Assembly: GCA_014237715.1 (NCBI GenBank)
Contig: JAAZZG010000003.1
Coordinates: 1-64,000 of the forward strand
Direction: 5' to 3'
Length of the DNA: 64,000 bases
Origin: Acidimicrobiales bacterium
GTDB taxonomy: Bacteria > Actinomycetota > Acidimicrobiia > Acidimicrobiales > MedAcidi-G1
Part shown: one piece after another, positions 1 through 64,000 of the stretch
Layout: each line of letters opens with the position of its first letter
Position numbering within the stretch: position 1 is the first letter of the stretch
Made by a program: the position numbers and the translations under genes
The notes under the pieces: model-generated
What the model was told of the DNA's origin: nothing
Seen by the model: only the letters and a program-made list of their open reading frames with translations
Database searches by the model: none

Positions 1-1920
1 GATCTCGGCCTGGATGTAACCAGACGCCCAGTTCGCACGACACATCGTCAACGACACACCATCACCAGGCAGCGCCGCTGCGTCCTCGGCGTAGGCACCG
101 TCACCGATGTCGTCGTAGGTGACCGTGAATGCGGTACCGAAGTACTTGCCGTTCAGCGCTGCGAGAGTGCCGTCGTCCTTCATGGACTGGATGGCCTCGT
201 TAAACGGACCCACGAGGTCACTGCCTTCGGTGAAGGCCCAGCCCAGCGGATCCGACTGCAGGGACTCGGCGAGCATGTCCACAGCATCTGCGTTCTCACC
301 CTGGTAGCCCTGACCGGCCACGTCGTCCATGATCACGGCGCACACGTCACCGGTGATCAGGGCCTGCACGGCAAAGGCGAATGACTCGAATGCCACGATC
401 CGGTTCTCACCGACCACGTCCACTGAAAGGTCGTAGTTGGTGGTTCCGGTCTGTGAACCGACGTTGCAGCTCGCAGCCTCGAGGTCGCCACGAGAGCCGA
501 TCTCCGAGTTGCCCTTGGCCACAAGGATCTTCTGGTCAGTGCTGATGAAGCTGATCGAGAAGTCCACGACCTTGTCACGCTCTTCGGTGATCGTGATGCC
601 GCCACCGGCCATGTCGAACTGGCCCTCGCCTGTAGCGATGATCGTGGCGTCCCAGCCAAACTCCTGGAAGCTCGGAACGCAGTTCAGTCGTGCACAGACC
701 TCGTCCATGGCGTCGTAGTCCCAACCCATAGCTACACCGGTGTCAGCCGGGATGTAGGCAAATGGCAGGTAGGCGTTGTCCACTGCGATCGTGACGACGC
801 GGCCACCCAGGTCGGGTAGGACCACGGCACGCTCGCCTGGCACCGTCGGCACGCTGATGGCGCCGCTGATGATCTTGGCCTTGTAGGCATCGAGGTCACC
901 GGCAATGTCGTCGATGAATCCGCCGGTGGTTGAGTAGGCGACGCCGTCGTTGGACAGGTCAAAGGTGACTGGACCACCAGTGAAAGTGCCGTTATTGACG
1001 GCCTTGATCGTCTCGAAGACCGACACGTTCATACGCTTGATCATTGACGTCATGATGTGGTCGCGCAGCGACTCGTCGACCAGTAGCCACTGGTCGGAGT
1101 CGACGCCCATGGCCCACACCTTGGATCCCGATTCGTCGGAGAACGTCTTGGCCGCTTCGAAGAGTCCGAGTCCGGTTCCACCGGCAGCGTGGTAAATGAT
1201 GTCGGCGCCCTTCTCGTACATCGACTGGGCGATCTCACGACCCCGGTCGGGGGCGTTGAAGCCCGAGAAGTCCGGCATCTCCGATGCGTACTCGACCATG
1301 ACCACGGCATCCGGGTTGGCTGCCGCCACCCCGGCCACGAAGCCGGCCTCGAACTTACCGATGAGGTCCATGTTCACGCCGCCAATGAAGCCGACCAAGT
1401 CGGTCGTGGTCTTCATGCCGGCCGCCGCACCAACGAGGAAAGAGCCCTCATGCTCGGCGAAGCCCAGCGAGGCGACGTTGTCGGCCTCAACCCAGCCGTC
1501 GACGATCCCGAAGGCAGTATCCGGGTACTCGGCAGCCACCTCGGTCATGTCTTCAGCGAAGAGGAAGCCGACGCCGATCACGACGTCGTTGCCGTCAGCC
1601 ATCAGGCGTAGCAGCTCGCCCCGGTTCGAACCGTCGGAGTTAGGGGAGACATCGGAGATGATCGCTCCGAGTTCGTTCTGTGCTTGTTCGAGACCTTCAT
1701 AGGCGGAGTCGTTGAACGACTGGTCGCCGCGGCCACCAATGTCGAACACCATGCCGGCCGTTACCGGATCCGCTGGAGCCTCGGTTGTTTCGGTTTCGGT
1801 TGCCGCTGGAGCGGCGGTCGTCGCCGCCGGTGCCGCATCCTCGCTGTCGCTACCGCAAGCCGAGACGACTAGGGCAAACCCCAGCATCACAGCGAGCAGG
1901 CTAGTAAATCGCTTACTCAT
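1..1920 (-). CDS. Fused BMP-type and SBP_bac_3-type solute-binding lipoprotein (3' end outside window)
   Basis: The frame is open from the ATG at 1920 to position 1 (640 codons) and leaves the window without a stop. The N-terminus is a lipoprotein signal with lipobox LVVSAC (Cys22), followed by a Thr/Ala/Glu-rich linker. Residues about 45-355 match the basic membrane protein (PnrA/BMP) family of nucleoside-type binding proteins: GMVFDIGGRGDQSFNDSA near the start and KIISGAISVPTVPG at the usual domain end. From about residue 365 a second module begins with the hallmarks of family 3 amino-acid binding proteins: DNAYLPFAYIP, GITITEERDKVVDFSI, VGSQTGTTNYDL and DDGTLAALNGKYFG. Known family members carry one of these folds, not both. 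The protein would sit outside the membrane and deliver ligand to an ABC permease, none of which is visible here. Homology of both halves is clear; the ligands are unknown. Confidence 0.9.
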   Translation of the reverse strand, partial: MSKRFTSLLAVMLGFALVVSACGSDSEDAAPAATTAAPAATETETTEAPADPVTAGMVFDIGGRGDQSFNDSAYEGLEQAQNELGAIISDVSPNSDGSNRGELLRLMADGNDVVIGVGFLFAEDMTEVAAEYPDTAFGIVDGWVEADNVASLGFAEHEGSFLVGAAAGMKTTTDLVGFIGGVNMDLIGKFEAGFVAGVAAANPDAVVMVEYASEMPDFSGFNAPDRGREIAQSMYEKGADIIYHAAGGTGLGLFEAAKTFSDESGSKVWAMGVDSDQWLLVDESLRDHIMTSMIKRMNVSVFETIKAVNNGTFTGGPVTFDLSNDGVAYSTTGGFIDDIAGDLDAYKAKIISGAISVPTVPGERAVVLPDLGGRVVTIAVDNAYLPFAYIPADTGVAMGWDYDAMDEVCARLNCVPSFQEFGWDATIIATGEGQFDMAGGGITITEERDKVVDFSISFISTDQKILVAKGNSEIGSRGDLEAASCNVGSQTGTTNYDLSVDVVGENRIVAFESFAFAVQALITGDVCAVIMDDVAGQGYQGENADAVDMLAESLQSDPLGWAFTEGSDLVGPFNEAIQSMKDDGTLAALNGKYFGTAFTVTYDDIGDGAYAEDAAALPGDGVSLTMCRANWASGYIQAEI

Positions 1921-2314
1921 GAACCCCTCCGGTCCCTTGTCGCATCGTTGCGCTGCGCGACGACCCGTGGTCGCCCGCAGGACAGATGACGGTACTCCGT
2001 CCTGTGACCGAACGCACATGAAACCAATCGGGCCGGCGAGGCACGGACGATTCCAGCCAGCGGGAATGGTTCAGGAGGCCGAGTTCGAAAGGAGCGCCGG
2101 CGACCGTCACGGTGGTGACGATGCCGCCGCTGACCTGCTGGGCCAGGGCGACGGTGACCGGGCACACTGCGGTGAGCTCCGAGGAGTCGAAGTGCACCAG
2201 ATCCAGTGAGCCTCTGGCTCTATCCCTCGGTCGGGAAGGTGTCGACCGGACTGCTGGGAACGGCATCGGGACGGCCGAGAACCGGCTCGCCGAGGGACGC
2301 CATGACGGGGTTTG
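1921..2314. other. Intergenic stretch upstream of the binding-protein gene
   Basis: About 390 bases lie between the start of the binding-protein gene and the end of the tiny ribosomal protein gene. Short open frames occur on both strands but none has a recognisable domain or convincing ribosome binding site. It presumably carries the promoter of the leftward lipoprotein gene. I see no clear promoter hexamers, hairpin or RNA gene. Confidence 0.4.
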
Positions 2315-2404
2315 TCAGCTGTTGCGGCCCAGATTGGGCTTGCGACCGTGGTTGGCCTTCTTGCGGCGGACGTTGGCCTTCGCCCGGCTGGTGCGCTTTG
2401 ACAT
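2315..2404 (-). CDS. 29-residue basic protein resembling ribosomal protein bL37
   Basis: A 29-codon gene starting ATG at 2404 and ending TGA at 2315-2317. The product is almost entirely Lys, Arg, Asn and Ala, with the core RKKANHGRKPN. The tiny actinobacterial large-subunit protein bL37, first seen in mycobacterial ribosome structures, is about 24 residues and, as I remember it, ends in a very similar KANHGKRPN segment. The likeness of composition, length and motif is the whole basis for the call. It is transcribed away from ychF with a 145-base gap. No strong Shine-Dalgarno sequence is visible. It is too short for default gene callers, and a longer in-frame frame upstream (to 2605) has no family-like sequence, so I prefer the short version. 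Confidence 0.6.
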   Translation of the reverse strand: MSKRTSRAKANVRRKKANHGRKPNLGRNS

Positions 2405-2549
2405 GTCGGTCAGGGTAGCGGCGGCCATCGCCGGATCCGCAGGGCTGATCGAGCTGGACCGCCGGACCTCGGTCACACAGCCGTTGGCCGTCCGGCAGTC
2501 GGACCTAGCCTGATTCGACCAGAGGACACGTCGGAGCCGGAGGCCCCAG

Positions 2550-3662
2550 GTGGAACGGTTCGGATTCGTGGGGCTACCCAACGCGGGCAAGTCATCGCTG
2601 TACAACGCACTGGCCGGAGGCGGCGCGCTGGCCGCCCCTTACGCCTTCGCCACCACCGACCCGAATATCGGTGTGGCCAAGGTCCCCGACGTTCGTCTTG
2701 ACCGTCTGGCCGAGATGAGTTCCTCGAAGAAGGTCGTCCCAACCAGCGTGGAGTTCGCCGACATTGGCGGTCTGGTCGAGGGGGCATCCCAGGGCGAGGG
2801 CCTGGGCAACAAGTTCCTGGCTGGCATTCGTGAGGTCGACGCCATCGTGTTCGTCCTGCGGGCCTTCCGCGATATCGACGTGCCGGGCCCGAGCGACCCG
2901 TTGGAACACCTCCGCGTCGTCGAGGTGGAGCTGGCTCTCGCCGACCTCGACACCACCGAGAAGCAACTCGACAAGGTGCGCCGTGCCGCTAAGGGCGACA
3001 TGTCCCTCGGTCCGGCCCTGGCCGCCCTCGGCAAGGCCGTGGACCAACTCGGTGAGGGCGTGCCCCTGTACCGCAGCGACCTCTCGGCCGATGACCGGAC
3101 GGCGCTACGGCCGTTCTTTCTGCTCACTGACAAGCCGGTCCTGGCCGTGGTGAACCTCGATGAGGAGCAGGTCATGGATCCCGACCCGGTGCTGGCGCCG
3201 GTCTGCGCCGAGCTCGAGGGTGCGTCGAGCACCGCTGGTCCCGGAGGAGCGGTAGCCGGCGCACAGGTCGTCGGAATGTGCGTGCAACTCGAGGCCGAGG
3301 CTGCCCTCTTACCTGAGGTCGACCGGGTCGAGATGCTCGAGGGACTGGGACTGGGCGAAGGTGCCCTGCCCGTGTTCGTCCGGGCCGCCTACCACCTGCT
3401 CGGTCTGCGGACGTACTTCACGACCGGTGAGAAGGAGAGCCGGGCATGGACCTTCCGGGCCGGCTCGTCAGCCCCCGAATGCGCCGGTCGCATCCACACC
3501 GACTTCCAGCGAGGTTTCATCCGGGCCGAGACCATCCGGTGGGACACGCTGCTCGACAAGGGTTCGTGGTCCGGGGCCCGGGACTCCGGGCTGGTTCGTA
3601 GCGAGGGCAAGGACTACTTCCCGGAGGACGGCGACGTGATGGAGTTCCGCTTCAACGTCTGA
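2550..3662 (+). CDS. ychF: Ribosome-binding ATPase YchF (OLA1 family)
   Basis: A cytosolic P-loop NTPase of the Obg family that binds ribosomes and, unlike most relatives, prefers ATP. The 370-residue product has the G1 loop GLPNAGKSSLYNAL at residues 7-20, the switch segment TTDPNIGVAKVPD, the G3 region VEFADIGGLVEGASQGEGLGN, the base-recognition segment VLAVVNLDEE, and the C-terminal TGS-like domain with LGLRTYFTTGEKESRAWTF, ending DGDVMEFRFNV. Length is normal for the family (about 360). The ATG start puts the P-loop at its usual distance from the N-terminus. It stands alone ahead of the DUF192-rsmI pair. Confidence 0.95.
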   Translation: MERFGFVGLPNAGKSSLYNALAGGGALAAPYAFATTDPNIGVAKVPDVRLDRLAEMSSSKKVVPTSVEFADIGGLVEGASQGEGLGNKFLAGIREVDAIVFVLRAFRDIDVPGPSDPLEHLRVVEVELALADLDTTEKQLDKVRRAAKGDMSLGPALAALGKAVDQLGEGVPLYRSDLSADDRTALRPFFLLTDKPVLAVVNLDEEQVMDPDPVLAPVCAELEGASSTAGPGGAVAGAQVVGMCVQLEAEAALLPEVDRVEMLEGLGLGEGALPVFVRAAYHLLGLRTYFTTGEKESRAWTFRAGSSAPECAGRIHTDFQRGFIRAETIRWDTLLDKGSWSGARDSGLVRSEGKDYFPEDGDVMEFRFNV

Positions 3663-3712
3663 TCGGAGCGGGGCCCTCCCTCAGTCGTCGGCCGGGACGT
3701 ACGCTCAGCGTC

Positions 3713-4075
3713 ATGCCATGGTTGGTTCGAGGTGATCGGGTGCTGGCCAGCCTCGCGGTGGCCGACTCTCCTGCCAGTCGCATTCGCGGCCTGCTCGGTC
3801 GCTCGTTGCACGACGGAGCGCTGCTCATCCGGCCCGCCCGGTCTGCGCACACACTCGGGATGCGAGTTCCCATCGACGTGGCTCATCTAGATGCCGAACT
3901 CCGGGTCGTGCGAACCGTCCGGATGGACCGTCACCGCCTCGGTCTGCCGATCCGGGGGAGCCGGGCGGTACTGGAGGCGGAGGCGGGATCCTTTCAGCGA
4001 TGGGACCTGCAGGTGGGTGACGAGTTGACGGTTCGATGCGATGGTGATCCCGTGGATCAGGGGTTGAATCGATGA
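3713..4075 (+). CDS. DUF192 family protein
   Basis: A 120-residue protein of the DUF192 family, small beta-barrel proteins of unknown biochemical role that are often exported in other bacteria. Family signatures are RIRGLLGRSL near residue 23, the HTLGMRVPIDVAHLD block at about residues 46-60, and the C-terminal VLEAEAGSF segment. No signal peptide is visible, so this copy is probably cytosolic. A second ATG lies two codons inside the frame, one base out of register, and is not relevant. Its stop overlaps the rsmI start (ATGA), which suggests translational coupling. Confidence 0.82.
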   Translation: MPWLVRGDRVLASLAVADSPASRIRGLLGRSLHDGALLIRPARSAHTLGMRVPIDVAHLDAELRVVRTVRMDRHRLGLPIRGSRAVLEAEAGSFQRWDLQVGDELTVRCDGDPVDQGLNR

Positions 4076-4911
4076 CTGGTCGGTTGGTACCGGGCCGTCT
4101 GATGCTGGTGGCCACTCCGATCGGCAACCTCGGCGACCTGTCTCCACGGGCCGTCGAAGCGTTGGCCGGCGCCGACCTGGTGGCCTGCGAAGACACCCGG
4201 CGGACCGGTCGACTGCTCCAGCACGCCGGAATTACCGGAAGTGACCTGCTTCGCCTTGATGATCACACCGAGGAACGTTCCGCAGTCGTGGTGGTACGCC
4301 GCATCGGCGAGGGAGCCACCGTGGCCCTCGTGTCCGACGCCGGTATGCCCGGGATCTCGGACCCCGGAGAACGGGTGGTGCGTCGGGTCGTCGATGCCGG
4401 CCACTCCGTGGTCGTAGTGCCGGGGCCCTCTGCTCCGGTGGCGGCCGTGGCGGCCAGCGGGCTGGCCACTGACCGGTGGTGCATGGAGGGGTTCCTGCCC
4501 CGCAAGGGCTCGGCCCGCTCCGATCGGCTGGCCGAGTTGGCCGTTGAGGAACGGACCATGGTGCTGTTCGAATCGCCGCATCGTCTGGCGGCCACCCTGG
4601 GAGAGATGGTCGGGGTCGTGGGTCCAGACCGACGGGCCGTGGTGGCCCGCGAGCTCACCAAGCTCCACGAGGAGTTCGTCCGGGGCACGGTGGCCGAGTT
4701 GGCCGAGCGGTTCGCTGAACCGCCAAAGGGCGAGATCGTGCTGGTGCTCGAGGGGGCACCGCCGCCGTCCGAGGTCGGCGACGAACGGATCCGGGCGGTG
4801 CTCGCGGAGGCACGGGCCGGCGGGGCATCGACCCGTGACGCAGCCGACGAGGCGGCCCGCCGTCTTGGGGTGTCGCGGCGCCGGGCCTACCGCCTAGGCC
4901 TCGAGAGCTGA
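4072..4911 (+). CDS. rsmI: 16S rRNA (cytidine1402-2'-O)-methyltransferase RsmI
   Basis: Uses S-adenosylmethionine to methylate the ribose of C1402 in 16S rRNA, tuning P-site decoding. The 279-residue product has the tetrapyrrole-methylase fold: LMLVATPIGNLGDLSPRAVE at the N-terminus, ACEDTRRTGRLL, the SAM-binding VSDAGMPGISDPGE, VPGPSAPVAAVAASG, GFLPRKGSARSDRL and LFESPHRLAATL. All are diagnostic of RsmI. The C-terminus ends in an Ala/Arg-rich helix as in homologues. The start overlaps the DUF192 stop by four bases. Its position just upstream of metG matches the actinobacterial arrangement. Confidence 0.96.
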   Translation: MTGRLVPGRLMLVATPIGNLGDLSPRAVEALAGADLVACEDTRRTGRLLQHAGITGSDLLRLDDHTEERSAVVVVRRIGEGATVALVSDAGMPGISDPGERVVRRVVDAGHSVVVVPGPSAPVAAVAASGLATDRWCMEGFLPRKGSARSDRLAELAVEERTMVLFESPHRLAATLGEMVGVVGPDRRAVVARELTKLHEEFVRGTVAELAERFAEPPKGEIVLVLEGAPPPSEVGDERIRAVLAEARAGGASTRDAADEAARRLGVSRRRAYRLGLES

Positions 4912-4995
4912 CGGAGCGGGATTGCTGCTGGTTGGATTCCCGAGGGCCGGTATCGGGCACCGTCCGATCGCGGGCCCACCGGTAGCCTCCGGGTA

Positions 4996-6717
4996 ATGGT
5001 TGATGCACCCCTGACCGACCGGCGCGCCGAGATACCTGTTGCTGGTACGCCGGCTGGTACGCCGGTGCTGGTGGCCGTGGCTTGGCCGTACGCCTCCGGA
5101 TCGCGTCACCTTGGACACCTGGCTGGCGCCTACCTGCCAGCCGACGTCTACGCCCGCCACCAGCGCCTGGTCGGCAACCGGGTGATCATGGTGAGCGGAT
5201 CGGATGTCCACGGCACCCCGATCACCGTTCGGGCCGATGCCGAGGGGGTCACCCCGGCCGACATCGTGGGTCGCTACCACGCCGAGTTCGTCGCCGACTG
5301 GGATCGGCTCGGCATCAGCTGGGATTGCTACACCTCCACTGGCACCGCCAACCACGCCGAGGTCACTCAGGACGTCTTCATGCGCCTCCTGGATAATGGC
5401 CACATCGATCGTCGGATCAGCGACCAGTACTACGACGCCGAGGTCGACCGGTTCCTGCCCGATCGCTACATCGAGGGCACTTGCCCTCACTGCGAGTACA
5501 CGGAGGCTCGCGGTGACCAGTGTGAAGACTGTGGCCGCACGCTGGACCCCGAAGAACTGGTCGACCCCCGATCCAAGATCACCGGCTCGACGCCCGAACT
5601 GCGTTCCACCGAACACTTCTACCTGCGGCTCTCGGATTTCACCGAGCGGTTGGGGGAGTGGTTGGGCACCCGCGAGGGTTGGCGCCGGCACGTACTCAAC
5701 TTCTCCAAGGGTTGGGTCGACGAGGGTCTTCAGGATCGTGCCATCACCCGGGACCTCGATTGGGGCATCGAGTTGCCGGTCGACGATCTGGGTCCCGGTA
5801 AGCGGATCTACGTCTGGTTCGAGGCCGTCATCGGCTACCTCTCGGCGGCAAAGGAATGGGCTAGGGCCAGCGGCGACCCCGAGGCCTGGCGCGATTGGTG
5901 GGAGGGCGACGACGCCCGCTCCGTCTACTTCATCGGCAAGGACAACATCCCGTTCCACACCATCATCTGGCCAGCGATGCTTATCGGATACGGCGGGTTG
6001 AACCTGCCCACCGACGTGCCCGCCAACCAGTACGTGACCTTCAAGGGCGGGAAGGCCTCGGCTAGTCGTGGCGTAGGCCTGACTATCGGCGAGGGGCTCG
6101 AACTCTTCGAGGCCGATGCGCTGCGGTATGCGCTGGCCGCCTCGTTGCCCGAGCAAAGCGATACCGACCTTTCCGTCGAGGAGATCGGCCGCCGCATCAA
6201 CGAGGAACTGGTCGCCACCTGGGGAAATCTGGTCAACCGGGTGTTGTCGATGGTCCACAAGACGTGTGAGGGGGAGGTGCCCGAGGCGGACGGACGGAAC
6301 GCCGAGGACCTCGCGGTGCTGGCTACCGTGGACGCTGCGTTGGCCACCGTGACCGGCCAGATCGAGCAGGTCGAGTTGCGGGCAGCGCTGAGGACCGGCA
6401 TGGATGCCGCGGCGTCCGTCAACGCCTATCTGAACGCCACCGAACCGTGGAAGTTGGCCAAGACCGACCCCGACCGCGCCCGGGTGGTGCTGGGCACTGC
6501 TCTGGCCGCGGTGGCCGGCGTCCGGGTCTCGTTGTCTCCCTACCTGCCGTTCACCACGCTGGCTCTCGAGGACGTGTTCGGACCTGTCCTCGCTTGGAAG
6601 CGGGTGGAGCCGGCACCTGGCACGCCGGTGTCCAAGCCCACTCCGCTCTTTGCCAAGATCGACATCGACGAACTGCTCGACGGCCAGTCACCGACCGAAC
6701 AGCCCCCGGCTGAGTAG
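4996..6717 (+). CDS. metG: Methionyl-tRNA synthetase
   Basis: Charges tRNA-Met with methionine. The 573-residue product has the class I HIGH-type motif HLGHLAGAYLPADVY near residue 37, the zinc-knuckle inserts CPHCEYTEARGDQCEDCGR around residues 162-180, and the DIPFHTIIWPA-like segment KDNIPFHTIIWPAML. The KMSKS loop reads GGKASASRG: the first lysine is kept, but the second, catalytically assisting lysine is alanine. The anticodon-binding helical domain follows. The C-terminal dimerisation/tRNA-binding extension found in E. coli is absent, as in many actinobacteria. Start ATG at 4996. The tatD gene follows after a 19-base gap, so the two are probably co-transcribed. Confidence 0.96.
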   Translation: MVDAPLTDRRAEIPVAGTPAGTPVLVAVAWPYASGSRHLGHLAGAYLPADVYARHQRLVGNRVIMVSGSDVHGTPITVRADAEGVTPADIVGRYHAEFVADWDRLGISWDCYTSTGTANHAEVTQDVFMRLLDNGHIDRRISDQYYDAEVDRFLPDRYIEGTCPHCEYTEARGDQCEDCGRTLDPEELVDPRSKITGSTPELRSTEHFYLRLSDFTERLGEWLGTREGWRRHVLNFSKGWVDEGLQDRAITRDLDWGIELPVDDLGPGKRIYVWFEAVIGYLSAAKEWARASGDPEAWRDWWEGDDARSVYFIGKDNIPFHTIIWPAMLIGYGGLNLPTDVPANQYVTFKGGKASASRGVGLTIGEGLELFEADALRYALAASLPEQSDTDLSVEEIGRRINEELVATWGNLVNRVLSMVHKTCEGEVPEADGRNAEDLAVLATVDAALATVTGQIEQVELRAALRTGMDAAASVNAYLNATEPWKLAKTDPDRARVVLGTALAAVAGVRVSLSPYLPFTTLALEDVFGPVLAWKRVEPAPGTPVSKPTPLFAKIDIDELLDGQSPTEQPPAE

Positions 6718-6736
6718 CCAACGGACCGAGGTAACC

Positions 6737-7495
6737 ATGTCAACCTGGTTCGACAACCACTGCCACCTGGGTGCTGATGCAGGCGAGGTGGTGGCCCGGG
6801 CTCGGGCTGGTGGTGTGGTCGGCATGGTTACCGTGGGATGCGACCTCGACGACAGCCGAGCCGCCATCGTGACGGCGTCAGCCCATGACGACGTATGGGC
6901 CACGGCCGGCGTCCATCCCCATGAGGCCAGCCACGGCGTCGAAGGTCTGGCCGACCTGTTGTCGGAATCGAAAGTGGTGGCGGTCGGTGAGGCGGGGTTG
7001 GACTTCCACTACGACCACTCGCCACGCGATGCCCAGAGAGAAGTGTTCGCTGCCCAGGTCGGGTTGGCCAACGCCCACGACCTCCCGCTGGTCATCCACA
7101 CCCGCGAGGCGTGGGAGGAGACCTTCGCCCTGTTGGACGCCGAGGGGGTTCCGAACCGGACGGTGTTCCACTGCTTCACCGGTGGTCCCGACGAGGCCCG
7201 CGAGGGCCTGGAGAGAGGTGCCCTGCTGTCGTTTAGCGGGATCATCACCTTCCGGGCCGCCGATGACCTCCGGTCTGCGGCGTCCATCTGCCCACTGGAT
7301 CGGGTCATGGTCGAGACCGACTCGCCCTTCCTCGCGCCCGTGCCCCACCGCGGGAAGGCCAACGAGCCGGCCCATGTGGCGCTGGTGGGAGCCGCGGTGG
7401 CCGAGGCCATGGGGCGACCGGTCGACGAGGTGGCCGAGGCCACCACGGCCACCGCCCGGGTTTTTTACGCACTAGCGGGCCACGGCCAGGCCTGA
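6737..7495 (+). CDS. tatD: TatD family metal-dependent hydrolase (DNase)
   Basis: A TIM-barrel hydrolase of the TatD family, known as Mg-dependent 3'-5' exonucleases/DNases. The 252-residue product carries the N-terminal metal ligands in DNHCHLGAD, then AGVHPHEAS, GEAGLDFHYDHSPRDAQ, PLVIHTREAWEET, HCFTGGPDEA and VETDSPFLAPVPHRGK; all expected metal-binding His, Glu and Asp residues are present. I chose the ATG at 6737 over an in-frame start at 6650 because the family begins at this point and GAGG lies a few bases upstream; the longer version would overlap metG by 68 bases. The metG-tatD-rpf-rsmA-ispE order is typically actinobacterial. Confidence 0.94.
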   Translation: MSTWFDNHCHLGADAGEVVARARAGGVVGMVTVGCDLDDSRAAIVTASAHDDVWATAGVHPHEASHGVEGLADLLSESKVVAVGEAGLDFHYDHSPRDAQREVFAAQVGLANAHDLPLVIHTREAWEETFALLDAEGVPNRTVFHCFTGGPDEAREGLERGALLSFSGIITFRAADDLRSAASICPLDRVMVETDSPFLAPVPHRGKANEPAHVALVGAAVAEAMGRPVDEVAEATTATARVFYALAGHGQA

Positions 7496-7622
7496 GGCGT
7501 CGTGTATTCCGGGATCCCTCCTCGGGGCGGTGACCGACGACCGGCTGGTTGATCCGTCCCCGATCTTGCGCTGACCGGCTGTCGTCCCTATCGTCGCGCC
7601 GGCGATCCGGCTGTGGCCGGTC

Positions 7623-8450
7623 GTGTCCGGAGGGGAAGGGGACGGAGCTCTGGACGTTGAACCCACCGTCGAACGGTGGCGTGTGGTCGTCGTGGCCCTG
7701 GCCACGATCGCTGCGTTGCCGCTATTCGTACTCGAGAAGCCGTCGTCGCCCGGTGCACTCACCGGGACGGCTGGCGCGGCCACACGAGCCCTCGTCGACG
7801 CGCCCCAGATCGAGACCATCGAACTCGTCGTCGCCACGCCGGACCGTTCCCCGTCGGCCGCATCGCCCGACCCCTCAGTTTCGGACCTGAGCTCGCGGGC
7901 CCGGGACTGGCATCAGGCCCGGTCGACCCGGGAGGTGCAGGACCAGATGGCGGTCGTGGCCCACGAACACGAGGCCGAGGCTCTGGCCGTCGCCCGCCTG
8001 GTGGCCGCCGACGAGTTCGCCGAGAGGGCCAAGCTGGAATCCCTGCTGGCCAGCCGACAGGTGGAGGCCGATCGCCAGGCCGAGCGGGCCCGCCTCCGGG
8101 CTGAGGAGCTCAAGCGCCGCGAGGAGGCCATGGTCACCCCGGGCCCGACGACCACCATCCCGTGGGACAGTGAACCCCATCCGCATGGCCCGTCGGACAT
8201 TCAGTGGGAGGCACTGCGGTTCTGCGAAGCCACCGGCAACTACTCGGCGGTGAACCCGACCGGTACCTACCGGGGCGCCTACCAGTTCAGCCGCCAGACT
8301 TGGGATTGGATAGCCGGACTGAACTTCGAGCATCTCGTCGGCGTGGACCCGGCTGCCGCAATGCCTGCCGACCAGGACCGTATGGCCCAGGCCCTCTACG
8401 ACCTACGAGGTCGGGGCCAGTGGCCGGTGTGCGGCCGCTACCTGCCCTGA
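7623..8450 (+). CDS. Resuscitation-promoting-factor-like transglycosylase with membrane anchor and coiled coil
   Basis: A 275-residue protein, GTG start at 7623. One hydrophobic segment (VVVVALATIAALPLFVL, about residues 20-36) serves as a signal anchor. An Ala/Glu/Arg-rich stretch of about residues 90-175 looks like coiled coil. A C-terminal lysozyme-like domain of the Rpf/transglycosylase type follows: EALRFCEATGNYSAVNPTG, YRGAYQFSRQTW and GQWPVCGRYLP. The glutamate in CEATGNY aligns with the catalytic glutamate of RpfB (CESGGNW). It probably cleaves peptidoglycan glycan strands outside the cell. It occupies the rpfB position between tatD and rsmA but lacks recognisable G5 and DUF348 domains. 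Confidence 0.85.
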   Translation: MSGGEGDGALDVEPTVERWRVVVVALATIAALPLFVLEKPSSPGALTGTAGAATRALVDAPQIETIELVVATPDRSPSAASPDPSVSDLSSRARDWHQARSTREVQDQMAVVAHEHEAEALAVARLVAADEFAERAKLESLLASRQVEADRQAERARLRAEELKRREEAMVTPGPTTTIPWDSEPHPHGPSDIQWEALRFCEATGNYSAVNPTGTYRGAYQFSRQTWDWIAGLNFEHLVGVDPAAAMPADQDRMAQALYDLRGRGQWPVCGRYLP

Positions 8451-8493
8451 GCGACCTTCGGGTCCGGCCCGCCACCGTGTCGACCGCCAGATC

Positions 8494-9360
8494 GTGACCC
8501 TCACCCGGACGCAGGTCCGAGAACTGCTGGACCGTCACGGCATCCACCCAAAGCGGTCGCTCGGGCAGAACTTCGTGGTCGAGCCCAACACGGTGCGACG
8601 CATCGCCGAACTGGCTGGTGTCGGGCCCGGAGACCGGGTGGTCGAGATCGGGCCGGGTGTGGGCTCGTTGACCCTTGCCCTGGCCGACACCGGAGCCTCG
8701 GTCACCGCCGTGGAGATCGACGAAGCGCTGGTCGGTGTGTTGGCCGAGGTGATGGCCGGACCAGGGGCCGGTCGCGACGTCCGGATCGTCCACGCCGACG
8801 CCATGGAGGTCGACTGGGATTCGGTGCTCTACGCCGGCCCGGGTGGCGGCGATTTAGGAGATGGAAACTGGACGCTGGTGGCCAACCTCCCGTACAACGT
8901 GTCGGTCCCGCTTGTCTGCGATCTACTGGACGACGTGCCGGCCATCGGCAAGATGGTGGTGATGGTCCAGAAGGAGGTGGCCGAACGTCTGGTGGCTGGT
9001 CCGGGTGACGACGCCTACGGGCTGCCCAGCGTGAAGGTGGCGTACCACGCCGTCGGACGCCTGGTCGGCCGGGTGCCGCCCTCTGTCTTCCTGCCCCGCC
9101 CCAACGTCGACTCGGCGCTCGTCGAGGTGGTGCGAAGGCCCGTACCGGCCGTTGACGCCGACCCCGGTCGGTTGTTCGCCCTGGTGCGGGCAGGGTTCGG
9201 TCAGCGCCGCAAGATGCTACGCCGGTCTCTGGCCGGGCTGGTCGACGAAGCGGCCATCGTGGCCGCCGGTGTGGACCCGACCGAGCGGGCCGAACAACTG
9301 GGTCTCGCGCAGTGGGCGGCGCTGGCCGAAGCGCCCGGCCCGGTGGGTGCCACTTCATGA
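8494..9360 (+). CDS. rsmA: 16S rRNA dimethyladenosine transferase RsmA (KsgA)
   Basis: Dimethylates the two adjacent adenines A1518 and A1519 in helix 45 of 16S rRNA using S-adenosylmethionine. The 288-residue product has the KRSLGQNFVVEPNTVRRI opening, the SAM motif VVEIGPGVGSLTLALA, the adenine-binding catalytic motif NLPYNVSVPLV, the MVVMVQKEVAERL segment and the C-terminal helical RAGFGQRRKMLRRSL block. GTG start at 8494. The stop overlaps the ispE start (ATGA), as often seen for this pair, suggesting coupled translation. Confidence 0.96.
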   Translation: MTLTRTQVRELLDRHGIHPKRSLGQNFVVEPNTVRRIAELAGVGPGDRVVEIGPGVGSLTLALADTGASVTAVEIDEALVGVLAEVMAGPGAGRDVRIVHADAMEVDWDSVLYAGPGGGDLGDGNWTLVANLPYNVSVPLVCDLLDDVPAIGKMVVMVQKEVAERLVAGPGDDAYGLPSVKVAYHAVGRLVGRVPPSVFLPRPNVDSALVEVVRRPVPAVDADPGRLFALVRAGFGQRRKMLRRSLAGLVDEAAIVAAGVDPTERAEQLGLAQWAALAEAPGPVGATS

Positions 9361-10097
9361 CGACCGAGGTGCTGGTTGCTCCGGCCAAGCTCACCCTGTC
9401 GCTGCGGCTGGTCGGCCTCCGAGCAGACGGCTACCACCTGATCGATGCCGAGATGGTGGCCCTGGACCTGGCTGACGAACTGGTGGTCGGCCCGCCGACG
9501 GGCGGCGGCACACTGACGATCGAGGACCTCACCGGTGGCGGCGGCCTGACGGTGCCCGGAGGCCCTGACAATCTCGTGGCCCAAGCGTTACGTCTGGTCG
9601 ACCGGACGGCCGATGTGGTGGTCCACAAGGTGATCCCGGCGGGTTCGGGCCTCGGTGGCGGATCGGCCGATGCGGCAGCGGTGCTGCGCTGGGCGGGCCT
9701 CACCGATCTGGTCGCCGCGGCGCGCATCGGCGCCGACGTGGCGTTCTGCCTGATGGGTGGACGGGCCCGGGTGACCGGCATCGGCGAGATCGTCGAGCCC
9801 CTTCCGTTCGAGGAGCAGGTGTTCACCCTGCTGACGCCGCCTGTCGGCTGCCCGACGCCCGCTGTCTACCGTCGGTGGGACGAGATGGGCGGCCCGACCG
9901 GCGAACACGGCAATGACCTCGAGCCGGCGGCCGTGGACCTCGTGCCAGAGTTGGCGCGCTGGCGGGACGTGCTCGGGGACGCGACGGGGCGGCGCCCAAG
10001 GCTGGCCGGCAGCGGGAGTACGTGGTTCGTGGAGGGGGAGTATCCGGGAGGCGGTCGCCGGGTCGTGCGGACGATTCCGCAGACGGCGATGGCCTGA
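9357..10097 (+). CDS. ispE: 4-diphosphocytidyl-2-C-methyl-D-erythritol kinase IspE
   Basis: Phosphorylates CDP-methylerythritol in the non-mevalonate isoprenoid pathway. The 246-residue product has the substrate segment APAKLTLSLRLVGLRADGYH at the N-terminus, the GHMP kinase ATP loop PAGSGLGGGSADAAAV near residue 97, DVAFCLMGGRARVTG, and the C-terminal LAGSGSTWFV. It is about 40 residues shorter than typical IspE, mostly in the region after the ATP loop and near the C-terminus, but every catalytic motif is present. The ATG at 9357 overlaps the rsmA stop. An upstream in-frame GTG/ATG at 9312 would extend into rsmA and lacks family similarity. Confidence 0.92.
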   Translation: MTTEVLVAPAKLTLSLRLVGLRADGYHLIDAEMVALDLADELVVGPPTGGGTLTIEDLTGGGGLTVPGGPDNLVAQALRLVDRTADVVVHKVIPAGSGLGGGSADAAAVLRWAGLTDLVAAARIGADVAFCLMGGRARVTGIGEIVEPLPFEEQVFTLLTPPVGCPTPAVYRRWDEMGGPTGEHGNDLEPAAVDLVPELARWRDVLGDATGRRPRLAGSGSTWFVEGEYPGGGRRVVRTIPQTAMA

Positions 10098-10105
10098 GAT
10101 TAGGA

Positions 10106-10204
10106 CTACTTGCCCCGCTGCCGCTGAGCGCGGGTGCGCTTGAGCATCTTGCGATGCTTCTTCTTGCGCATGCGCTTACGGCGCTTCTTGATCAGGGATC
10201 CCAT
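10106..10204 (-). CDS. Small ribosomal subunit protein bS22 (AURKAIP1/COX24-type), 32 residues
   Basis: A 32-codon gene starting ATG at 10204 and ending TAG at 10106-10108. The product begins MGSLIKKRRKRMRKKKHRK and ends RTRAQRQRGK. This is nearly the same as the 33-residue actinobacterial protein annotated AURKAIP1/COX24 domain-containing protein, shown by cryo-EM to be ribosomal protein bS22 in mycobacteria. It lies antisense and convergent to ispE with eight bases between the stop codons. It is missed by length-filtered gene calling. The start is secure because the MGS(V/L)IKKRRKRM opening is conserved. Confidence 0.93.
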   Translation of the reverse strand: MGSLIKKRRKRMRKKKHRKMLKRTRAQRQRGK

Positions 10205-10342
10205 GACGGGCCGCAGACTAACGGCGCCGTCGGGGATTGCGACGGCCGGCGTGGTGGGAACCGATCATTCGAACATTTAGGTGACGCAGTCCCTCTTCGG
10301 CCCCGTTCCTCCTCGACCGCTTGGCGATGGGAGGCTATGAAG

Positions 10343-10819
10343 ATGGATGCTTCGAGGACCGAGGATGAATCTCTCCTGGGTCTGGCCATTGCCGAGGCCC
10401 GTGTCGGGCTTGCCGAGGGTGGCATCCCGATCGGAGCGGTGCTGGTGGTCGACGGCGAGGTGCTGGGCGCTGGCCACAACCGACGGGTCCAGCAGGGCTC
10501 GGCCACCCTCCACGGCGAGACCGATGCCCTCGAGGCGGCCGGTCGGCTACCGGCGTCCACCTACGCCCGGGCGACAATGGTCACCACACTTTCGCCGTGC
10601 CATATGTGTACCGGCGCGGTCCTTCTGTACGGGATCAGGCGGGTGGTGATCGGCGAGAACCGCACGTTCTTGGGTGCCGAGGACCTGCTGCGGTCCCACG
10701 GCGTCGAGGTGGTGGTCCTGGATTCTGAGGAATGCATCGAGATGATGACGGACTTCATCGCGGCGAATCCGATGCTCTGGAACGAGGACATCGGCGAGGT
10801 CGACCGATCGGAGGCCTGA
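10343..10819 (+). CDS. Fungal-type (Fcy1-like) cytosine deaminase
   Basis: A 158-residue zinc deaminase that closely resembles yeast Fcy1, also 158 residues. Shared blocks include GGIPIGAVLVVDGEVLGAGHN, QGSATLHGETDALE (His57 and Glu59, zinc ligand and proton shuttle), TTLSPCHMCTGAVLLYGIRR (Cys86 and Cys89, zinc ligands), VVIGENRTF and the C-terminal W-EDIGE. The likely reaction is hydrolysis of cytosine to uracil and ammonia, feeding pyrimidine salvage; related substrates are possible. GGGAGG at 10329-10334 is 8 bases from the ATG at 10343 but only 2 from the ATG at 10337, which decides the start. A much longer frame to 10022 runs over ispE and bS22 and is spurious. Confidence 0.9.
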   Translation: MDASRTEDESLLGLAIAEARVGLAEGGIPIGAVLVVDGEVLGAGHNRRVQQGSATLHGETDALEAAGRLPASTYARATMVTTLSPCHMCTGAVLLYGIRRVVIGENRTFLGAEDLLRSHGVEVVVLDSEECIEMMTDFIAANPMLWNEDIGEVDRSEA

Positions 10820-10878
10820 GTCGACCGGTTGCCTCCGGTGCGCTGATCGGGGCGGCCATTATCATCGGGCGTGCGCAG

Positions 10879-10951
10879 TGTCCGGTAGTTCAACTGGCAG
10901 AACGCCTGACTTTGGATCAGGAGGTTGGAGGTTCGAGCCCTCCCCGGACAG
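10879..10951 (+). tRNA. tRNA-Gln (anticodon TTG)
   Basis: The acceptor stem TGTCCGG (10879-10885) pairs with CCGGACA (10944-10950), with discriminator G at 10951. The anticodon stem is CCTGA/TCAGG around loop CTTTGGA, giving anticodon TTG at 10912-10914. The T arm is GGAGG-TTCGAGC-CCTCC. The CCA end follows directly at 10952-10954 and so appears to be encoded. The glutamine synthetase gene begins 77 bases downstream on the same strand. Confidence 0.95.
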
Positions 10952-11027
10952 CCACTACCGTGCCAGACGCAGTCGTACCGCCACGACTGCCGCACCGGGG
11001 GGTGCGCCATCAGTGGGAGGTTGGGCG

Positions 11028-12380
11028 ATGACGCCGGACGAATTGAAGTCCCGAATCGCTGACGATGGGGTGGAGTTCATCTACGCCATGTTCGTCGAGA
11101 TGCACGGCAAGCCGTGCGCCAAGCTGGTGCCCGTCACCGCCATCGACGACCTGTTGGAGGTGGGTGCCGGATTCGCCGGGTTCGCCGCCGGGCCGCTCAG
11201 CCAGAATCCGGCCGACCCCGACATTCTGGCCATCCCCGATCCGGATTCGTACGTCCAGTTCCCTTGGCAGCCCAACGTGGCCGCCATGCAGTGCGACGCC
11301 ACCGTGGAGGGTGAGCTTTGGCCCTACGCGCCGCGGGTCATCCTGCAGCAGGTGCTTGCCCGGGCCGCCGAGCAGAACCTGGTACTCAAGGCGGGAGCCG
11401 AAGTGGAGTACTCGCTGCTGCGGCGTCACGAGGACGGCTCGCTGAGCGTGGCCGACGAGCGGGACGTGTCGACGGCGCCCTGCTACGACGCCCGGGGCTT
11501 GACGGCGGTGCTTGACCACCTGAGCACGGTGTCGCGACACATGGATGCCATGGGGTGGGGCAACTACGCCAACGACCATGAGGACGCCAACGGCCAGTTC
11601 GAGCAGAACTTCAAGTACGCCGACGCCCTTACCACCGCCGATCGCCTGATCGTGCTTCGGCTGATGTTGCACACGCTGGCCCGACGGGATGGTCGGTACG
11701 TAACGTTCATGCCCAAGCCGTTCGCTGACAAGACGGGCAATGGGTTGCACACCCACCTCAGCCTGTGGACTGCCGACTCCGACGAGCCGCTGTTCCACGA
11801 CGACGACGATCCGAGGGGACTGGGCCTCAGTGAGATGGCCTACCAGTTCACCGGCGGGATCCTGGACCACGCCCAGGGTCTGACCGGGGTCGTCTGCCCG
11901 ACGGTCAACTCGTTCAAGCGCATTGGTGTTGGTCCGCCTGACTCGGGGGCCACCTGGGCGCCTTCGTACGTGGCCTATGGAGGGAACAACAGGACACAGA
12001 TGATCCGCATCCCCGAGGGTGGCCGCCTCGAGGTCCGGGTGCCCGACGGGTCGGCTAACCCCTACCTGGCCCTGGCTGCCCTGTTGGCCAGCGGCCTGGA
12101 CGGGATCGAACGTGCTGTGGATCCGGGCGAGCCCAACACCGACAACCTGTTCACGCTGTCACTTGACGAGATCGCCGCCCGGGGCATCGCCGCGCTGCCG
12201 CCCACCCTGCTGCACGCCATGGATGCCCTGGTGGCCGACGACGCCCTCCGATCAGCGATGGGGTCGGGTCGCGATGGCGACTACGTGGACTACTTCGCCG
12301 AGGTGAAGCGGGCCGAGTTCCGTGCCGTCAACGACCAGGTCTCTCCGGCCGAGATCGACCGGTACCTCACGCTGATGTAG
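11028..12380 (+). CDS. Glutamine synthetase type III (GlnT / gamma-glutamylmethylamide synthetase-like)
   Basis: A 450-residue member of the glutamine synthetase superfamily. Visible motifs are AEVEYSLLRRHEDG (metal-binding Glu), NGQFEQNFKYADALTTADR, FMPKPFADKTGNGLHTHLSL and GGNNRTQMIRIPEGGRLEVR. The N-terminal EFIYAMFVEMHGKPCAKLVP and the overall length fit the GlnT group, which contains true glutamine synthetases and the N-methyl-gamma-glutamyl ligases (GmaS) used in methylamine oxidation. Sequence alone does not separate ammonia from methylamine as substrate; the serine-cycle genes elsewhere in the window make the second worth testing. The start is ATG at 11028 with GGGAGG at 11015-11020; longer in-frame starts would run across the tRNA-Gln gene. 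Confidence 0.85.
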   Translation: MTPDELKSRIADDGVEFIYAMFVEMHGKPCAKLVPVTAIDDLLEVGAGFAGFAAGPLSQNPADPDILAIPDPDSYVQFPWQPNVAAMQCDATVEGELWPYAPRVILQQVLARAAEQNLVLKAGAEVEYSLLRRHEDGSLSVADERDVSTAPCYDARGLTAVLDHLSTVSRHMDAMGWGNYANDHEDANGQFEQNFKYADALTTADRLIVLRLMLHTLARRDGRYVTFMPKPFADKTGNGLHTHLSLWTADSDEPLFHDDDDPRGLGLSEMAYQFTGGILDHAQGLTGVVCPTVNSFKRIGVGPPDSGATWAPSYVAYGGNNRTQMIRIPEGGRLEVRVPDGSANPYLALAALLASGLDGIERAVDPGEPNTDNLFTLSLDEIAARGIAALPPTLLHAMDALVADDALRSAMGSGRDGDYVDYFAEVKRAEFRAVNDQVSPAEIDRYLTLM

Positions 12381-12409
12381 GGCAGCCGGTCGCTCCTGAT
12401 CGGTTGCCC
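12380..12409. terminator. Hairpin between convergent genes
   Basis: GGGCAGCCG at 12380-12388 can pair with CGGTTGCCC at 12401-12409 in a nine-pair stem containing one G-U pair, with a 12-base loop. It lies between the convergent glutamine synthetase and acyl-CoA synthetase genes and could end transcripts from both. There is no U-tract, as is common in high-GC actinobacteria. Confidence 0.5.
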
Positions 12410-12440
12410 TCGGTGGCCTATTGCCATTCCCGCGGCGGGA

Positions 12441-14063
12441 TCAGGCCATCTCCGTCCACTGGCCGTCCACCCACTGGTCGCGGAGCACGAACTTCTGGAT
12501 CTTGCCGCTACCCGTGAGTGGGTACTCCTCTACTTCGAACCAGTGGCGGGGCGTCTTGTGGGGCGCCAGGTGCTCCCGAAGGTAGGTGAACAGCTCGTTG
12601 CGGTCGATGGCCTGGCCGGGGGTCGGCCGCACGAAGGCCGATACCACCTCACCCCACTTGTCGTCGGGCAGGCCCACCACGGCCACCTCGGCGACCGTGG
12701 GGTGGGCGAACAGCAACTCCTCGAGCTCCCTGGGATAGATGTTCTCGCCGCCCCGGATGATCATGTCCTTGAGGCGACCCTCGATGGTCAGGTAGCCCCG
12801 CTCGTCCATGGCCGCCAGGTCGCCGGTGTGCAGCCACCCGTCGGCGTCGATCGTCTCGGCGGTGGCATCGGGCATCTCGTAGTAGCCGTGCATGACCAGA
12901 TAACCGCGAGCGCAGTACTCGCCGACCGTGCCTGGCGGCACCGTCTCGCCGGTCTCCGGGTCGATGATCTTGACCTCCACGTGGGGCATGGCGTTGCCGA
13001 TGGTCGACGCCTTGTCCTCGATGGTGTCCGTGGTGTGGGTCATCGACGACACCGGCGACAACTCGGTCTGGCCGAACACGATGGTGAACGGAGCCTTCAG
13101 TTCCCGCTCGAGGCGTTCCACGAGCGCCGCGGGCACCGTGGAGCCGCCGGAGCAGATGGCCTCGATGGCCGACAGGTCACGGATGGCGAAGTCCGGGTGT
13201 TCGAGCATCGCCACGAGCATGGTGGGTACGCCCAGCATGGCCGCCCCGTCGTAGGCCTCGATGAGTTCCAGCACGAGGCCCGGGTCGAAGGCCTCGACCA
13301 GAACCATGGTCATCTTCATCGACACCGCGGTGAGGACCCCGAGCACGCACCCGCCGGTATGGAACAGCGGCATGGTCAGGACGTAGACGGCGCCCTCGGT
13401 GACCCCGACCCGGTCGCCGGTATGGGCACCGTTGTTGACCAGGCCCCGGTGGTGCAGCAGGGCACCCTTGGGGAAGCCGGTGGTGCCCGACGTGTACTGG
13501 ATCATGCAGGGGTCCATCGGGTCGGGGTCGGGCAGCTCGCCGTCCCAGACATCGCCCGAAGCCAGGAAGTCCTTCCACTCGTCTAGGCGGATGACCTCGC
13601 GCAGTTCGGGGCACTCCGACTGCACGTCGAGGGCTGTGCCCAGCATCGGGTTGCCCCGGAACTCGGGGAGCAAGATCAGCCCTGCCGCCCGGGACTGGGT
13701 CAGGACGTACTGCAGTTCCCGGGCCTGGTAGGCCGGGTTGATGGTTACCAGGATCACCCCTGCCATGCCGCAGGCAAACTCCAACACCACCCACTGGGGC
13801 ACGTTGGGAGCCCAAAGTGCCACTCGCTCCCCAGACTCGAAGCGGACCCGCAGAGCACGGGCCGCCCGTTCGGCGTCAGCCAACAAATCGGCGTAGGTCC
13901 ACTCGCGGCGGCCGGCGGGATCGGGCACGCCGGCCACCAGGGCCCGCCGGTCGGGGACCTGGGCGGCCACCTCGCGAAGCAACCCGCCGATAGTCAAGTC
14001 GCGTAACGGCGGTTCGGAGGGGCCGCGGGTCTCGGAGAGGGTGAGGGTGCTGGCATCGGTCAT
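12441..14063 (-). CDS. AMP-binding acyl-CoA synthetase (FadD-like)
   Basis: Activates a carboxylic acid to its CoA thioester through an acyl-adenylate. The 540-residue product has the ANL-superfamily motifs in order: phosphate-binding YTSGTTGFPKGALLHHRG near residue 190, VFGQTELSP, the hinge region GWLHTGDLAAMDERGYLTIEGRLKD, RGGENIYPRELEE and the catalytic lysine in PLTGSGKIQKFVLRD. It resembles medium- or long-chain fatty-acyl-CoA synthetases, but the acid substrate cannot be read from sequence. The ATG at 14063 is preferred over one at 14162, because the extra 33 residues are low-complexity and overlap the divergent SDR gene. It may supply CoA substrates to nearby beta-oxidation-type enzymes. 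Confidence 0.88.
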   Translation of the reverse strand: MTDASTLTLSETRGPSEPPLRDLTIGGLLREVAAQVPDRRALVAGVPDPAGRREWTYADLLADAERAARALRVRFESGERVALWAPNVPQWVVLEFACGMAGVILVTINPAYQARELQYVLTQSRAAGLILLPEFRGNPMLGTALDVQSECPELREVIRLDEWKDFLASGDVWDGELPDPDPMDPCMIQYTSGTTGFPKGALLHHRGLVNNGAHTGDRVGVTEGAVYVLTMPLFHTGGCVLGVLTAVSMKMTMVLVEAFDPGLVLELIEAYDGAAMLGVPTMLVAMLEHPDFAIRDLSAIEAICSGGSTVPAALVERLERELKAPFTIVFGQTELSPVSSMTHTTDTIEDKASTIGNAMPHVEVKIIDPETGETVPPGTVGEYCARGYLVMHGYYEMPDATAETIDADGWLHTGDLAAMDERGYLTIEGRLKDMIIRGGENIYPRELEELLFAHPTVAEVAVVGLPDDKWGEVVSAFVRPTPGQAIDRNELFTYLREHLAPHKTPRHWFEVEEYPLTGSGKIQKFVLRDQWVDGQWTEMA

Positions 14064-14146
14064 GAACGGTGACCGTACTGTGGAGGCCGCGGCTGGTTCG
14101 TGGGCGGGGCTACATTCCGCGGAGTTGCAGCACTGAGACAGGGGGA

Positions 14147-14899
14147 ATGCCTGTGGGGGCACTGGACGGAAAGTCGATCGTGGTCACAGGGGCCAGCAGC
14201 GGCATCGGCGAGGCCATCGCCCGTCGCATGGTCGCGGAGGGCGCCCGGGTGGTGGTGGGCAGTCGGTCGGAACCGTCGGTGGACGGTGCGGTCTGGGTGC
14301 CGACAGACGTCACCGATCCGGTGGCCGTCGATGCACTGGTCGCCGCGGCGGTAGACGCCCACGGGGGCCTCGACGTGATGGTGGCCAATGCCGGGGTCCA
14401 GGTCGAGAAGACGGTGGCTGACACCACCGATGCCGACTTCGACCTCGTGATGGACGTCAACGTGCGGGGTGTCTTCCACTGCTGTCGGGCTGCCGTGCGC
14501 CACATGCGCGACCACGGAGGGGGATCCATTGTCAACATTGGATCGGTGGCTGGCGACACGGCCGACCACGGGATGGCGGTGTACAACGCCTCCAAGGGAG
14601 CGGTGCACTCGCTGACCCGTTCGGTGGCCGTCGACCACGGGCGTGACGGGGTGCGGTGCAACGCCGTCCGCCCCGGGTGGATCGCGACCGAGATGGCCGA
14701 GGTGGTCTTTGACGGGGCTGATGATCCGGCGGCCATGCGGGCTGACGCGGTGGGCGCCCATCCGGTGGGTCGTCTCGGGTCGCCTGGCGACGTCGCGGCG
14801 TTGGCCGTGTGGCTGGCGTCTGATGAGTCGACGTTCGTGTCGGGGAGCCTGTTCACCATCGACGGGGGCCTCACTGCCCAGAGTCCCATCGGGGGCTGA
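14147..14899 (+). CDS. Short-chain dehydrogenase/reductase
   Basis: A 250-residue classical SDR using NAD(P). It has the cofactor loop TGASSGIGEAIA at about residues 14-25, the NAGVQ motif, the catalytic serine in NIGSVAG, the YNASKGAV motif with catalytic Tyr and Lys, and the C-terminal GSLFTIDGGLTAQ typical of beta-ketoacyl-ACP reductase-like members. Start ATG at 14147; a GTG two codons in has better spacing from the GGGGGA upstream and is an alternative. The substrate is unknown. It is divergent from the acyl-CoA synthetase and 70 bases ahead of a dioxygenase gene. Confidence 0.88.
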   Translation: MPVGALDGKSIVVTGASSGIGEAIARRMVAEGARVVVGSRSEPSVDGAVWVPTDVTDPVAVDALVAAAVDAHGGLDVMVANAGVQVEKTVADTTDADFDLVMDVNVRGVFHCCRAAVRHMRDHGGGSIVNIGSVAGDTADHGMAVYNASKGAVHSLTRSVAVDHGRDGVRCNAVRPGWIATEMAEVVFDGADDPAAMRADAVGAHPVGRLGSPGDVAALAVWLASDESTFVSGSLFTIDGGLTAQSPIGG

Positions 14900-14968
14900 G
14901 CCGGGGGCGGCTCGCCCACTCATCCGAGGGAACTGGATGTTCGTTCAGTCCATCGGTACCGTGCACCC

Positions 14969-15880
14969 ATGGCCGGATCACCCACCACCGGGCCACCTTT
15001 TGCCGGGTCGCTGGCCGCGACACAGGTAGCGATCTATCGGGACGAGGGGTACCTCTTCCCGGTCCCGGTGTTCACCGCTGACGAGGCGGCCGAACTACGG
15101 GCCGCCTTCGAGGCCTTTGAAGCTCGCTGGAGCGACGACACCAACCTGCCCCGCCCCTTCGCCCAGTACCTGCGCGACGGAATGCAGGTCATCAGCCCGG
15201 CGGCCGACTGCATCGCCCGTCACCCGGCGGTCCTCGACGTCATCGAGTCGATCCTCGGCCCGGATCTCATGGTCTGGACGTGCGAACTGTTGGCCAAGGA
15301 ACCCCACAGCCCGAAGATGTTGACCATGCACCAGGATCTCAACTACTGGGGCTTCGACGCAGTCGGCCAGCACGTCACGGCATGGATCGCCCTGTCGGAG
15401 GTGACCGACGAGAACGGCGCCATGCACTTCGTCCGGGGAAGCCACCGGTGGGGCAATGTCGACCACCACGACACGTTCGGCGCCGACAACATCCTGAGTC
15501 GCGGCCAGGAGGTGACGGTGGCCCACGACCCGGCCGACGAGGTGGTGGTGGCCCTTAGCCCCGGCGAGATGTCGCTGCACGACGGCCTGATGGTCCACGG
15601 ATCGGGACCCAATGTGTCCGACGGGCGGCGGGTCGGTGTGGCCATCAGGTACCTGACGCCGTCGGTTCGCATGCATGACGGGAGGGATGACTACGCCACA
15701 CCGGTCCGTGGGGACTGCTCAGGAGCCGAACTGCTCATGCTTCCGGTGCCTGCCGTCGACTTCGACCCCGAGACGGTGCCGTTCCACGAACGGATGCTGG
15801 TGGCCCACGATGAGACGCTGGGGGCCGGGGCCGCCCAACCCATGGTCTACGACGGGGTCAGAACGGTCGAATCGCCCTGA
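14969..15880 (+). CDS. Phytanoyl-CoA dioxygenase (PhyH) family protein
   Basis: A 303-residue Fe(II)/2-oxoglutarate-dependent oxygenase of the PhyH family. The metal facial triad is visible as HQD in MLTMHQDLNYWGFD and the distal His in MVHGSGPNVSDGRRVG, with the 2-oxoglutarate-binding Arg shortly after. FVRGSHRWG and LSPGEMSLHDGL are family-typical. Members hydroxylate lipids, antibiotics or small metabolites, and the substrate cannot be inferred. A second PhyH gene lies 1.1 kb downstream, with a hotdog protein gene between them on the opposite strand. Start ATG at 14969. Confidence 0.87.
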   Translation: MAGSPTTGPPFAGSLAATQVAIYRDEGYLFPVPVFTADEAAELRAAFEAFEARWSDDTNLPRPFAQYLRDGMQVISPAADCIARHPAVLDVIESILGPDLMVWTCELLAKEPHSPKMLTMHQDLNYWGFDAVGQHVTAWIALSEVTDENGAMHFVRGSHRWGNVDHHDTFGADNILSRGQEVTVAHDPADEVVVALSPGEMSLHDGLMVHGSGPNVSDGRRVGVAIRYLTPSVRMHDGRDDYATPVRGDCSGAELLMLPVPAVDFDPETVPFHERMLVAHDETLGAGAAQPMVYDGVRTVESP

Positions 15881-15906
15881 CGCCACTCGGCATCAGGAGC
15901 CGGTCG

Positions 15907-16872
15907 TCAGGAGCCGGCGGGGTAGCCGGGGTAGGAGTCCTTGAACACACCCTGGTGGAGCAGTACCTCGGCGGTCGGCCCGTCATCCTCGGTGTCGGTC
16001 AGCACGGTCCGGGTCCAGTAGGACTCGGTACGACGGCTGGCACCCAAGGCCACGATTTCCCGGTCGACCCGGTACGTGTGTCCGACCAGCACCGGTCGGC
16101 CCAGCAAGCACACCTCCAGGTCGATGAAGAGGCCGATGGATGGCTGGCGGGCCGCGAACCCCGAGTGCTTTGACGCCGAATTGGTCAACACGCTGAGCAT
16201 CTCGATGGGCACGATTGGGCCGCCCCAGATCGTTTCGGCTCCCGGCAGATACCACGGCGACGGTTCGGTGATCCGGTCCAGTTTGTGGGCCAGCGAGAAC
16301 GGGTAGAGGTCGCCGAAGTCCTCGTCGAAGGTCACGGTGACCGACTCGTCGCCCGGTCCGGTCATGCCGACGGAGAGAATGTCGATGACGTGGAGGTCGC
16401 CCGGTGACTCAGCTGTCGCTCGGGCCAGCCGGGGAGCCAGTGCGGTGTCCGGATGGTGGGGGCCGACCGAAGCCGTCCCAGTCAGCACCGGCGTGCCGTC
16501 GGCCTTGGCCGCATCGATGGTGGCCCGGTTGGCGTCGGATCTGTCAGCCGTCACACTGGCCCGGACCTGCTCGCCCTCAACGACCATGGTCTGGAAGTGG
16601 GCGCTCAGGCATCCGTGGGAGAACCACCGGTCCCCCCACCGGTCGACCAGCAGTGGATCGAACTGGCTGAAGTGGGTCGGCCCCTCGATGGGTCCGGCGG
16701 TCAGGCCGAGGGAGGCAGCGGTAGCGTCGTCATGCACACTGGCGTGCCCGCCATAGGACTGGCCGGCCAGCATCTGGGCGGGCGCTCGCAGCGGCCCGGA
16801 GACCGTGTCGTCGACGCGGCGGTCCAGTTCAGTGTCGAACGGCTGCGGGGTGTAGTGGAGATCGTCGGTCAT
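15907..16872 (-). CDS. MaoC-like hotdog-fold protein
   Basis: A 321-residue protein with no signal peptide. The N-terminal half contains SYGGHASVHDDATAASLG, PIEGPTHFSQFDP and HGCLSAHFQTMVVEGEQVRA. These resemble the substrate-binding helix and following strands of MaoC-type enoyl-CoA hydratase/hotdog proteins. A second, weaker hotdog-like segment (LFIDLEVCLLGRPVLVGHTY) in the C-terminal half suggests a double-hotdog layout. The exact MaoC catalytic Asp/His dyad is not obvious, so hydratase activity is unproven. The ATG at 16872 is chosen because upstream in-frame sequence runs over the divergent PhyH gene. It sits between two PhyH dioxygenase genes. Confidence 0.6.
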   Translation of the reverse strand: MTDDLHYTPQPFDTELDRRVDDTVSGPLRAPAQMLAGQSYGGHASVHDDATAASLGLTAGPIEGPTHFSQFDPLLVDRWGDRWFSHGCLSAHFQTMVVEGEQVRASVTADRSDANRATIDAAKADGTPVLTGTASVGPHHPDTALAPRLARATAESPGDLHVIDILSVGMTGPGDESVTVTFDEDFGDLYPFSLAHKLDRITEPSPWYLPGAETIWGGPIVPIEMLSVLTNSASKHSGFAARQPSIGLFIDLEVCLLGRPVLVGHTYRVDREIVALGASRRTESYWTRTVLTDTEDDGPTAEVLLHQGVFKDSYPGYPAGS

Positions 16873-16936
16873 GGGCGGACGGTATCGGTAGGCCGGTGTT
16901 TGCGCCGGGTTGGCGACAGCAGGAAGGATGCGCGTC

Positions 16937-17779
16937 ATGAAGACCCTCACAACCGTGGACCGCGACGAACCGATCGATGAGTTGCTGGCCCATTTGCACC
17001 GTGACGGCGGGGTGATCGTCCGGGACCTGCTGTCCGACGAGGACCGTCTGGCCATCATCGAGGATCTGGCAGGAGCCATGGAGGTCATAGATCCGGGGTC
17101 CCGGAGCGGTCTGGAGCAATGGGAGCTCTTCCACGGTCGGGAGACCATCCGGTTCTGTGGGCTGGCCGCCCGAAGTCGGGCCTTCGTCGACCACGCCCTT
17201 CTGGAACCGGTGTTCGGGGCGGTCACCGACCACGAGCTGCTCGGCGGGTGCACCTCCTACTGGTTGAACACCGGCCAGGTCATGGCTGTCGGGCCGGGGG
17301 AGAAGGCCCAGTACCTCCACCGCGACGAGAACAACTGGCCCGAGGCCATCACTGCCGAACGGGAGGTCACCGTTAGTTGCATGTTTGCCCTCTCGGAGTT
17401 CACCCGGGCCAACGGGGCCACTGTCGTGGTGCCCGGGACGCAGACCTTGCCGCCCGGGCTGGTGCGCGGTCACGAGGTCACCGAGGACGATCTGGCCTAC
17501 GCCGAGATGCCGGCCGGTGCCGGTCTCATCTATTCGGGCAAGGTCATCCACGGCGCGGGCGCCAACACCACCGACGTAATGCGGTACGGCATGCACGTGA
17601 GTTTCGTGGCCGGGTGGCTGCGACCTGAGGAGGCCAGCCCGCTCCACGTCGATCGGGCCCGGGCCGCCGGACTACCCGAGGAGGCCCGAAGGCTGCTGGG
17701 TTGGTCGTCGTACCACTCCGAGGGTGGCGGTCGGACGTGGCTGGTCGACTTCGAGGACGCCGCCGACCTGTTCGCCTGA
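16937..17779 (+). CDS. Phytanoyl-CoA dioxygenase (PhyH) family protein, second copy
   Basis: A 280-residue Fe(II)/2-oxoglutarate oxygenase. The iron-binding HxD is in QYLHRDENNWPEA, the distal His in KVIHGAGANTTDVMRYG, and the family segment MFALSEFTRANGATVVVPGTQ lies between them. AGGAAGG at 16921-16927, nine bases upstream, supports the ATG at 16937 over in-frame starts at 16910 and 16928. It differs clearly from the PhyH copy at 14969, so the pair is not a recent duplication. It converges on the PLP-enzyme gene with a 20-base gap. Substrate unknown. Confidence 0.87.
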   Translation: MKTLTTVDRDEPIDELLAHLHRDGGVIVRDLLSDEDRLAIIEDLAGAMEVIDPGSRSGLEQWELFHGRETIRFCGLAARSRAFVDHALLEPVFGAVTDHELLGGCTSYWLNTGQVMAVGPGEKAQYLHRDENNWPEAITAEREVTVSCMFALSEFTRANGATVVVPGTQTLPPGLVRGHEVTEDDLAYAEMPAGAGLIYSGKVIHGAGANTTDVMRYGMHVSFVAGWLRPEEASPLHVDRARAAGLPEEARRLLGWSSYHSEGGGRTWLVDFEDAADLFA

Positions 17780-17799
17780 TCAGGGCACGAGTTTCGCGG

Positions 17800-19158
17800 T
17801 TATTCCAGGGTCGAGTAGGCGCCGGACTCCGGTTCGGAGCAGTGGTCGCCGGTTGACCGCACCTCGTCGACGGCGTCGGCCAGGTCGGCCAACCACTCGT
17901 CCACGATCGGTGCGTTACCGGCGCTCACCGTCAGGTGCAGGTTGTCCGGTGGTCTCTGCCGATCGTGGTGCCAACCCCGGGAGGCCATGGCATCGCCCAC
18001 CGCATACGGATCGAGCGGTCGATCAGCCACGACATCGGCGGTGATGGAGAGCAGGTGGTGGCGAGGGTCGCCGAGCACCATCAGTCCGTCCGTGGCCCGA
18101 ACGCCGGCCCGGATCCGGTCGGCGGCCTCTAGCGCGGTGCGAACCAGGCGCCGGTAGCCGTCGACGCCGAGGAACCGCACCACGGCCCATGCAGCGGCCA
18201 TGGGTAGGCCCGACCGGGTGCCCTGCAGGTTCGGTGTGACGTACCGCCCACCCAACCAGCCGTCGAAGTCGAACGTCTGGTGACGCCGCAGCGCCCGGGA
18301 CCGGTGGAGCAGCACCGACACCCCCTTGGGGGCGTAGCCCAGTTTGTGGAGGTCCGCCGAGATGCTGGTCACGCCTTCGACGGCTAGATCCCATGGCGGA
18401 GCCGACCACGCCTGTGGCTGCTCCAAGGCGGCGAACGGGAGGACGAAGCCGCCCATGCAGGCGTCGACGTGGCACGACGCCCCGGCCTTGGCAGCCATTG
18501 CCGCGATCTCGGTCACCGGGTCGACCACCCCCTGCGGGTACTGGGGTGCCGAGGCCACTACCAGGGCCGTGCGATGGGAGATCGCGTCGGCCATTGCATC
18601 GAGGTCGGGCGTCCAGTCCCCGGTCACGTCCACGACACGGGTTCGCAGCCCGAACAGGTGGGCCCCTTTGTGGAAGGCCGCATGGGCGCTGGTCGCCAGC
18701 ACGATCTCCGGCTCGTTGACGCCGCGCTCGGCCCGGGCCCGCTCCCGCGCCGCCTCTACCGCACACAGGATGCTCTCGGTCCCACCGCTGGTCACGAATC
18801 CCGCCGTGCCCTCCGGGCCGTGGAGCAGGTCAGCTGTCCAAGCGCAGAGTTCGGACTGAATGGCGCCCAGTGACGGGAAGGCGGCGGTGCTGAGCGCGTT
18901 CTCATGCAGGAACGCCCGGGCCGCCCGTTCGGCCACGTCACGGACCTCGTCGCCACCGTCGAAGACCAGGCCGAAGGTACGACCTTCGCCCCAACGGACG
19001 TCGTCGTGGCGTTTGGCCTCCAATTCGGCCAGCACCTGATCGGCCGGCGTTGGACCTATGGGGAAGCGCTTCGAGTCGGGAGGAGGCGTGGGAGTAGAGA
19101 TGGGAACGACAATAGGGTCGAACCCGTGGATGGTGCCGGGCTCTTCTCGTTTCCCCAT
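17800..19158 (-). CDS. PLP-dependent lyase/decarboxylase, sphingosine-1-phosphate-lyase-like
   Basis: A 452-residue fold-type I PLP enzyme. GFVTSGGTESILCAVEAAR binds the cofactor phosphate, CHVDACMGGFVLPF contains the PLP-interacting Asp, and SADLHKLGYAPKGVSVLLH contains the Schiff-base Lys. This last segment is characteristic of the sphingosine-1-phosphate lyase branch of group II decarboxylases. Bacterial members include true S1P lyases and amino-acid decarboxylases, so the substrate is open. The start ATG at 19158 overlaps the start of the divergent DUF4395 gene by 33 bases. The first 35 residues are Pro-rich, and no other start codon was found near by. Confidence 0.8.
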   Translation of the reverse strand: MGKREEPGTIHGFDPIVVPISTPTPPPDSKRFPIGPTPADQVLAELEAKRHDDVRWGEGRTFGLVFDGGDEVRDVAERAARAFLHENALSTAAFPSLGAIQSELCAWTADLLHGPEGTAGFVTSGGTESILCAVEAARERARAERGVNEPEIVLATSAHAAFHKGAHLFGLRTRVVDVTGDWTPDLDAMADAISHRTALVVASAPQYPQGVVDPVTEIAAMAAKAGASCHVDACMGGFVLPFAALEQPQAWSAPPWDLAVEGVTSISADLHKLGYAPKGVSVLLHRSRALRRHQTFDFDGWLGGRYVTPNLQGTRSGLPMAAAWAVVRFLGVDGYRRLVRTALEAADRIRAGVRATDGLMVLGDPRHHLLSITADVVADRPLDPYAVGDAMASRGWHHDRQRPPDNLHLTVSAGNAPIVDEWLADLADAVDEVRSTGDHCSEPESGAYSTLE

Positions 19159-19611
19159 CCGGTCGACGAGGTGTCGGCCCGGTTGGTGGCCACCGGGGTA
19201 GTCGCGCAGTGCGCGGGGATCCTGGCCACCGGGTGGACGCCGCTGCTAGTCGTGCTGGCGTGGGGGTTCGTGGCTCGGGTGGCCACCGGGCCGACGCTCA
19301 GTCCTCTGGGCACGTTGGTCACCCGGGTGGTCCGACCCCGCCTGTCGTGGGCCGTCCGTGAGGTGCCGGGGCCGCCTAAGCGGTTCGCCCAGGGGATCGG
19401 GGCAGCGTTGTCGGCGGGTGCGTTGATCGCGGTGGCTGTCGGTGCCGGCGGCACGGCCATGGTGCTGGTGGCCGTCGTGCTGGCCGCCGCTTCGCTGGAG
19501 GCGTTTCTCGGTCTCTGCCTCGGATGCCACCTGTTCCGCCTGCTGATCCGGTTGGGGCTGGTGCCACCCGAGACATGCGAGGTATGCGTCGACCTCTGGG
19601 GGACGCGCTGA
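19126..19611 (+). CDS. DUF4395 family membrane protein
   Basis: A 161-residue integral membrane protein with about four hydrophobic segments, including WTPLLVVLAWGFVARVATG and AALSAGALIAVAVGAGGTAMVLVAV. It ends with the two Cys pairs typical of DUF4395: FLGLCLGCHLFRLL and ETCEVC. Function is unknown; relatives often sit near thiol/redox or sulfur-transfer proteins, which I do not see here. The GTG at 19126 is the best in-frame start. Longer forms reach back over the opposite-strand PLP gene and have no family sequence. Confidence 0.78.
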   Translation: MDGAGLFSFPHPVDEVSARLVATGVVAQCAGILATGWTPLLVVLAWGFVARVATGPTLSPLGTLVTRVVRPRLSWAVREVPGPPKRFAQGIGAALSAGALIAVAVGAGGTAMVLVAVVLAAASLEAFLGLCLGCHLFRLLIRLGLVPPETCEVCVDLWGTR

Positions 19612-19730
19612 GCAATCTTGGGTGATCCGCCGGGTCGGGGCCTGCTGAGGTACCCGGGGCCGGTGAACTTCCCGGCATGGTCCCTTCGAGACTGGTCTAT
19701 ATCGGCTGATCCGCGCCACCAGTCGTCCCG

Positions 19731-19736
19731 TATGAT
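19731..19736 (+). promoter_or_regulatory. Possible -10 element of prs
   Basis: TATGAT lies 42 bases upstream of the prs ATG in a locally AT-richer stretch of the 166-base gap. The -35 candidate 17-18 bases upstream is poor. This is a weak motif-only call. Confidence 0.3.
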
Positions 19737-19777
19737 CGGAAGTAGAATCGCCCCCGACGAGGATCTCGCCGCAGCCC

Positions 19778-20758
19778 ATGGAACTGGTCACGCACAAGAA
19801 GTTGTACCTCGTCTCCGGTCGGGCTAGCCGCCCGTTGGCCGAGGCCATCGCCACCGAACTTGGTGAGTCCCTCGGGGAGCCCAACATTGCCGAGTTCGCC
19901 AACGGGGAGATCCACTGCAGGTTCTCCGAGTCGATCCGAGGCTGCGACGCCTTCATCATTCAGACCCACTGCCATTCCGGGGGCATGTCGATCAACGACA
20001 CCCTGATGGAGCAGCTGATCATGGTCGACGCGGCCCGTCGGGCCTCGGCCAAGCGGATCACCGTGGTCTGCCCGCACTACGGCTACGCCCGTCAGGACCG
20101 AAAGGCATCGGGCCGCGAGCCCATCACCGCCAAGCTGGTGGCCAACCTGTTCAAGGAGGCCGGAGCCAGCCGCCTGGTGGGGATCGACCTTCACTCGGGT
20201 CAGATTCAGGGCTTCTTTGACGGGCCAGTCGACCACCTCACTGCCATGCCGGTCCTCGTCGACCGTCTTCGGTTGCTCGAGGGAGACCTGGCCATCGTGT
20301 CGCCTGATGCCGGCCGGGTAAAGGTGGCCGAGCGTTATGCAAATCAGCTGGACGCCGACCTGGCCATTGTTCACAAGCGCCGCAGCCATACGGCGTTCAA
20401 CACCGTGGAGGCCAAGGAGGTCGTTGGTGAAGTGGAGGGCAAGGTCTGCGTCATCGTCGACGACATGATCGACACGGCGGGCACCATCTGCGCCGCGGCC
20501 GAGCAGTTGGCCGAACGGGGCGCCTCGCGGGTCATCGCGGCGACCACCCATGGCGTGTTCTCAGGACCGGCACTGGAGCGACTGTCTGCGTCGCCCATCG
20601 AGAAGGTCATCGTCACCGATACGGTGCCGCTGCCCGACGGCGCCGATCTCGACCTGATCGAGGTGCTGTCCGTGGCCCCGATCATCGCCCGAGCCATCGA
20701 CGCCGTCTTTGAGGACGCGTCGGTCAGCGAGATCTTCGGCGGCGACAACCTGTCCTGA
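19778..20758 (+). CDS. prs: Ribose-phosphate pyrophosphokinase
   Basis: Makes PRPP from ribose 5-phosphate and ATP for nucleotide, His and Trp synthesis. The 326-residue product has EFANGEIHCRFSESIRGCDAF, the flexible-loop and ATP-binding segment YGYARQDRKASGREPITAKLVA, DLHSGQIQGFFD, and the PRPP loop VCVIVDDMIDTAGTICAAAE. All catalytic features are in place and length is normal. ATG start at 19778. It opens the prs-rplY-pth-mfd block, which matches actinobacterial gene order; glmU, usually next to prs, is absent here. Confidence 0.96.
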   Translation: MELVTHKKLYLVSGRASRPLAEAIATELGESLGEPNIAEFANGEIHCRFSESIRGCDAFIIQTHCHSGGMSINDTLMEQLIMVDAARRASAKRITVVCPHYGYARQDRKASGREPITAKLVANLFKEAGASRLVGIDLHSGQIQGFFDGPVDHLTAMPVLVDRLRLLEGDLAIVSPDAGRVKVAERYANQLDADLAIVHKRRSHTAFNTVEAKEVVGEVEGKVCVIVDDMIDTAGTICAAAEQLAERGASRVIAATTHGVFSGPALERLSASPIEKVIVTDTVPLPDGADLDLIEVLSVAPIIARAIDAVFEDASVSEIFGGDNLS

Positions 20759-20868
20759 CGCCCCGGGGCCGTGCGCCGGTAGGCTTTTCCGCCGGTCCCC
20801 ACAAGACCACCTGTCCGAACCTGCCGACCCGCGCAGGCCGGTTGAACGCACCTCCAGAAAGCACTTCC

Positions 20869-21564
20869 ATGAGCGAGATCGTCCTCTCCGCAGAGACCAC
20901 CCGGGAAACCGGAACCCGGTCCAGCCGCCGCCTCCGTCGCGAGGCTCGTGTCCCCGCTGTCGTCTATGGCCTCAGCCAGGACCCGGTCAGCATCGACGTC
21001 GACTGGCCGGACCTGCGTCGTGCGTTGACCACCGATGCCGGCGTGAACGCGGTGATCCACCTTGAGTTTGGCGGAGCCAAGCAGATGTCGATCGTCAAGG
21101 ACATCCAGCGTCACCCGGTACGCCGTGACGTGATCCACGTCGACTTCCTGCGTATCGACCCCAAGCAGGACGTGACCGTCGACGTGCCCATCGTCATGGT
21201 CGGGGAGGCCAAGGAGGTCTCCGATGCCGACGGCATGGTCGACCAGAACCTGTTCAGCCTGACTGTGAATGCCGCGCCGGACAGCATCCCCAACGAGCTC
21301 GAGATCGATATCTCGGACCTTGTCATCGGCGATTCCAAGCGTGTTGGCGATATCGCCCTCCCGGCCGGCGTCACTACCGACGTCGACGTCGAGGAGACGG
21401 TGGCCGTCGGCATGATCACCCGCTCTACGTTGGAGGCCATGGCCGCCGACGAGGCCGCTGAGGAAGAGGCCGCCGAGCTGGAGGAAGGCGCCGAGGCTTC
21501 GGACGGTGAGGACGGCGAAGGTGGCGAGGGCGGCGACGCCGACGAGGCCGCCGACTCCGAGTAG
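20869..21564 (+). CDS. rplY: 50S ribosomal protein L25 (Ctc form)
   Basis: Binds 5S rRNA in the large subunit. The 231-residue product has an N-terminal L25 beta-barrel (SAETTRETGTRSSRRLRREA, VPAVVYGLSQDP), the TL5/Ctc C-terminal domain with HPVRRDVIHVDFLRID and VNAAPDSIPNELEIDISDL, and a highly acidic Glu/Asp/Gly tail of about 40 residues. The ATG at 20869 has AGAAAG upstream; an in-frame TTG at 20842 is less likely. The pth gene follows closely. Confidence 0.94.
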   Translation: MSEIVLSAETTRETGTRSSRRLRREARVPAVVYGLSQDPVSIDVDWPDLRRALTTDAGVNAVIHLEFGGAKQMSIVKDIQRHPVRRDVIHVDFLRIDPKQDVTVDVPIVMVGEAKEVSDADGMVDQNLFSLTVNAAPDSIPNELEIDISDLVIGDSKRVGDIALPAGVTTDVDVEETVAVGMITRSTLEAMAADEAAEEEAAELEEGAEASDGEDGEGGEGGDADEAADSE

Positions 21565-21585
21565 CGACTAGGACCGACACGACAC

Positions 21586-22197
21586 GTGCTGCGTCGGTCC
21601 CGCACCGAACGGACCGGGGAACCGGCGGCCCTACTGGTCGTAGGCCTCGGAAATCCCGGAGACGACTACGACGGCACGCGCCACAACGTGGGTGCCGACG
21701 TCATCGCCGTCCTGGCGGACCGCCACGGCGGTTCGCTTCGTCGGTCCAAGGAACTTGCTCTGTCGTGCGAGGTCCGCATCGGTGGTCAGCGAGTGGCGTT
21801 GGCTTTTCCGCAGACCTTCATGAATGAGTCGGGTCAGTCGGTTCGCAAACTGACGCACCGGCATGGGGTGGACGATCCGGCCCGGATCGTCGTTGTCCAT
21901 GACGAACTCGACCTGCCGGTCGGCAGCCTGCGGGTCAAAGTCGGCGGTGGCATGGCCGGCCACAACGGCCTGAAGTCGGTCACCGCTCACCTGAAGACGC
22001 AGGACTACCTGCGGATCCGCATCGGGGTGGGCCGGCCCCCCGGTCGCCAGTCGGGCGCCGATTATGTGCTGCGGCGTCCCGGGAAGACTGAGGCGGCTGA
22101 ACTCGGTGTGATCGTGCAGGAAGCAGCCGACGCGGTGGAGGCGATCCTGGCAGAGGGTGTCGACGCCACCATGGGCAGCGTCAACGCCCGCTCCTGA
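21586..22197 (+). CDS. pth: Peptidyl-tRNA hydrolase
   Basis: Recycles tRNA from peptidyl-tRNAs released from stalled ribosomes. The 203-residue product has VGLGNPGDDYDGTRHNVGAD with the catalytic His, FMNESGQSV, VVHDELDLPVGSLRVK and GMAGHNGLKSVTAHL, and ends with a helical tail. GTG start at 21586; the first 13 residues are extra relative to the usual family start just before LLVVGLGNPG. It lies 21 bases after rplY. Its stop codon falls in the first unit of a short tandem repeat that runs to the mfd start. Confidence 0.95.
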   Translation: MLRRSRTERTGEPAALLVVGLGNPGDDYDGTRHNVGADVIAVLADRHGGSLRRSKELALSCEVRIGGQRVALAFPQTFMNESGQSVRKLTHRHGVDDPARIVVVHDELDLPVGSLRVKVGGGMAGHNGLKSVTAHLKTQDYLRIRIGVGRPPGRQSGADYVLRRPGKTEAAELGVIVQEAADAVEAILAEGVDATMGSVNARS

Positions 22198-22249
22198 GAA
22201 ATCCTTCCTTGAGAGACCTCCGCTGAGAAACCTTCGCTGAGAAACATGC
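22195..22249 (+). repeat. Four-copy 14-15 base tandem repeat between pth and mfd
   Basis: Degenerate units TGAGAAATCCTT, TGAGAGACCTCC, TGAGAAACCTTC and TGAGAAACATGC begin at 22195, 22210, 22224 and 22238. The first unit contains the pth stop codon and the last contains the mfd ATG (22246). Each unit has TGA in the same register as its neighbour or one base off. It leaves no obvious ribosome binding site for mfd. Confidence 0.8.
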
Positions 22250-25200
22250 CGATCCTTCTGGAGCACCTCCCCGCGTTGCTCGACGATGACCCGTCGGTGG
22301 CCGCCGTGTTGGGTCGCCGAACCGCCTCGCTAGCCGTTGCCGAACCGGCCCGGGCCGTGGTTTTGGCCTCCCTCGTGCGCCGGACGGGACGGACGCCACT
22401 GGTAGTGGCCGTCCCCACTGGGACCGAGGCCGAGCGCCTGGCCAACGACCTCCGGCTCTTTCTGGGGGATCGGGCCGTCGAGCTGTTTCTGGCATGGGAG
22501 ACGTTGCCCTTCGAACGCATTAGTCCCGGGGTGGAGACCATGGGTCGCCGGCTCCGTGCCCTCCACCGTCTGGCTTCACTAGACGACCGCCCGTTGGTCG
22601 TCGTGGCATCAGGACGGGCGCTCGTCCAGCGACTCGGCCCGGGTGCCGGGCGGATCGATCCGGTTCACATCGGACCCGGTGACACCGTCGACCAGCGGTC
22701 GCTCGTCGCGGACCTGATAGCCGTCGGCTACCGACGCGAATACCAGGTCGAGCATCGAGGTGAGCTGGCAGTACGTGGTTCGATCATCGACATCTGGCCG
22801 TCCACCGACGATGCGCCGGTCCGGATCGACCTGTGGGGCGATGAGGTGGAACGCCTGACCGAGTTCGGGGTGGCCGACCAGCGGGCCACTGTGCCCCGCT
22901 CCGAGGTCGAACTGCATCCCTGCCGAGAACTGCTTCCTGACGAGGAGGTCCGGGCTCGGGCCGCCCAACTGGTGGCCTCCGAACCTTGGGGTCGGGAACA
23001 GTGGGACCGGTTGGCTGACGGCGAGCTGTTCGACGGGATGGAGTCATGGCTGCCGTGGTTGTCCGGCGACGAGCGGGTCCTGTTCGACCTCGTCGACGAT
23101 GACGCACTGGTGGTGGCCGTCGAACCTCGGCGGCTAAGAGATCGGATTGCTGACCTGCAGGCTGAGGAGGCGGAGTTGGCCGCCACGTTGGCCACCACGT
23201 GGGGTGCCGACGACACGGTCTTCCCCCGGCTGCATACCGACTGGGAGCGTCTACTAGTCCACACCGGTGCCCCGGTCTGGACCATGGACGCCGTACCGGA
23301 CGGACCCGGCGTGGAGACCGTTCAGGCTTCCGGTTGGGGCCGTGATGTCGCAGTGGCCGTGATTGCCGAAGACCCAGAGGGGCCGGCTGGACGGCTTCGA
23401 CGCCTGCTAGCCGACGGTTACCGGGTGGTGGTGGCTGCCGACGGGGAGGGGAGCGCCGACCAGCTGACGCGCCGGCTCCTCGAGGCCGAGATCGAGCTCT
23501 TTCGTCCGGGTGCCCAACTGGAGGGGGAAGATCTCCGGTTCCCGACCGGTGCATCGCTGGTCGTGGCACCCGTCGAGCGGGGCTTCGTCCTGCCCGGCTC
23601 CCGGCTGGCACTCGTCACCGAGGGTGAGCTCACCGGTCGCCGACGGACCAGGCGACGGACCAGACCCCGCCGACGGTCGGCCATCCGGGTGTTCGAGGAT
23701 CTGGCGCCCGGCGACTACGTCGTCCATGAGCACCATGGGGTGGCCCGCTTCGGCGGCCTCACTACCCGGTCGATGGGCGGCGTCGAACGCGACTACCTGC
23801 TGCTCGAGTACCGGGGCGACGACCGGCTCTATCTCCCAACCGACCAGATCGACGCCATCCGCCCCCACACGGGCGGAGAGGTCCCGACCCTCAGCCGCAT
23901 GGGTGGGTCGGACTGGCAGAAGACCCGGGCCCGGGTGCGGTCCGAGGTGGCCGAGATCGCCCAGGAACTGGTGGTGCTCTACCAGCAGCGGGTGACCGCC
24001 GAGGGCCACGCCTTCGCTGAGGACACCCCGTGGCAGCGAGAGCTCGAACAGGCCTTCCCATTCCAGGAGACGCCCGACCAGTTGCGGGCCATCGAGGAGG
24101 TCAAGGCCGATATGGAGCGGCCGGTACCCATGGATCGTCTGGTGTGCGGTGACGTCGGCTTCGGAAAGACCGAGGTGGCGGTGCGCGCCGTGTTCAAGGC
24201 CGTGCAGGACGGTCGCCAGGCCGCCGTGCTGGTCCCGACCACCTTGTTGGCCCAGCAGCACGGCCAGACGTTCCGGGACCGCTTCGCCCCGTACCCGGTA
24301 CGCGTCGAGGTGTTGAGCCGCTTCCTGACCGCCGCTGAAGCCAGGGTGGTATCGGAGGGGTTGGCCGACGGATCGATCGACGTGGTGATCGGCACCCACC
24401 GCCTGTTGTCGGCCGACGTCCGGTTCGCCCGCCTCGGCCTGCTCGTCGTTGATGAGGAGCAGCGGTTTGGCGTCAGCCACAAGGAGGCGATCAAGACGTT
24501 CCGGGCCGACGTCGACGTCCTGACTCTGACCGCCACCCCGATTCCCCGAACGTTGGAGATGTCACTTACCGGCATCCGCGACCTCAGCCTGCTCGACACC
24601 CCGCCCGCGGATCGCCAGCCCATCCTCACCTACGTGGGCGACTACGACGAGCGCCCGGTCGCGGAGGCGATTAGGCGCGAGTTGTTGCGTGAGGGGCAGG
24701 TGTTCTTCGTTCACAACCGGGTGCACGACATCGACCAGGTGGCCGGCGGGGTGCGCGATCTGGTGCCCGAGGCGCGGGTCGCCGTAGCCCACGGACAGAT
24801 GGACGAGACCAGCCTGGAATCGGTGGTACTCGACTTCTGGGAGGGCCGCTACGACGTTCTGGTGTGCACCACCATCATCGAGTCGGGCATCGACATGCCG
24901 ACGGTCAACACCCTGGTCGTGGACCGGGCCGACCTTCTGGGTCTGGGCCAGCTCCACCAGCTGCGGGGTCGGGTCGGCCGTGCCGGGCAACGGGCCTACG
25001 CCTACCTCTTCACTCCGCCGGACAGGTTGCTCAGCGAACAGGCCCACGAACGGCTTCGCACCATCGGCGAGACCACTGAGCTGGGTTCGGGCTTCCGGAT
25101 CGCCATGCGCGACCTCGAGATCCGGGGGGCCGGCAACCTGCTGGGCACCGGACAGACCGGGCACATTGCGGCGGTTGGCTATGACCTCTACTGCCAGATG

Positions 25201-25755
25201 GTCACCGAGGCGGTGGCTGAGCTGGCTGGGACAGCATCGGTGCCGCAGGCCGAGATCCGCGTGGAGTTACCGGTCGATGCCCACCTACCCGAGGACTACG
25301 TGTCCAGAAGCGACCTACGACTTGAGGCCTACCGCAAGCTGGCCAACGCCGGGACCGAGCCCGATCCGGCTGCCGTCGACGCAGTGCAGGCCGAGTGGGA
25401 GGACCGCTATGGGCCGATTCCTCCGCCGGTGAAGGCGCTCCTGGCGGTGGCCCGTCTCCGTACGGCATGCGTGGCCCGTGGCATCACCGAAGTCACGGTT
25501 GGCAAGGGCCCCGGTCTGGGCGGGCCCGAACACATTGCCCGCTGTGCCCCGGTGGTCCTGCCCTTGAGCCGCCAGACCCGCCTGGCCCGCCTGTATCGCG
25601 GCGCCCGGTACAAGGAGGAGCAGCAGCAGGTCTTCCTGCCGCTGAAGAAGCCCCGCTCCGGCGACCTTGCGTCGGTGCTAACCGAGATCCTGGAAGACGT
25701 CGTGCCCCTGTCAGAGGTCGGCGTGGCGGCGGGTATCGGCGCCGCCACGACCTGA
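22246..25755 (+). CDS. mfd: Transcription-repair coupling factor
   Basis: Removes RNA polymerase stalled at DNA lesions and recruits the UvrA machinery. The 1169-residue product shows the UvrB-homology N-terminus (LAWETLPFERISPG, REYQVEHRGELAVRGSIIDIWP), the polymerase-interacting domain (FEDLAPGDYVVHEHHGVARFGGL), and the RecG-like translocase with Walker A CGDVGFGKTEVAVRA, VLVPTTLLAQQH, the DEEQ box VVDEEQRFGVSHKE, LTLTATPIPRTLEMSL, RVGRAGQRAYAYLFT and the TRCF C-terminal domain. Full length. It lies 48 bases after pth across a tandem repeat and 23 bases before the PPIase lipoprotein gene. Confidence 0.97.
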   Translation: MPILLEHLPALLDDDPSVAAVLGRRTASLAVAEPARAVVLASLVRRTGRTPLVVAVPTGTEAERLANDLRLFLGDRAVELFLAWETLPFERISPGVETMGRRLRALHRLASLDDRPLVVVASGRALVQRLGPGAGRIDPVHIGPGDTVDQRSLVADLIAVGYRREYQVEHRGELAVRGSIIDIWPSTDDAPVRIDLWGDEVERLTEFGVADQRATVPRSEVELHPCRELLPDEEVRARAAQLVASEPWGREQWDRLADGELFDGMESWLPWLSGDERVLFDLVDDDALVVAVEPRRLRDRIADLQAEEAELAATLATTWGADDTVFPRLHTDWERLLVHTGAPVWTMDAVPDGPGVETVQASGWGRDVAVAVIAEDPEGPAGRLRRLLADGYRVVVAADGEGSADQLTRRLLEAEIELFRPGAQLEGEDLRFPTGASLVVAPVERGFVLPGSRLALVTEGELTGRRRTRRRTRPRRRSAIRVFEDLAPGDYVVHEHHGVARFGGLTTRSMGGVERDYLLLEYRGDDRLYLPTDQIDAIRPHTGGEVPTLSRMGGSDWQKTRARVRSEVAEIAQELVVLYQQRVTAEGHAFAEDTPWQRELEQAFPFQETPDQLRAIEEVKADMERPVPMDRLVCGDVGFGKTEVAVRAVFKAVQDGRQAAVLVPTTLLAQQHGQTFRDRFAPYPVRVEVLSRFLTAAEARVVSEGLADGSIDVVIGTHRLLSADVRFARLGLLVVDEEQRFGVSHKEAIKTFRADVDVLTLTATPIPRTLEMSLTGIRDLSLLDTPPADRQPILTYVGDYDERPVAEAIRRELLREGQVFFVHNRVHDIDQVAGGVRDLVPEARVAVAHGQMDETSLESVVLDFWEGRYDVLVCTTIIESGIDMPTVNTLVVDRADLLGLGQLHQLRGRVGRAGQRAYAYLFTPPDRLLSEQAHERLRTIGETTELGSGFRIAMRDLEIRGAGNLLGTGQTGHIAAVGYDLYCQMVTEAVAELAGTASVPQAEIRVELPVDAHLPEDYVSRSDLRLEAYRKLANAGTEPDPAAVDAVQAEWEDRYGPIPPPVKALLAVARLRTACVARGITEVTVGKGPGLGGPEHIARCAPVVLPLSRQTRLARLYRGARYKEEQQQVFLPLKKPRSGDLASVLTEILEDVVPLSEVGVAAGIGAATT

Positions 25756-25778
25756 GGGTCGCGTAGCCTGCACGACCT

Positions 25779-26708
25779 GTGCCCCCCGTGAACGAGTTCC
25801 CCGCGAAGAGGCGAGTCCGCTCGACCGCCAGTGCGCTGGTCGCCCTGACCCTGCCCGTCGTGCTGCTGGTCGCAGCCTGTGGTTCCTCGGTCGAGGCGGT
25901 CCGGGTTGGCGAGACCACATTGGATCGGGAGGGAGTGGCCGCCCTGGTGGCCGAGGCGACCGGAGGCCCGGTGGATGCCGAAGCCGTCAATGCCGAGGCG
26001 GCGGCCAACGTTGTCGACCGGTACGTGCGTTACGAGGCGTTGTCCGATCTTCTGGCCGAATACGACGTGGCGGTCGATGCCGAGGCGCGCACCGCGGCCC
26101 GGGATCGCCTGATAGCTGCCGGGGTGGATGCCGGAGACCCGTCGTTGCCGCGCTTCATCGGGTGGCAGTCCGCCCTCGACATGGTGGAGGAGGCCGGAGA
26201 CGGCATCCGGGCCGCCTACGAGGCCAACGCCCACCTGCTGGGCCACGACCTGTGCACCAGTCACATTCTCGTCTCTTACGAGGACGATGCCCGGGCCGTC
26301 ATGCATCTCCTTGAGTCAGGGGAGGACTTCGCGGCGTTGGCCGGATCGGTCTCCCAGGATCCGGGATCGGGGCAGGCCGGCGGATCGCTGAGTTGCGTCG
26401 GCCTCGGTCGTTTCGTTCCCACGTTTGAACGGGCCGCCCTCGGGGCCCTGGCTGCCGGTGAGACTCTGGTGGGTCCGGTGCCCAGCGAGTTCGGTTTCCA
26501 CGTGATCCGCATCGACGAGGTGCGTCCCGTCGAGCCTGTGGCATTCGACGACCTCGGGGTCCGCCTGTCCGCCGCGCTGCTCCAGATCGCCGGGCTGACC
26601 CGTACCGTCGAGGTGGACGCCCGCTTCGGTGATTGGGACCCTGTGGTGGGACGGGTCGCTCCGCCTGCCGGACCGCTGGCTCCGGCGCTCGCCCGACTGG
26701 GTTCGTGA
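25779..26708 (+). CDS. Parvulin-type peptidyl-prolyl isomerase lipoprotein (SurA/PrsA-like)
   Basis: A 309-residue exported lipoprotein: a hydrophobic signal ending in the lipobox VLLVAAC, a helical SurA_N-like region, then a parvulin rotamase domain at about residues 165-250 with CTSHILVSYEDDARAVM, FAALAGSVSQDPGSGQAGG, LGRFVPTFERAAL and FGFHVIRIDEV. It probably assists folding of secreted proteins on the outer face of the membrane. GTG starts at 25779 or 25788 are both possible. Streptomyces also carries a SurA-like gene between mfd and mazG, so the position is conserved. Confidence 0.88.
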   Translation: MPPVNEFPAKRRVRSTASALVALTLPVVLLVAACGSSVEAVRVGETTLDREGVAALVAEATGGPVDAEAVNAEAAANVVDRYVRYEALSDLLAEYDVAVDAEARTAARDRLIAAGVDAGDPSLPRFIGWQSALDMVEEAGDGIRAAYEANAHLLGHDLCTSHILVSYEDDARAVMHLLESGEDFAALAGSVSQDPGSGQAGGSLSCVGLGRFVPTFERAALGALAAGETLVGPVPSEFGFHVIRIDEVRPVEPVAFDDLGVRLSAALLQIAGLTRTVEVDARFGDWDPVVGRVAPPAGPLAPALARLGS

Positions 26709-26731
26709 TCCGACGAGGTTCGTGAGGTCCG

Positions 26732-29417
<2,686 letters not shown>

Positions 29418-29420
29418 ACC

Positions 29421-29747
29421 TTGCGACCGGCCGCTACTCGACGGCTGATCCTGATGATGGTGGTCGTCACCGCGGCCGCTGCTGCACTGCCGCTCGGGGT
29501 GGTGCCGTTCCGCGACTGGTTGGAGCAGCGGGACCGCACTGCGGCGCTGCGGGTCGAGGTGGAAGCCGTCGAGGACGTCAACCGGGGCTACGACGAACGG
29601 ATCGACGCTCTGGGCACCGATGAAGAGATCGAGCGGCGGGCCCGTGAGGACTACGGCCTGATCCGGCCCGATGAGGAGGCCTACGTTATCCCACCGTCAC
29701 CCCGTACCGAACGCGAGATCCCGGGCGTCTGGCCTTTCGACGACTGA
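29421..29747 (+). CDS. Septum formation initiator family protein (FtsB/DivIC)
   Basis: A 108-residue single-pass membrane protein, TTG start at 29421. A short basic N-terminus precedes one transmembrane segment (LILMMVVVTAAAAALPLG). A predicted coiled coil follows (REALR-type region WLEQRDRTAALRVEVEAVEDVN), then the FtsB/DivIC signature EEIERRAREDYGLIRPDEEAYVI. FtsB/DivIC proteins join FtsL and FtsQ/DivIB in the divisome. Position directly after eno is typical of actinobacteria. The usual next genes, DUF501 and ppx, are instead 7.9 kb away. Confidence 0.88.
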   Translation: MRPAATRRLILMMVVVTAAAAALPLGVVPFRDWLEQRDRTAALRVEVEAVEDVNRGYDERIDALGTDEEIERRAREDYGLIRPDEEAYVIPPSPRTEREIPGVWPFDD

Positions 29748-29759
29748 CGGGTTGCCTGC

Positions 29760-29780
29760 CCCGTGTTCCCGAGGAACGGG
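29760..29780. terminator. Hairpin between convergent divIC-like gene and ppc
   Basis: GTTCC (29765-29769) and GGAAC (29773-29777) pair around a three-base loop, extended by CCC/GGG with a two-base bulge. It lies in the 37-base gap between convergent stops and could act in both directions. No U-tract is present. Confidence 0.42.
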
Positions 29781-29784
29781 TGCT

Positions 29785-32598
29785 TCAGCCGGTATTACGC
29801 ATCCCCGCGGCGATGCCGTTGATGGTCAGCAGCAGTCCCCGCTGGAGCTCTTCGTCGGCTGGCTGACCTTCGGTCGAGCCGGACCGGGAACGGTGCAGCA
29901 TCTCCACCTGGAGGACGTTGAGCGGGTCGAGGTAGGCGTCGCGGACGGCCAGGGTGCGACGCAGTGTCGGCTTCTCGGCCAGCAGGGCGGCACCGGTGAT
30001 GGCCCGGATCTCGTCAGCCGTCCGGTGGTACTCGTCGACCACCGTGTCGAAGAGGTGGTGGAGCGACGGATCCACCAGGCGTTCCACGTAGTGGCGGGCA
30101 ATGGCCAGGTCGGTTTTAGTCAGTGTCATCTCGACGTTGGAGACGTAGGTCCGGAAGAAGTGCCAGTTCTCGTACATGGCGCGCAGTTCGTCGCCATGGC
30201 CGGCCGCCCGACACGCAGCCAGGCCGCTGCCGGCGCCGAACCAGCCTGGGATGATCTGACGGGACTGCGTCCACCCGAATACCCAGGGGATGGCCCGTAG
30301 GTCGGCGATCCCGGTGGTGGCCCCCCGGCGTCGAGCCGGGCGCGAACCGATGTTCATCTCACCCAACTCCTCGACCGGCGTCGAGGTGGTGAAGTACTCC
30401 ACCAATCCTGGGGTCTCGACGAAGCCCCGGTAGGCGGCGTAGGCGTCGTCGGCCATGTCGTCCATGATCGAGTACCACCGGGTGATGGTGGTCTCGTCGT
30501 GGCGTGGGGCCTTGTGGGCCAGTGACGCTTCGAGCACCGCGGTGAACGCCAGGTCAAGATTTCGGCGGGCGATCTCGGGGTGCCCGTACTTGTCGGCGAT
30601 GACTTCGCCCTGTTCGGTGAACTTCACTTCGCCGTCCAGTACGCCATTTGGTTGTCCGAGGATCGAGGCATGGGTGGGGCCGCCACCCCGGCCAATCGTC
30701 CCGCCCCGGCCGTGAAAGACGCGAATGGGGATTCCCGTCTCGTCGGAGACCTCCCGGATAACCCGTAGGGCCTTGTGGATCTCCCACTGTGAGGTGGTGA
30801 TGCCGCCGTCCTTGTTGGAATCCGAGTAGCCGACCATGACCTCCTGGTTGCCGCCGCGGAGTTCCACGATGCGCCGGTAGGGGGCCACGGCGAACAGGGC
30901 CCGGAGGGTGGGCCCGATCGAGCGGAGGTCGTCGATGGTCTCGAAGAGGGGCACGAACCCGATCCGGGCCGTGTCGTGCGCCGGGTCGATGAGCCCCACT
31001 TCGCGGGCCAGCACCACCGGGGCCAGGACGTCTTGGACGCCCTGGGTCATGGAGATGACGTAGCTCTCGATCACGTCGTCACCGTCGCGGTCCATGATCT
31101 GACGCAGGGTTCGGAACAGTGCCAGTGCACCGGCGTCGTCGGGCGTGGCGGGCGGCGCCAGCGGCCGCCGGCTCTCCATCTCGGCGGCTAGCAGAGTGCA
31201 GCGTTCGACCGGGGTGAGTACGCCGTAGTCGACGTCGTTGGCGGCGAATAGCGTGGTCAGGGCATCGTGGTGACGATCGGAGTGTTCGCGGACGTCGAGG
31301 GTGGCGAAGTGGAAGCCGATCACCTGGAGGATCCGTCGCACCCGGGCTACGGCTCCGTCGGCCAACAGGCTGCCACCGTTGGCTCGTAGGGAACGGTCGA
31401 TGACCTGAAGGTCAGCGTGGAGTTCGGACGGCGACTCGTATCCACGTATCCCGGCGGTTGCGGTTTGGAACCCGGCGGTGGCCCGGAGTCGACGCCTGAT
31501 GGCTTCGCACCGGATCCGGTAGGGCTCCGAGTGGTCGACCCGGTTGCCCAGGTCGGACAGCATTGAACGGTCGGCCTCGGTGGCCGTGGCAAGTTCATCG
31601 GACACGCCGTGGACCCTCGTGCTGATGCTCAACTCATGGCCTAGATCACTGATCTCCTCGGTGAGGACCTCGAGGGCGCGGCGGCGTTGCAGGCCGAGCA
31701 CCTCGTCGGTGGTGGCCGGTAGCACGTTGGGGTTGCCGTCCCGATCGCCACCCACCCATGACCCGAACCGGATGGGTACCCGATCGGCGGGCAGCGACTG
31801 GCCTATGGAGGCCAGGGCGGCCTGCATTTCGTCGAACAGGTCTGGGATGGCCTCCCGAACGGTCAGGCCGATGTAGTAGAGGACTGAACGCGCCTCGTCC
31901 ATCGGCTCGGGACGCACATGCCGAAGTTCGTCGGTCTGCCAGACGGCGTCGATGATCTCTTCGATCCGGCGGTCGATCCGTCGTTGGTCGGCCTCGGTGC
32001 GACGCTGCTCGGACCGCTGCTCGAGCAGTTGGCTCACCGTGGCCAACTTGTCGAGGATGGCCCGACGCGACGCCTCGGTCGGGTGCGCGGTGAAGACCGG
32101 TCGGACTTCGGCCCGTCCGATGAGGGTGGCGATCTCGTTGGGGGTGATGCCCGTCGCCACCAACGAGTGGATGGTTTCCTCGAACTGGTTGGTGGCGTTG
32201 GGTGATCCCGAGTTGAGGTCCTCGATGCGGTGGACCTGTTCGGCCACGTTGGCCAGGTGGAAGTAGACGGTGAAGGCCCGGACTAGGAGGATGGCGTGGG
32301 CCACATCGGTGTCGTCGAACAACTCGTGGAGTTCGGTGGCCACCCACCCTTCGGCCAAGGAGCCGGCGACGGCCGGCTCGTCGACGACCTGGCCATCGGG
32401 TGGGGTTTCCTGGGCGCCTTGCTCTCGGAGGTGACGGGTTAGGGCGCGGACCCGCTCCACGGCCTCCAGTAGATCTTCGCCGTGTTGGCGCACCAGCGTG
32501 TTGCCCAACTGGGTCCCGAGGCGTCGGATGTCGGCCCGGAGGGCAGCGTCGGTGGGCTCAGGACCGCGCTCAGGTGTAACTGATGTCAACTGCGACAT
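29785..32598 (-). CDS. ppc: Phosphoenolpyruvate carboxylase
   Basis: Carboxylates phosphoenolpyruvate with bicarbonate to oxaloacetate; it replenishes the TCA cycle and is one of the two carbon-fixing steps of the serine cycle. The 937-residue product has VFTAHPTEASRRA with the catalytic His, GSWVGGDRDGNPNVLP, VMVGYSDSNKDGG, FHGRGGTIGRGGGPTH, and a C-terminus ending MRNTG, close to the usual QNTG. Length is normal. It is divergent from the malyl-CoA lyase gene across 138 bases, so the two may share control. In other actinobacteria ppc is not usually at this locus. Confidence 0.96.
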   Translation of the reverse strand: MSQLTSVTPERGPEPTDAALRADIRRLGTQLGNTLVRQHGEDLLEAVERVRALTRHLREQGAQETPPDGQVVDEPAVAGSLAEGWVATELHELFDDTDVAHAILLVRAFTVYFHLANVAEQVHRIEDLNSGSPNATNQFEETIHSLVATGITPNEIATLIGRAEVRPVFTAHPTEASRRAILDKLATVSQLLEQRSEQRRTEADQRRIDRRIEEIIDAVWQTDELRHVRPEPMDEARSVLYYIGLTVREAIPDLFDEMQAALASIGQSLPADRVPIRFGSWVGGDRDGNPNVLPATTDEVLGLQRRRALEVLTEEISDLGHELSISTRVHGVSDELATATEADRSMLSDLGNRVDHSEPYRIRCEAIRRRLRATAGFQTATAGIRGYESPSELHADLQVIDRSLRANGGSLLADGAVARVRRILQVIGFHFATLDVREHSDRHHDALTTLFAANDVDYGVLTPVERCTLLAAEMESRRPLAPPATPDDAGALALFRTLRQIMDRDGDDVIESYVISMTQGVQDVLAPVVLAREVGLIDPAHDTARIGFVPLFETIDDLRSIGPTLRALFAVAPYRRIVELRGGNQEVMVGYSDSNKDGGITTSQWEIHKALRVIREVSDETGIPIRVFHGRGGTIGRGGGPTHASILGQPNGVLDGEVKFTEQGEVIADKYGHPEIARRNLDLAFTAVLEASLAHKAPRHDETTITRWYSIMDDMADDAYAAYRGFVETPGLVEYFTTSTPVEELGEMNIGSRPARRRGATTGIADLRAIPWVFGWTQSRQIIPGWFGAGSGLAACRAAGHGDELRAMYENWHFFRTYVSNVEMTLTKTDLAIARHYVERLVDPSLHHLFDTVVDEYHRTADEIRAITGAALLAEKPTLRRTLAVRDAYLDPLNVLQVEMLHRSRSGSTEGQPADEELQRGLLLTINGIAAGMRNTG

Positions 32599-32736
32599 GG
32601 TGGAAACCTAGTTGTTGCGAGGAACCGAATCGCCCCTGTGGTTCCATCTACTTGAACACGAGGAAACATTCGTGCAGAATACGTAGTAGTTTCTTCTGTC
32701 TCGTCAAGCATATGGGGCACTTCTTACCGGAGCATT
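32599..32736. promoter_or_regulatory. Divergent control region between ppc and mcl, with inverted repeats
   Basis: This 138-base gap is AT-richer than its surroundings. It contains the dyad GGAACC (32621-32626) / GGTTCC (32640-32645), the dyad CACGA (32657-32661) / TCGTG (32670-32674), and the palindrome TACGTA (32680-32685). Such symmetry fits binding sites for a dimeric regulator of the two divergent transcripts. No regulator gene lies beside it. GGAG just before the mcl ATG is its ribosome binding site. Confidence 0.45.
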
Positions 32737-33684
32737 ATGAGCCACACCCGATACGCCCCCGCCCGCCAGCGACTCCAACGGAGTGAGCTCGCCGTGCCTG
32801 GATCCAACCCGGCAATGTTCGAAAAGGCCGCAGCCAGTGACGTGGACTACGTGTTCCTGGACCTGGAGGACGCGGTCGCTCCCGGCGACAAGGAGCAGGC
32901 ACGCCGTAACGTCATCGAGGGTCTCCGGGACATCGACTGGCGAGGACTGGGCAAGACCATCTCGGTCCGGATCAACGGCATCGACACCCATTACATGTAC
33001 CGGGACGTCGTCGACGTGGTCGAGCAGGCCGGCGAGCACCTCGACACCATCCTCATTCCCAAGGTGGGCGTGGCTGCCGACGTCTACATGGTCGACGCCA
33101 TGGTCACCCAGATCGAGGAGGCCACCGGACTCGACATCTCTGATGGCGGGATCGGCATCGAGGTTCTCGTCGAGACCACGCTCGGCATGGCCAACGTGGA
33201 GTCCATCGCCACCTCCAGCCGTCGGCTCGAGGCGATGCACTTCGGTGTGGCCGACTACGCGGCGAGCTGTCGAGCCCGCACCACCAACATCGGTGGCCTC
33301 AACCCGGACTACCCGGGCGACCAGTGGCACCAGGCTCTCTCGCGGATGCTGGTGGCCTGTCGGGCCTACGGCATCCGACCTATTGACGGTCCGTTTGGCG
33401 ACTTCAACGACCCCGACGGCTACCTGGATGGTGCCCGTCGGGCCGCCGCGCTGGGCTACGAGGGCAAGTGGGCCATCCATCCCTCCCAGATCGAGTTGGC
33501 CAACCAGGTGTTTTCGCCGCCCGCTGACGAGGTTGACCGGGCCCACCGGATCCTGGCGGCCCTCGAAGAGGCGGCTGTAGAGGGTCGGGGAGCGGCTCAA
33601 CTGGAGGGCCGGATGATCGACGCAGCGTCGGCCCGCATGGCCGCCAACGTGGTGGCCCAGGCCGCAGCCATCGACGGCAAGTAG
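32737..33684 (+). CDS. mcl: L-malyl-CoA / beta-methylmalyl-CoA lyase
   Basis: Cleaves malyl-CoA to acetyl-CoA and glyoxylate. The 315-residue product is a close match to Methylobacterium MclA as I recall it: [13 protein letters not shown]-like [93 protein letters not shown] and [13 protein letters not shown]. These contain the CoA- and Mg-binding Arg, Glu and Asp of the CitE-like TIM barrel. ATG start at 32737. It heads an operon with mtkA and mtkB, opposite ppc: the core of the serine cycle. Confidence 0.95.
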
Positions 33685-33742
33685 CCGAACCAGTAGATCA
33701 ACACCCGAAACACGCTCGAGAAAACGGGACGGAGACCAGTCC

Positions 33743-34915
33743 ATGGACATCCACGAGTATCAGGCCAAGGCCCTGCTCTCGGAATTTGGCGTGCCGATCG
33801 CCACCGGCGGCCTGGCCTACAGCCCGGAGCAGGCGGCCTATCGCGCCAAGGAGATCGGTGGCGAGAAGTGGGTCGTCAAGGCCCAGATCCATTCCGGAGC
33901 GCGAGGCAAGGCCGGCGGCATCCGCATGTGCGCTGACGAGAACGAGGTCTGGGAGGCCGCCGACGACTTGCTCGGTCGTCGACTAGTGACCAACCAGACC
34001 GGTCCGGCCGGCAAGGGCGTCTATCGCCTCTACATCGAGCCCGTGGTGCCCTTCGAACGCGAGCTCTACCTCTCCATGGTGCTGGACCGCCAAACCGAGC
34101 GGATTGTTCTTGTCATGTCCGGGTCGGGCGGTCTGGAGATAGAGGAACTGGCCGAGACCAACCCCGGGGCCATCCACCGCACCCACATCGAGCCGGCGGT
34201 CGGACTCCAGGGCTTCCAAGCTCGGGAGGCCGCCTTCGCCTGTGGCCTGGACGCCGGGCTGATCTCCCAAGCCGAGACCCTGCTTCTGGGGGCCTACCGG
34301 TCCTTCCGGAGCCTTGACGCCACCCTGCTTGAGATCAACCCGCTGGTAGTCACCGAGGAGGGTCGTCTACTGGCGCTGGACGCCAAGATGAGCTTCGACG
34401 ACAACGCCCTGTTCCGTCACCAGAACGTGTCCGAACTCAGGGACAAGTCACAGGAGAATCCCCGTGAGATGAACGCCGCTGATCGTGGTCTCAGCTACGT
34501 GGGTCTCGACGGCAACATCGGCTGCATCATCAACGGGGCCGGTCTGGCCATGGCCACCATGGACATGATCAAGCACGCTGGCGGAGAGCCGGCCAACTTC
34601 CTGGACATCGGCGGTGGGGCCTCGCCCGACCGGGTGGCCAAGGCATTCAAGCTGGTCCTGTCCGACGACCGGGTTGAGGCAATCCTCGTGAACATCTTCG
34701 CCGGCATCAACCGCTGCGACTGGGTCGCCGAGGGCGTCGTGAAGGCCATGACCGAACTGGACGTGAAGGTCCCGGTGGTCGTACGGCTGTCGGGCACCAA
34801 CGTCGAGGAGGGTCGTCGCATCCTCGACGCAAGTGACGTCGATCTGATCACCGCAGAGACGCTGGCCGAGGCCGGCGAGAAGTCCGTGGCAGCCGTGTCC
34901 TGGGAGGCGAACTAG
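33743..34915 (+). CDS. mtkA: Malate-CoA ligase (malate thiokinase) beta subunit
   Basis: The 390-residue beta subunit of a succinyl-CoA-synthetase-type ligase. It opens [19 protein letters not shown] and contains the ATP-grasp segments [73 protein letters not shown], and [19 protein letters not shown]. It matches Methylobacterium MtkA more closely than SucC in the segments I remember, and it is next to a malyl-CoA lyase gene, so malate rather than succinate is the likely substrate. GGAG precedes the ATG at 33743. The alpha subunit gene begins two bases after the stop. Confidence 0.93.
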
Positions 34916-34917
34916 TC

Positions 34918-35796
34918 ATGAGCATCATCGTGAACGAGAAGACCCCCGTCATCGTCCAGGGGTTTACCGGACGCATGGGCACGTTTCATGCCGAGGAGAT
35001 GATCAAGTACGGGACGAACCTGGTCGGGGGGATCGCGCCCGGCAAGAGCGGGTCGGACCATCTGGGACTACCGGTGTTCGATACCGTCAAGGACGCCGTC
35101 AACGAAACGGGCGCCGAGGCGAGCATCGTGTTCGTCCCGCCGCCCTTCGCTGCTGACGCCATCATGGAGGCTGCCGACGCCGGCATTGCCCACTGTGTGT
35201 GCATCACCGACGGCATCCCGGCCCAGGACATGATGAAGGTCAAGCGCTACATGCGGACCAAGCGGGTCGAGAAGCGGATGACCCTCATGGGCCCGAACTG
35301 CGCCGGCGTGATCAGTCCCGGCAAGGCCTTGCTCGGGATCATGCCCGGCCACATCTACGCCCAGGGCCCGGTGGGCATCATCGGACGCTCCGGAACGCTG
35401 GGTTATGAGGCCGCCTCGCAGCTCAAGTCGTTGGGTATCGGGGTGAGCACCAGTGTGGGAATCGGCGGTGACCCCATCAACGGGAGTTCGTTCACCGACC
35501 ACCTCAAGGCTTTCGAGCAGGATCCCGAGACCAGCGTGGTCTGCGTCATCGGCGAAATCGGTGGCCCGCAGGAGGCTCAGGCAGCGGCGTTCGCCAAGGA
35601 ACACATGCATAAGAAGGTGGTGGCCTACATCGCCGGCCTGTCGGCCCCCAAGGGTCGGACCATGGGCCATGCCGGAGCCATCGTCACCGGTCCCGGTGAG
35701 TCGGCGGCCGAGAAGGTCGAGATTATGAAGGAGCACGGGGTGACGGTGGTCGAGCGACCGTCGGACTTCGGAGGCGTCATCTCCAAGCTCCTCTGA
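34918..35796 (+). CDS. mtkB: Malate-CoA ligase (malate thiokinase) alpha subunit
   Basis: The 292-residue alpha subunit with the CoA-binding Rossmann domain (VIVQGFTGRMGTFHAEEMIK, VGGIAPGKSGSDHLGLPVF, FVPPPFAADAIMEAADAG) and the phosphohistidine ligase domain (GPNCAGVISPGKALLGIMPG, GRSGTLGYEAASQL, and the catalytic His in GRTMGHAGAIV). The segment KRYMRTKRVEKRM between the domains resembles MtkB rather than SucD. With MtkA it forms malyl-CoA from malate, ATP and CoA, feeding the lyase encoded just upstream. GGGAGG is available inside the end of mtkA. Confidence 0.93.
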   Translation: MSIIVNEKTPVIVQGFTGRMGTFHAEEMIKYGTNLVGGIAPGKSGSDHLGLPVFDTVKDAVNETGAEASIVFVPPPFAADAIMEAADAGIAHCVCITDGIPAQDMMKVKRYMRTKRVEKRMTLMGPNCAGVISPGKALLGIMPGHIYAQGPVGIIGRSGTLGYEAASQLKSLGIGVSTSVGIGGDPINGSSFTDHLKAFEQDPETSVVCVIGEIGGPQEAQAAAFAKEHMHKKVVAYIAGLSAPKGRTMGHAGAIVTGPGESAAEKVEIMKEHGVTVVERPSDFGGVISKLL

Positions 35797-35861
35797 CGTG
35801 TCGGCCCCGGGTTGCTCCCAGAAGTCGGCGGCGGCACGACGATGGGCCATAGCCTGCGGGC

Positions 35862-36176
35862 GTGCGAGAGCTGATCAACGACATCCAGCGATGGCGCCGT
35901 CAGGGCCATCGGATCGCACTGGCTCGCGTCGTCGACGTGGAGGGCTCCGGGCCACGTCTGCCGGGCGCGGCGATGGCCGTTACCGAGGGTGGCGAGGTCG
36001 CCGGATCGGTCTCGGGAGGCTGCGTCGAGGGTGCCGTGGTGTCCGAGGCGCTCGACGTGTTGGCCACCGGTGATCGCCGCATGGTTTCCTTCGGGTACAG
36101 CGACGACGAAGCGTTCGCCGTCGGATTGACGTGTGGTGGCACCGTCCACCTCTTCGTCGAACCCCTGGACTGGTAA
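35862..36176 (+). CDS. XdhC/CoxI-type N-terminal domain protein
   Basis: A 104-residue single-domain protein, GTG start at 35862. It has the XdhC_CoxI signature: a start like RELINDIQRWRRQGHRIALA, VDVEGSGPRLPGAAMAV, GSVSGGCVEGAVVSEALDVL and LTCGGTVHLFVEPL. These proteins help insert or sulfurate the molybdenum cofactor of xanthine dehydrogenase/CO dehydrogenase family enzymes. Here the domain is a separate gene placed three bases before a second XdhC family gene. No molybdenum hydroxylase subunit gene is in the window. Confidence 0.83.
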   Translation: MRELINDIQRWRRQGHRIALARVVDVEGSGPRLPGAAMAVTEGGEVAGSVSGGCVEGAVVSEALDVLATGDRRMVSFGYSDDEAFAVGLTCGGTVHLFVEPLDW

Positions 36177-36179
36177 CCG

Positions 36180-37049
36180 GTGTCTGAATCGACAGGGGGA
36201 CGGACCGTTAAGGCTGGCGGGATGGATCAGATCTTCGACCGACTGGCCGAACTTCTGGCCGACGAAGTGCCCGTGGTGTTAGCCACCGTCATCGATGAGA
36301 CCGACGAGTCAGTACCAGGGGCGGGGGAGTCAGCGGTAGGTCGCCACCTGCTGGTACGGCGCACGACTGGAGATGGCGTCGAGGTTCTGGGGTCACTTGG
36401 CGACGAGGGGCTGGACCGGGTCGTCACCCGTGACGCGCTCGGCGAACTGTCGGCCGGCCGTAGCGGTGTCCGCCACTACGGCGAGCACGGCGAGGCTCGC
36501 GAGGAGGCCATCACGGTCTTCGTGGAGTCGTTCGCCGCTCCGCCTCGAATGCTGGTGTTTGGAGCGGTGGACTTCACCGCGGCGCTCGTGCGGGTGGCCA
36601 AGGTGCTCGGTTACCGGGTCACGGTGTGTGACGCCCGCGAGGTATTCGCCACTACGCAGCGGTTCCCGCTGGCTGACGAGGTCGTCGTGGACTGGCCCGA
36701 CAGGCTCCTGGCCGAGGTCGGCCCCGAACTCCGTCGCCGCGATGTGGTGTGCGTGCTGACCCACGACGTGAAGTTCGATGTGCCGGCCATCATCGGGGCG
36801 CTGGCTACCTCGGTCGGCTACATCGGGGTCATGGGGTCCAGACGAACACATGACGACCGCCTGGAGCGGCTCCGGGAGGCCGGCGTAACCGACGAGGAGT
36901 TGGCTCGGCTGCGGTCACCCATCGGGCTGGACATCGGTGCCCGGACACCCGAGGAGACGGCCATCTCCATCGTGTCGGAGATCATCGCCCTGCGGACCGG
37001 ACGTTCAGCTCGGGGGCTCTCGGCCACCGACGGCCCGATCCACGACTGA
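36180..37049 (+). CDS. XdhC family molybdenum-cofactor maturation protein
   Basis: A 289-residue protein, GTG start at 36180. A diverged XdhC_CoxI domain at about residues 15-115 is followed by a Rossmann domain: MLVFGAVDFTAALVRVAKVLGY, VCDAREVFATTQRFPLADE, VCVLTHDVKFDVPAI, YIGVMGSRRTHDDR and SPIGLDIGARTPEETAISI. This is the standard C-terminal XdhC domain that binds molybdopterin. The preceding CoxI-like gene and following MocA-like gene make a cofactor-maturation trio; the client enzyme, such as CO dehydrogenase or another molybdenum hydroxylase, must be encoded elsewhere. Confidence 0.87.
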   Translation: MSESTGGRTVKAGGMDQIFDRLAELLADEVPVVLATVIDETDESVPGAGESAVGRHLLVRRTTGDGVEVLGSLGDEGLDRVVTRDALGELSAGRSGVRHYGEHGEAREEAITVFVESFAAPPRMLVFGAVDFTAALVRVAKVLGYRVTVCDAREVFATTQRFPLADEVVVDWPDRLLAEVGPELRRRDVVCVLTHDVKFDVPAIIGALATSVGYIGVMGSRRTHDDRLERLREAGVTDEELARLRSPIGLDIGARTPEETAISIVSEIIALRTGRSARGLSATDGPIHD

Positions 37050-37059
37050 AGACGGGACC

Positions 37060-37638
37060 GTGGCATCTCTGGGCCATAGGGCGACCCGTGCCGCCGTGGT
37101 GCTGGCCGCCGGAGGCGGCACCCGATGGGAGGGCGACGGTCACAAGCTGCTGGCCGAACTGGACGGACGACCCGTGGTCGCCCACGCGTTGGCCGCCGCC
37201 GCCGAAGCTGGCCTGGATGAACTTGTCGTGGTGACAGGGGCCGTTGACCTTTCTGCGGTGATCCCGGCTGGGGCGACAGTGCTCCACAACACCCGGTGGG
37301 CTGAGGGTCAGGCAGTTTCCCTTCACTTGGCCCTGACCCATGCGGCGGTCGCTGGCCACGACGCCGTGGTGGTGGGTCTGGCCGACAGTCCGGGTGTGCC
37401 AGCCGAGGCGTGGCGGGCGGTGGCCTCGGTCGACGCCGTTCTGGCCGTGGCTACCTTCGGTGGCAACCGCCGTCCGCCGACGCTGATCGGACGGAGCCTC
37501 TGGGGCGACCTCCCCGAGACCGGCGATGAGGGCGCGCGGGTGCTTCTGGCCGATCGATCGGACCTCGTGGTGGAAGTACCTTGTCCGGGCGATCCCGCTG
37601 ACGTGGACACCATGGAGGACCTGCAGCGATGGAGATGA
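37060..37638 (+). CDS. MocA-like molybdenum cofactor nucleotidyltransferase
   Basis: A 192-residue NTP transferase domain protein. It has the nucleotide-binding VVLAAGGGTRWEGDGHKLLAELDGRPVVAHA in the usual N-terminal place (shown in part), then VVTGAVDLSAVIPAG, VVVGLADSPGVPAEAW with the metal-binding Asp region, and NRRPPTLIGRSLWGDL. MocA proteins attach CMP to molybdopterin for xanthine-dehydrogenase-family enzymes. GTG at 37060 is the best start, 10 bases after the xdhC stop. Its 3' end overlaps the next gene by 10 bases. Confidence 0.82.
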   Translation: MASLGHRATRAAVVLAAGGGTRWEGDGHKLLAELDGRPVVAHALAAAAEAGLDELVVVTGAVDLSAVIPAGATVLHNTRWAEGQAVSLHLALTHAAVAGHDAVVVGLADSPGVPAEAWRAVASVDAVLAVATFGGNRRPPTLIGRSLWGDLPETGDEGARVLLADRSDLVVEVPCPGDPADVDTMEDLQRWR

Positions 37639-39059
37639 GCCGCGGTCATACGACCGAGGGGCACGACGACCGTCCGACCGAGGGGCCGGTCGTAGAAGAA
37701 CTTCTGGGTCGGCGACCCGAGGGGGCGTTTGTCGTCGTCGTCCGCGATGACGACGGCACGCCGGTGGTCATTCGCAACCATCCGCTGCTGGACGACGGGC
37801 GACCTATGCCCACCCGGTACTGGCTGGTTGGCAGCGCCCTCCGGTCGCGCATCGGCACGTTGGAGTCGACCGGCGGGGTCCGCGACGCCGAGGCGGCCTG
37901 TGATCCCACCGAGTTGGCCGAGGCCCATGGCCGGTACGCCGCCGAGCGGGATGCGGCCATTCCGACCGACCACGAGGGACATCGCCCGTCAGGCGGTGTC
38001 GGTGGCACCCGCCAGGGAGTCAAGTGCCTGCATGCCCACTATGCGTGGTTCCTGGCCGGCGGCGACGACCCGGTGGGCCGCTGGATCCACGGCCGACTCG
38101 CTTCCGAGAGCACTACTGACGGGAGGCCGGAGGTGGGAGCGGTGGCCGCCATTGACTGCGGGACGAACTCCACGCGTCTCCTGATCGGGCGGGCCTCCGC
38201 TGGTTCGAGTCTGGCGGGATTCGAGACCCTCGACCGGCAGATGCACATCACCCGGATGGGGGAGGGGGTCGACGCCACGGGTCGACTGGCACCGCAGGCC
38301 GTCGACCGGGTGTTGGCCGTCCTCGGTCGCTACCGCGAGGCCATGGATGCCCATGGGGTGGCCCGTTGTCGGATCACCGCTACCTCGGCGGCCCGGGACG
38401 CGGCCAATCGCGACGAGTTCTTCGACGCGGCCGAAGCCATCGTGGGATTCCGGCCCGAGTTGTTGTCTGGTCTGGACGAGGGGCGGCTGTCGTTCGCCGG
38501 AGCTACCGCGGACCTCGACGCCGACGATGGGCCGTTCCTGATCGTCGACATCGGCGGTGGATCGACGGAGTTCGTAGTCGGCACCACCGACGCCGAGGCG
38601 GCCTGGTCGTGCGATATCGGATGCGTCCGACTCACCGAACAGTGGATCGACCACGACCCGGCCCGACCAGAAGAGCTGGTGGCCTGCTTGTCGGTCACCG
38701 AGGCCCACCTCGATGAGGTGCTGCTCGAGGTTCCGGGAGCGGCCGACGCCCGCACGCTGGTCGGATTGGCTGGCACCGTGTCATGTGCGGCGGCCGTCGA
38801 GATAGGCCTGGCTGCCTACGACCGGGAACGAATCCACCATTTCCGACTCTCCAAGGAGGCGGTGGAGGACGTGTACCGAACGCTGGCCACCGAGGATCGT
38901 GACGAACGCATGGCCAATCCGGGAATGGAGGAAGGGCGGGCTGACGTCATCGTGGGTGGCCTCTCGATCCTCGTGAAGGTGATGCGCCAGTTCGGCTTCG
39001 ACGAGTGCCTGGTGTCGGAATCCGACATCCTCGACGGCCTGGTGGCCTCGCAGGTCTGA
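37629..39059 (+). CDS. DUF501 - Ppx/GppA phosphatase fusion
   Basis: One uninterrupted 476-residue frame. Residues about 20-155 are DUF501, marked by RNHPLLDDGRPMPTRYWLVG and GVKCLHAHYAWFLAGGDDPVG. Residues about 170-476 are an exopolyphosphatase/guanosine pentaphosphate phosphatase domain of the actin-like ATPase fold: AAIDCGTNSTRLLIGR, ITATSAARDAANRDEFFD, LIVDIGGGSTEFVVG and LVGLAGTVSCAAAVEIGL. In M. tuberculosis these are adjacent separate genes (Rv1025, Rv1026). The Ppx half probably hydrolyses polyphosphate or (p)ppGpp; DUF501 is uncharacterised. GGAGG at 37614-37618, 10 bases upstream, supports the ATG at 37629. Confidence 0.9.
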   Translation: MEMSRGHTTEGHDDRPTEGPVVEELLGRRPEGAFVVVVRDDDGTPVVIRNHPLLDDGRPMPTRYWLVGSALRSRIGTLESTGGVRDAEAACDPTELAEAHGRYAAERDAAIPTDHEGHRPSGGVGGTRQGVKCLHAHYAWFLAGGDDPVGRWIHGRLASESTTDGRPEVGAVAAIDCGTNSTRLLIGRASAGSSLAGFETLDRQMHITRMGEGVDATGRLAPQAVDRVLAVLGRYREAMDAHGVARCRITATSAARDAANRDEFFDAAEAIVGFRPELLSGLDEGRLSFAGATADLDADDGPFLIVDIGGGSTEFVVGTTDAEAAWSCDIGCVRLTEQWIDHDPARPEELVACLSVTEAHLDEVLLEVPGAADARTLVGLAGTVSCAAAVEIGLAAYDRERIHHFRLSKEAVEDVYRTLATEDRDERMANPGMEEGRADVIVGGLSILVKVMRQFGFDECLVSESDILDGLVASQV

Positions 39060-39150
39060 CCGTTCCACGAAGACGGATGCCCTGAGGAAGTGTTTACTGA
39101 GGGGAGATAACTTTCCCACCAGTAGTGATTTATCAACTAGCCTGCGCTCC

Positions 39151-40245
39151 ATGTCGCACGCAGACCGCATCCTCATGGGCCCCGGCCCCGGGAACCCGTA
39201 CCCAGAGGTCATGGAGGCCTTCAGTCGCCCGGTCATCGGCCACCTGGACCCGGACTTCATCGCACTTCTGGACGAGACCAACGACCGCCTCCGGCAGGTC
39301 TTCCGCACCGCTAACCCGCTGACCTTTCCTGTCTCGGCGACCGGCTCGGCGGGCATGGAAGCCACCTTCGTCAACGTGCTGGGCCCCGGCGACGTGGTCG
39401 TCATCGGCGTCAATGGCGTGTTCGGCGAGCGCATGTGCGACGTGGCGTCGCGCTGCGGCGCCGAGGTCGTCCGAGTCGACGCCGAGTGGGGCACGGCCAT
39501 CGACCCCCAGACCCTGCTCGACGCCCATCCGTCGCCCAAGGTCATCGCCGTGGTGCATGCCGAGACTTCGACCGGCGTTCGCAACGACATCGCTCCCATC
39601 GGGGCCGGAAAGGGTGACGCTCTGCTTCTCGTGGACTGTGTGACCTCCCTCGGCGGCATCCCCCTAGAGATCGACGCCTGGGGCGTCGATCTGGCCTACA
39701 GCGGAACCCAGAAGTGCCTCGGGGTACCGCCCGGCCTCTCGCCGGTGACCGTGTCGCAGGCCGCCATTGACGGCTTCGTCGAGAAGTCACAGTCCTGGTA
39801 CCTCGACTTCGCCATGATCGCCAACTACGTGACCGGTGGCGGCGCTCGCGCCTACCACCACACCGCTCCCATTTCCATGCTCTACGCGCTCCACGCCGGT
39901 CTGGGCGTGGTGCTCGACGAGGGCCTAGAGAACGTCCAGGCCCGACACCAGGCATGTGGTGACCGGCTGCAGGAAGGCCTCGTCAAGCGGGGCTTCGAAC
40001 TCTTCGCCCAGGAGGGCCACCGGCTGCCGGAACTCACCTCTGTGATCGTCCCGGTGGACCGACTGCCCTCCGGCGTCGACGAAGCGGGCGTACGCAAGCG
40101 CCTCCTGGTCGACTACGGGATCGAGGTCGGCGGCGGCCTCGGGCCAGTGGCCGGCCAGGTCTGGCGAATCGGCTGCATGGGCCACACCGCCCGCCAACGC
40201 AATGTGACCCTCTTGCTGGGTGCCCTGGACGAGATCCTGAGCTGA
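39151..40245 (+). CDS. Alanine/serine-glyoxylate aminotransferase
   Basis: A 364-residue fold-type I PLP aminotransferase of the class V AGT/SGA family. It has GPGPGNPYPEVMEAFSRPVIG at the N-terminus, VSATGSAGMEATFVNVLGPGD, VHAETSTGVRNDI, LLVDCVTSLGGIPLEIDAW, the PLP Lys in YSGTQKCLGVPPGLSP, and VWRIGCMGHTARQRNV. Family members convert glyoxylate to glycine using alanine or serine. Proximity to ppc-mcl-mtkAB, where malyl-CoA lyase releases glyoxylate, suggests serine-glyoxylate aminotransferase of the serine cycle. That specificity is inference from context. It has its own AT-rich upstream region (39060-39150). Confidence 0.85.
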   Translation: MSHADRILMGPGPGNPYPEVMEAFSRPVIGHLDPDFIALLDETNDRLRQVFRTANPLTFPVSATGSAGMEATFVNVLGPGDVVVIGVNGVFGERMCDVASRCGAEVVRVDAEWGTAIDPQTLLDAHPSPKVIAVVHAETSTGVRNDIAPIGAGKGDALLLVDCVTSLGGIPLEIDAWGVDLAYSGTQKCLGVPPGLSPVTVSQAAIDGFVEKSQSWYLDFAMIANYVTGGGARAYHHTAPISMLYALHAGLGVVLDEGLENVQARHQACGDRLQEGLVKRGFELFAQEGHRLPELTSVIVPVDRLPSGVDEAGVRKRLLVDYGIEVGGGLGPVAGQVWRIGCMGHTARQRNVTLLLGALDEILS

Positions 40246-40310
40246 CCCGCCGGAGCCCGCGGGTGGGTCCCGGGTTGTCCAGAGACCCGGGTTGCCGGGG
40301 AAGATGCATC

Positions 40311-40949
40311 GTGGCTACCGAGGAGATCGTCGACAGCCCGGTCGTCCAGGGCCGACGACTCGTCCTGCGACCCCTGGAGTCTGAGGACTTCCACGACTGG
40401 CGCGACGTTCGGAGACGTAACGCCGACCGGCTGGCCAGTTGGGAGCCCCGCCGGGGATTCGGCCAGCCCGACCCAGTGGAAGATCAGCAGGCGTTCGCCA
40501 TGCGGTGCGCTACCCGGCGGCGGGAACGCCAACTGGGCACAGGCTGGGGATTCGGCGTGTTCGTCATCGATGACGTCGCGCCGCCCGCCTTCGCCGGTGA
40601 ACTGAACCTTGCCAACGTGGTCCGTGGCGCCTTTCGCAGCGCCCACGTGGGGTACTGGATGGACGAAGACCGAGCCGGCAACGGCTACATCCCCGAAGCC
40701 CTGGTTGCACTCTGCAGATTCGCCTTTGAAGAGGTCGATCTGCACCGAGTCCAGGTGTCGATCGTGCCCCGCAACACGAGGTCCCGCCGGGTGGTCGAGA
40801 AGTTGGAGTTCCGCTGCGAAGGACTCGCTGAGCGCTACCTGGAGATCGCCGGGGTGTGGGAGGACCACCTCCGCTATGCCATGACCGCCGAGGAGTGGTG
40901 TGTGCGACGAGCCGAACTGGTCGGCTCGTGGCTGGAGGACGCAGGCTAG
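40311..40949 (+). CDS. GNAT acetyltransferase, RimJ/RimL-like
   Basis: A 212-residue GCN5-related acetyltransferase. It has RRLVLRPLESEDFHDWRDVRRRN, GYWMDEDRAGNGYIPEALVALCRFAF and the acetyl-CoA-binding region VQVSIVPRNTRSRRVVEKLEFRCEG shown in part. It resembles enzymes that acetylate the N-terminus of ribosomal proteins, although the target is not certain. The GTG at 40311 is chosen, since upstream in-frame sequence has no family similarity. It converges on the crotonase gene with a 13-base gap. Confidence 0.82.
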   Translation: MATEEIVDSPVVQGRRLVLRPLESEDFHDWRDVRRRNADRLASWEPRRGFGQPDPVEDQQAFAMRCATRRRERQLGTGWGFGVFVIDDVAPPAFAGELNLANVVRGAFRSAHVGYWMDEDRAGNGYIPEALVALCRFAFEEVDLHRVQVSIVPRNTRSRRVVEKLEFRCEGLAERYLEIAGVWEDHLRYAMTAEEWCVRRAELVGSWLEDAG

Positions 40950-40962
40950 TTCTCGACGATCT

Positions 40963-41730
40963 TCACTTGTTTCCGGCGATCTTCGCCTGGAGCTTGGCCA
41001 CCATCTCGGCGAAGGCCGGCTGACGCATCGACCAGACCTGCGGTTCGATCTCCAACTGCACCGACGGGACCGACTCGGTCACCGCAGCGGTGTCGTGAAG
41101 GGTCTGCTTGGTGACGGCCACCAGTTCGCGTGGGTGCTTGGCCGCCTTGGCTGCGTACTCCACCGCCCGGTTCAGGAGGTCGTCGTCGTCCACGCAGTCC
41201 CAGGCCACGCCGTGCCGGACCGCTTCTTCGCCGTTCAGGATCTGCTCGAACAACACCATGGCTTTGGCCGTCTGGAGGTCGGTGATGTTGCGGAGGCGCC
41301 ACGTGTGGCCGCCGCCGGGGTGGATGCCGATGGTCAGGAACCGGGAGTCGAACCGGGCTGACCGGCCGGCGATGACCAGGTCGCAGGCCAGGATCATGTT
41401 CATGCCGGCGCCTACCGCTGCACCGTTGACGGCCGCCACCGTGGGAAGCGGGGTGTGGGCCACACGGAGAAAGCCCCGGTAGATGTCGGGGAGCGAACCG
41501 TCGGCTTCGCCCTTGCCGGCATCCAACAGGTCGTCCAGCACGGCTCCGGCGCAGAATGCCCGCCCCTCGCCGGTGAGGACGACCGCTCCGACGCCCTCGT
41601 CGGCCTCCAAATCGTCGAAGGCCGTGAGCAGCTCGTCGTTCAACTCGTTGCTGATCACGTTGCGACGATCGGGATCGTCGAAGGTCAGGATGGCCACACG
41701 GTCGCGTCGTTCGATCTTCAGCATGCTCAT
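40963..41730 (-). CDS. Enoyl-CoA hydratase/isomerase family protein
   Basis: A 255-residue crotonase-fold protein. It has FDDPDRRNVISNELNDEL, the oxyanion-hole segments EGRAFCAGAVLDDLLDAG and AAVNGAAVGAGMNMILACDL, and FDSRFLTIGIHPGGGHTWRL with the usual Gly-rich turn. The two catalytic glutamates of enoyl-CoA hydratase are not both evident: the second region reads IHPGGGH rather than PEVGLIPGFGGT, so hydratase chemistry is uncertain. The ATG at 41730 gives the family N-terminus; the in-frame extension to 41850 runs through a 15-base repeat and is unlikely to be coding. Confidence 0.83.
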   Translation of the reverse strand: MSMLKIERRDRVAILTFDDPDRRNVISNELNDELLTAFDDLEADEGVGAVVLTGEGRAFCAGAVLDDLLDAGKGEADGSLPDIYRGFLRVAHTPLPTVAAVNGAAVGAGMNMILACDLVIAGRSARFDSRFLTIGIHPGGGHTWRLRNITDLQTAKAMVLFEQILNGEEAVRHGVAWDCVDDDDLLNRAVEYAAKAAKHPRELVAVTKQTLHDTAAVTESVPSVQLEIEPQVWSMRQPAFAEMVAKLQAKIAGNK

Positions 41731-41766
41731 GGGCGGAGTCTCGCACGGGTCCGATCGGAGCTGACA

Positions 41767-41810
41767 ATCAGAGTCCTGGCCATCAGGGTCCTGGCCATCA
41801 GGGTGCCGGC
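41767..41810. repeat. Three-copy 15-base tandem repeat
   Basis: Units ATCAGAGTCCTGGCC (41767), ATCAGGGTCCTGGCC (41782) and a partial ATCAGGGTGCCGGC (41797) lie in the gap between the crotonase and MFS genes, which diverge from this point. Confidence 0.8.
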
Positions 41811-41864
41811 AGATCCAGATGTCCGCTAGCCGGTGTGGACGGGGCCCCATCTAGGGTCGAAATC

Positions 41865-43127
41865 ATGCCGACCGGAGCTCCAGTCTCGCCCGGTCGGCGG
41901 TATCCGGCGATGGCCTTCCGCAACTACCGACTCTTCTGGATCGGTGGGGCGCTCACCAACAACGGCCGGTGGACCCAGTACGTGGCCACCTACTGGATCG
42001 TGTACCAGATCACCGAGTCCGCTGCCTGGGTGGGGACTGCCGCCTTCGCGTCGTTCATCCCGATGCTGATCACCAATCCGGTGGCCGGCCACGTGTCGGA
42101 CCGCTTCGACCGCCGCAAGGTGCTGCTGTGCACGAACACGGCCTGCTCCCTGCTGGCTGCACTGATGGCCATCACCTGGGGTTTGGGCGTTCGTAGCGTG
42201 GCGGCCTGGATCGGCCTTTTGTTGGCCGGTGGGTTCATCTACGGGATCCAGCTGCCCACCTGGCAGTCATTCGTGGCCGAATGCGTCCCCCGCGAGCACC
42301 TCCGCAACGCCATCACCTTGAACTCAACCCAGTTCAACGCGGCCCGGACGTTTGGCCCGGCGCTCGGCGGTGTGCTCATCGGCACGGTCGGACCCGGGTG
42401 GGCGTTGTTCGTGGCGGCCGCCTTCTACGGCCCGGTCCTCACCGCGTTGTACCTGATCCGGGCCTCCGACCTATTCCGGCCCGAACGGGTGCCCGACGGG
42501 AATCCGACCGATCATGCGCCGTCGATCCTCGGCGACTATCGGGAGTCGATCCGGTACGTCCTGGGCTCGCCGGGCATCAGGGTGGCCATCGGGACCACCG
42601 CCCTCGTGTCGACCATGGGTCAGCCGGTGGTCCAGCAGATCGTGGTGTTCGCCGAGGAGGTGTTCGAGGTCTCGCCGTTCTGGTTCGGCATGCTCGGTTC
42701 GGCGCAGGGCCTGGGTGCACTGCTGGCCGCTCCGCTAGTCGTCGGAGAACTCGGGCATATGAAGCGCTCCAGGATCCAGGTGTTCGCCACCTGCGGGTAC
42801 GGCATCGCCCTCATGTTGTTCGCGGCCGCTCCAGTCCTCTGGATGGGGTTCGTCGGGCTGGGCCTGATCGGATGCATGCACCTCGGGTCGGCTTCCAACC
42901 TGAACGCCACCGTGCAACTCCAGGTGGACGACACCATCCGTGGGCGGGTGATGGCCCTGTACCTGATGGGGGTGCTGGGGGTGTCGCCGTTCGCCAACCT
43001 GGCCATGGGGGCGGCCATCGCCGTGTTCGGCCCTCGCCCGGTCGTGGCCTTCGCCGGGCTCGTGGTGCTCGGCGGGGGAGTGTTCCTCCACTTCACGGGC
43101 CGGTTCCGACTCCTCGACGTCGGTTGA
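41865..43127 (+). CDS. MFS transporter, EntS-like (MFS_3)
   Basis: A 420-residue polytopic membrane protein with about 11-12 hydrophobic segments. It opens with FRNYRLFWIGGALTNNGRW and contains the MFS A-like loop GHVSDRFDRRKVLLC between helices 2 and 3, and ECVPREHLRNAITLNSTQFN, typical of the enterobactin-exporter-like group. It is probably a proton-driven exporter; the substrate is unknown. The ATG at 41865 is preferred to a GTG at 41835 because the extra ten residues are not family-like. Confidence 0.86.
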   Translation: MPTGAPVSPGRRYPAMAFRNYRLFWIGGALTNNGRWTQYVATYWIVYQITESAAWVGTAAFASFIPMLITNPVAGHVSDRFDRRKVLLCTNTACSLLAALMAITWGLGVRSVAAWIGLLLAGGFIYGIQLPTWQSFVAECVPREHLRNAITLNSTQFNAARTFGPALGGVLIGTVGPGWALFVAAAFYGPVLTALYLIRASDLFRPERVPDGNPTDHAPSILGDYRESIRYVLGSPGIRVAIGTTALVSTMGQPVVQQIVVFAEEVFEVSPFWFGMLGSAQGLGALLAAPLVVGELGHMKRSRIQVFATCGYGIALMLFAAAPVLWMGFVGLGLIGCMHLGSASNLNATVQLQVDDTIRGRVMALYLMGVLGVSPFANLAMGAAIAVFGPRPVVAFAGLVVLGGGVFLHFTGRFRLLDVG

Positions 43128-43158
43128 GGAACGACCCGAGTGGCCGGCCGGCTGATCG

Positions 43159-44127
43159 TCAGTCGTCGTCGAACTCGGCTCGATGGGCCTGACCGACGTC
43201 GCAGTCGTCGTAGGCTGGACACCACCGGCAGGGTGGTCCCGGTATCCGGTTCGGCGTCCGGCCACCATGGCGGAGCTCGACCAGTCGCCCGACGCCGTCG
43301 GCCACCCGGGCAATGGTGGTTCGGAGGGTTTCGATGGTCACTGCCTCGGGGACGAAGTGGGCCCGATCCAGATAGTAGGACGCCAACATCCGCGGTGGAA
43401 CGCCGATCCGGAGTGCATCGATCAGGGCGTAGAAGCGGAGGTCCTCGCGGTGGAGGGGAAGAGACGTGCCGGTCTTGAAGTCCACGATGACCTTGCCGGC
43501 CTGGAGCCCGCGGGCCGTGCCCAGGGAGAGGTCGACCTTGCCGTCGAGGATTACCCGACCGTCACACAACTCGGCCCGGAGTCGGGACTCGGTGACCGGT
43601 CGCCAGGCCGGTTGGAGGCGAGGCCAGCACTCCACGAACTTCGTGAAGGAGTCCACGGCGAGGGAACGCAGTTCGGCCCGTTCGGCCTCGGACACCCCCT
43701 GGAGCCAGTAGCCGAGGCCCCGGTCCTCAGCTTCGAGGCGGGCCAAGGCCTCGTCGACCAGGGACGGAGGTTCGAAGTCCCGTCGCCAGTGGACGGCCAG
43801 TTCCACGGCTTTGTGCACCACTGATCCGCGGGCGATGGGAACCCGCCACTCAAAATCCTCGGCCTCCTCGGCGAGGTACTTGGCCTCGCACCCGTGGACC
43901 TGACCGAGTCGGTGCTTGGAGAGGTAGACGTCCTCGTTCGGCGGGAGGGCGTCGAGGTGCGGCTCGATGGCCGTCTCGAGGGCCGCTCGGAGGTGCGGGC
44001 GGAGGTCCTCGTCGAATTCCGGGCGATCACCGGCCTTGGCGCCCAACTCGTCGAGCACCGCCTGCTGGGCGGGGTTCAGCTCCTCACGTTGGGTGGTGGG
44101 GTCATCGGCCCCTCGGATTTCCGACAT
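43159..44127 (-). CDS. PD-(D/E)XK nuclease with probable Fe-S cluster (RecB/Cas4-like)
   Basis: A 322-residue protein. The catalytic core is DGKVDLSLGTARGLQAGKVIVDFKTGTSLP, given here in part as DGKVDLSLG and VIVDFKTG, which supplies the Asp and Glu/Asp-x-Lys of the PD-(D/E)XK fold. One Cys in GQVHGCEAKYLAE near residue 80 and three at the C-terminus (PPCRWCPAYDDC) match the 4Cys iron-sulfur arrangement of Cas4, AddB and similar RecB-family nucleases. No cas or recBCD/add genes are near by, so this is probably a stand-alone DNA repair nuclease. The ATG at 44127 is preferred; upstream sequence to 44325 overlaps the next gene. Confidence 0.82.
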   Translation of the reverse strand: MSEIRGADDPTTQREELNPAQQAVLDELGAKAGDRPEFDEDLRPHLRAALETAIEPHLDALPPNEDVYLSKHRLGQVHGCEAKYLAEEAEDFEWRVPIARGSVVHKAVELAVHWRRDFEPPSLVDEALARLEAEDRGLGYWLQGVSEAERAELRSLAVDSFTKFVECWPRLQPAWRPVTESRLRAELCDGRVILDGKVDLSLGTARGLQAGKVIVDFKTGTSLPLHREDLRFYALIDALRIGVPPRMLASYYLDRAHFVPEAVTIETLRTTIARVADGVGRLVELRHGGRTPNRIPGPPCRWCPAYDDCDVGQAHRAEFDDD

Positions 44128-44180
44128 GAGACGAGTATGACCCGAGAGGGCTGTCACAGGCGGGCGCGAAGATCGTCGGC

Positions 44181-44534
44181 ATGGAGCGGAGAGATGACAG
44201 ATCACGAAGAGCGGACACTGGGCGCAGCGAGGGCCCGGGGGCCATCCGGTTCGCCGAGGCGGCCCGGTCGATCGGGCGGGCCGCCCGGTTGCGGGGCCTC
44301 GAGGTGCCGACCTTCCGGAGCCCACCCGGCCTAGAGGGAGTGCAGCGAACCATCCGGCGACGCGGAGCGTCGGCCACCGTCTCGGTGGTGGTCCGGGGTC
44401 GCCCCTGGGGTGCCGTGCTGGCCGACATGGTCGAAGGCGTGGCGGTGGCCAACCAGTTGGACAGTCGACGGGCCGACACCGTGCGAGCCGCGTTGTGGCT
44501 AGCCGTCGACGACGAGCCGGCGCTCGCAGCCTGA
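44181..44534 (+). CDS. Conserved small protein of unknown function
   Basis: A 117-residue soluble basic protein, ATG at 44181. I do not recognise a named domain. Visible features are an Arg/Ala-rich helix (FAEAARSIGRAARLRGLEV), the segment PTFRSPPGLEGVQRTIRRRG, and a possible strand pair VSVVVRGRPWGAVLADMVEG followed by a helix. I have a general impression of similar proteins in other Acidimicrobiia-like genomes. It lies 30 bases before tRNA-Leu and diverges from the nuclease gene across 53 bases. Confidence 0.6.
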   Translation: MERRDDRSRRADTGRSEGPGAIRFAEAARSIGRAARLRGLEVPTFRSPPGLEGVQRTIRRRGASATVSVVVRGRPWGAVLADMVEGVAVANQLDSRRADTVRAALWLAVDDEPALAA

Positions 44535-44564
44535 GGCCTGCGGGCTGGCTACCGTGGCCGGTAC

Positions 44565-44650
44565 GCCCGGGTGGCGGAACTGGTAGACGCAGCGGGCTTA
44601 AACCCCGCGGCCCCTCCGGGGGCGTACAGGTTCGAATCCTGTCCCGGGCA
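44565..44650 (+). tRNA. tRNA-Leu (anticodon TAA)
   Basis: Acceptor GCCCGGG (44565-44571) pairs with CCCGGGC (44643-44649), discriminator A at 44650. The anticodon stem GCGGG/CCCGC encloses loop CTTAAAC, giving anticodon TAA at 44599-44601. A long variable arm (GGCCCCTCCGGGGGC region) marks a class II tRNA. The T arm contains GGTTCGAATCC. No CCA is encoded. It reads the rare UUA codon, which is scarce in this high-GC DNA. Confidence 0.95.
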
Positions 44651-44714
44651 CGGCGATTCCGATCACGGACCGCTGCGGTTCCGGACGAGGGGGAGCGCGG
44701 GGGAGAATGGCCCC

Positions 44715-45458
44715 ATGTCAGAATCTCCCGAAGCCCAGATGGGCGAATCGCCCTACCGGCATCCCTATCCGTCGCCTGACCTGGCTGCCCGACATCCCTT
44801 CGTGGTCCATGACCATCAGCGGGTCGATGACGACACCATGCGAAGCCGGGCCGAGGCGTTTCGCTCCTCGGTCGACCGTCGACGCAGTATTCGGATGTTC
44901 AGCCCCGACCCGGTACCCCGGGACCTCATCGAGTCGGCAGTGGCCGCTGCCTCGACCGCCCCCTCGGGTGCCCACAAACAGCCGTGGACCTTCGTAGCAG
45001 TCTCCGACCCGGCGACCAAGGAACGGATCCGACTGGCCGCGGAGACCGAGGAGAAGGCCAACTATCTCGAAAACCGGATGAACGCCGAGTGGCAGGAGGC
45101 CCTGGCCCCGCTGGGGACCGATCATCACAAGGAGTTTCTGGAGGTGGCTCCCTGGTTGGTCGTCCTGTTCGAGCAGCGATACGAGTGTCGTCCGGACGGG
45201 TCGAAACGAAAGAACTACTACGTCAAGGAGAGCACGGGCATCGCCGCTGGATTGTTCGTGGCAGCCATCCACGAGATCGGCCTGGCCACCCTTCCCCACA
45301 CGCCGTCACCCATGGCCTTCCTGCGGACCGTGCTCGGCCGTCCCGACAACGAGCGCCCGTTCGTGATGTTTCCCGTTGGGCACCCACTTCCTGGTGCCTG
45401 TGTGCCTGACCTGGCCCGCAAGGCCCTCGACGAGGTACTGGTCGTCATCGACGAATGA
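44715..45458 (+). CDS. Nitroreductase-fold flavoprotein, iodotyrosine-deiodinase-like
   Basis: A 247-residue FMN protein. RRRSIRMFSPDPVPRDLIESA and STAPSGAHKQPWTFVAVSDP bind FMN; ESTGIAAGLFVAAIHEIGL and FVMFPVGHPLP are also shared with iodotyrosine deiodinase (IYD). The IYD active-site lid residues Glu, Tyr and Lys, which bind the halotyrosine zwitterion in the human enzyme, align with Glu113, Tyr117 and Lys139 (EEKANYLENRM and DHHKEFLE). This favours reductive dehalogenation of halotyrosines over nitro-reduction, though activity is not proven. ATG at 44715, 64 bases after tRNA-Leu. It converges with the DMT transporter gene. Confidence 0.85.
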   Translation: MSESPEAQMGESPYRHPYPSPDLAARHPFVVHDHQRVDDDTMRSRAEAFRSSVDRRRSIRMFSPDPVPRDLIESAVAAASTAPSGAHKQPWTFVAVSDPATKERIRLAAETEEKANYLENRMNAEWQEALAPLGTDHHKEFLEVAPWLVVLFEQRYECRPDGSKRKNYYVKESTGIAAGLFVAAIHEIGLATLPHTPSPMAFLRTVLGRPDNERPFVMFPVGHPLPGACVPDLARKALDEVLVVIDE

Positions 45459-45515
45459 ACGCCGTTCTCCCGACCAGGGGGACCGGCAGGGTGCCTCGCC
45501 GGAAGGTGGGACTCG

Positions 45516-46409
45516 TCAGAGTAGGAGCGCGGTGCCCACCACCGTGAGGGCGGCACCCGCCCAGGCGCCGACGGTCGGAACTTGGCGCATCCGTACCCAC
45601 AGGAGGGGAAGCAGGATGACCGGCGTGGTGGCCGAGAGGATGGTGGCCACACCGGTATCGCCGTGTCCGAGCGACCACAGCAGGAGTGACATGCCCACCA
45701 CCATGGCCACGAAGCCACTCCCGGCCAGCCGAAGATGGTCCAATGGCAGTAATGCGCCGCGCCGCGCCGGGCGAGCCAGCCGGTCGCCGGGTCGGGCGAA
45801 GACCCAGAGGGCGATCGTGGCCATCACCACCCGGGCGGCGGCCACGGCCAGCGTGTCGGCTCCACCGTCCAGGATCGGCTTGACGGCCAGTGCCCCGAGG
45901 GCCTGACCGAGCGCGCCGATCCCGGCCCATGTCGCCCCGACCAGCAGTGATCCTTCGACCCGTTCGAAGACGTCGGTGTGGGTTCCGCTGCGTGAGCCGA
46001 AGTTCACGGCCAGAGTGATCCCGGCCACCGTCAGGACGGCGCCGACAAGAGCCCATGGGGCGAAGGACTCGTCGAACAGCAGCACGCCACCCACCGCGGC
46101 CAACGGGGCATTGCAGGTGAAAAGCACCGATGTTCGACGGGGGCCGATCCGTGCCATGGCGGTGAACAACGCCAGGTCGCCCACCAGGATCCCAACCAAC
46201 CCCGACACGGCCAACAGGCCCAGATCGGACGCGTCCAGGGTAGACCACCCTCCGGTGGCGGTGGCTAGGACGAGCAGCATGGCACTGACGTACAGCATCC
46301 GGATGCGGCAGAACCGGGGACCGCCGAGGCGGCGCACCGGTTCGGCGGCGATGAGGCTGCTGCACGCCCAGGACGTGGCAGCCAGAAGAGCGGCGATCTG
46401 ATACGGCAG
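45516..46409 (-). CDS. EamA/DMT family transporter, probable CTG start
   Basis: A ten-helix drug/metabolite transporter-type permease with two EamA repeats; recognisable parts are LLAVSGLVGILVGDLALFTA, FTCNAPLAAVGGVLLFDE and SATTPVILLPLLWVRM. From the first standard start (GTG, 46337) the protein would have 273 residues and lack part of its first helix. In-frame sequence upstream reads YQIAALLAATSWACSSLIA, a typical EamA first helix, and the only start-like codon ahead of it is CTG at 46409. GGTGGTGGA lies about 8 bases upstream of that CTG. I therefore place the start there (297 residues). The alternative is an N-terminal truncation. Substrate unknown. Confidence 0.75.
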   Translation of the reverse strand: MPYQIAALLAATSWACSSLIAAEPVRRLGGPRFCRIRMLYVSAMLLVLATATGGWSTLDASDLGLLAVSGLVGILVGDLALFTAMARIGPRRTSVLFTCNAPLAAVGGVLLFDESFAPWALVGAVLTVAGITLAVNFGSRSGTHTDVFERVEGSLLVGATWAGIGALGQALGALAVKPILDGGADTLAVAAARVVMATIALWVFARPGDRLARPARRGALLPLDHLRLAGSGFVAMVVGMSLLLWSLGHGDTGVATILSATTPVILLPLLWVRMRQVPTVGAWAGAALTVVGTALLL

Positions 46410-46504
46410 ATCGGCAGTCCACCACCGGCAACCCGGTTCGGCACCATCGGATATGGGGCATCGGGTGTGGGTTCCGAGGTGCGGTCTCGTGCGAGGATGC
46501 GCGC

Positions 46505-46951
46505 ATGGGTTCTGAACTACGGGCTTCCGAAGGCGAGGGCGCCGCCGAGGAGCGAGCGACCGGAGGTTGTGCCTGCGGTCGGGTCCGCTACCGGGTCACC
46601 GGCGGGCTCCGCGACGTCGTCCACTGCCACTGCGAACCGTGCCGGCGGATAACCGGCCACCACATGGCGGCCACCGCGGCGCGAGCTGAGGACCTCCACC
46701 TGGAGTCCGACGAAACGCTCCAGTGGTACCAGCGAACCGAGACCGTCCGGTACGGGTTCTGTTCGGCGTGTGGCGGCACCCTGTTCTGGGAGGCCACCGA
46801 CAAGGCGAACCGTGTGTCGATCGCCGCCGGCACCCTTGACCAGCCGTCCGGCCTGCGAACGGGGGTGGCCATCTACGCTGGCGATGCCGGCGACTACCAC
46901 CACCTCGACCCAACGATCGAGACCTTTGATGGCGACCAGACCGTCGACTAA
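46505..46951 (+). CDS. GFA / CENP-V family zinc protein
   Basis: A 148-residue protein of the glutathione-dependent formaldehyde-activating enzyme (GFA)/CENP-V fold. The zinc ligands are seen in GGCACGRVRYRV, VVHCHCEPCRRITG and FCSACGGTLFWEAT, and the segment RVSIAAGTLDQPSGL is typical of the family's end. Despite the family name, most members have no shown formaldehyde activity, and actinobacteria generally lack glutathione. ATG at 46505. It diverges from the DMT transporter gene. Confidence 0.87.
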   Translation: MGSELRASEGEGAAEERATGGCACGRVRYRVTGGLRDVVHCHCEPCRRITGHHMAATAARAEDLHLESDETLQWYQRTETVRYGFCSACGGTLFWEATDKANRVSIAAGTLDQPSGLRTGVAIYAGDAGDYHHLDPTIETFDGDQTVD

Positions 46952-47048
46952 CCATCCATCATCGAGCCCGGGGTGAGCGAGGTCTGACCGCCTTTCGGAC
47001 TCCACGGGGGTACCCGGTGGGGCGGGGTGCCGGACCTATGCTCCGACC

Positions 47049-47666
47049 ATGCGCAGGCTCGCCTTTTCTCTGACCGTCCTTGCCCTGGTTGCCACCGCCT
47101 GTGGCGGCTCCGACGACGATCCTGTCGTCGTCCCGGCCACCACCACGGCCATCTTCGCCACCACCACGGTTGATGTATCGACCGGCGACGCCTCGACCGC
47201 CGCCACCACGACTGAGGCCGTATACGAGGCACCCACGACCACGACTACGACCACGATCACAGCGGCACCGGCCACCACCACGGAGGCACCTCCGGAGGTC
47301 GCCGAGTCGGTGACCGTCGAGGCTGGCGATTCGCTGTCCAAGATCGCCAAGCGGTTCGGCACCAACGTCGACACGCTGGTTCGCATCAACGAACTGTGCG
47401 ACGCCAATCAGATCTTCGTCGGCCAGGTCATCTTGCTCACCGATCCGGACGCCGACGAACCCGCCGAGGAAGGCGACGTTCTCATCGTGACCGTCATGGC
47501 CGGGGATTCGTTGACCAAGATCGCCAAGCGCCACGACACCACGGTCGAGGAGATCATGGAACGCAACGCCATCGACGACGCCAACCTCCTCTTCGTGGGT
47601 CAGGAACTGGTCATCGACGGGGACGTCCCGGCTCCTGACGAGCCTGAGGTCAACCCCAACTGTTGA
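47049..47666 (+). CDS. LysM-domain lipoprotein
   Basis: A 205-residue exported protein. The signal peptide ends in lipobox ALVATAC. A Thr/Ala-rich linker of about 70 residues, likely extended or glycosylated, is followed by two LysM repeats: VTVEAGDSLSKIAKRFGTN...INELCDANQIFVGQ and VTVMAGDSLTKIAKRHDTT...NAIDDANLLFVGQ, which bind peptidoglycan N-acetylglucosamine. No catalytic domain is attached. Its TGA overlaps the TTG start of the aconitase X gene, an odd pairing of a wall-binding lipoprotein with a cytosolic enzyme. Confidence 0.9.
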   Translation: MRRLAFSLTVLALVATACGGSDDDPVVVPATTTAIFATTTVDVSTGDASTAATTTEAVYEAPTTTTTTTITAAPATTTEAPPEVAESVTVEAGDSLSKIAKRFGTNVDTLVRINELCDANQIFVGQVILLTDPDADEPAEEGDVLIVTVMAGDSLTKIAKRHDTTVEEIMERNAIDDANLLFVGQELVIDGDVPAPDEPEVNPNC

Positions 47667-48931
47667 CGCTCCGCCTCGACGAGCGCGACGCCGCACGTCT
47701 GGCGGGAGACGAGGGTCCGGCAGTCGCCCTGGCCATGCGGGTGGTGACCCGGGTCGCCGAGGCCATGGAGGCCGACCGCCTGTTGGACATCGTCGGGGCC
47801 CACATCGACTCCTGCCTGTTCACGGGCATGGCCGCACTCGACTTTGCCGATCGCCTGGCTGGGGGTGGCGCCCGGGTTTCGGTGCCGACCACCCTGAACG
47901 TCTCCTCCCTCGACCTTCTCCACCCCGAACTCTCCCGGGGCGATCCGGAGGAGGCCCGACTGTCGCGCCTCCTCATGGAGCGGTTCGAGGAAATGGGCTG
48001 TCGGCCCACCTGGACCTGTGCGCCCTACCAACTCGAAGATCGCCCGGCCTTCGGCGAGCACGTGGCGTGGGCCGAGTCCAACGCCATCGTGTTCGCCAAC
48101 TCGGTTCTCGGAGCCCGCACCCACCGGTGGGGGGACTTCATCGACCTCTGCTGTGCGATCACCGGCCGTGCGCCGGCTGCCGGCCTGCACCTCGACGCCA
48201 ACCGGGTGGCCACCGTGGTAGTTCGAGTTGGCGAGGTGTCTGACGATCTCCTGGATCGTGACGTCCTCTATCCGGTACTCGGCGGCCTGCTCGGACCGCT
48301 GGTCGGCAAGGCAGTCCCGGTCATCGTGGGCCTGCCGTCAGGGGTCTCCGAGGATCGGCTGAAGGCCGTCGGTGCCGCCGCGGCCTCGACGGGCAGCGTG
48401 GGCCTGTTCCACGTCGTGGGTAGCACGCCCGAAGCTCCCACGCTCGAGGCCGCGCTCGGAGGCCGTCCCCCGGTGGCCGAATTCCAGGTCGGCCCAGCGG
48501 AACTCCGGGTCGCTCGGGACCGACTCAGCACGACCACCGATGATCACCTTCGCACGGTCAGCCTCGGCACGCCGCACTATTCGGTGGGGCAGTTCGGTCG
48601 TCTCGTCGAGGTTCTGGGTGACCGTCGCATCCACGACGGGGTTGCCGTCTACGCCTCGACGGGCCGTGACGTGCTCCACGAGGTCGAGTTGCGTGGCTGG
48701 GCCGACCGCCTGGTCCGTGCCGGCGTCCAGGTGGTGGTCGATACCTGCACCTACTTCACGTCCATCATCGAGGACACGTCGGGTACTTCGATGACCGACT
48801 CGGCCAAGTGGGCCTACTACGCGCCGGGGAACCTCGGCGTCGAAGTGGTGTTCGGCAGCGTCGAGGACTGTGTCGAATCGGCGATCGCCGGCCGGGTGGT
48901 CCGTGACGAAGGGTTGTGGGCTCGTGCCTGA
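47663..48931 (+). CDS. Aconitase X catalytic (large) subunit
   Basis: A 422-residue member of the AcnX family. Diagnostic stretches are VVGAHIDSCLFTG-like IVGAHIDSCLFTGMAALDF, VPTTLNVSSLDLLHP, TCAPYQLEDRPAFGEHVAWAES (in part), NAIVFANSVLGARTHRWGD, LCCAITGRAPAAGLH and VVVDTCTYFTS. The Cys residues are candidates for the iron-sulfur cluster. Bacterial AcnX enzymes dehydrate cis-3-hydroxy-L-proline; archaeal ones dehydrate phosphomevalonate. The first is more likely here, since the organism carries ispE of the other isoprenoid pathway. TTG start at 47663 overlaps the upstream stop; the small subunit overlaps its 3' end by 8 bases. Confidence 0.87.
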   Translation: MTLRLDERDAARLAGDEGPAVALAMRVVTRVAEAMEADRLLDIVGAHIDSCLFTGMAALDFADRLAGGGARVSVPTTLNVSSLDLLHPELSRGDPEEARLSRLLMERFEEMGCRPTWTCAPYQLEDRPAFGEHVAWAESNAIVFANSVLGARTHRWGDFIDLCCAITGRAPAAGLHLDANRVATVVVRVGEVSDDLLDRDVLYPVLGGLLGPLVGKAVPVIVGLPSGVSEDRLKAVGAAAASTGSVGLFHVVGSTPEAPTLEAALGGRPPVAEFQVGPAELRVARDRLSTTTDDHLRTVSLGTPHYSVGQFGRLVEVLGDRRIHDGVAVYASTGRDVLHEVELRGWADRLVRAGVQVVVDTCTYFTSIIEDTSGTSMTDSAKWAYYAPGNLGVEVVFGSVEDCVESAIAGRVVRDEGLWARA

Positions 48932-49376
48932 GCAGGTGCCCACTCAGGTGTTTGAGGGCCGGGCCATGGTGGCCGGCGAGGCAGCGGGCCAGGTCCTCCG
49001 TCTGGACGAGCCTCTGAGTTTCTGGGGTGGCCTCGATCCGGCGACCGGCCGGATCATCGACCGGCGTCACCCCCAGGTCGGACAGTCGGTGACCAACCAG
49101 GTGCTGGTCATGCCCTCAGGCCGGGGCTCCAGTTCTGGAAGCAGCACCCTGTGCGAGGCGGTCCGTGCCGGGACGGGCCCGGCCGCCATCCTGATGGTCG
49201 AACCAGACGAGATCATCGCCCTCGGTGCTGTAGTGGCCGACGAGATCTACGGTCGACTGATCCCGGTGGTAGTTCTTCCAGCCGATCGGTTCGACGACCT
49301 GTCCACCGGTATCCGAGTCGAGGTGTCCGGGGCGGTCTGTCGGGTCGGGGCGTCCGGTCAGACGGCGAGCGCGTAG
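48924..49376 (+). CDS. Aconitase X swivel-domain (small, DUF126) subunit
   Basis: A 150-residue partner of the preceding large subunit. It contains VFEGRAMVAGEAAGQVLRLDEPLSFWGG (in part), IIDRRHPQVGQSVTNQVLVM, the conserved active-site motif PSGRGSSSGSSTLCEA and VEPDEIIALGAVVADEIYG. The split into two genes identifies a two-subunit AcnX, unlike the fused fungal and many bacterial forms. GTG at 48924 gives the 8-base overlap with the large-subunit gene. It converges on, and overlaps by 19 bases, the sulfotransferase-like gene. Confidence 0.87.
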   Translation: MPEQVPTQVFEGRAMVAGEAAGQVLRLDEPLSFWGGLDPATGRIIDRRHPQVGQSVTNQVLVMPSGRGSSSGSSTLCEAVRAGTGPAAILMVEPDEIIALGAVVADEIYGRLIPVVVLPADRFDDLSTGIRVEVSGAVCRVGASGQTASA

Positions 49377-50077
49377 GCCACGAGTCGCTCGTAGAGACTC
49401 CGGGCCTCGGCGACCACCGGCCGGAGGTAGGTCGGAACGGGTTCGGTGCTGGGTACCCCGGCCTCAAAACCCGTGGACCGGTGGGTGCTGGCGTACCAGT
49501 GCTTGGCCCACACACCGTCGGCGGGCTTGGGCCCGGCCGGCCATGAGAGCATCGCCGGGTCGAAGGGCAGGCCGAGGCGACCACACAACAGCCTCAGCAT
49601 CGGCTCGGGTGAGGCCAGCAGTGCGGCTGAGTCGACCACGAGCGGTTCCTCGCCGGCGGCCAGCATGGCCTCCAGTAGCTCAACCTGGATGGATAGCCCG
49701 GTGTCGGCCACCCCCACATCGGGGACGTTCTTCGCGAACGACGTCACCACCCGTTCCGGGTCCCGGATCAGGAGCATGTTTCGGCACGATTTGAGGAAGT
49801 CCAGATCGAGGTCGACTGCGTGCTGGGCCATCTGCTTGAAGAAGACCACCGTCGTCGGATGGTCGCCGAGGATCACGTCGCGTACTACGGCTTCGCCGTC
49901 GGGATCCTGGCTGGCTAGCACCTCGGCCCTCCCGGGGTGCTGGCGCCCGGTCACCCGCAGGTAGTGGGCGTAGATCGGTTCGTCGAACACCTTGGTGTCG
50001 GCCCGTTGCCCGAAGGCGTACATGAACGACGTCGAGATGTTGCGTGGTCCCGACCAGCAGTTGATGCGAAGGGTCAT
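49358..50077 (-). CDS. Sulfotransferase-like P-loop protein
   Basis: A 239-residue soluble protein. The N-terminal NCWSGPRNISTSFMYAFGQR is a sulfotransferase-type phosphate-binding loop; FDEPIYAHYLR, VVFFKQMAQH and LLIRDPERVVTSF follow, the last resembling the 3'-phosphate-binding segment that contacts PAPS. The acceptor is unknown. It lies 17 bases after the class IV aminotransferase gene on the same strand, and I recall similar pairings in other genomes, so a joint pathway is possible. ATG at 50077. Confidence 0.75.
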   Translation of the reverse strand: MTLRINCWSGPRNISTSFMYAFGQRADTKVFDEPIYAHYLRVTGRQHPGRAEVLASQDPDGEAVVRDVILGDHPTTVVFFKQMAQHAVDLDLDFLKSCRNMLLIRDPERVVTSFAKNVPDVGVADTGLSIQVELLEAMLAAGEEPLVVDSAALLASPEPMLRLLCGRLGLPFDPAMLSWPAGPKPADGVWAKHWYASTHRSTGFEAGVPSTEPVPTYLRPVVAEARSLYERLVAYALAV

Positions 50078-50094
50078 CAGGAAAGTAGCCCTGG

Positions 50095-51009
50095 TCAGCG
50101 GGACACGTCAGCTTCGACGGCTGCCTGGTACAGGTCACGGAGTCGGGCCGTCATGGTCCCCGGGCCACCGTCGCCGATGGTTCGCCCGTCGACGGCGATC
50201 ACGGGAGTGAGGCCGGCGAACGTGCCAGTCACGAACGCCTCGTCAGCCGAGTAGACGTCGGTCAACGAGAACGGCTTCTCGTGGGCGGTCAGCCCGGCCT
50301 GCGGTGCGATCTCCAGCACCAATTGACGGGTGATGCCGTTCAAGTTGTAGTGCCCGGTCGACGTCCACACGCCGCCGTCTCGGACTACGAAGAAGTTGGT
50401 GGCGTTGCAGGTAGCTACCGCACCGGTCGGATCCAGCATGAGGGCCTCGTCGGCACCGGCCTCCACAGCCTGGATGAGCGCGATCACCTCGTGCAGCTTG
50501 GAGTGGCAGTTGAGACGCTGGTCAAGCGTGTCGGGCGGCGGGCGTCGCACGGTCGCCGTGAACAACGAGATGCCCGACTCCAGCACCGCCGGATCAGCCG
50601 CCTTGTACTCGGCAATGATGACCACGTTGGGCCCACCCACACAGTTCGACGGGTGCTGGGAGGGGGTCTTCTTGTCGCCCCGGGTGACCATGAGTCGTAC
50701 GTGCACATCGTCGTGCATTTCGTTGTGGTCCACGGTTGCCTGCAGGGCATCGGCCACTCCGTCCCGGGTCATCTCGATATCGATGCCGGTGGCGGCCAAC
50801 CCGGCGAACAGGCGATCCAGGTGGCGGTCCAGGAAGGCGAACCGGCCGTGGTGGAGGCGAAGCCCCTCCCAGACGCCGTCGCCCACCAGGAAGCCGCTGT
50901 CGAACACCGACACCTTGGCCTCGTGACGGGGAAAGAACTCGCCGTTAATGAAGATCTCGACGGTGGTGTTGCGTTCGTCGGCCAGGGCCTGATGGGTGCT
51001 GCGGGACAT
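50095..51009 (-). CDS. Class IV aminotransferase (branched-chain / D-amino-acid type)
   Basis: A 304-residue fold-type IV PLP enzyme. It has EIFINGEFFPRHEAKVSVFDSGFLVGDGVWEGLR (in part), HVRLMVTRGDK, the PLP Lys in RLNCHSKLHEVIALIQA, DEALMLDPTGAVATCNATNFFVV, and DEAFVTGTFAGLTPVIAVDGR. It fits branched-chain aminotransferases, D-alanine aminotransferases and aminodeoxychorismate lyases about equally. The ATG at 51009 is chosen; the in-frame extension to 51165 overlaps the divergent livH control region. Confidence 0.85.
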   Translation of the reverse strand: MSRSTHQALADERNTTVEIFINGEFFPRHEAKVSVFDSGFLVGDGVWEGLRLHHGRFAFLDRHLDRLFAGLAATGIDIEMTRDGVADALQATVDHNEMHDDVHVRLMVTRGDKKTPSQHPSNCVGGPNVVIIAEYKAADPAVLESGISLFTATVRRPPPDTLDQRLNCHSKLHEVIALIQAVEAGADEALMLDPTGAVATCNATNFFVVRDGGVWTSTGHYNLNGITRQLVLEIAPQAGLTAHEKPFSLTDVYSADEAFVTGTFAGLTPVIAVDGRTIGDGGPGTMTARLRDLYQAAVEADVSR

Positions 51010-51158
51010 AGCGGGAGCGTACCGAGGGCCACCACCAGGTGGCCGGCCAGGTATCAGCGGGCCGTTGACATGCCAACGGTGATGGAGGACACACGACCAC
51101 ACCGCCTGGCAGATACTCTTCCGTCTGCCCTTTGCTAGTGACGTCAGACGGAGCATCT

Positions 51159-52289
51159 GTGCCAACCCACGCCATTACGACAAAGTCAGCGCGACGACTC
51201 GTGTCCGTCGACCGCTTCCTCACCTTCATCAGGGTCTTCCTGGTCTCCGTGATCGTGATCGGGTTGCTGGCCTTCATCTGGCAGCAGTTCGACGCCGACA
51301 ACCCGTTCGCCCAGTGGCGTAATCCCGGCGCCCGAGGTCTAACCGGCGACCAGTTCAAGGGCCTGCTCATCTCCGGCCTCTCCCAGGGTTCGATGTACGG
51401 CCTGATCGCGCTGGGCTACTCGATGGTCTACGGCGTGCTGGGCTTCATCAACTTCGCCCACGGTGAGGTGTTCATGGTGGGCGCCATGACCGGCTTCATC
51501 GCCTCGGACAAGTTCCAGGCCAACGGGATGTGGGAGTCCAACTTCCTACTCTGCCTGGTCTTGATCATCGTGATGGCCGTGTTTTTCTCAACGTTCACCG
51601 CGGTGGTCATGGAGAGGGTGGCCTACCGGCCGCTTCGCAACTCGCCCCGTCTCATCCCGCTGATCACGTCGATCGGTGTGTCGTTCTTCATCCAGAACTT
51701 CGTACTCGGTCTGTTCGGTCCGTCCACCAAGAGCTATCCTCGCCTCCCGGAGTGGTTGGCCAAGCAGCGGTCGATCCTGACGTTCGAGATCGCCGGAACC
51801 CGCCTGCTGGTGTTGGTGGTGGCTGCCGCCTCGATGGCCGGACTCTGGTACATCGTCGAACGCACCAAGACCGGCAAGGCCATGCGAGCCGTCGCCGAGG
51901 ACAAGGAGATCGCGTCCCTCATGGGGATTGACGTGAACCGCACCATCGTCACCACGTTCGCCGTGGGCGGCGCCATGGCCGGCGTGGGAGGGATCCTGTG
52001 GGGGCTCATGTTCCGGTCGGTGACCCATATGACCGGCTTCCTGCCCGGCGTCAAGGCTTTCACTGCAGCGGTGGTCGGCGGCATCGGCAACCTGGGTGGC
52101 GCTATGGCCGGCGGCATCTCGCTGGGCTCAGCGGAGTCCATCGCTCCGCTGGTCATCCTCGAACCGCTCGGCGTGCCGGGCGTGTCCCAGCTCAAAGACG
52201 CGGTGGCCTTCACCGTGCTGGTCCTCGTGCTCCTGTTCAAGCCCTCCGGGCTCTTCGGAGAGCGGCTCTCATCGGAGGACCGGGCATGA
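51159..52289 (+). CDS. livH: Branched-chain amino acid ABC transporter permease LivH
   Basis: A 376-residue inner-membrane permease with about eight helices. The LivH signature SQGSMYGLIALGYSMVYGVL and FINFAHGEVFMVGAM sits near residue 75, and AVAEDKEIASLMGIDVNRT with AVVGGIGNLGGAMAGGISLG near the C-terminus. A hydrophobic segment of about residues 25-45 precedes the usual domain. GTG at 51159 with GGAG five bases upstream is preferred to TTG 51132 or GTG 51138. The start of an overlapping livHMGF operon; ligand class is by homology only. Confidence 0.9.
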   Translation: MPTHAITTKSARRLVSVDRFLTFIRVFLVSVIVIGLLAFIWQQFDADNPFAQWRNPGARGLTGDQFKGLLISGLSQGSMYGLIALGYSMVYGVLGFINFAHGEVFMVGAMTGFIASDKFQANGMWESNFLLCLVLIIVMAVFFSTFTAVVMERVAYRPLRNSPRLIPLITSIGVSFFIQNFVLGLFGPSTKSYPRLPEWLAKQRSILTFEIAGTRLLVLVVAAASMAGLWYIVERTKTGKAMRAVAEDKEIASLMGIDVNRTIVTTFAVGGAMAGVGGILWGLMFRSVTHMTGFLPGVKAFTAAVVGGIGNLGGAMAGGISLGSAESIAPLVILEPLGVPGVSQLKDAVAFTVLVLVLLFKPSGLFGERLSSEDRA

Positions 52290-54109
52290 GCACCCTGGCT
52301 GCACCCATGCCGTCCTCGGCTCTGGATCAGGACTGGCGAAAAGTCCTCCGATGGGGATTCATCTGTGGCGGCACCCTGATCGCCCTCTGCCTTGTCGGCA
52401 TGCCCGTCGAGTTGGACCGGCGAGAAATCATCGAGCGGTACCTGAGTCTCGGCTACCTCTCAGTGGTGCTGGTCCCCATCGTCATCGGCTGGGTGTCCGC
52501 CAGCCAGATCGTCCTGGAGGGCTTCGAGTCCCGCAAGCAGGGACTGTTTGACCTCGTCACCGGTCTGGTGGTCGGCGTGATCGGCGGCGGGCTCCTGTCG
52601 TTGCTCATGGTGGCGCTCGACTCGTGGAACCTGCGGGACCCGCTGGTCAACTGGAGTCCCAAGCTCTTCCGATTCCTTACCTACGAGAACGGCATGGGCT
52701 TCGGAGCCGGCGCATGGATCGTGACCTGTGGGGTACTGGGCCTGGTTGGGGCGTCGTTGCACGTGGTGCCCCGCATCGCCCGTCGCATCGTGGCCATCGT
52801 CATAATCGGGTTGTTGTCCCTGTCGGTGCTGGAGGCCGCGGTTTCCGACGTCTCGGAGGGCTTCGGCCTGGAATGGCTGACCGACCTGATCTACGCCAAG
52901 AAGGGTGGCCTGACCCTGACGTCGACCTTCGTGGTCGGTGCCGTGATGGCCGTCGTGGCGGCGGTCACCGACGGCCGAGTCAAGGCGGCGACAAACCGGT
53001 ACCGCGACATGGAGGGCGTCGAACGGCAGAAGGCCTCCATGATCCTGTTTGCCGTGGTGGCCGTCCTGTGCATTGTCCTGCCGATGTTCCTCGGCAAGAT
53101 CATGAACGAGCTGCTGGCCAACGTCGGACTCTTCCTGCTGCTGGCCCTCGGTCTGAACATCGTGGTCGGCCTGGCCGGCCTCCTCGATCTGGGCTACGTG
53201 GCCTTCTTCGCCGTCGGCGGCTACACGACCGCGGTGCTCACCTCACCAAACAGCCCGTGGTTCGCCCCCGAGCTGCACTTCGGCTTCAGCCTCGTCTTCG
53301 TGGTGATCTTCGCCATCATCGTCGGCCTGGTAATTGGGGCGCCCGTCATCAGGATGCGTGGCGACTATCTGGCCATCGTGACCCTCGGCTTCGGCGAGAT
53401 CATCCGCCTGCTGTTCCTGTCGGACTGGCTGGGCCCGTACTTCGGTGGCGCCCAGGGCATCACCAACGTGCCGGGCGTCGACCTGGGCTTCGCCACGGTG
53501 AAGGGCACCGACCCGAGGTCGGTCTTCTACCTGGTGTTGTTCTTCTCTGTGATCGCCATCTACGTGTCGTGGCGGCTGCAGGCGTCCCGCCTGGGTCGGG
53601 CCTGGATGGCCATCCGGGAGGACGAGCAGGTGGCCGAGGCCATGGGCATCAACACGGTGAGTGCCAAGTTGATGGCCTTCGTGGTGGGTGCCGTGCTGGC
53701 GGCCTTCAGCGGTGCGGTACTGGTGGCCAAGGTCGGCTCCGTGTTCCCGACCAGCTTCATGATCCTGATCTCGATCATCATCCTCGTGGTGGTGATCGTC
53801 GGCGGAATGGGCAACATCGCCGGCGTGATGGTCGGCTCGTTCGTCCTCATCGGCGTCCTTGGTGGGCCCAAGCAGCCCGGCCTGCTCCAGGAGTTCCAGA
53901 ACTTCAAGCTGCTCATCTACGGGATGCTGCTCGTCTTCATGATGCTGAAGCGCCCGGAGGGCCTCGTGCCGAGCGCCCGCCGTAGTCGCGAGCTCCACCA
54001 GGAAGAGTTCCTGCAGGACGCCTGGCTAAGGGGAGACAAACCCGGTATCGACGATGACGAGGACGCGGCGCCCCTGCTAGTGGGCGACGGGGGAGGGGAG
54101 GAGGAATGA
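52286..54109 (+). CDS. livM: Branched-chain amino acid ABC transporter permease LivM with long N-terminal extension
   Basis: A 607-residue permease. The C-terminal 320 residues hold the normal LivM core: ANVGLFLLLALGLNIVVGLAG, LDLGYVAFFAVGGYTTAVL, RMRGDYLAIVTLGFGEIIR, GAQGITNVPGV, MAIREDEQVAEAMGIN and VVIVGGMGNIAGVMVG. About 280 residues precede it, with six or so extra hydrophobic segments. The protein ends in an acidic tail. LivM is usually 320-430 residues. ATG at 52286 overlaps the livH stop. Confidence 0.9.
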   Translation: MSTLAAPMPSSALDQDWRKVLRWGFICGGTLIALCLVGMPVELDRREIIERYLSLGYLSVVLVPIVIGWVSASQIVLEGFESRKQGLFDLVTGLVVGVIGGGLLSLLMVALDSWNLRDPLVNWSPKLFRFLTYENGMGFGAGAWIVTCGVLGLVGASLHVVPRIARRIVAIVIIGLLSLSVLEAAVSDVSEGFGLEWLTDLIYAKKGGLTLTSTFVVGAVMAVVAAVTDGRVKAATNRYRDMEGVERQKASMILFAVVAVLCIVLPMFLGKIMNELLANVGLFLLLALGLNIVVGLAGLLDLGYVAFFAVGGYTTAVLTSPNSPWFAPELHFGFSLVFVVIFAIIVGLVIGAPVIRMRGDYLAIVTLGFGEIIRLLFLSDWLGPYFGGAQGITNVPGVDLGFATVKGTDPRSVFYLVLFFSVIAIYVSWRLQASRLGRAWMAIREDEQVAEAMGINTVSAKLMAFVVGAVLAAFSGAVLVAKVGSVFPTSFMILISIIILVVVIVGGMGNIAGVMVGSFVLIGVLGGPKQPGLLQEFQNFKLLIYGMLLVFMMLKRPEGLVPSARRSRELHQEEFLQDAWLRGDKPGIDDDEDAAPLLVGDGGGEEE

Positions 54110-54888
54110 GCCTTCTCGAGATCAAGGACCTAAAGATCACCTTCGGTGGACTCGATGCCCTGTCGGGACTGAACTTCCACATCGACGAGGGCGAGATCGT
54201 CAGCGTGATCGGCCCCAACGGCGCCGGCAAGACGACCTTCTTTAACGCCATCTCCGGCCTGGTGACTCCCACTGAGGGCGACATCCTTTTCGAGAACGAG
54301 TCGATCGTGGGACTCGATCCCAGCACGGTGACATCACTCGGGATCGCCCGGACGTTCCAGAACGTTCGGTTGTTCCCCAACATGACCATCCTCGAAAACG
54401 TGATGGTGGCCCAGCACTGCCGGACCAGCCAACTGATCTACGGGGCGCTGCTCCAGACGAAGGCCTTCAAGCGCGAGGAGCGGGAGATCCGGGAGCGGGC
54501 CATCGAGGTCCTCGAGTTCTTCGGGCACCGCCTCGTCGGCTACCGGATGGACCAGCCGGCTTTCGCGCTGTCGTACGCCAACCGGCGCCGCCTCGAGATC
54601 GCACGTGCCATGGCCACCCAGCCTCGCCTACTACTGCTCGACGAACCGGTGGCCGGAATGAACCCGATAGAGACCGCGGAGTTGACCGCCCTGGTCGGCC
54701 GGCTCCGTACCGAGTGGGGCTTCACGATCATCATGATCGAACACGACATGAAGGTGGTACGTGACGTCTCGGACCGGGTCGTGGTTCTCGACCACGGGGT
54801 GCCCATTGCCCAGGGGTCCTACGACGAGGTGTCGACCAACCCGGACGTGGTGGAGGCCTATCTGGGCCGTCCCGTGGAGGCCAACTGA
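54106..54888 (+). CDS. livG: Branched-chain amino acid ABC transporter ATPase LivG
   Basis: A 260-residue ABC ATPase. Walker A is IGPNGAGKTTFFNAISG, Walker B RLLLLDEPVAGMNP, and the switch His is in IIMIEHDMKVV. The signature reads LSYANRRRLEIARAM where LivG proteins usually have LSYGQ, a two-residue change in the ATP-contacting loop. The C-terminal family extension is present (ISTNPDVVEAYLG-type end). ATGA overlap with livM and one-base overlap with livF indicate one operon. Confidence 0.92.
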   Translation: MSLLEIKDLKITFGGLDALSGLNFHIDEGEIVSVIGPNGAGKTTFFNAISGLVTPTEGDILFENESIVGLDPSTVTSLGIARTFQNVRLFPNMTILENVMVAQHCRTSQLIYGALLQTKAFKREEREIRERAIEVLEFFGHRLVGYRMDQPAFALSYANRRRLEIARAMATQPRLLLLDEPVAGMNPIETAELTALVGRLRTEWGFTIIMIEHDMKVVRDVSDRVVVLDHGVPIAQGSYDEVSTNPDVVEAYLGRPVEAN

Positions 54889-55631
54889 TGAGCGAGACCG
54901 CTTCCACCAACGGCGCCACGGCACTCCTCGAGTTCCGCCAGGTCAACACCCACTACGGCGCGGTCCACATCCTCAAGGACGTCGACCTGGCCATCTACCC
55001 GGGTGAGCTGGTCTGCCTGCTGGGCGGCAATGCCTCGGGCAAGTCCACGACGCTCAAGACCCTGCTGGGTATGGTCACGCCGACGTCGGGCGAGGTGGTG
55101 CTGGACGGCGAGGTCGTCAACGACAAGCCGACTAGCTACCGGGTCATCAACGGCATCACGATGGTTCCCGAGAACCGCCGGCTCTTCAAACGCCTGTCAG
55201 TCAAGGAGAACCTTGAGTTGGGGGCCTACCTCCGCAACGACAAGGACGGCATTGCCGAGGACCTCGAGAAGATCTACGACCTGTTCCCACGGGTCAAGGA
55301 GCGCCTCTCGCAGAAGTCCGGCACGTTGTCTGGCGGCGAGCAGCAGATGGTGGCCATCGGGCGTGCGCTCATGTCGCGCCCGCGGGTCCTACTCATGGAT
55401 GAGCCGTCGATGGGTCTGGCCCCGGCACTCGTCCAGCAGAACTTCGAGCTGATCCAACAGATCCACGCCGACGGTACGGCCATCTTCATGGTGGAGCAGA
55501 ACGCCAACATGGCGCTGTCAATCGCTGATCGGGGCTGGGTCCTCCAGACCGGCCGGGTGGTGCTCGATGACACTGCCGAGGCCCTGCTGGCCAACCCGGA
55601 ACTGCGGGCCTCCTACCTCGGTGAAGGCTGA
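54888..55631 (+). CDS. livF: Branched-chain amino acid ABC transporter ATPase LivF
   Basis: A 247-residue ABC ATPase. Walker A reads LLGGNASGKSTTLKTLLG (commonly GxNGAGKTT), signature LSGGEQQMVAIGRALMSRP, Walker B RVLLMDEPSMGLAP, and the switch His is replaced by Gln in IFMVEQNANMAL, as is normal for LivF. ATG at 54888 overlaps the livG stop by one base. It ends the operon; no periplasmic-type binding protein gene is adjacent. Confidence 0.92.
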   Translation: MSETASTNGATALLEFRQVNTHYGAVHILKDVDLAIYPGELVCLLGGNASGKSTTLKTLLGMVTPTSGEVVLDGEVVNDKPTSYRVINGITMVPENRRLFKRLSVKENLELGAYLRNDKDGIAEDLEKIYDLFPRVKERLSQKSGTLSGGEQQMVAIGRALMSRPRVLLMDEPSMGLAPALVQQNFELIQQIHADGTAIFMVEQNANMALSIADRGWVLQTGRVVLDDTAEALLANPELRASYLGEG

Positions 55632-55739
55632 GATTCAGCTCCGTTGACCCCCGTGCCCCACAGAGACCGTTAGAGGAATGCTTGATCAAGGCGGCTCTTG
55701 TGGACGGCTGGATCCGATGCCTACCCGAAAGCCACTGCT

Positions 55740-56792
55740 GTGAGTTCTGTTGTGACCGGCCTGGCCCGGCGACCTCTTACCGTGATTGCCGAACAGGCTT
55801 CGACTGTCGAAGCCGTCTGGGACGACGAGCGACCCATCGTGAGTCCCGAGGCACTTGGTGAACTGCTCGGCTGGGAGTGGCATGCAGAAGGCCTATGCCG
55901 TGAGACGGTTTGTGTCCCTGTCGCCGATCGTTCCCAGGTTGAACACGATGAAGGTATCGACATTTTGGCTGTCGCCAAGATCTTGAATCGGCCGGCTGTA
56001 ATAGACGCGGACGCCGGGTTACTGGTTGTCGGACAGCCCGCAGGTGACCGATTCGAAGCCCTTCACGGCCGCAGGGCCCCCGACTTCACACTCCCTGACC
56101 TGAACGGGTCACCGAAATCCTTTTCCGACTGGGCAGGCCGTAAACGGCTCTTGGTGGCCTTCGCCAGCTGGTGAGGGTGCGCTTTTGACCTGCCCGGGTG
56201 GCAGGCGCTGCAAGACGAACTAGGCGACACAGGTTTTACTGTTATTGCGGTAGCTATTGACGAAAATGTCGACGCCCTCCAAGAATTTGCTAAAGAGGTT
56301 TCCTACCCGGTGCTGGTCGACGCCGATCATCACCTCACCGAGTTGTACGCAATCAGCAACGTGCCAACTGTCATCTGGGTGGACGAAGAGGATCGAATCG
56401 TCAGGCCCAACGCGGCAGAGGTCGGTACCGACACCTTCTCTGAGTTCACCGGTGTGCACTGTGAGGGCCATCTCGAACTCGTACGAGCCTGGGTCGGTGA
56501 CGGCCAGGTTCCCGAAGATGCGAGCCATACCGTGGCCGATCTGACCGTCGACGAGGTGGAAGCCCGACTCCACTTCAGGCTCGCCGCGCACGCACGCCGA
56601 GCCGGCCTATCCGATGTTGCTGACTCCCACTTTGATCAGGCAGCCGAACTAACCCCTCTTGATTTCACGGTGGTGCGAGCAGCCATGCCTCTTCGCGGCG
56701 AAAACCCGTTCGGTCAAGAGTTCTTCGATCTCTACGGCGCGTACCGGGAAGCCGGATCGCCGTACCACGGAATCCCCCGAACCTCCGGCTGA
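55740..56792 (+). CDS. Putative selenoprotein: redoxin-domain protein with in-frame TGA (Sec145)
   Basis: A 350-codon gene, GTG start at 55740, read through one TGA at 56172-56174. Residues about 115-250 form a thioredoxin/AhpC-like domain: APDFTLPDLNGSPKSFSD, LLVAFASW-Sec-GCAFDLPGWQAL, TVIAVAIDENVDALQEF, and NVPTVIWVDEEDRIVRPNAAEV with the cis-Pro. Cysteine homologues I remember have ASWCGC at this point, so the TGA replaces the first redox-active Cys. Frame and similarity continue without change on both sides, and a SECIS-like hairpin follows. The C-terminal part (LHFRLAAHARRAG) is helical. An inactivated gene or a sequence error is the alternative. It is nine bases ahead of the next gene. 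Confidence 0.78.
56175..56211 (+). promoter_or_regulatory. Candidate bacterial SECIS element
   Basis: Directly after the TGA, CCTGCC (56189-56194) pairs perfectly with GGCAGG (56200-56205) around a five-base loop CGGGT. Flanking GCG (56179-56181) can pair with CGC (56206-56208) across an internal bulge. The apical loop with G-G-U lies about 21-25 bases after the TGA, the spacing and loop type expected for SelB-binding bacterial SECIS hairpins inside the coding region. Confidence 0.68.
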
Positions 56793-56800
56793 GGTCAGTT

Positions 56801-57877
56801 GTGGCGCTCAAGGTGGTGGTGTGGGGTACCGGAAATGTGGGCCGGCCAGCGATTCGGGCCGTGGTCGCACACCACGGGTTGGAACTGGTCGGCGTGATCG
56901 TTGCCGACCCTGACAAGGTTGGTGTCGACGCCGGTGTCCTAGCTGGGATCGGGACCTTGGGGATCCAGGCAACCGACGAGGTTTGGATTGCTGAGGCTGA
57001 CGACGTTGACGCAGTGGTCTACGCCGTGAACGCCGACTTTCGCCCCGAAGCGTCCCTGGAGGAGGTGGAACGGGTGCTTGCCTCCGGCACCGACGTCGTC
57101 TCGACGGCATTCCATGGTTTGCTCCATCCACCGTCGGCGCCGGAACCACTCCGGTCTCGTGTGGTCAGGGCCTGCATTGAAGGCGACAGCTCGATCTTGG
57201 TGTCGGGCATCGACCCTGGCTGGGTTCTTGACATCCTGCCGCTACTCCTGACCGGGGTTTGTGCCGACATCACGGAAGTACGGGCCCAAGAGGTCGCCAA
57301 CTACACCGGTTATGACCAGCCTCAGGCGGTTCGGGACCTCTGCGGCTTCGGCCACCCGCTCGACTACCCAACTCCCATATTGAGCGAATACGGGCTAATG
57401 ACAGTCTGGGCCCCAATGATCCGGGTATTGGCCGATGGCCTAGACCTGAAGCTGGACTCGATAACCACTGACACCGACCGTCGAGCACTCGAACGAACCG
57501 TGCACGTGGACGGAATGGGTGAGTTTGAAGCTGGGACACAGGGCGCTTTTCGGTTCGAGGTGAACGGAGTCATAGGCGGACGGCCGGTTCTAGTAGCGGA
57601 GCACGTAACCAGGATCGACGACAGTTGTGCACCTGACTGGCCTCAGTCCAGTGTCGATGGTGGACTTCACCGAGTCGTGATCACCGGTAGGCCGAATCTC
57701 GCCGTCTCGGTCCACGGTGAAGATGCGTCAGATCCGGGTGCAGCAGCCGGAGGCAACACTCTGGCTGCCAACCGAATCGTCAACGCGATTCCGGCAGTAT
57801 GCGAAGGGGAGCCGGGGCCGATCCATCCCCTTGCTCTTCCGTCAATCGTCGGCTCCAGCCAACTTCGCCTGTCTTGA
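56801..57877 (+). CDS. Dihydrodipicolinate-reductase-like NAD(P)-dependent dehydrogenase
   Basis: A 358-residue Rossmann-fold protein, GTG start at 56801. It begins KVVVWGTGNVGRPAIRAVVAHH, a dinucleotide-binding GxGxxG, and has DVVSTAFHGLLHPPSAP, SGIDPGWVLDILPLLLTG and QEVANYTGYDQPQAVRDLCGFG. These fit the broad group annotated dihydrodipicolinate reductase-like or 2,4-diaminopentanoate dehydrogenase-like. No reaction can be assigned. It is probably co-transcribed with the putative selenoprotein gene. Confidence 0.75.
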   Translation: MALKVVVWGTGNVGRPAIRAVVAHHGLELVGVIVADPDKVGVDAGVLAGIGTLGIQATDEVWIAEADDVDAVVYAVNADFRPEASLEEVERVLASGTDVVSTAFHGLLHPPSAPEPLRSRVVRACIEGDSSILVSGIDPGWVLDILPLLLTGVCADITEVRAQEVANYTGYDQPQAVRDLCGFGHPLDYPTPILSEYGLMTVWAPMIRVLADGLDLKLDSITTDTDRRALERTVHVDGMGEFEAGTQGAFRFEVNGVIGGRPVLVAEHVTRIDDSCAPDWPQSSVDGGLHRVVITGRPNLAVSVHGEDASDPGAAAGGNTLAANRIVNAIPAVCEGEPGPIHPLALPSIVGSSQLRLS

Positions 57878-58191
57878 CCGGCCGGTTTGACTGACGGCCT
57901 AAGACAGCGACCCGTCGATGTCGGCTGGCTTGGTTGATGTAGCCAAGTTGGCAAAAGAGATCTCGATGCTGCGTCGCACGGCTTCTGATTCAGTCGTCTG
58001 GTCGCGGCGGAGGAACTAAATTTTGAAGCGATCGTCATCGAGTCGTCTGTTGCTGCGGCTTCAACGAATAGGGGATCGTTGAGCACGCGATCTCATTCGT
58101 ATTCCATGAGATTGAAGACAAGATGGGATTTGCCAGTGCCCTCGACCTCAACAGGGTTGCATCGGGTGGTCTAGTCCGGCTGCAGTCGGGC
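57878..58191. other. Intergenic stretch, possibly decayed coding sequence
   Basis: About 310 bases, AT-richer than the surroundings, between convergent genes. Plus-strand fragments in different frames read VDVAKLAKEISMLRRTASDS, then VAAEELNFEAIVIESS, then AISFVFHEIEDKMGFASALD. They look protein-like and could be one small gene broken by frameshifts, but I recognise no family. No terminator hairpin or RNA gene was seen. Confidence 0.3.
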
Positions 58192-59412
58192 TTAGATGAT
58201 GGCTTTTTCTAGAAAGGGTTTTCCGGCCACGATGCGGTCGTGGCCCATCTGCGACAGGTCGATGGTGCGGTACTCGTTGTAGGTAATGAGTTCGTTGAGT
58301 GCCCGGCCCACCCCGGCGCTCTGCTGAAGGCCGTGGCCGCTGAACCCGTTGCAGAAGTAGAAGTTGGGCACCGCTCCGGCTGGACCGACCACGGCGTTGT
58401 GGTCCAGCGTGTTGTAGGCGTAGTGCCCGACCCACCGGTGGGTCACCCCAATGCGCTCAAAGGCCGGGATCCGGTGCACCAGGGCCGGCCAGATATGGTC
58501 CTCCCATTCAGCCTCGCGGACGGCGAAGTCCTCCGGGTCCACCGCGATGTCGTCGACGGGTGGCATGCCGGCCAGGTAGTGGGGCGGCTCGGTCCGTACG
58601 TGCATCCCGGTGGTGTCGATGGTCAACGGCAGGGTGGGGCCGTCCAGTGGGGTTCGGCAGTCGAACACCCAGGCACCCCGGATCCGGGGCTCGACGGGTA
58701 GAGGAAGGTCGACCAGGTCGGCCATCCAACGGGCCCTCGGGCCGGTGCAGTTGACCACGCGGTCGCAGGCCACCACGGCTCCCGAGGCCATCTCCACGTG
58801 GGTTACCCGGTCGCGGGCCGGGGTGGTACGTAGTCCAATGACCCGGTCGGTGGCGTACTCCACGCCATTGTGTCGGGCTCGCTGCTGGAAGCCCCGCATC
58901 AACGAGTAGGCGTCTAGCGTGCCCTCGTTGCGGAGGCCGAGGCTGGCACCGGCCAGATCGTCGATGTGCATGTATCCAAACCGGTCGGCCAACTCCCCGG
59001 GTGACAGCAGGGCCACTTCGGCTCCGCATGAACGTTGTGCCTCATGGTTCTCTCGCAGCACGTCCATGCCGTCGTCGGTGGCCAAAAACAGGTATCCGGT
59101 GTCCCGGAACCCGAGGTCCGGGGACTCGCCGTCCACCTGGACGTGTTGGTGGAACTCGGCGATGAACTCGGTAGCGAACATCGATAGGCGAATGTTGACT
59201 GGCTCGGAGAACTGGTGTCGGACGCTGGCCTCCGACAGCGTGGTGGAGGCCCGTTCGTAGGTGGAGTCCATCTCTACGACCAGCACAGTCCCGTCGTAGT
59301 CGGGATTCTCCGAGAGCCAATAGGCCAGTGAGCTACCCATGACGGCACCGCCCACGATCACCGTGTCGTAGGCGGTTTCACGTGGTCCTCCGCCGCGACC
59401 GGTCCCGGTCAC
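58192..59412 (-). CDS. FAD-dependent amino-acid/sarcosine-oxidase-like oxidoreductase
   Basis: A 406-residue DAO-family flavoenzyme. The N-terminal TVIVGGAVMGSSLAYWLSE binds FAD and VVEMDSTYERASTTLSEASVRHQFS follows, in part, with the usual substrate-side residues. VVNCTGPRARWM, HRWVGHYAYNTLDHNAVVGPAG and YFCNGFSGHGLQQSAGVGRALNEL are typical of sarcosine/dimethylglycine dehydrogenase and FOXRED1-like proteins. It probably oxidises a secondary amine or amino acid. GTG at 59412 overlaps the hyuB stop, so it is the last gene of the hyuA-hyuB operon. Confidence 0.85.
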   Translation of the reverse strand: MTGTGRGGGPRETAYDTVIVGGAVMGSSLAYWLSENPDYDGTVLVVEMDSTYERASTTLSEASVRHQFSEPVNIRLSMFATEFIAEFHQHVQVDGESPDLGFRDTGYLFLATDDGMDVLRENHEAQRSCGAEVALLSPGELADRFGYMHIDDLAGASLGLRNEGTLDAYSLMRGFQQRARHNGVEYATDRVIGLRTTPARDRVTHVEMASGAVVACDRVVNCTGPRARWMADLVDLPLPVEPRIRGAWVFDCRTPLDGPTLPLTIDTTGMHVRTEPPHYLAGMPPVDDIAVDPEDFAVREAEWEDHIWPALVHRIPAFERIGVTHRWVGHYAYNTLDHNAVVGPAGAVPNFYFCNGFSGHGLQQSAGVGRALNELITYNEYRTIDLSQMGHDRIVAGKPFLEKAII

Positions 59413-61013
59413 GTCACGTAGCCCTGCATCCGGTCGTCGTCGATGGCGTCGGGATCGCGTTCGGATGGGTCGCCGAGGCCGCCGCCTCCCGGCAGTTCCA
59501 GCACCAGCGTTCGGCCTGGTGGCACAGGCTGCTTACCCTTGGCGTCAAACGGTGTGTCGTCGTCGAGGTGTACGCCACCCGGTGCCCCATCGGAGCCGCC
59601 GCGGCGACCCCGAGCCGGGTTGGCGACCCGGTCGAACATGCATGACACGGAGATGTCGTAGCCGGCGGCCGGCCCGATCTCGATGACCTGCCCCAGGCCG
59701 CCCCGTTGGCGACCCTCGCCTCCGGAGTTGGGTCGCAGCTCCTTGCGCCATACCACGACCGGACCGGACTGTTCGGTGGCTTCGGCGGGCATGGTCCGCA
59801 CTCCACTGGGAAACGCCGTGGCGCTGATGCCGTCCAGCGTGGGTCGAGCCCCCGTGCCGCCGCTGTTGAACATCAGCACCTCTCGGGGCGGTAGGCCCGA
59901 CGACGGGTCCGAAGCCCGGGCACTCACCTGGAAGTTCCAGAGGGCTCCGGCGCCCTCGGCGGGGACCACGTCGGGCAGGGCACTGGAAATTGCCCCCAGG
60001 CAGAGGTCGGTGACGAAGTGCCCGATGACGTGGCGCACCGCCACCGGTTCGGGATGCTTGGCGTTCAGGATGCAGCCCTCGGGGGCACTCACGGTGAAGG
60101 CGGCCAGCGATGCCCAGTTGGATGGCATCTCGGGGGCGAGGGCAACCAGCATGGCGTAGGAGAAGTAGGCGTGGGCGTACGTCAACGGCACGTTCACGCC
60201 GTGGGCACAGGTTGGCGACGTTCCCGCGAAGTCGGCGTGCACTTCGCTGCCCTCCGCCGTCAACGTCACCGCCAGGTCGATCGAGTCGTTGTAGCCGTCG
60301 ACCCGCATCACATTGGTGTACGTCCCGGCTGGGAGGTCGGCGAGCCGTTCCCGGGTGGCCGTGGCTGTGCGGTCAAAGACGAAGGACGCCAGCTCCTCGA
60401 GGTCGTCAATGGCGAATTCGTCGAGCATGGCGTGTAGTCGTCGGGCTCCCGTGTCGTTGCAGCCGGACAGCGAGTACAGGTCGCCGACCACCTGCCCGGC
60501 CTCGCGCACGTTGTGGCGCACGATGTTCAACAGGTCCTCGTTGACCACGCCTCGCTCGGCGAACTTCATGATGGGGACGAACAGTCCCTCCTCGTAGACC
60601 TCGGTGGCGTCGGGGCCGTAGCCCCTGCCCCCCACATCGACCACGTGGGCCGTGCAGGCGAAGTAGCCGATGAGGGCGCCGGCCCGGAACACCGGGTCCA
60701 CGACGGTGAAGTCATGGAGGTGGCCGGTGCCCTTCCACGGGTCGTTGGTGACGTACGAGTCGCCCTCGTAGATGCGATGCGGGCCGATGTCCTCGATGAA
60801 GTTGGCCACTGCGGCGGCCATCGTGTTGACGTGGCCGGGCGTGCCGGTCACCGCCTGGGCGATCATCCGGCCCTGCACGTCGTAGACGCCGGCTGACAGG
60901 TCGCCCGCCTCTCGCACGCTGGTCGAAAACGCGGTCCGCACCAGCGCTAGGGCCTGTTCTTCGACAATGGAGATGAGGCGGTTCCACATGACCTGATGGC
61001 GAAGCTCACTCAT
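59409..61013 (-). CDS. hyuB: Hydantoinase B / oxoprolinase family protein
   Basis: A 534-residue subunit of an ATP-dependent N-methylhydantoinase/oxoprolinase/acetone-carboxylase-type enzyme. It has MWNRLISIVEEQALALVRTAFS, REAGDLSAGVYDVQGRMIAQ, DSYVTNDPWKGTGHLHDFTVV and the C-terminal GGGEGRQRGGLGQVIEIGP-like PNSGGEGRQRGGLGQVIEI. It requires HyuA, whose gene overlaps its start by four bases (ATGA). The true substrate among hydantoins, oxoproline and ketones is undetermined. Confidence 0.9.
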   Translation of the reverse strand: MSELRHQVMWNRLISIVEEQALALVRTAFSTSVREAGDLSAGVYDVQGRMIAQAVTGTPGHVNTMAAAVANFIEDIGPHRIYEGDSYVTNDPWKGTGHLHDFTVVDPVFRAGALIGYFACTAHVVDVGGRGYGPDATEVYEEGLFVPIMKFAERGVVNEDLLNIVRHNVREAGQVVGDLYSLSGCNDTGARRLHAMLDEFAIDDLEELASFVFDRTATATRERLADLPAGTYTNVMRVDGYNDSIDLAVTLTAEGSEVHADFAGTSPTCAHGVNVPLTYAHAYFSYAMLVALAPEMPSNWASLAAFTVSAPEGCILNAKHPEPVAVRHVIGHFVTDLCLGAISSALPDVVPAEGAGALWNFQVSARASDPSSGLPPREVLMFNSGGTGARPTLDGISATAFPSGVRTMPAEATEQSGPVVVWRKELRPNSGGEGRQRGGLGQVIEIGPAAGYDISVSCMFDRVANPARGRRGGSDGAPGGVHLDDDTPFDAKGKQPVPPGRTLVLELPGGGGLGDPSERDPDAIDDDRMQGYVT

Positions 61014-63169
61014 GGCGTGACCTCCCCGCTCCGAGGAGTCGTCCGTGTCACCAGCAGGCAGCCGTCCGGCTGCATGACGGCCTGCTGGCGCGATGACAGC
61101 AGCGTCGTGGTCTGGGTTTCGACGATGACGGCCGGACCGACCAGCCGATCGCCAGCGGCCAGGGCGTCGCGTTCGACGACGCCTGCCTGCTGGGTGGTGC
61201 CGGTGGCCGTGTCGTGGATGGGTCGGGTGCGGTCCGGGGTGATCTCCCGGACTGCGCCCATCCGCTCAACATGGTTGACCTGGGGTCGCGGGGTGGACAC
61301 CCGGACCGACCAGCCGATGGCTTCGACGGCCAGGCCGGCAATGGCCCGACCGAAGAACTCCTCGTAGGCCTTCTCGAACCGATTGGCCAGTAGTTCGCCG
61401 CCCACTGCGTCGAATGGGGCGGCGTCGACGGGCACGGGGATCTCCCATCCCTGCCCTGCGTAGCGCATGTAGGCCCACCGCTCGGTTTCAAGCGTCACGT
61501 CGGCGACCGAGGCTCCGGTCGAGGCCAGCGCCTCGGACACGAAGGCGGTGGCCTCGTCGGCCAGGTCCACCAACATGGCGTTGACGGCTGCCGGATCGAA
61601 CTGATCGATGGTGGCGTGATGGCTGCGTAGGGCCTCGTAGGCGAACGGGGCTCGTAGGAAGCCGATGGCCGACCCCACGCTGGCGCCCGGCGGCACCAGT
61701 AGTTCGTCCACGTCGAGCTTTTCGCAGAGCCGTCCGGCGTGCAGGGGAGCCCCGCCGCCGAAGGCGATCACGGTGAAGGCGGCAACGTCCTTGCCGTTTT
61801 CGACGGCGTGCACGCGGGCTGCGTTGGCCATGTTCTCGTCGACGACCTCGGCCACGCCGGCGGCCGCCGTTTCGGCGTCCATGGCCAGTGCGGAGCCGAC
61901 CGTGCGATTCAGCGCGTCACGGGCTGCCTCGTCGTCCAGGTCGATGCCGGGAGCCCCGAACGTGTCGGCCGACAGGCGACCTAGCACCAGGTTGGCATCG
62001 CTGACCGTAGGTTCCACGCCGCCCAGCCCGTAGGCCGCCGGCCCGGGCTCCGATCCCGCGCTGAGTGGCCCCACCCGGATCTGGCCCAGTGCGTCGACCG
62101 TGGCGATCGACCCGCCGCCGGCCCCGATCTCGATCATCTCGATGACGGGGATGGAGATGGGCATGCCACTGCCCTTGGTGAAGCGGTGGGTACGGGCCAC
62201 TTCGAACGTCTTGGCTGTGCGGGGCATCTGGCTTTCGATCAGGCAGATCTTTGCTGTGGTCCCACCCATGTCGTACGACAGCACCCGATCGAGGCCGTGT
62301 CGGGCTGCGATGTCCGCTGCGAAGATCGCTCCACCGGCCGGGCCGGATTCCACGAGCCGGACAGGGAATCGGGCTGCCCCGTCCACGTTGATGAGTCCGC
62401 CGCCCGAGTGGATGAGGTACACGGGGCACGTGGCGCCTGTCTCGAGCAGTTGGGCTTCGAGGTTTCGCAGGTAGGTGGCGATGAGTGGCTGCACGTAGGC
62501 GTTGGCGCACACCGTGTTGAACCGCTCGAACTCCCGCATCTGGGGGGCAACCTCCGACGAGATCGACACCGGCACGTCGGGGAGGCGTTCCGTCAGAAGG
62601 TCGCGGAAGCGGCGCTCATGGCTGCCGTCCACGTAGGCGTGGATGAAGCCGACGGCGATGGCCTCGTAGGCCTCGTCGTCGGGACGGTCGGCCAGCACTT
62701 CGATCAGCGCCCGCGCCTCGTCCTCGTCGAATGGGCGGAGCACCGTCCCGTCTGCTGCGATGCGTTCCCGTAGGACATGGCGGTCCCGGCGCTCGATGAG
62801 TGCGGCGGGTAGCACGAGGTTCAGGTCGTACTGCTCGAATCGACTCTCGGTGCGCATTTCGATGGTGTCGCGGAAGCCGTCGGTGGTGACCAGCGCCGTG
62901 CGGGCCCCGGTGCGGCCGATCAGGGCGTTGGTGGCAAGTGTCGTCCCGTGGATGAAGGTGTCCAGGTCGGCGAGGTCGGCGCCCGCTTCGGCCACCACAG
63001 TGGCCACGCCGTCGAGGATGCCCCGCTCCGGGGCGTCATAGGTGGTGAGGACCTTGGTGGAGAACATCCGTCCCTCGGACCCGCCGCCCTGTTCCTCCTC
63101 CCGGTCCAGTTCAAGTACGACGTCGGTAAACGTTCCCCCGACGTCGGCGCCGATCCGCATGCTTCCCAT
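61010..63169 (-). CDS. hyuA: Hydantoinase A / oxoprolinase family protein
   Basis: A 719-residue ATP-binding subunit. The N-terminus MRIGADVGGTFTDVVLELDRE has the ASKHA-type phosphate loop; DTFIHGTTLATNALIGRTGA, LSYDMGGTTAKICLIE, EIGAGGGSIATVDALGQIRVGP, GSEPGPAAYGLGG and FGGGAPLHAGRLCEKL are family hallmarks. With HyuB it would hydrolyse a cyclic amide using ATP. ATG at 63169 has GAGG 8 or so bases upstream of a nearby ATG; MRIG at 63160 is an alternative start. It lies 23 bases after the SDR gene. Confidence 0.92.
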   Translation of the reverse strand: MGSMRIGADVGGTFTDVVLELDREEEQGGGSEGRMFSTKVLTTYDAPERGILDGVATVVAEAGADLADLDTFIHGTTLATNALIGRTGARTALVTTDGFRDTIEMRTESRFEQYDLNLVLPAALIERRDRHVLRERIAADGTVLRPFDEDEARALIEVLADRPDDEAYEAIAVGFIHAYVDGSHERRFRDLLTERLPDVPVSISSEVAPQMREFERFNTVCANAYVQPLIATYLRNLEAQLLETGATCPVYLIHSGGGLINVDGAARFPVRLVESGPAGGAIFAADIAARHGLDRVLSYDMGGTTAKICLIESQMPRTAKTFEVARTHRFTKGSGMPISIPVIEMIEIGAGGGSIATVDALGQIRVGPLSAGSEPGPAAYGLGGVEPTVSDANLVLGRLSADTFGAPGIDLDDEAARDALNRTVGSALAMDAETAAAGVAEVVDENMANAARVHAVENGKDVAAFTVIAFGGGAPLHAGRLCEKLDVDELLVPPGASVGSAIGFLRAPFAYEALRSHHATIDQFDPAAVNAMLVDLADEATAFVSEALASTGASVADVTLETERWAYMRYAGQGWEIPVPVDAAPFDAVGGELLANRFEKAYEEFFGRAIAGLAVEAIGWSVRVSTPRPQVNHVERMGAVREITPDRTRPIHDTATGTTQQAGVVERDALAAGDRLVGPAVIVETQTTTLLSSRQQAVMQPDGCLLVTRTTPRSGEVTP

Positions 63170-63192
63170 CAGTGCTGCCTCATCTGGGTCGC

Positions 63193-64000
63193 TCAGTCTC
63201 CGCCGAGGACCTGTTCGAGCGACGGGAAATCGGTGGGCGGCATGATGTCGACGGTGGCTGAGCGCTGCTGGGAGAGCATCCCGCCGTCCACCTTGATGAC
63301 GTCGCCGGTGATGTAGCAGGCATCGTCGGATGCCAGGAACAGGGCCGGCCCGGCCATGTCGTCCGGGTCGCCGGGCCGTCCCAGGGGAATGTTCTCGCCC
63401 CTCAGGTTTCGGGCCGCCTCGTCCATGCCCTCGGTGTCGATCGAGCCGGGCATGAGGGCGCACACCCGGATGCCGTAGGGCCCGAGGTCGAGTGCCATGG
63501 CCCGGGTGAGGGCCTCGATGCCCCCCTTGGAGGCGTCGTAGGCGGTGAACGCCCGGTGGGCCCGGGTGGCTCCGCCCGACGACATGTTGATGATGACGCC
63601 GTGGCCGGACGCCGCCATGATGCGGGCCGCCCGGTGCGAGCACAGGAAGTGGCCGGTCAGGTTGACGTCGATGATGCGTCGCCACCATGCCTCGTCGGCC
63701 TCGAAGAAGTGGAGCATCGGGCTGATGATGCCGGCGTTGTTGACCAGCACGTCGACGGTGCCGTAGGCCTCGACAGCCGAGTCGAACATGGCTGCCACCT
63801 GGGTTGAGTCCGATACGTCGGCCGGTGTCCCGATGGCTGAGCCACCAGCGGCGGTGATTCCGTCGACGACGGTGGCGACCCGTTCGGCGTCAATGTCGTT
63901 GACCACCACGTGGGCGCCCGCTCCGGCGAACCGGTCGGCAATGGCCTGGCCGATGCCCTTCCCGGCACCGGTGACGACGACGACTCGTCCCTCGTGTGAT
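63193..64000 (-). CDS. Short-chain dehydrogenase/reductase (5' end outside window)
   Basis: The frame is open to the right edge, so the first few residues are missing; at least 268 residues are present. VVVVTGAGKGIGQAIADRF is the cofactor loop, VLVNNAGIISPML, INMSSGGATRAHRAF, YDASKGGIEALTRAMALDLG (catalytic Tyr and Lys) and ITGDVIKVDGGML follow. It is a classical SDR of the glucose/3-oxoacyl reductase-like type with unknown substrate. It heads, within the window, the minus-strand hyuA-hyuB-FAD oxidoreductase operon. Confidence 0.9.
   Translation of the reverse strand, partial: SHEGRVVVVTGAGKGIGQAIADRFAGAGAHVVVNDIDAERVATVVDGITAAGGSAIGTPADVSDSTQVAAMFDSAVEAYGTVDVLVNNAGIISPMLHFFEADEAWWRRIIDVNLTGHFLCSHRAARIMAASGHGVIINMSSGGATRAHRAFTAYDASKGGIEALTRAMALDLGPYGIRVCALMPGSIDTEGMDEAARNLRGENIPLGRPGDPDDMAGPALFLASDDACYITGDVIKVDGGMLSQQRSATVDIMPPTDFPSLEQVLGGD

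Follow-up and report, generated by a model that had tools for sequence, protein, structure and literature searches.

Does a single TGA in the middle of an otherwise open 350-codon frame end a gene, mark a broken one, or encode selenocysteine? The window, that is, the whole 64,000-nucleotide stretch of Acidimicrobiales DNA that was analysed, holds such a frame, whose sole internal stop (TGA 56172-56174) lies in the context FASW-TGA-GCAFDLPGW. A sequence-only reading had placed this TGA exactly where a Trp-Cys-Gly-Cys motif is expected, and had proposed that it is decoded as selenocysteine (Sec), giving a Sec-Gly-Cys redox motif. This gene is easily mis-annotated, because under the standard code it appears as one open frame of 158 residues and another of 160. 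Our analysis confirmed the placement of the TGA, at residue 145, and led us to hold with high confidence that the gene encodes a selenoprotein, predicted to be a ResA/TlpA-like oxidoreductase with the motif W-Sec-Gly-Cys at UGA 56172-56174. By comparison with its relatives, the product is almost certainly an enzyme that handles thiols and carries selenium in the active site.

The gene and its predicted protein

The features of the locus are as follows.

55740..56792, + strand: predicted selenoprotein gene of about 350 residues, with a proposed GTG start and a TGA stop at 56790-56792
55698, + strand: TTG, an alternative start codon that is also possible for this gene
55896..55898, + strand: Cys53, which together with Cys58 makes up a second pair of invariant cysteines (Cys in all 101 aligned rows)
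55911..55913, + strand: Cys58, the other member of this pair (likewise Cys in all 101 rows)
56067..56426, + strand: redoxin domain, residues 110-229 (Pfam; PDB relatives ResA, TlpA and DsbE-like)
56172..56174, + strand: UGA codon predicted to be read as Sec, residue 145 (TGA conserved in orthologues, TGC or TGT in other homologues)
56178..56180, + strand: Cys147, predicted partner of Sec145 in Sec-Gly-Cys (Cys in each of the 101 aligned rows)
56189..56205, + strand: putative SECIS hairpin with a 6-bp stem and loop CGGGU (published constraints and covariation)
56801..57877, + strand: DapB_N/DAP_DH_C dehydrogenase-like gene (Pfam), directly 3' of the selenoprotein gene

Redoxin features had been said to continue in the same frame on both sides of the TGA, and two Pfam domains indeed span it, Redoxin (57.7 bits, residues 110-229) and AhpC-TSA (53.2 bits, cut-off 26, residues 110-220). 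From its N-terminus, the protein consists of a domain bearing Cys53 and Cys58, the ResA/TlpA-like redoxin domain and a helical C-terminal part, over some of whose helices there is a weak TPR match (E 0.0033). Its structure model has a mean pLDDT of 85.8 and is weak at residues 141-150 (block mean 64) and 228-240. No N-terminal hydrophobic segment or membrane anchor was seen by eye, and the protein would be located in the cytosol.

The host genome holds a complete selenocysteine system

We then looked in the host draft genome (2.33 Mb, 75 contigs, 92.6% complete) for the genes on which bacterial Sec insertion depends, as the sequence-only reading had suggested, and all four of selA, selB, selC and selD were present. 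A tRNA-Sec with a UCA anticodon lies at C22:227315-227406 (67.5 bits; gathering score, 47), and the same contig carries SelA at C22:241136 (TIGR00474, 396.7 bits), directly followed by SelB (TIGR00475, 282.5 bits), both above their NCBIfam cut-offs; SelB has the Pfam GTPase and SelB winged helix domains. SelD is found on contig C11 (L043:1402-2500; TIGR00476, 358.6 bits). This SelD has one in-frame TGA of its own, in GAGUGCK, and is itself probably a selenoprotein.

TGA and cysteine codons among relatives

A match of any kind came from 28 of 48 genomes of the same family. An orthologue is present in 26 of these, whereas the other two (G044 and G001) gave weak paralogue matches only. The codon of residue 145 is TGA in all 26 orthologues, down to ~52% identity, two of them being fragments that include the codon (G036 and G043). 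A protein 89% identical to the present one is encoded by 'Acidimicrobiaceae bacterium isolate SP351'. The remaining 20 of the 48 genomes gave no match, although most have a Sec system, so the gene is either optional or missing from drafts. One orthologue (L022, in G040) has a TAA besides the TGA within its match.

The comparison was extended by two profile searches: NF041054 matched in 24 of 396 genomes of the phylum, and the A1 profile in 86 of 395 genomes of the class. Together with the 26 from the family, these searches yielded 90 homologues, one per genome; further loci from genomes already counted (L012, L064, L065, L075-L079, L084, L091 and L103) were left out as repeats. From the class search, 17 of the 86 genomes were left out, their best matches having E above 1e-50 and each '1 TGA'; one of them (G078, read as L045) has TGA at the codon. 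From the phylum search, eight of the 24 genomes are among the 90 and 16 were left out, comprising NF041054-like rows (TGA where readable), fragments, the out-of-frame L056, relatives with Sec-Thr-Cys (UTC; L066 and L074) and CxxC forms (L067 and L068). The latter two are ordinary CxxC redoxins, in genomes with SelA. One genome, G193, holds the NF041054-like L049 besides its UTC relative L074, and in G284 the NF041054-like L056 is out of frame around the motif while a second copy, L069, has its TGA in frame.

In the 90 homologues the codon is TGA in 73 and TGC or TGT in 17, so that the alignment of Cys homologues at residue 145, which had been proposed as a check, finds cysteine at exactly this codon. 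Bacterial selenoproteins are recognised by this pattern, a UGA within the frame at a redox site that is occupied by Cys in homologues. A SelA was detected in 68 of the 73 TGA genomes and in 1 of the 17 Cys genomes (Fisher p 1.5e-12, with kinship ignored), and tRNA-Sec in none of the 17. Five TGA genomes lack a detected SelA, namely G010, G591, G578 and G761 (69-79% complete) and G083 (94%), and only G591 and G083 of these have a tRNA-Sec (E 1e-9). The sole Cys genome with SelA, G567, has no tRNA-Sec that we could find. Two weaker Cys rows, from G606 and G518, were kept among the 90; without them the SelA counts are 68/73 against 1/15 (p 2.5e-11). In G515, the SelA match is in two pieces (contig C1:658815-659769), which suggests a frame break or an assembly error.

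Quick trees, with several long branches, were used to count the changes between Sec and Cys: at least nine on the tree of 90 proteins, four of them forced by well supported branches, and nine on a tree of the 88 rows that remain without G606 and G518, three of them forced. A kinship-aware sign test had four independent pairs on supported branches to work with (median p 0.25), too few for significance. The subfamily amounts to a natural experiment, in which one enzyme has Sec where the machinery is present and Cys where the machinery was not found, and the changes, at least nine (three to four forced), allow direct comparison of what selenium gains the enzyme and of how a SECIS decays. Conversions from Sec to Cys with remnant hairpins are known in other families, as the part of PMC1794560 available to us describes, and the present ones are a further case rather than the first.

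A hairpin that varies in concert in the TGA forms

The hairpin proposed downstream of the TGA was found as described, with a stem of CCTGCC (56189-56194) and GGCAGG (56200-56205) and a loop of CGGGT (56195-56199). The bSECIS constraints given in the part of PMC13188914 that we had are a loop of 3-9 nt, a stem of 4-16 bp, a G in the first two loop positions, a distance of 16-37 nt from UGA to loop and an energy of at most -7.5 kcal/mol; here the loop has 5 nt with G at position 2, the stem has 6 bp, the TGA lies 20 nt from the loop and 14 nt from the stem, and the isolated hairpin folds with -9.3 kcal/mol. Folding of the single sequence was rejected as proof of the hairpin, as shuffles fold equally well: for a 49-nt stretch the energy has a z of 0.48, 134 of 200 shuffles are as good, and the most stable structure pairs differently. 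The peptide DLPGWQ alone, moreover, fixes several of the bases in the stem.

We therefore turned to the pairing among relatives, comparing 72 TGA forms (L038 ends before the hairpin) with the 17 Cys forms. All five core pairs are standard in 71/72 TGA forms as against 9/17 Cys forms. The closing pair is formed by two third-codon positions, of a Pro and a Gly or Val codon, that face each other across the loop, and is Watson-Crick in 70 of the 72 TGA forms (C-G in 42, A-U in 14, G-C in 14; shuffle mean 30.7) and in 6 of the 17 Cys forms (shuffle mean 7.1). On the tree, it has undergone 11 or more changes. The outermost pair gives a weaker signal, being Watson-Crick in 54/72 TGA forms against a shuffle mean of 39.5. 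Codon choice points the same way: the Leu codon of the hairpin ends in G in 69 of 70 TGA forms, against 29.6 expected from the usage of their own genes, and in 12 of 12 low-GC3 genes, against 2.7 expected, while the Cys forms are near expectation (9/17 against 7.8). In L061 the stem is retained as GGUCCC/GGGACC through Leu-to-Val and Gln-to-Asp replacements, and in L133 a pair is retained through CUU with AAG. Leaving out G606 and G518, the Cys forms have all core pairs in 8/15 and the closing pair in 4/15. Both the shuffle and the codon tests treat rows as independent, and related rows inflate them.

TGA and pairing are thus conserved among relatives far beyond shuffling, and on this comparison the pairing is maintained by synonymous and compensatory changes in the TGA forms, and not in the Cys forms. 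This pattern bears on whether the UGA might be translated by readthrough as Trp or some other standard amino acid, or be reassigned throughout the genome, either of which would equally leave the frame open on both sides of the codon. We give such decoding a very small probability, since the hairpin is kept and a tRNA-Sec is present, Cys is the sole replacement (17 of 17 non-TGA forms among the 90), and TGA is the gene's own stop as well as that of 38 of the 73 TGA-form genes. Genome-wide reassignment in particular was rejected on the ground that these genes also use TGA as an ordinary stop codon.

Selection on both sides of the TGA

Ratios of dN/dS were determined for ten chosen pairs of relatives. 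Ahead of the TGA they range over 0.16-0.31. The next 85 codons give 0.03-0.14, below the value ahead of the TGA in 10/10 pairs, and the C-terminal part gives 0.08-0.19, below that value in 7/10 pairs. These low values after the TGA and in the C-terminal part indicate that the downstream half is translated. Disabled sister copies had been named beforehand as what would speak against a selenoprotein; instead, sisters keep the frame and are under purifying selection on both sides of the TGA.

The same observations decide whether the TGA could be a sequencing error for TGC, a recent nonsense mutation or part of a decaying pseudogene. A single base separates TGA from TGC and the assembly is a draft, yet the TGA recurs in separate genomes, namely in all 26 family orthologues and in 73 of 90 homologues, and purifying selection continues downstream of it. 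Pseudogene and sequencing error were rejected on this conservation, and we leave them next to no probability. A Sec codon can also terminate translation when Sec-tRNA is scarce, and the UGA could accordingly act as a selenium-dependent switch, so that a product cut short at 144 residues and the complete selenoprotein would both be made and both matter. It would fit with this that the N-terminal domain bears the invariant Cys53 and Cys58; the shorter product, however, would break off in the redoxin domain, directly ahead of the active site, and dN/dS is lower just after the TGA in all ten pairs and in the C-terminal part in seven. We consider a switch improbable, if somewhat less so than the preceding two alternatives. 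The preferred reading is that the UGA is decoded as Sec, a proposal of the sequence-only reading that is now supported by the Sec genes, the Cys homologues, the covarying hairpin and selection; both this recoding and the domain family are well supported by comparative evidence.

Relation to known families

Profile search ties the central domain to ResA, TlpA and DsbE-like oxidoreductases, with ResA and TlpA structures (PDB 1st9 and 1jfu) at E 7.2e-13 and 2.2e-8. Alignments with 3kcm and 1st9 place Sec145 on the first Cys of CxxC. The protein thus has a redoxin domain related to ResA/TlpA, although it scores 60.8 bits with the ResA model PRK03147, below that model's own cut-off of 170. It differs from ResA and TlpA in its active site, which is UxC and one residue short of CxxC, and in its extra N-terminal domain and helical C-terminal part.

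The sequence-only reading had taken the family to be known only with Cys, which did not hold, as UGC-type Prx-like/TlpA selenoproteins are found in the literature and in NCBIfam (NF041054). The available part of a 2008 study (PMC2398784) reports, for 'Prx-like (UGC-containing)', pfam00578, 46 selenoproteins in 15 ocean-metagenome samples and 855 Cys homologues, and its Table 2 ranks this family among those described previously. The UGC-containing Prx-like kind recurs in PMC9312934 and appears in Table 1 of PMC13188914 as 'UGC-containing TlpA disulfide reductase family protein', again in the parts accessible to us. The predicted selenoprotein is therefore of a kind that is already listed in the literature. 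It shares with that family Sec-Gly-Cys, a pfam00578-type domain and prediction from sequence, with Cys147 invariant; compared by description, the Prx-like family of PMC2398784 may or may not include the present subfamily. Covariation of the hairpin, Cys53/Cys58 and a class-wide distribution of Sec and Cys do not appear in the available parts of these papers. No papers on selenoproteins of Acidimicrobiia or Acidimicrobi were found in PubMed Central, an open library only, and none pairing selenoprotein with WAxxUGC.

A sister group is modelled by NCBIfam NF041054 (ResA-like WAxxUGC motif-containing protein), which has a similar length (354 positions), the UGC at the same position and the same N-terminal Cys pair. 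The present protein has F in place of the W of the WAxxUGC motif and reaches 195.6 bits, with residues 34-226 as its best stretch, against a cut-off of 300 for this equivalog (WAxxUGC_long), and filing it under NF041054 was rejected on that score. On a quick tree of 101 rows, a 99% branch separates 88 of the 90 window-type rows from 11 NF041054-like ones; genome G160 holds both kinds together. The other two of the 90 are the Cys forms L112 (G606) and L113 (G518), in whose genomes neither SelA nor tRNA-Sec was detected and which group with the 11 on the NF041054 side, so this sister family, too, has Cys members.

Proposed mechanism

On the preferred reading, the hairpin just 3' of the UGA would be bound by SelB carrying Sec-tRNA-Sec, Sec would be inserted at UGA 56172-56174 and translation would run on to the stop at 56790. 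Sec145 would take the place of the nucleophilic Cys of a CxxC shortened by one residue to W-Sec-Gly-Cys, and Sec145 and Cys147 may cycle between a selenol/thiol and a selenenylsulfide. Cys53 and Cys58 form a Cys-X4-Cys pair that is invariant in all 101 aligned rows (73 Sec, 17 Cys and 11 NF041054-like), and from this invariance we infer a second dithiol; it suggests that the pair exchanges with Sec145/Cys147 in an intramolecular relay, and may pass electrons to or from them. Our best estimate of the reaction is reduction of disulfides in proteins or small molecules, peroxides being less likely as substrates. More tentatively, and with rather less than even confidence, we propose a distinct selenoprotein subfamily of an actinobacterial class, in which Sec-Gly-Cys and the N-terminal Cys-X4-Cys would make a two-centre relay in one chain, and which would have turned repeatedly into a Cys enzyme with a dissolved hairpin where the Sec system is absent.

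The gene neighbourhood was set aside as a guide to function, being weak in this respect: of 20 neighbourhoods examined, only six have the DapB_N/DAP_DH_C gene next to the selenoprotein gene, these six coming from two genera within a single family, and a partnership of its product with the selenoprotein is at most a weak possibility.

Other redoxins with an in-frame TGA were also encountered. Two distant relatives, L066 (G295) and L074 (G193), have W-TGA-Thr-Cys, that is, UTC in place of UGC, with a similar hairpin downstream, and a genome of the same genus carries a separate redoxin with Tyr-TGA-Pro-Thr-Cys, of the UxxC type (L042, G040:C107).
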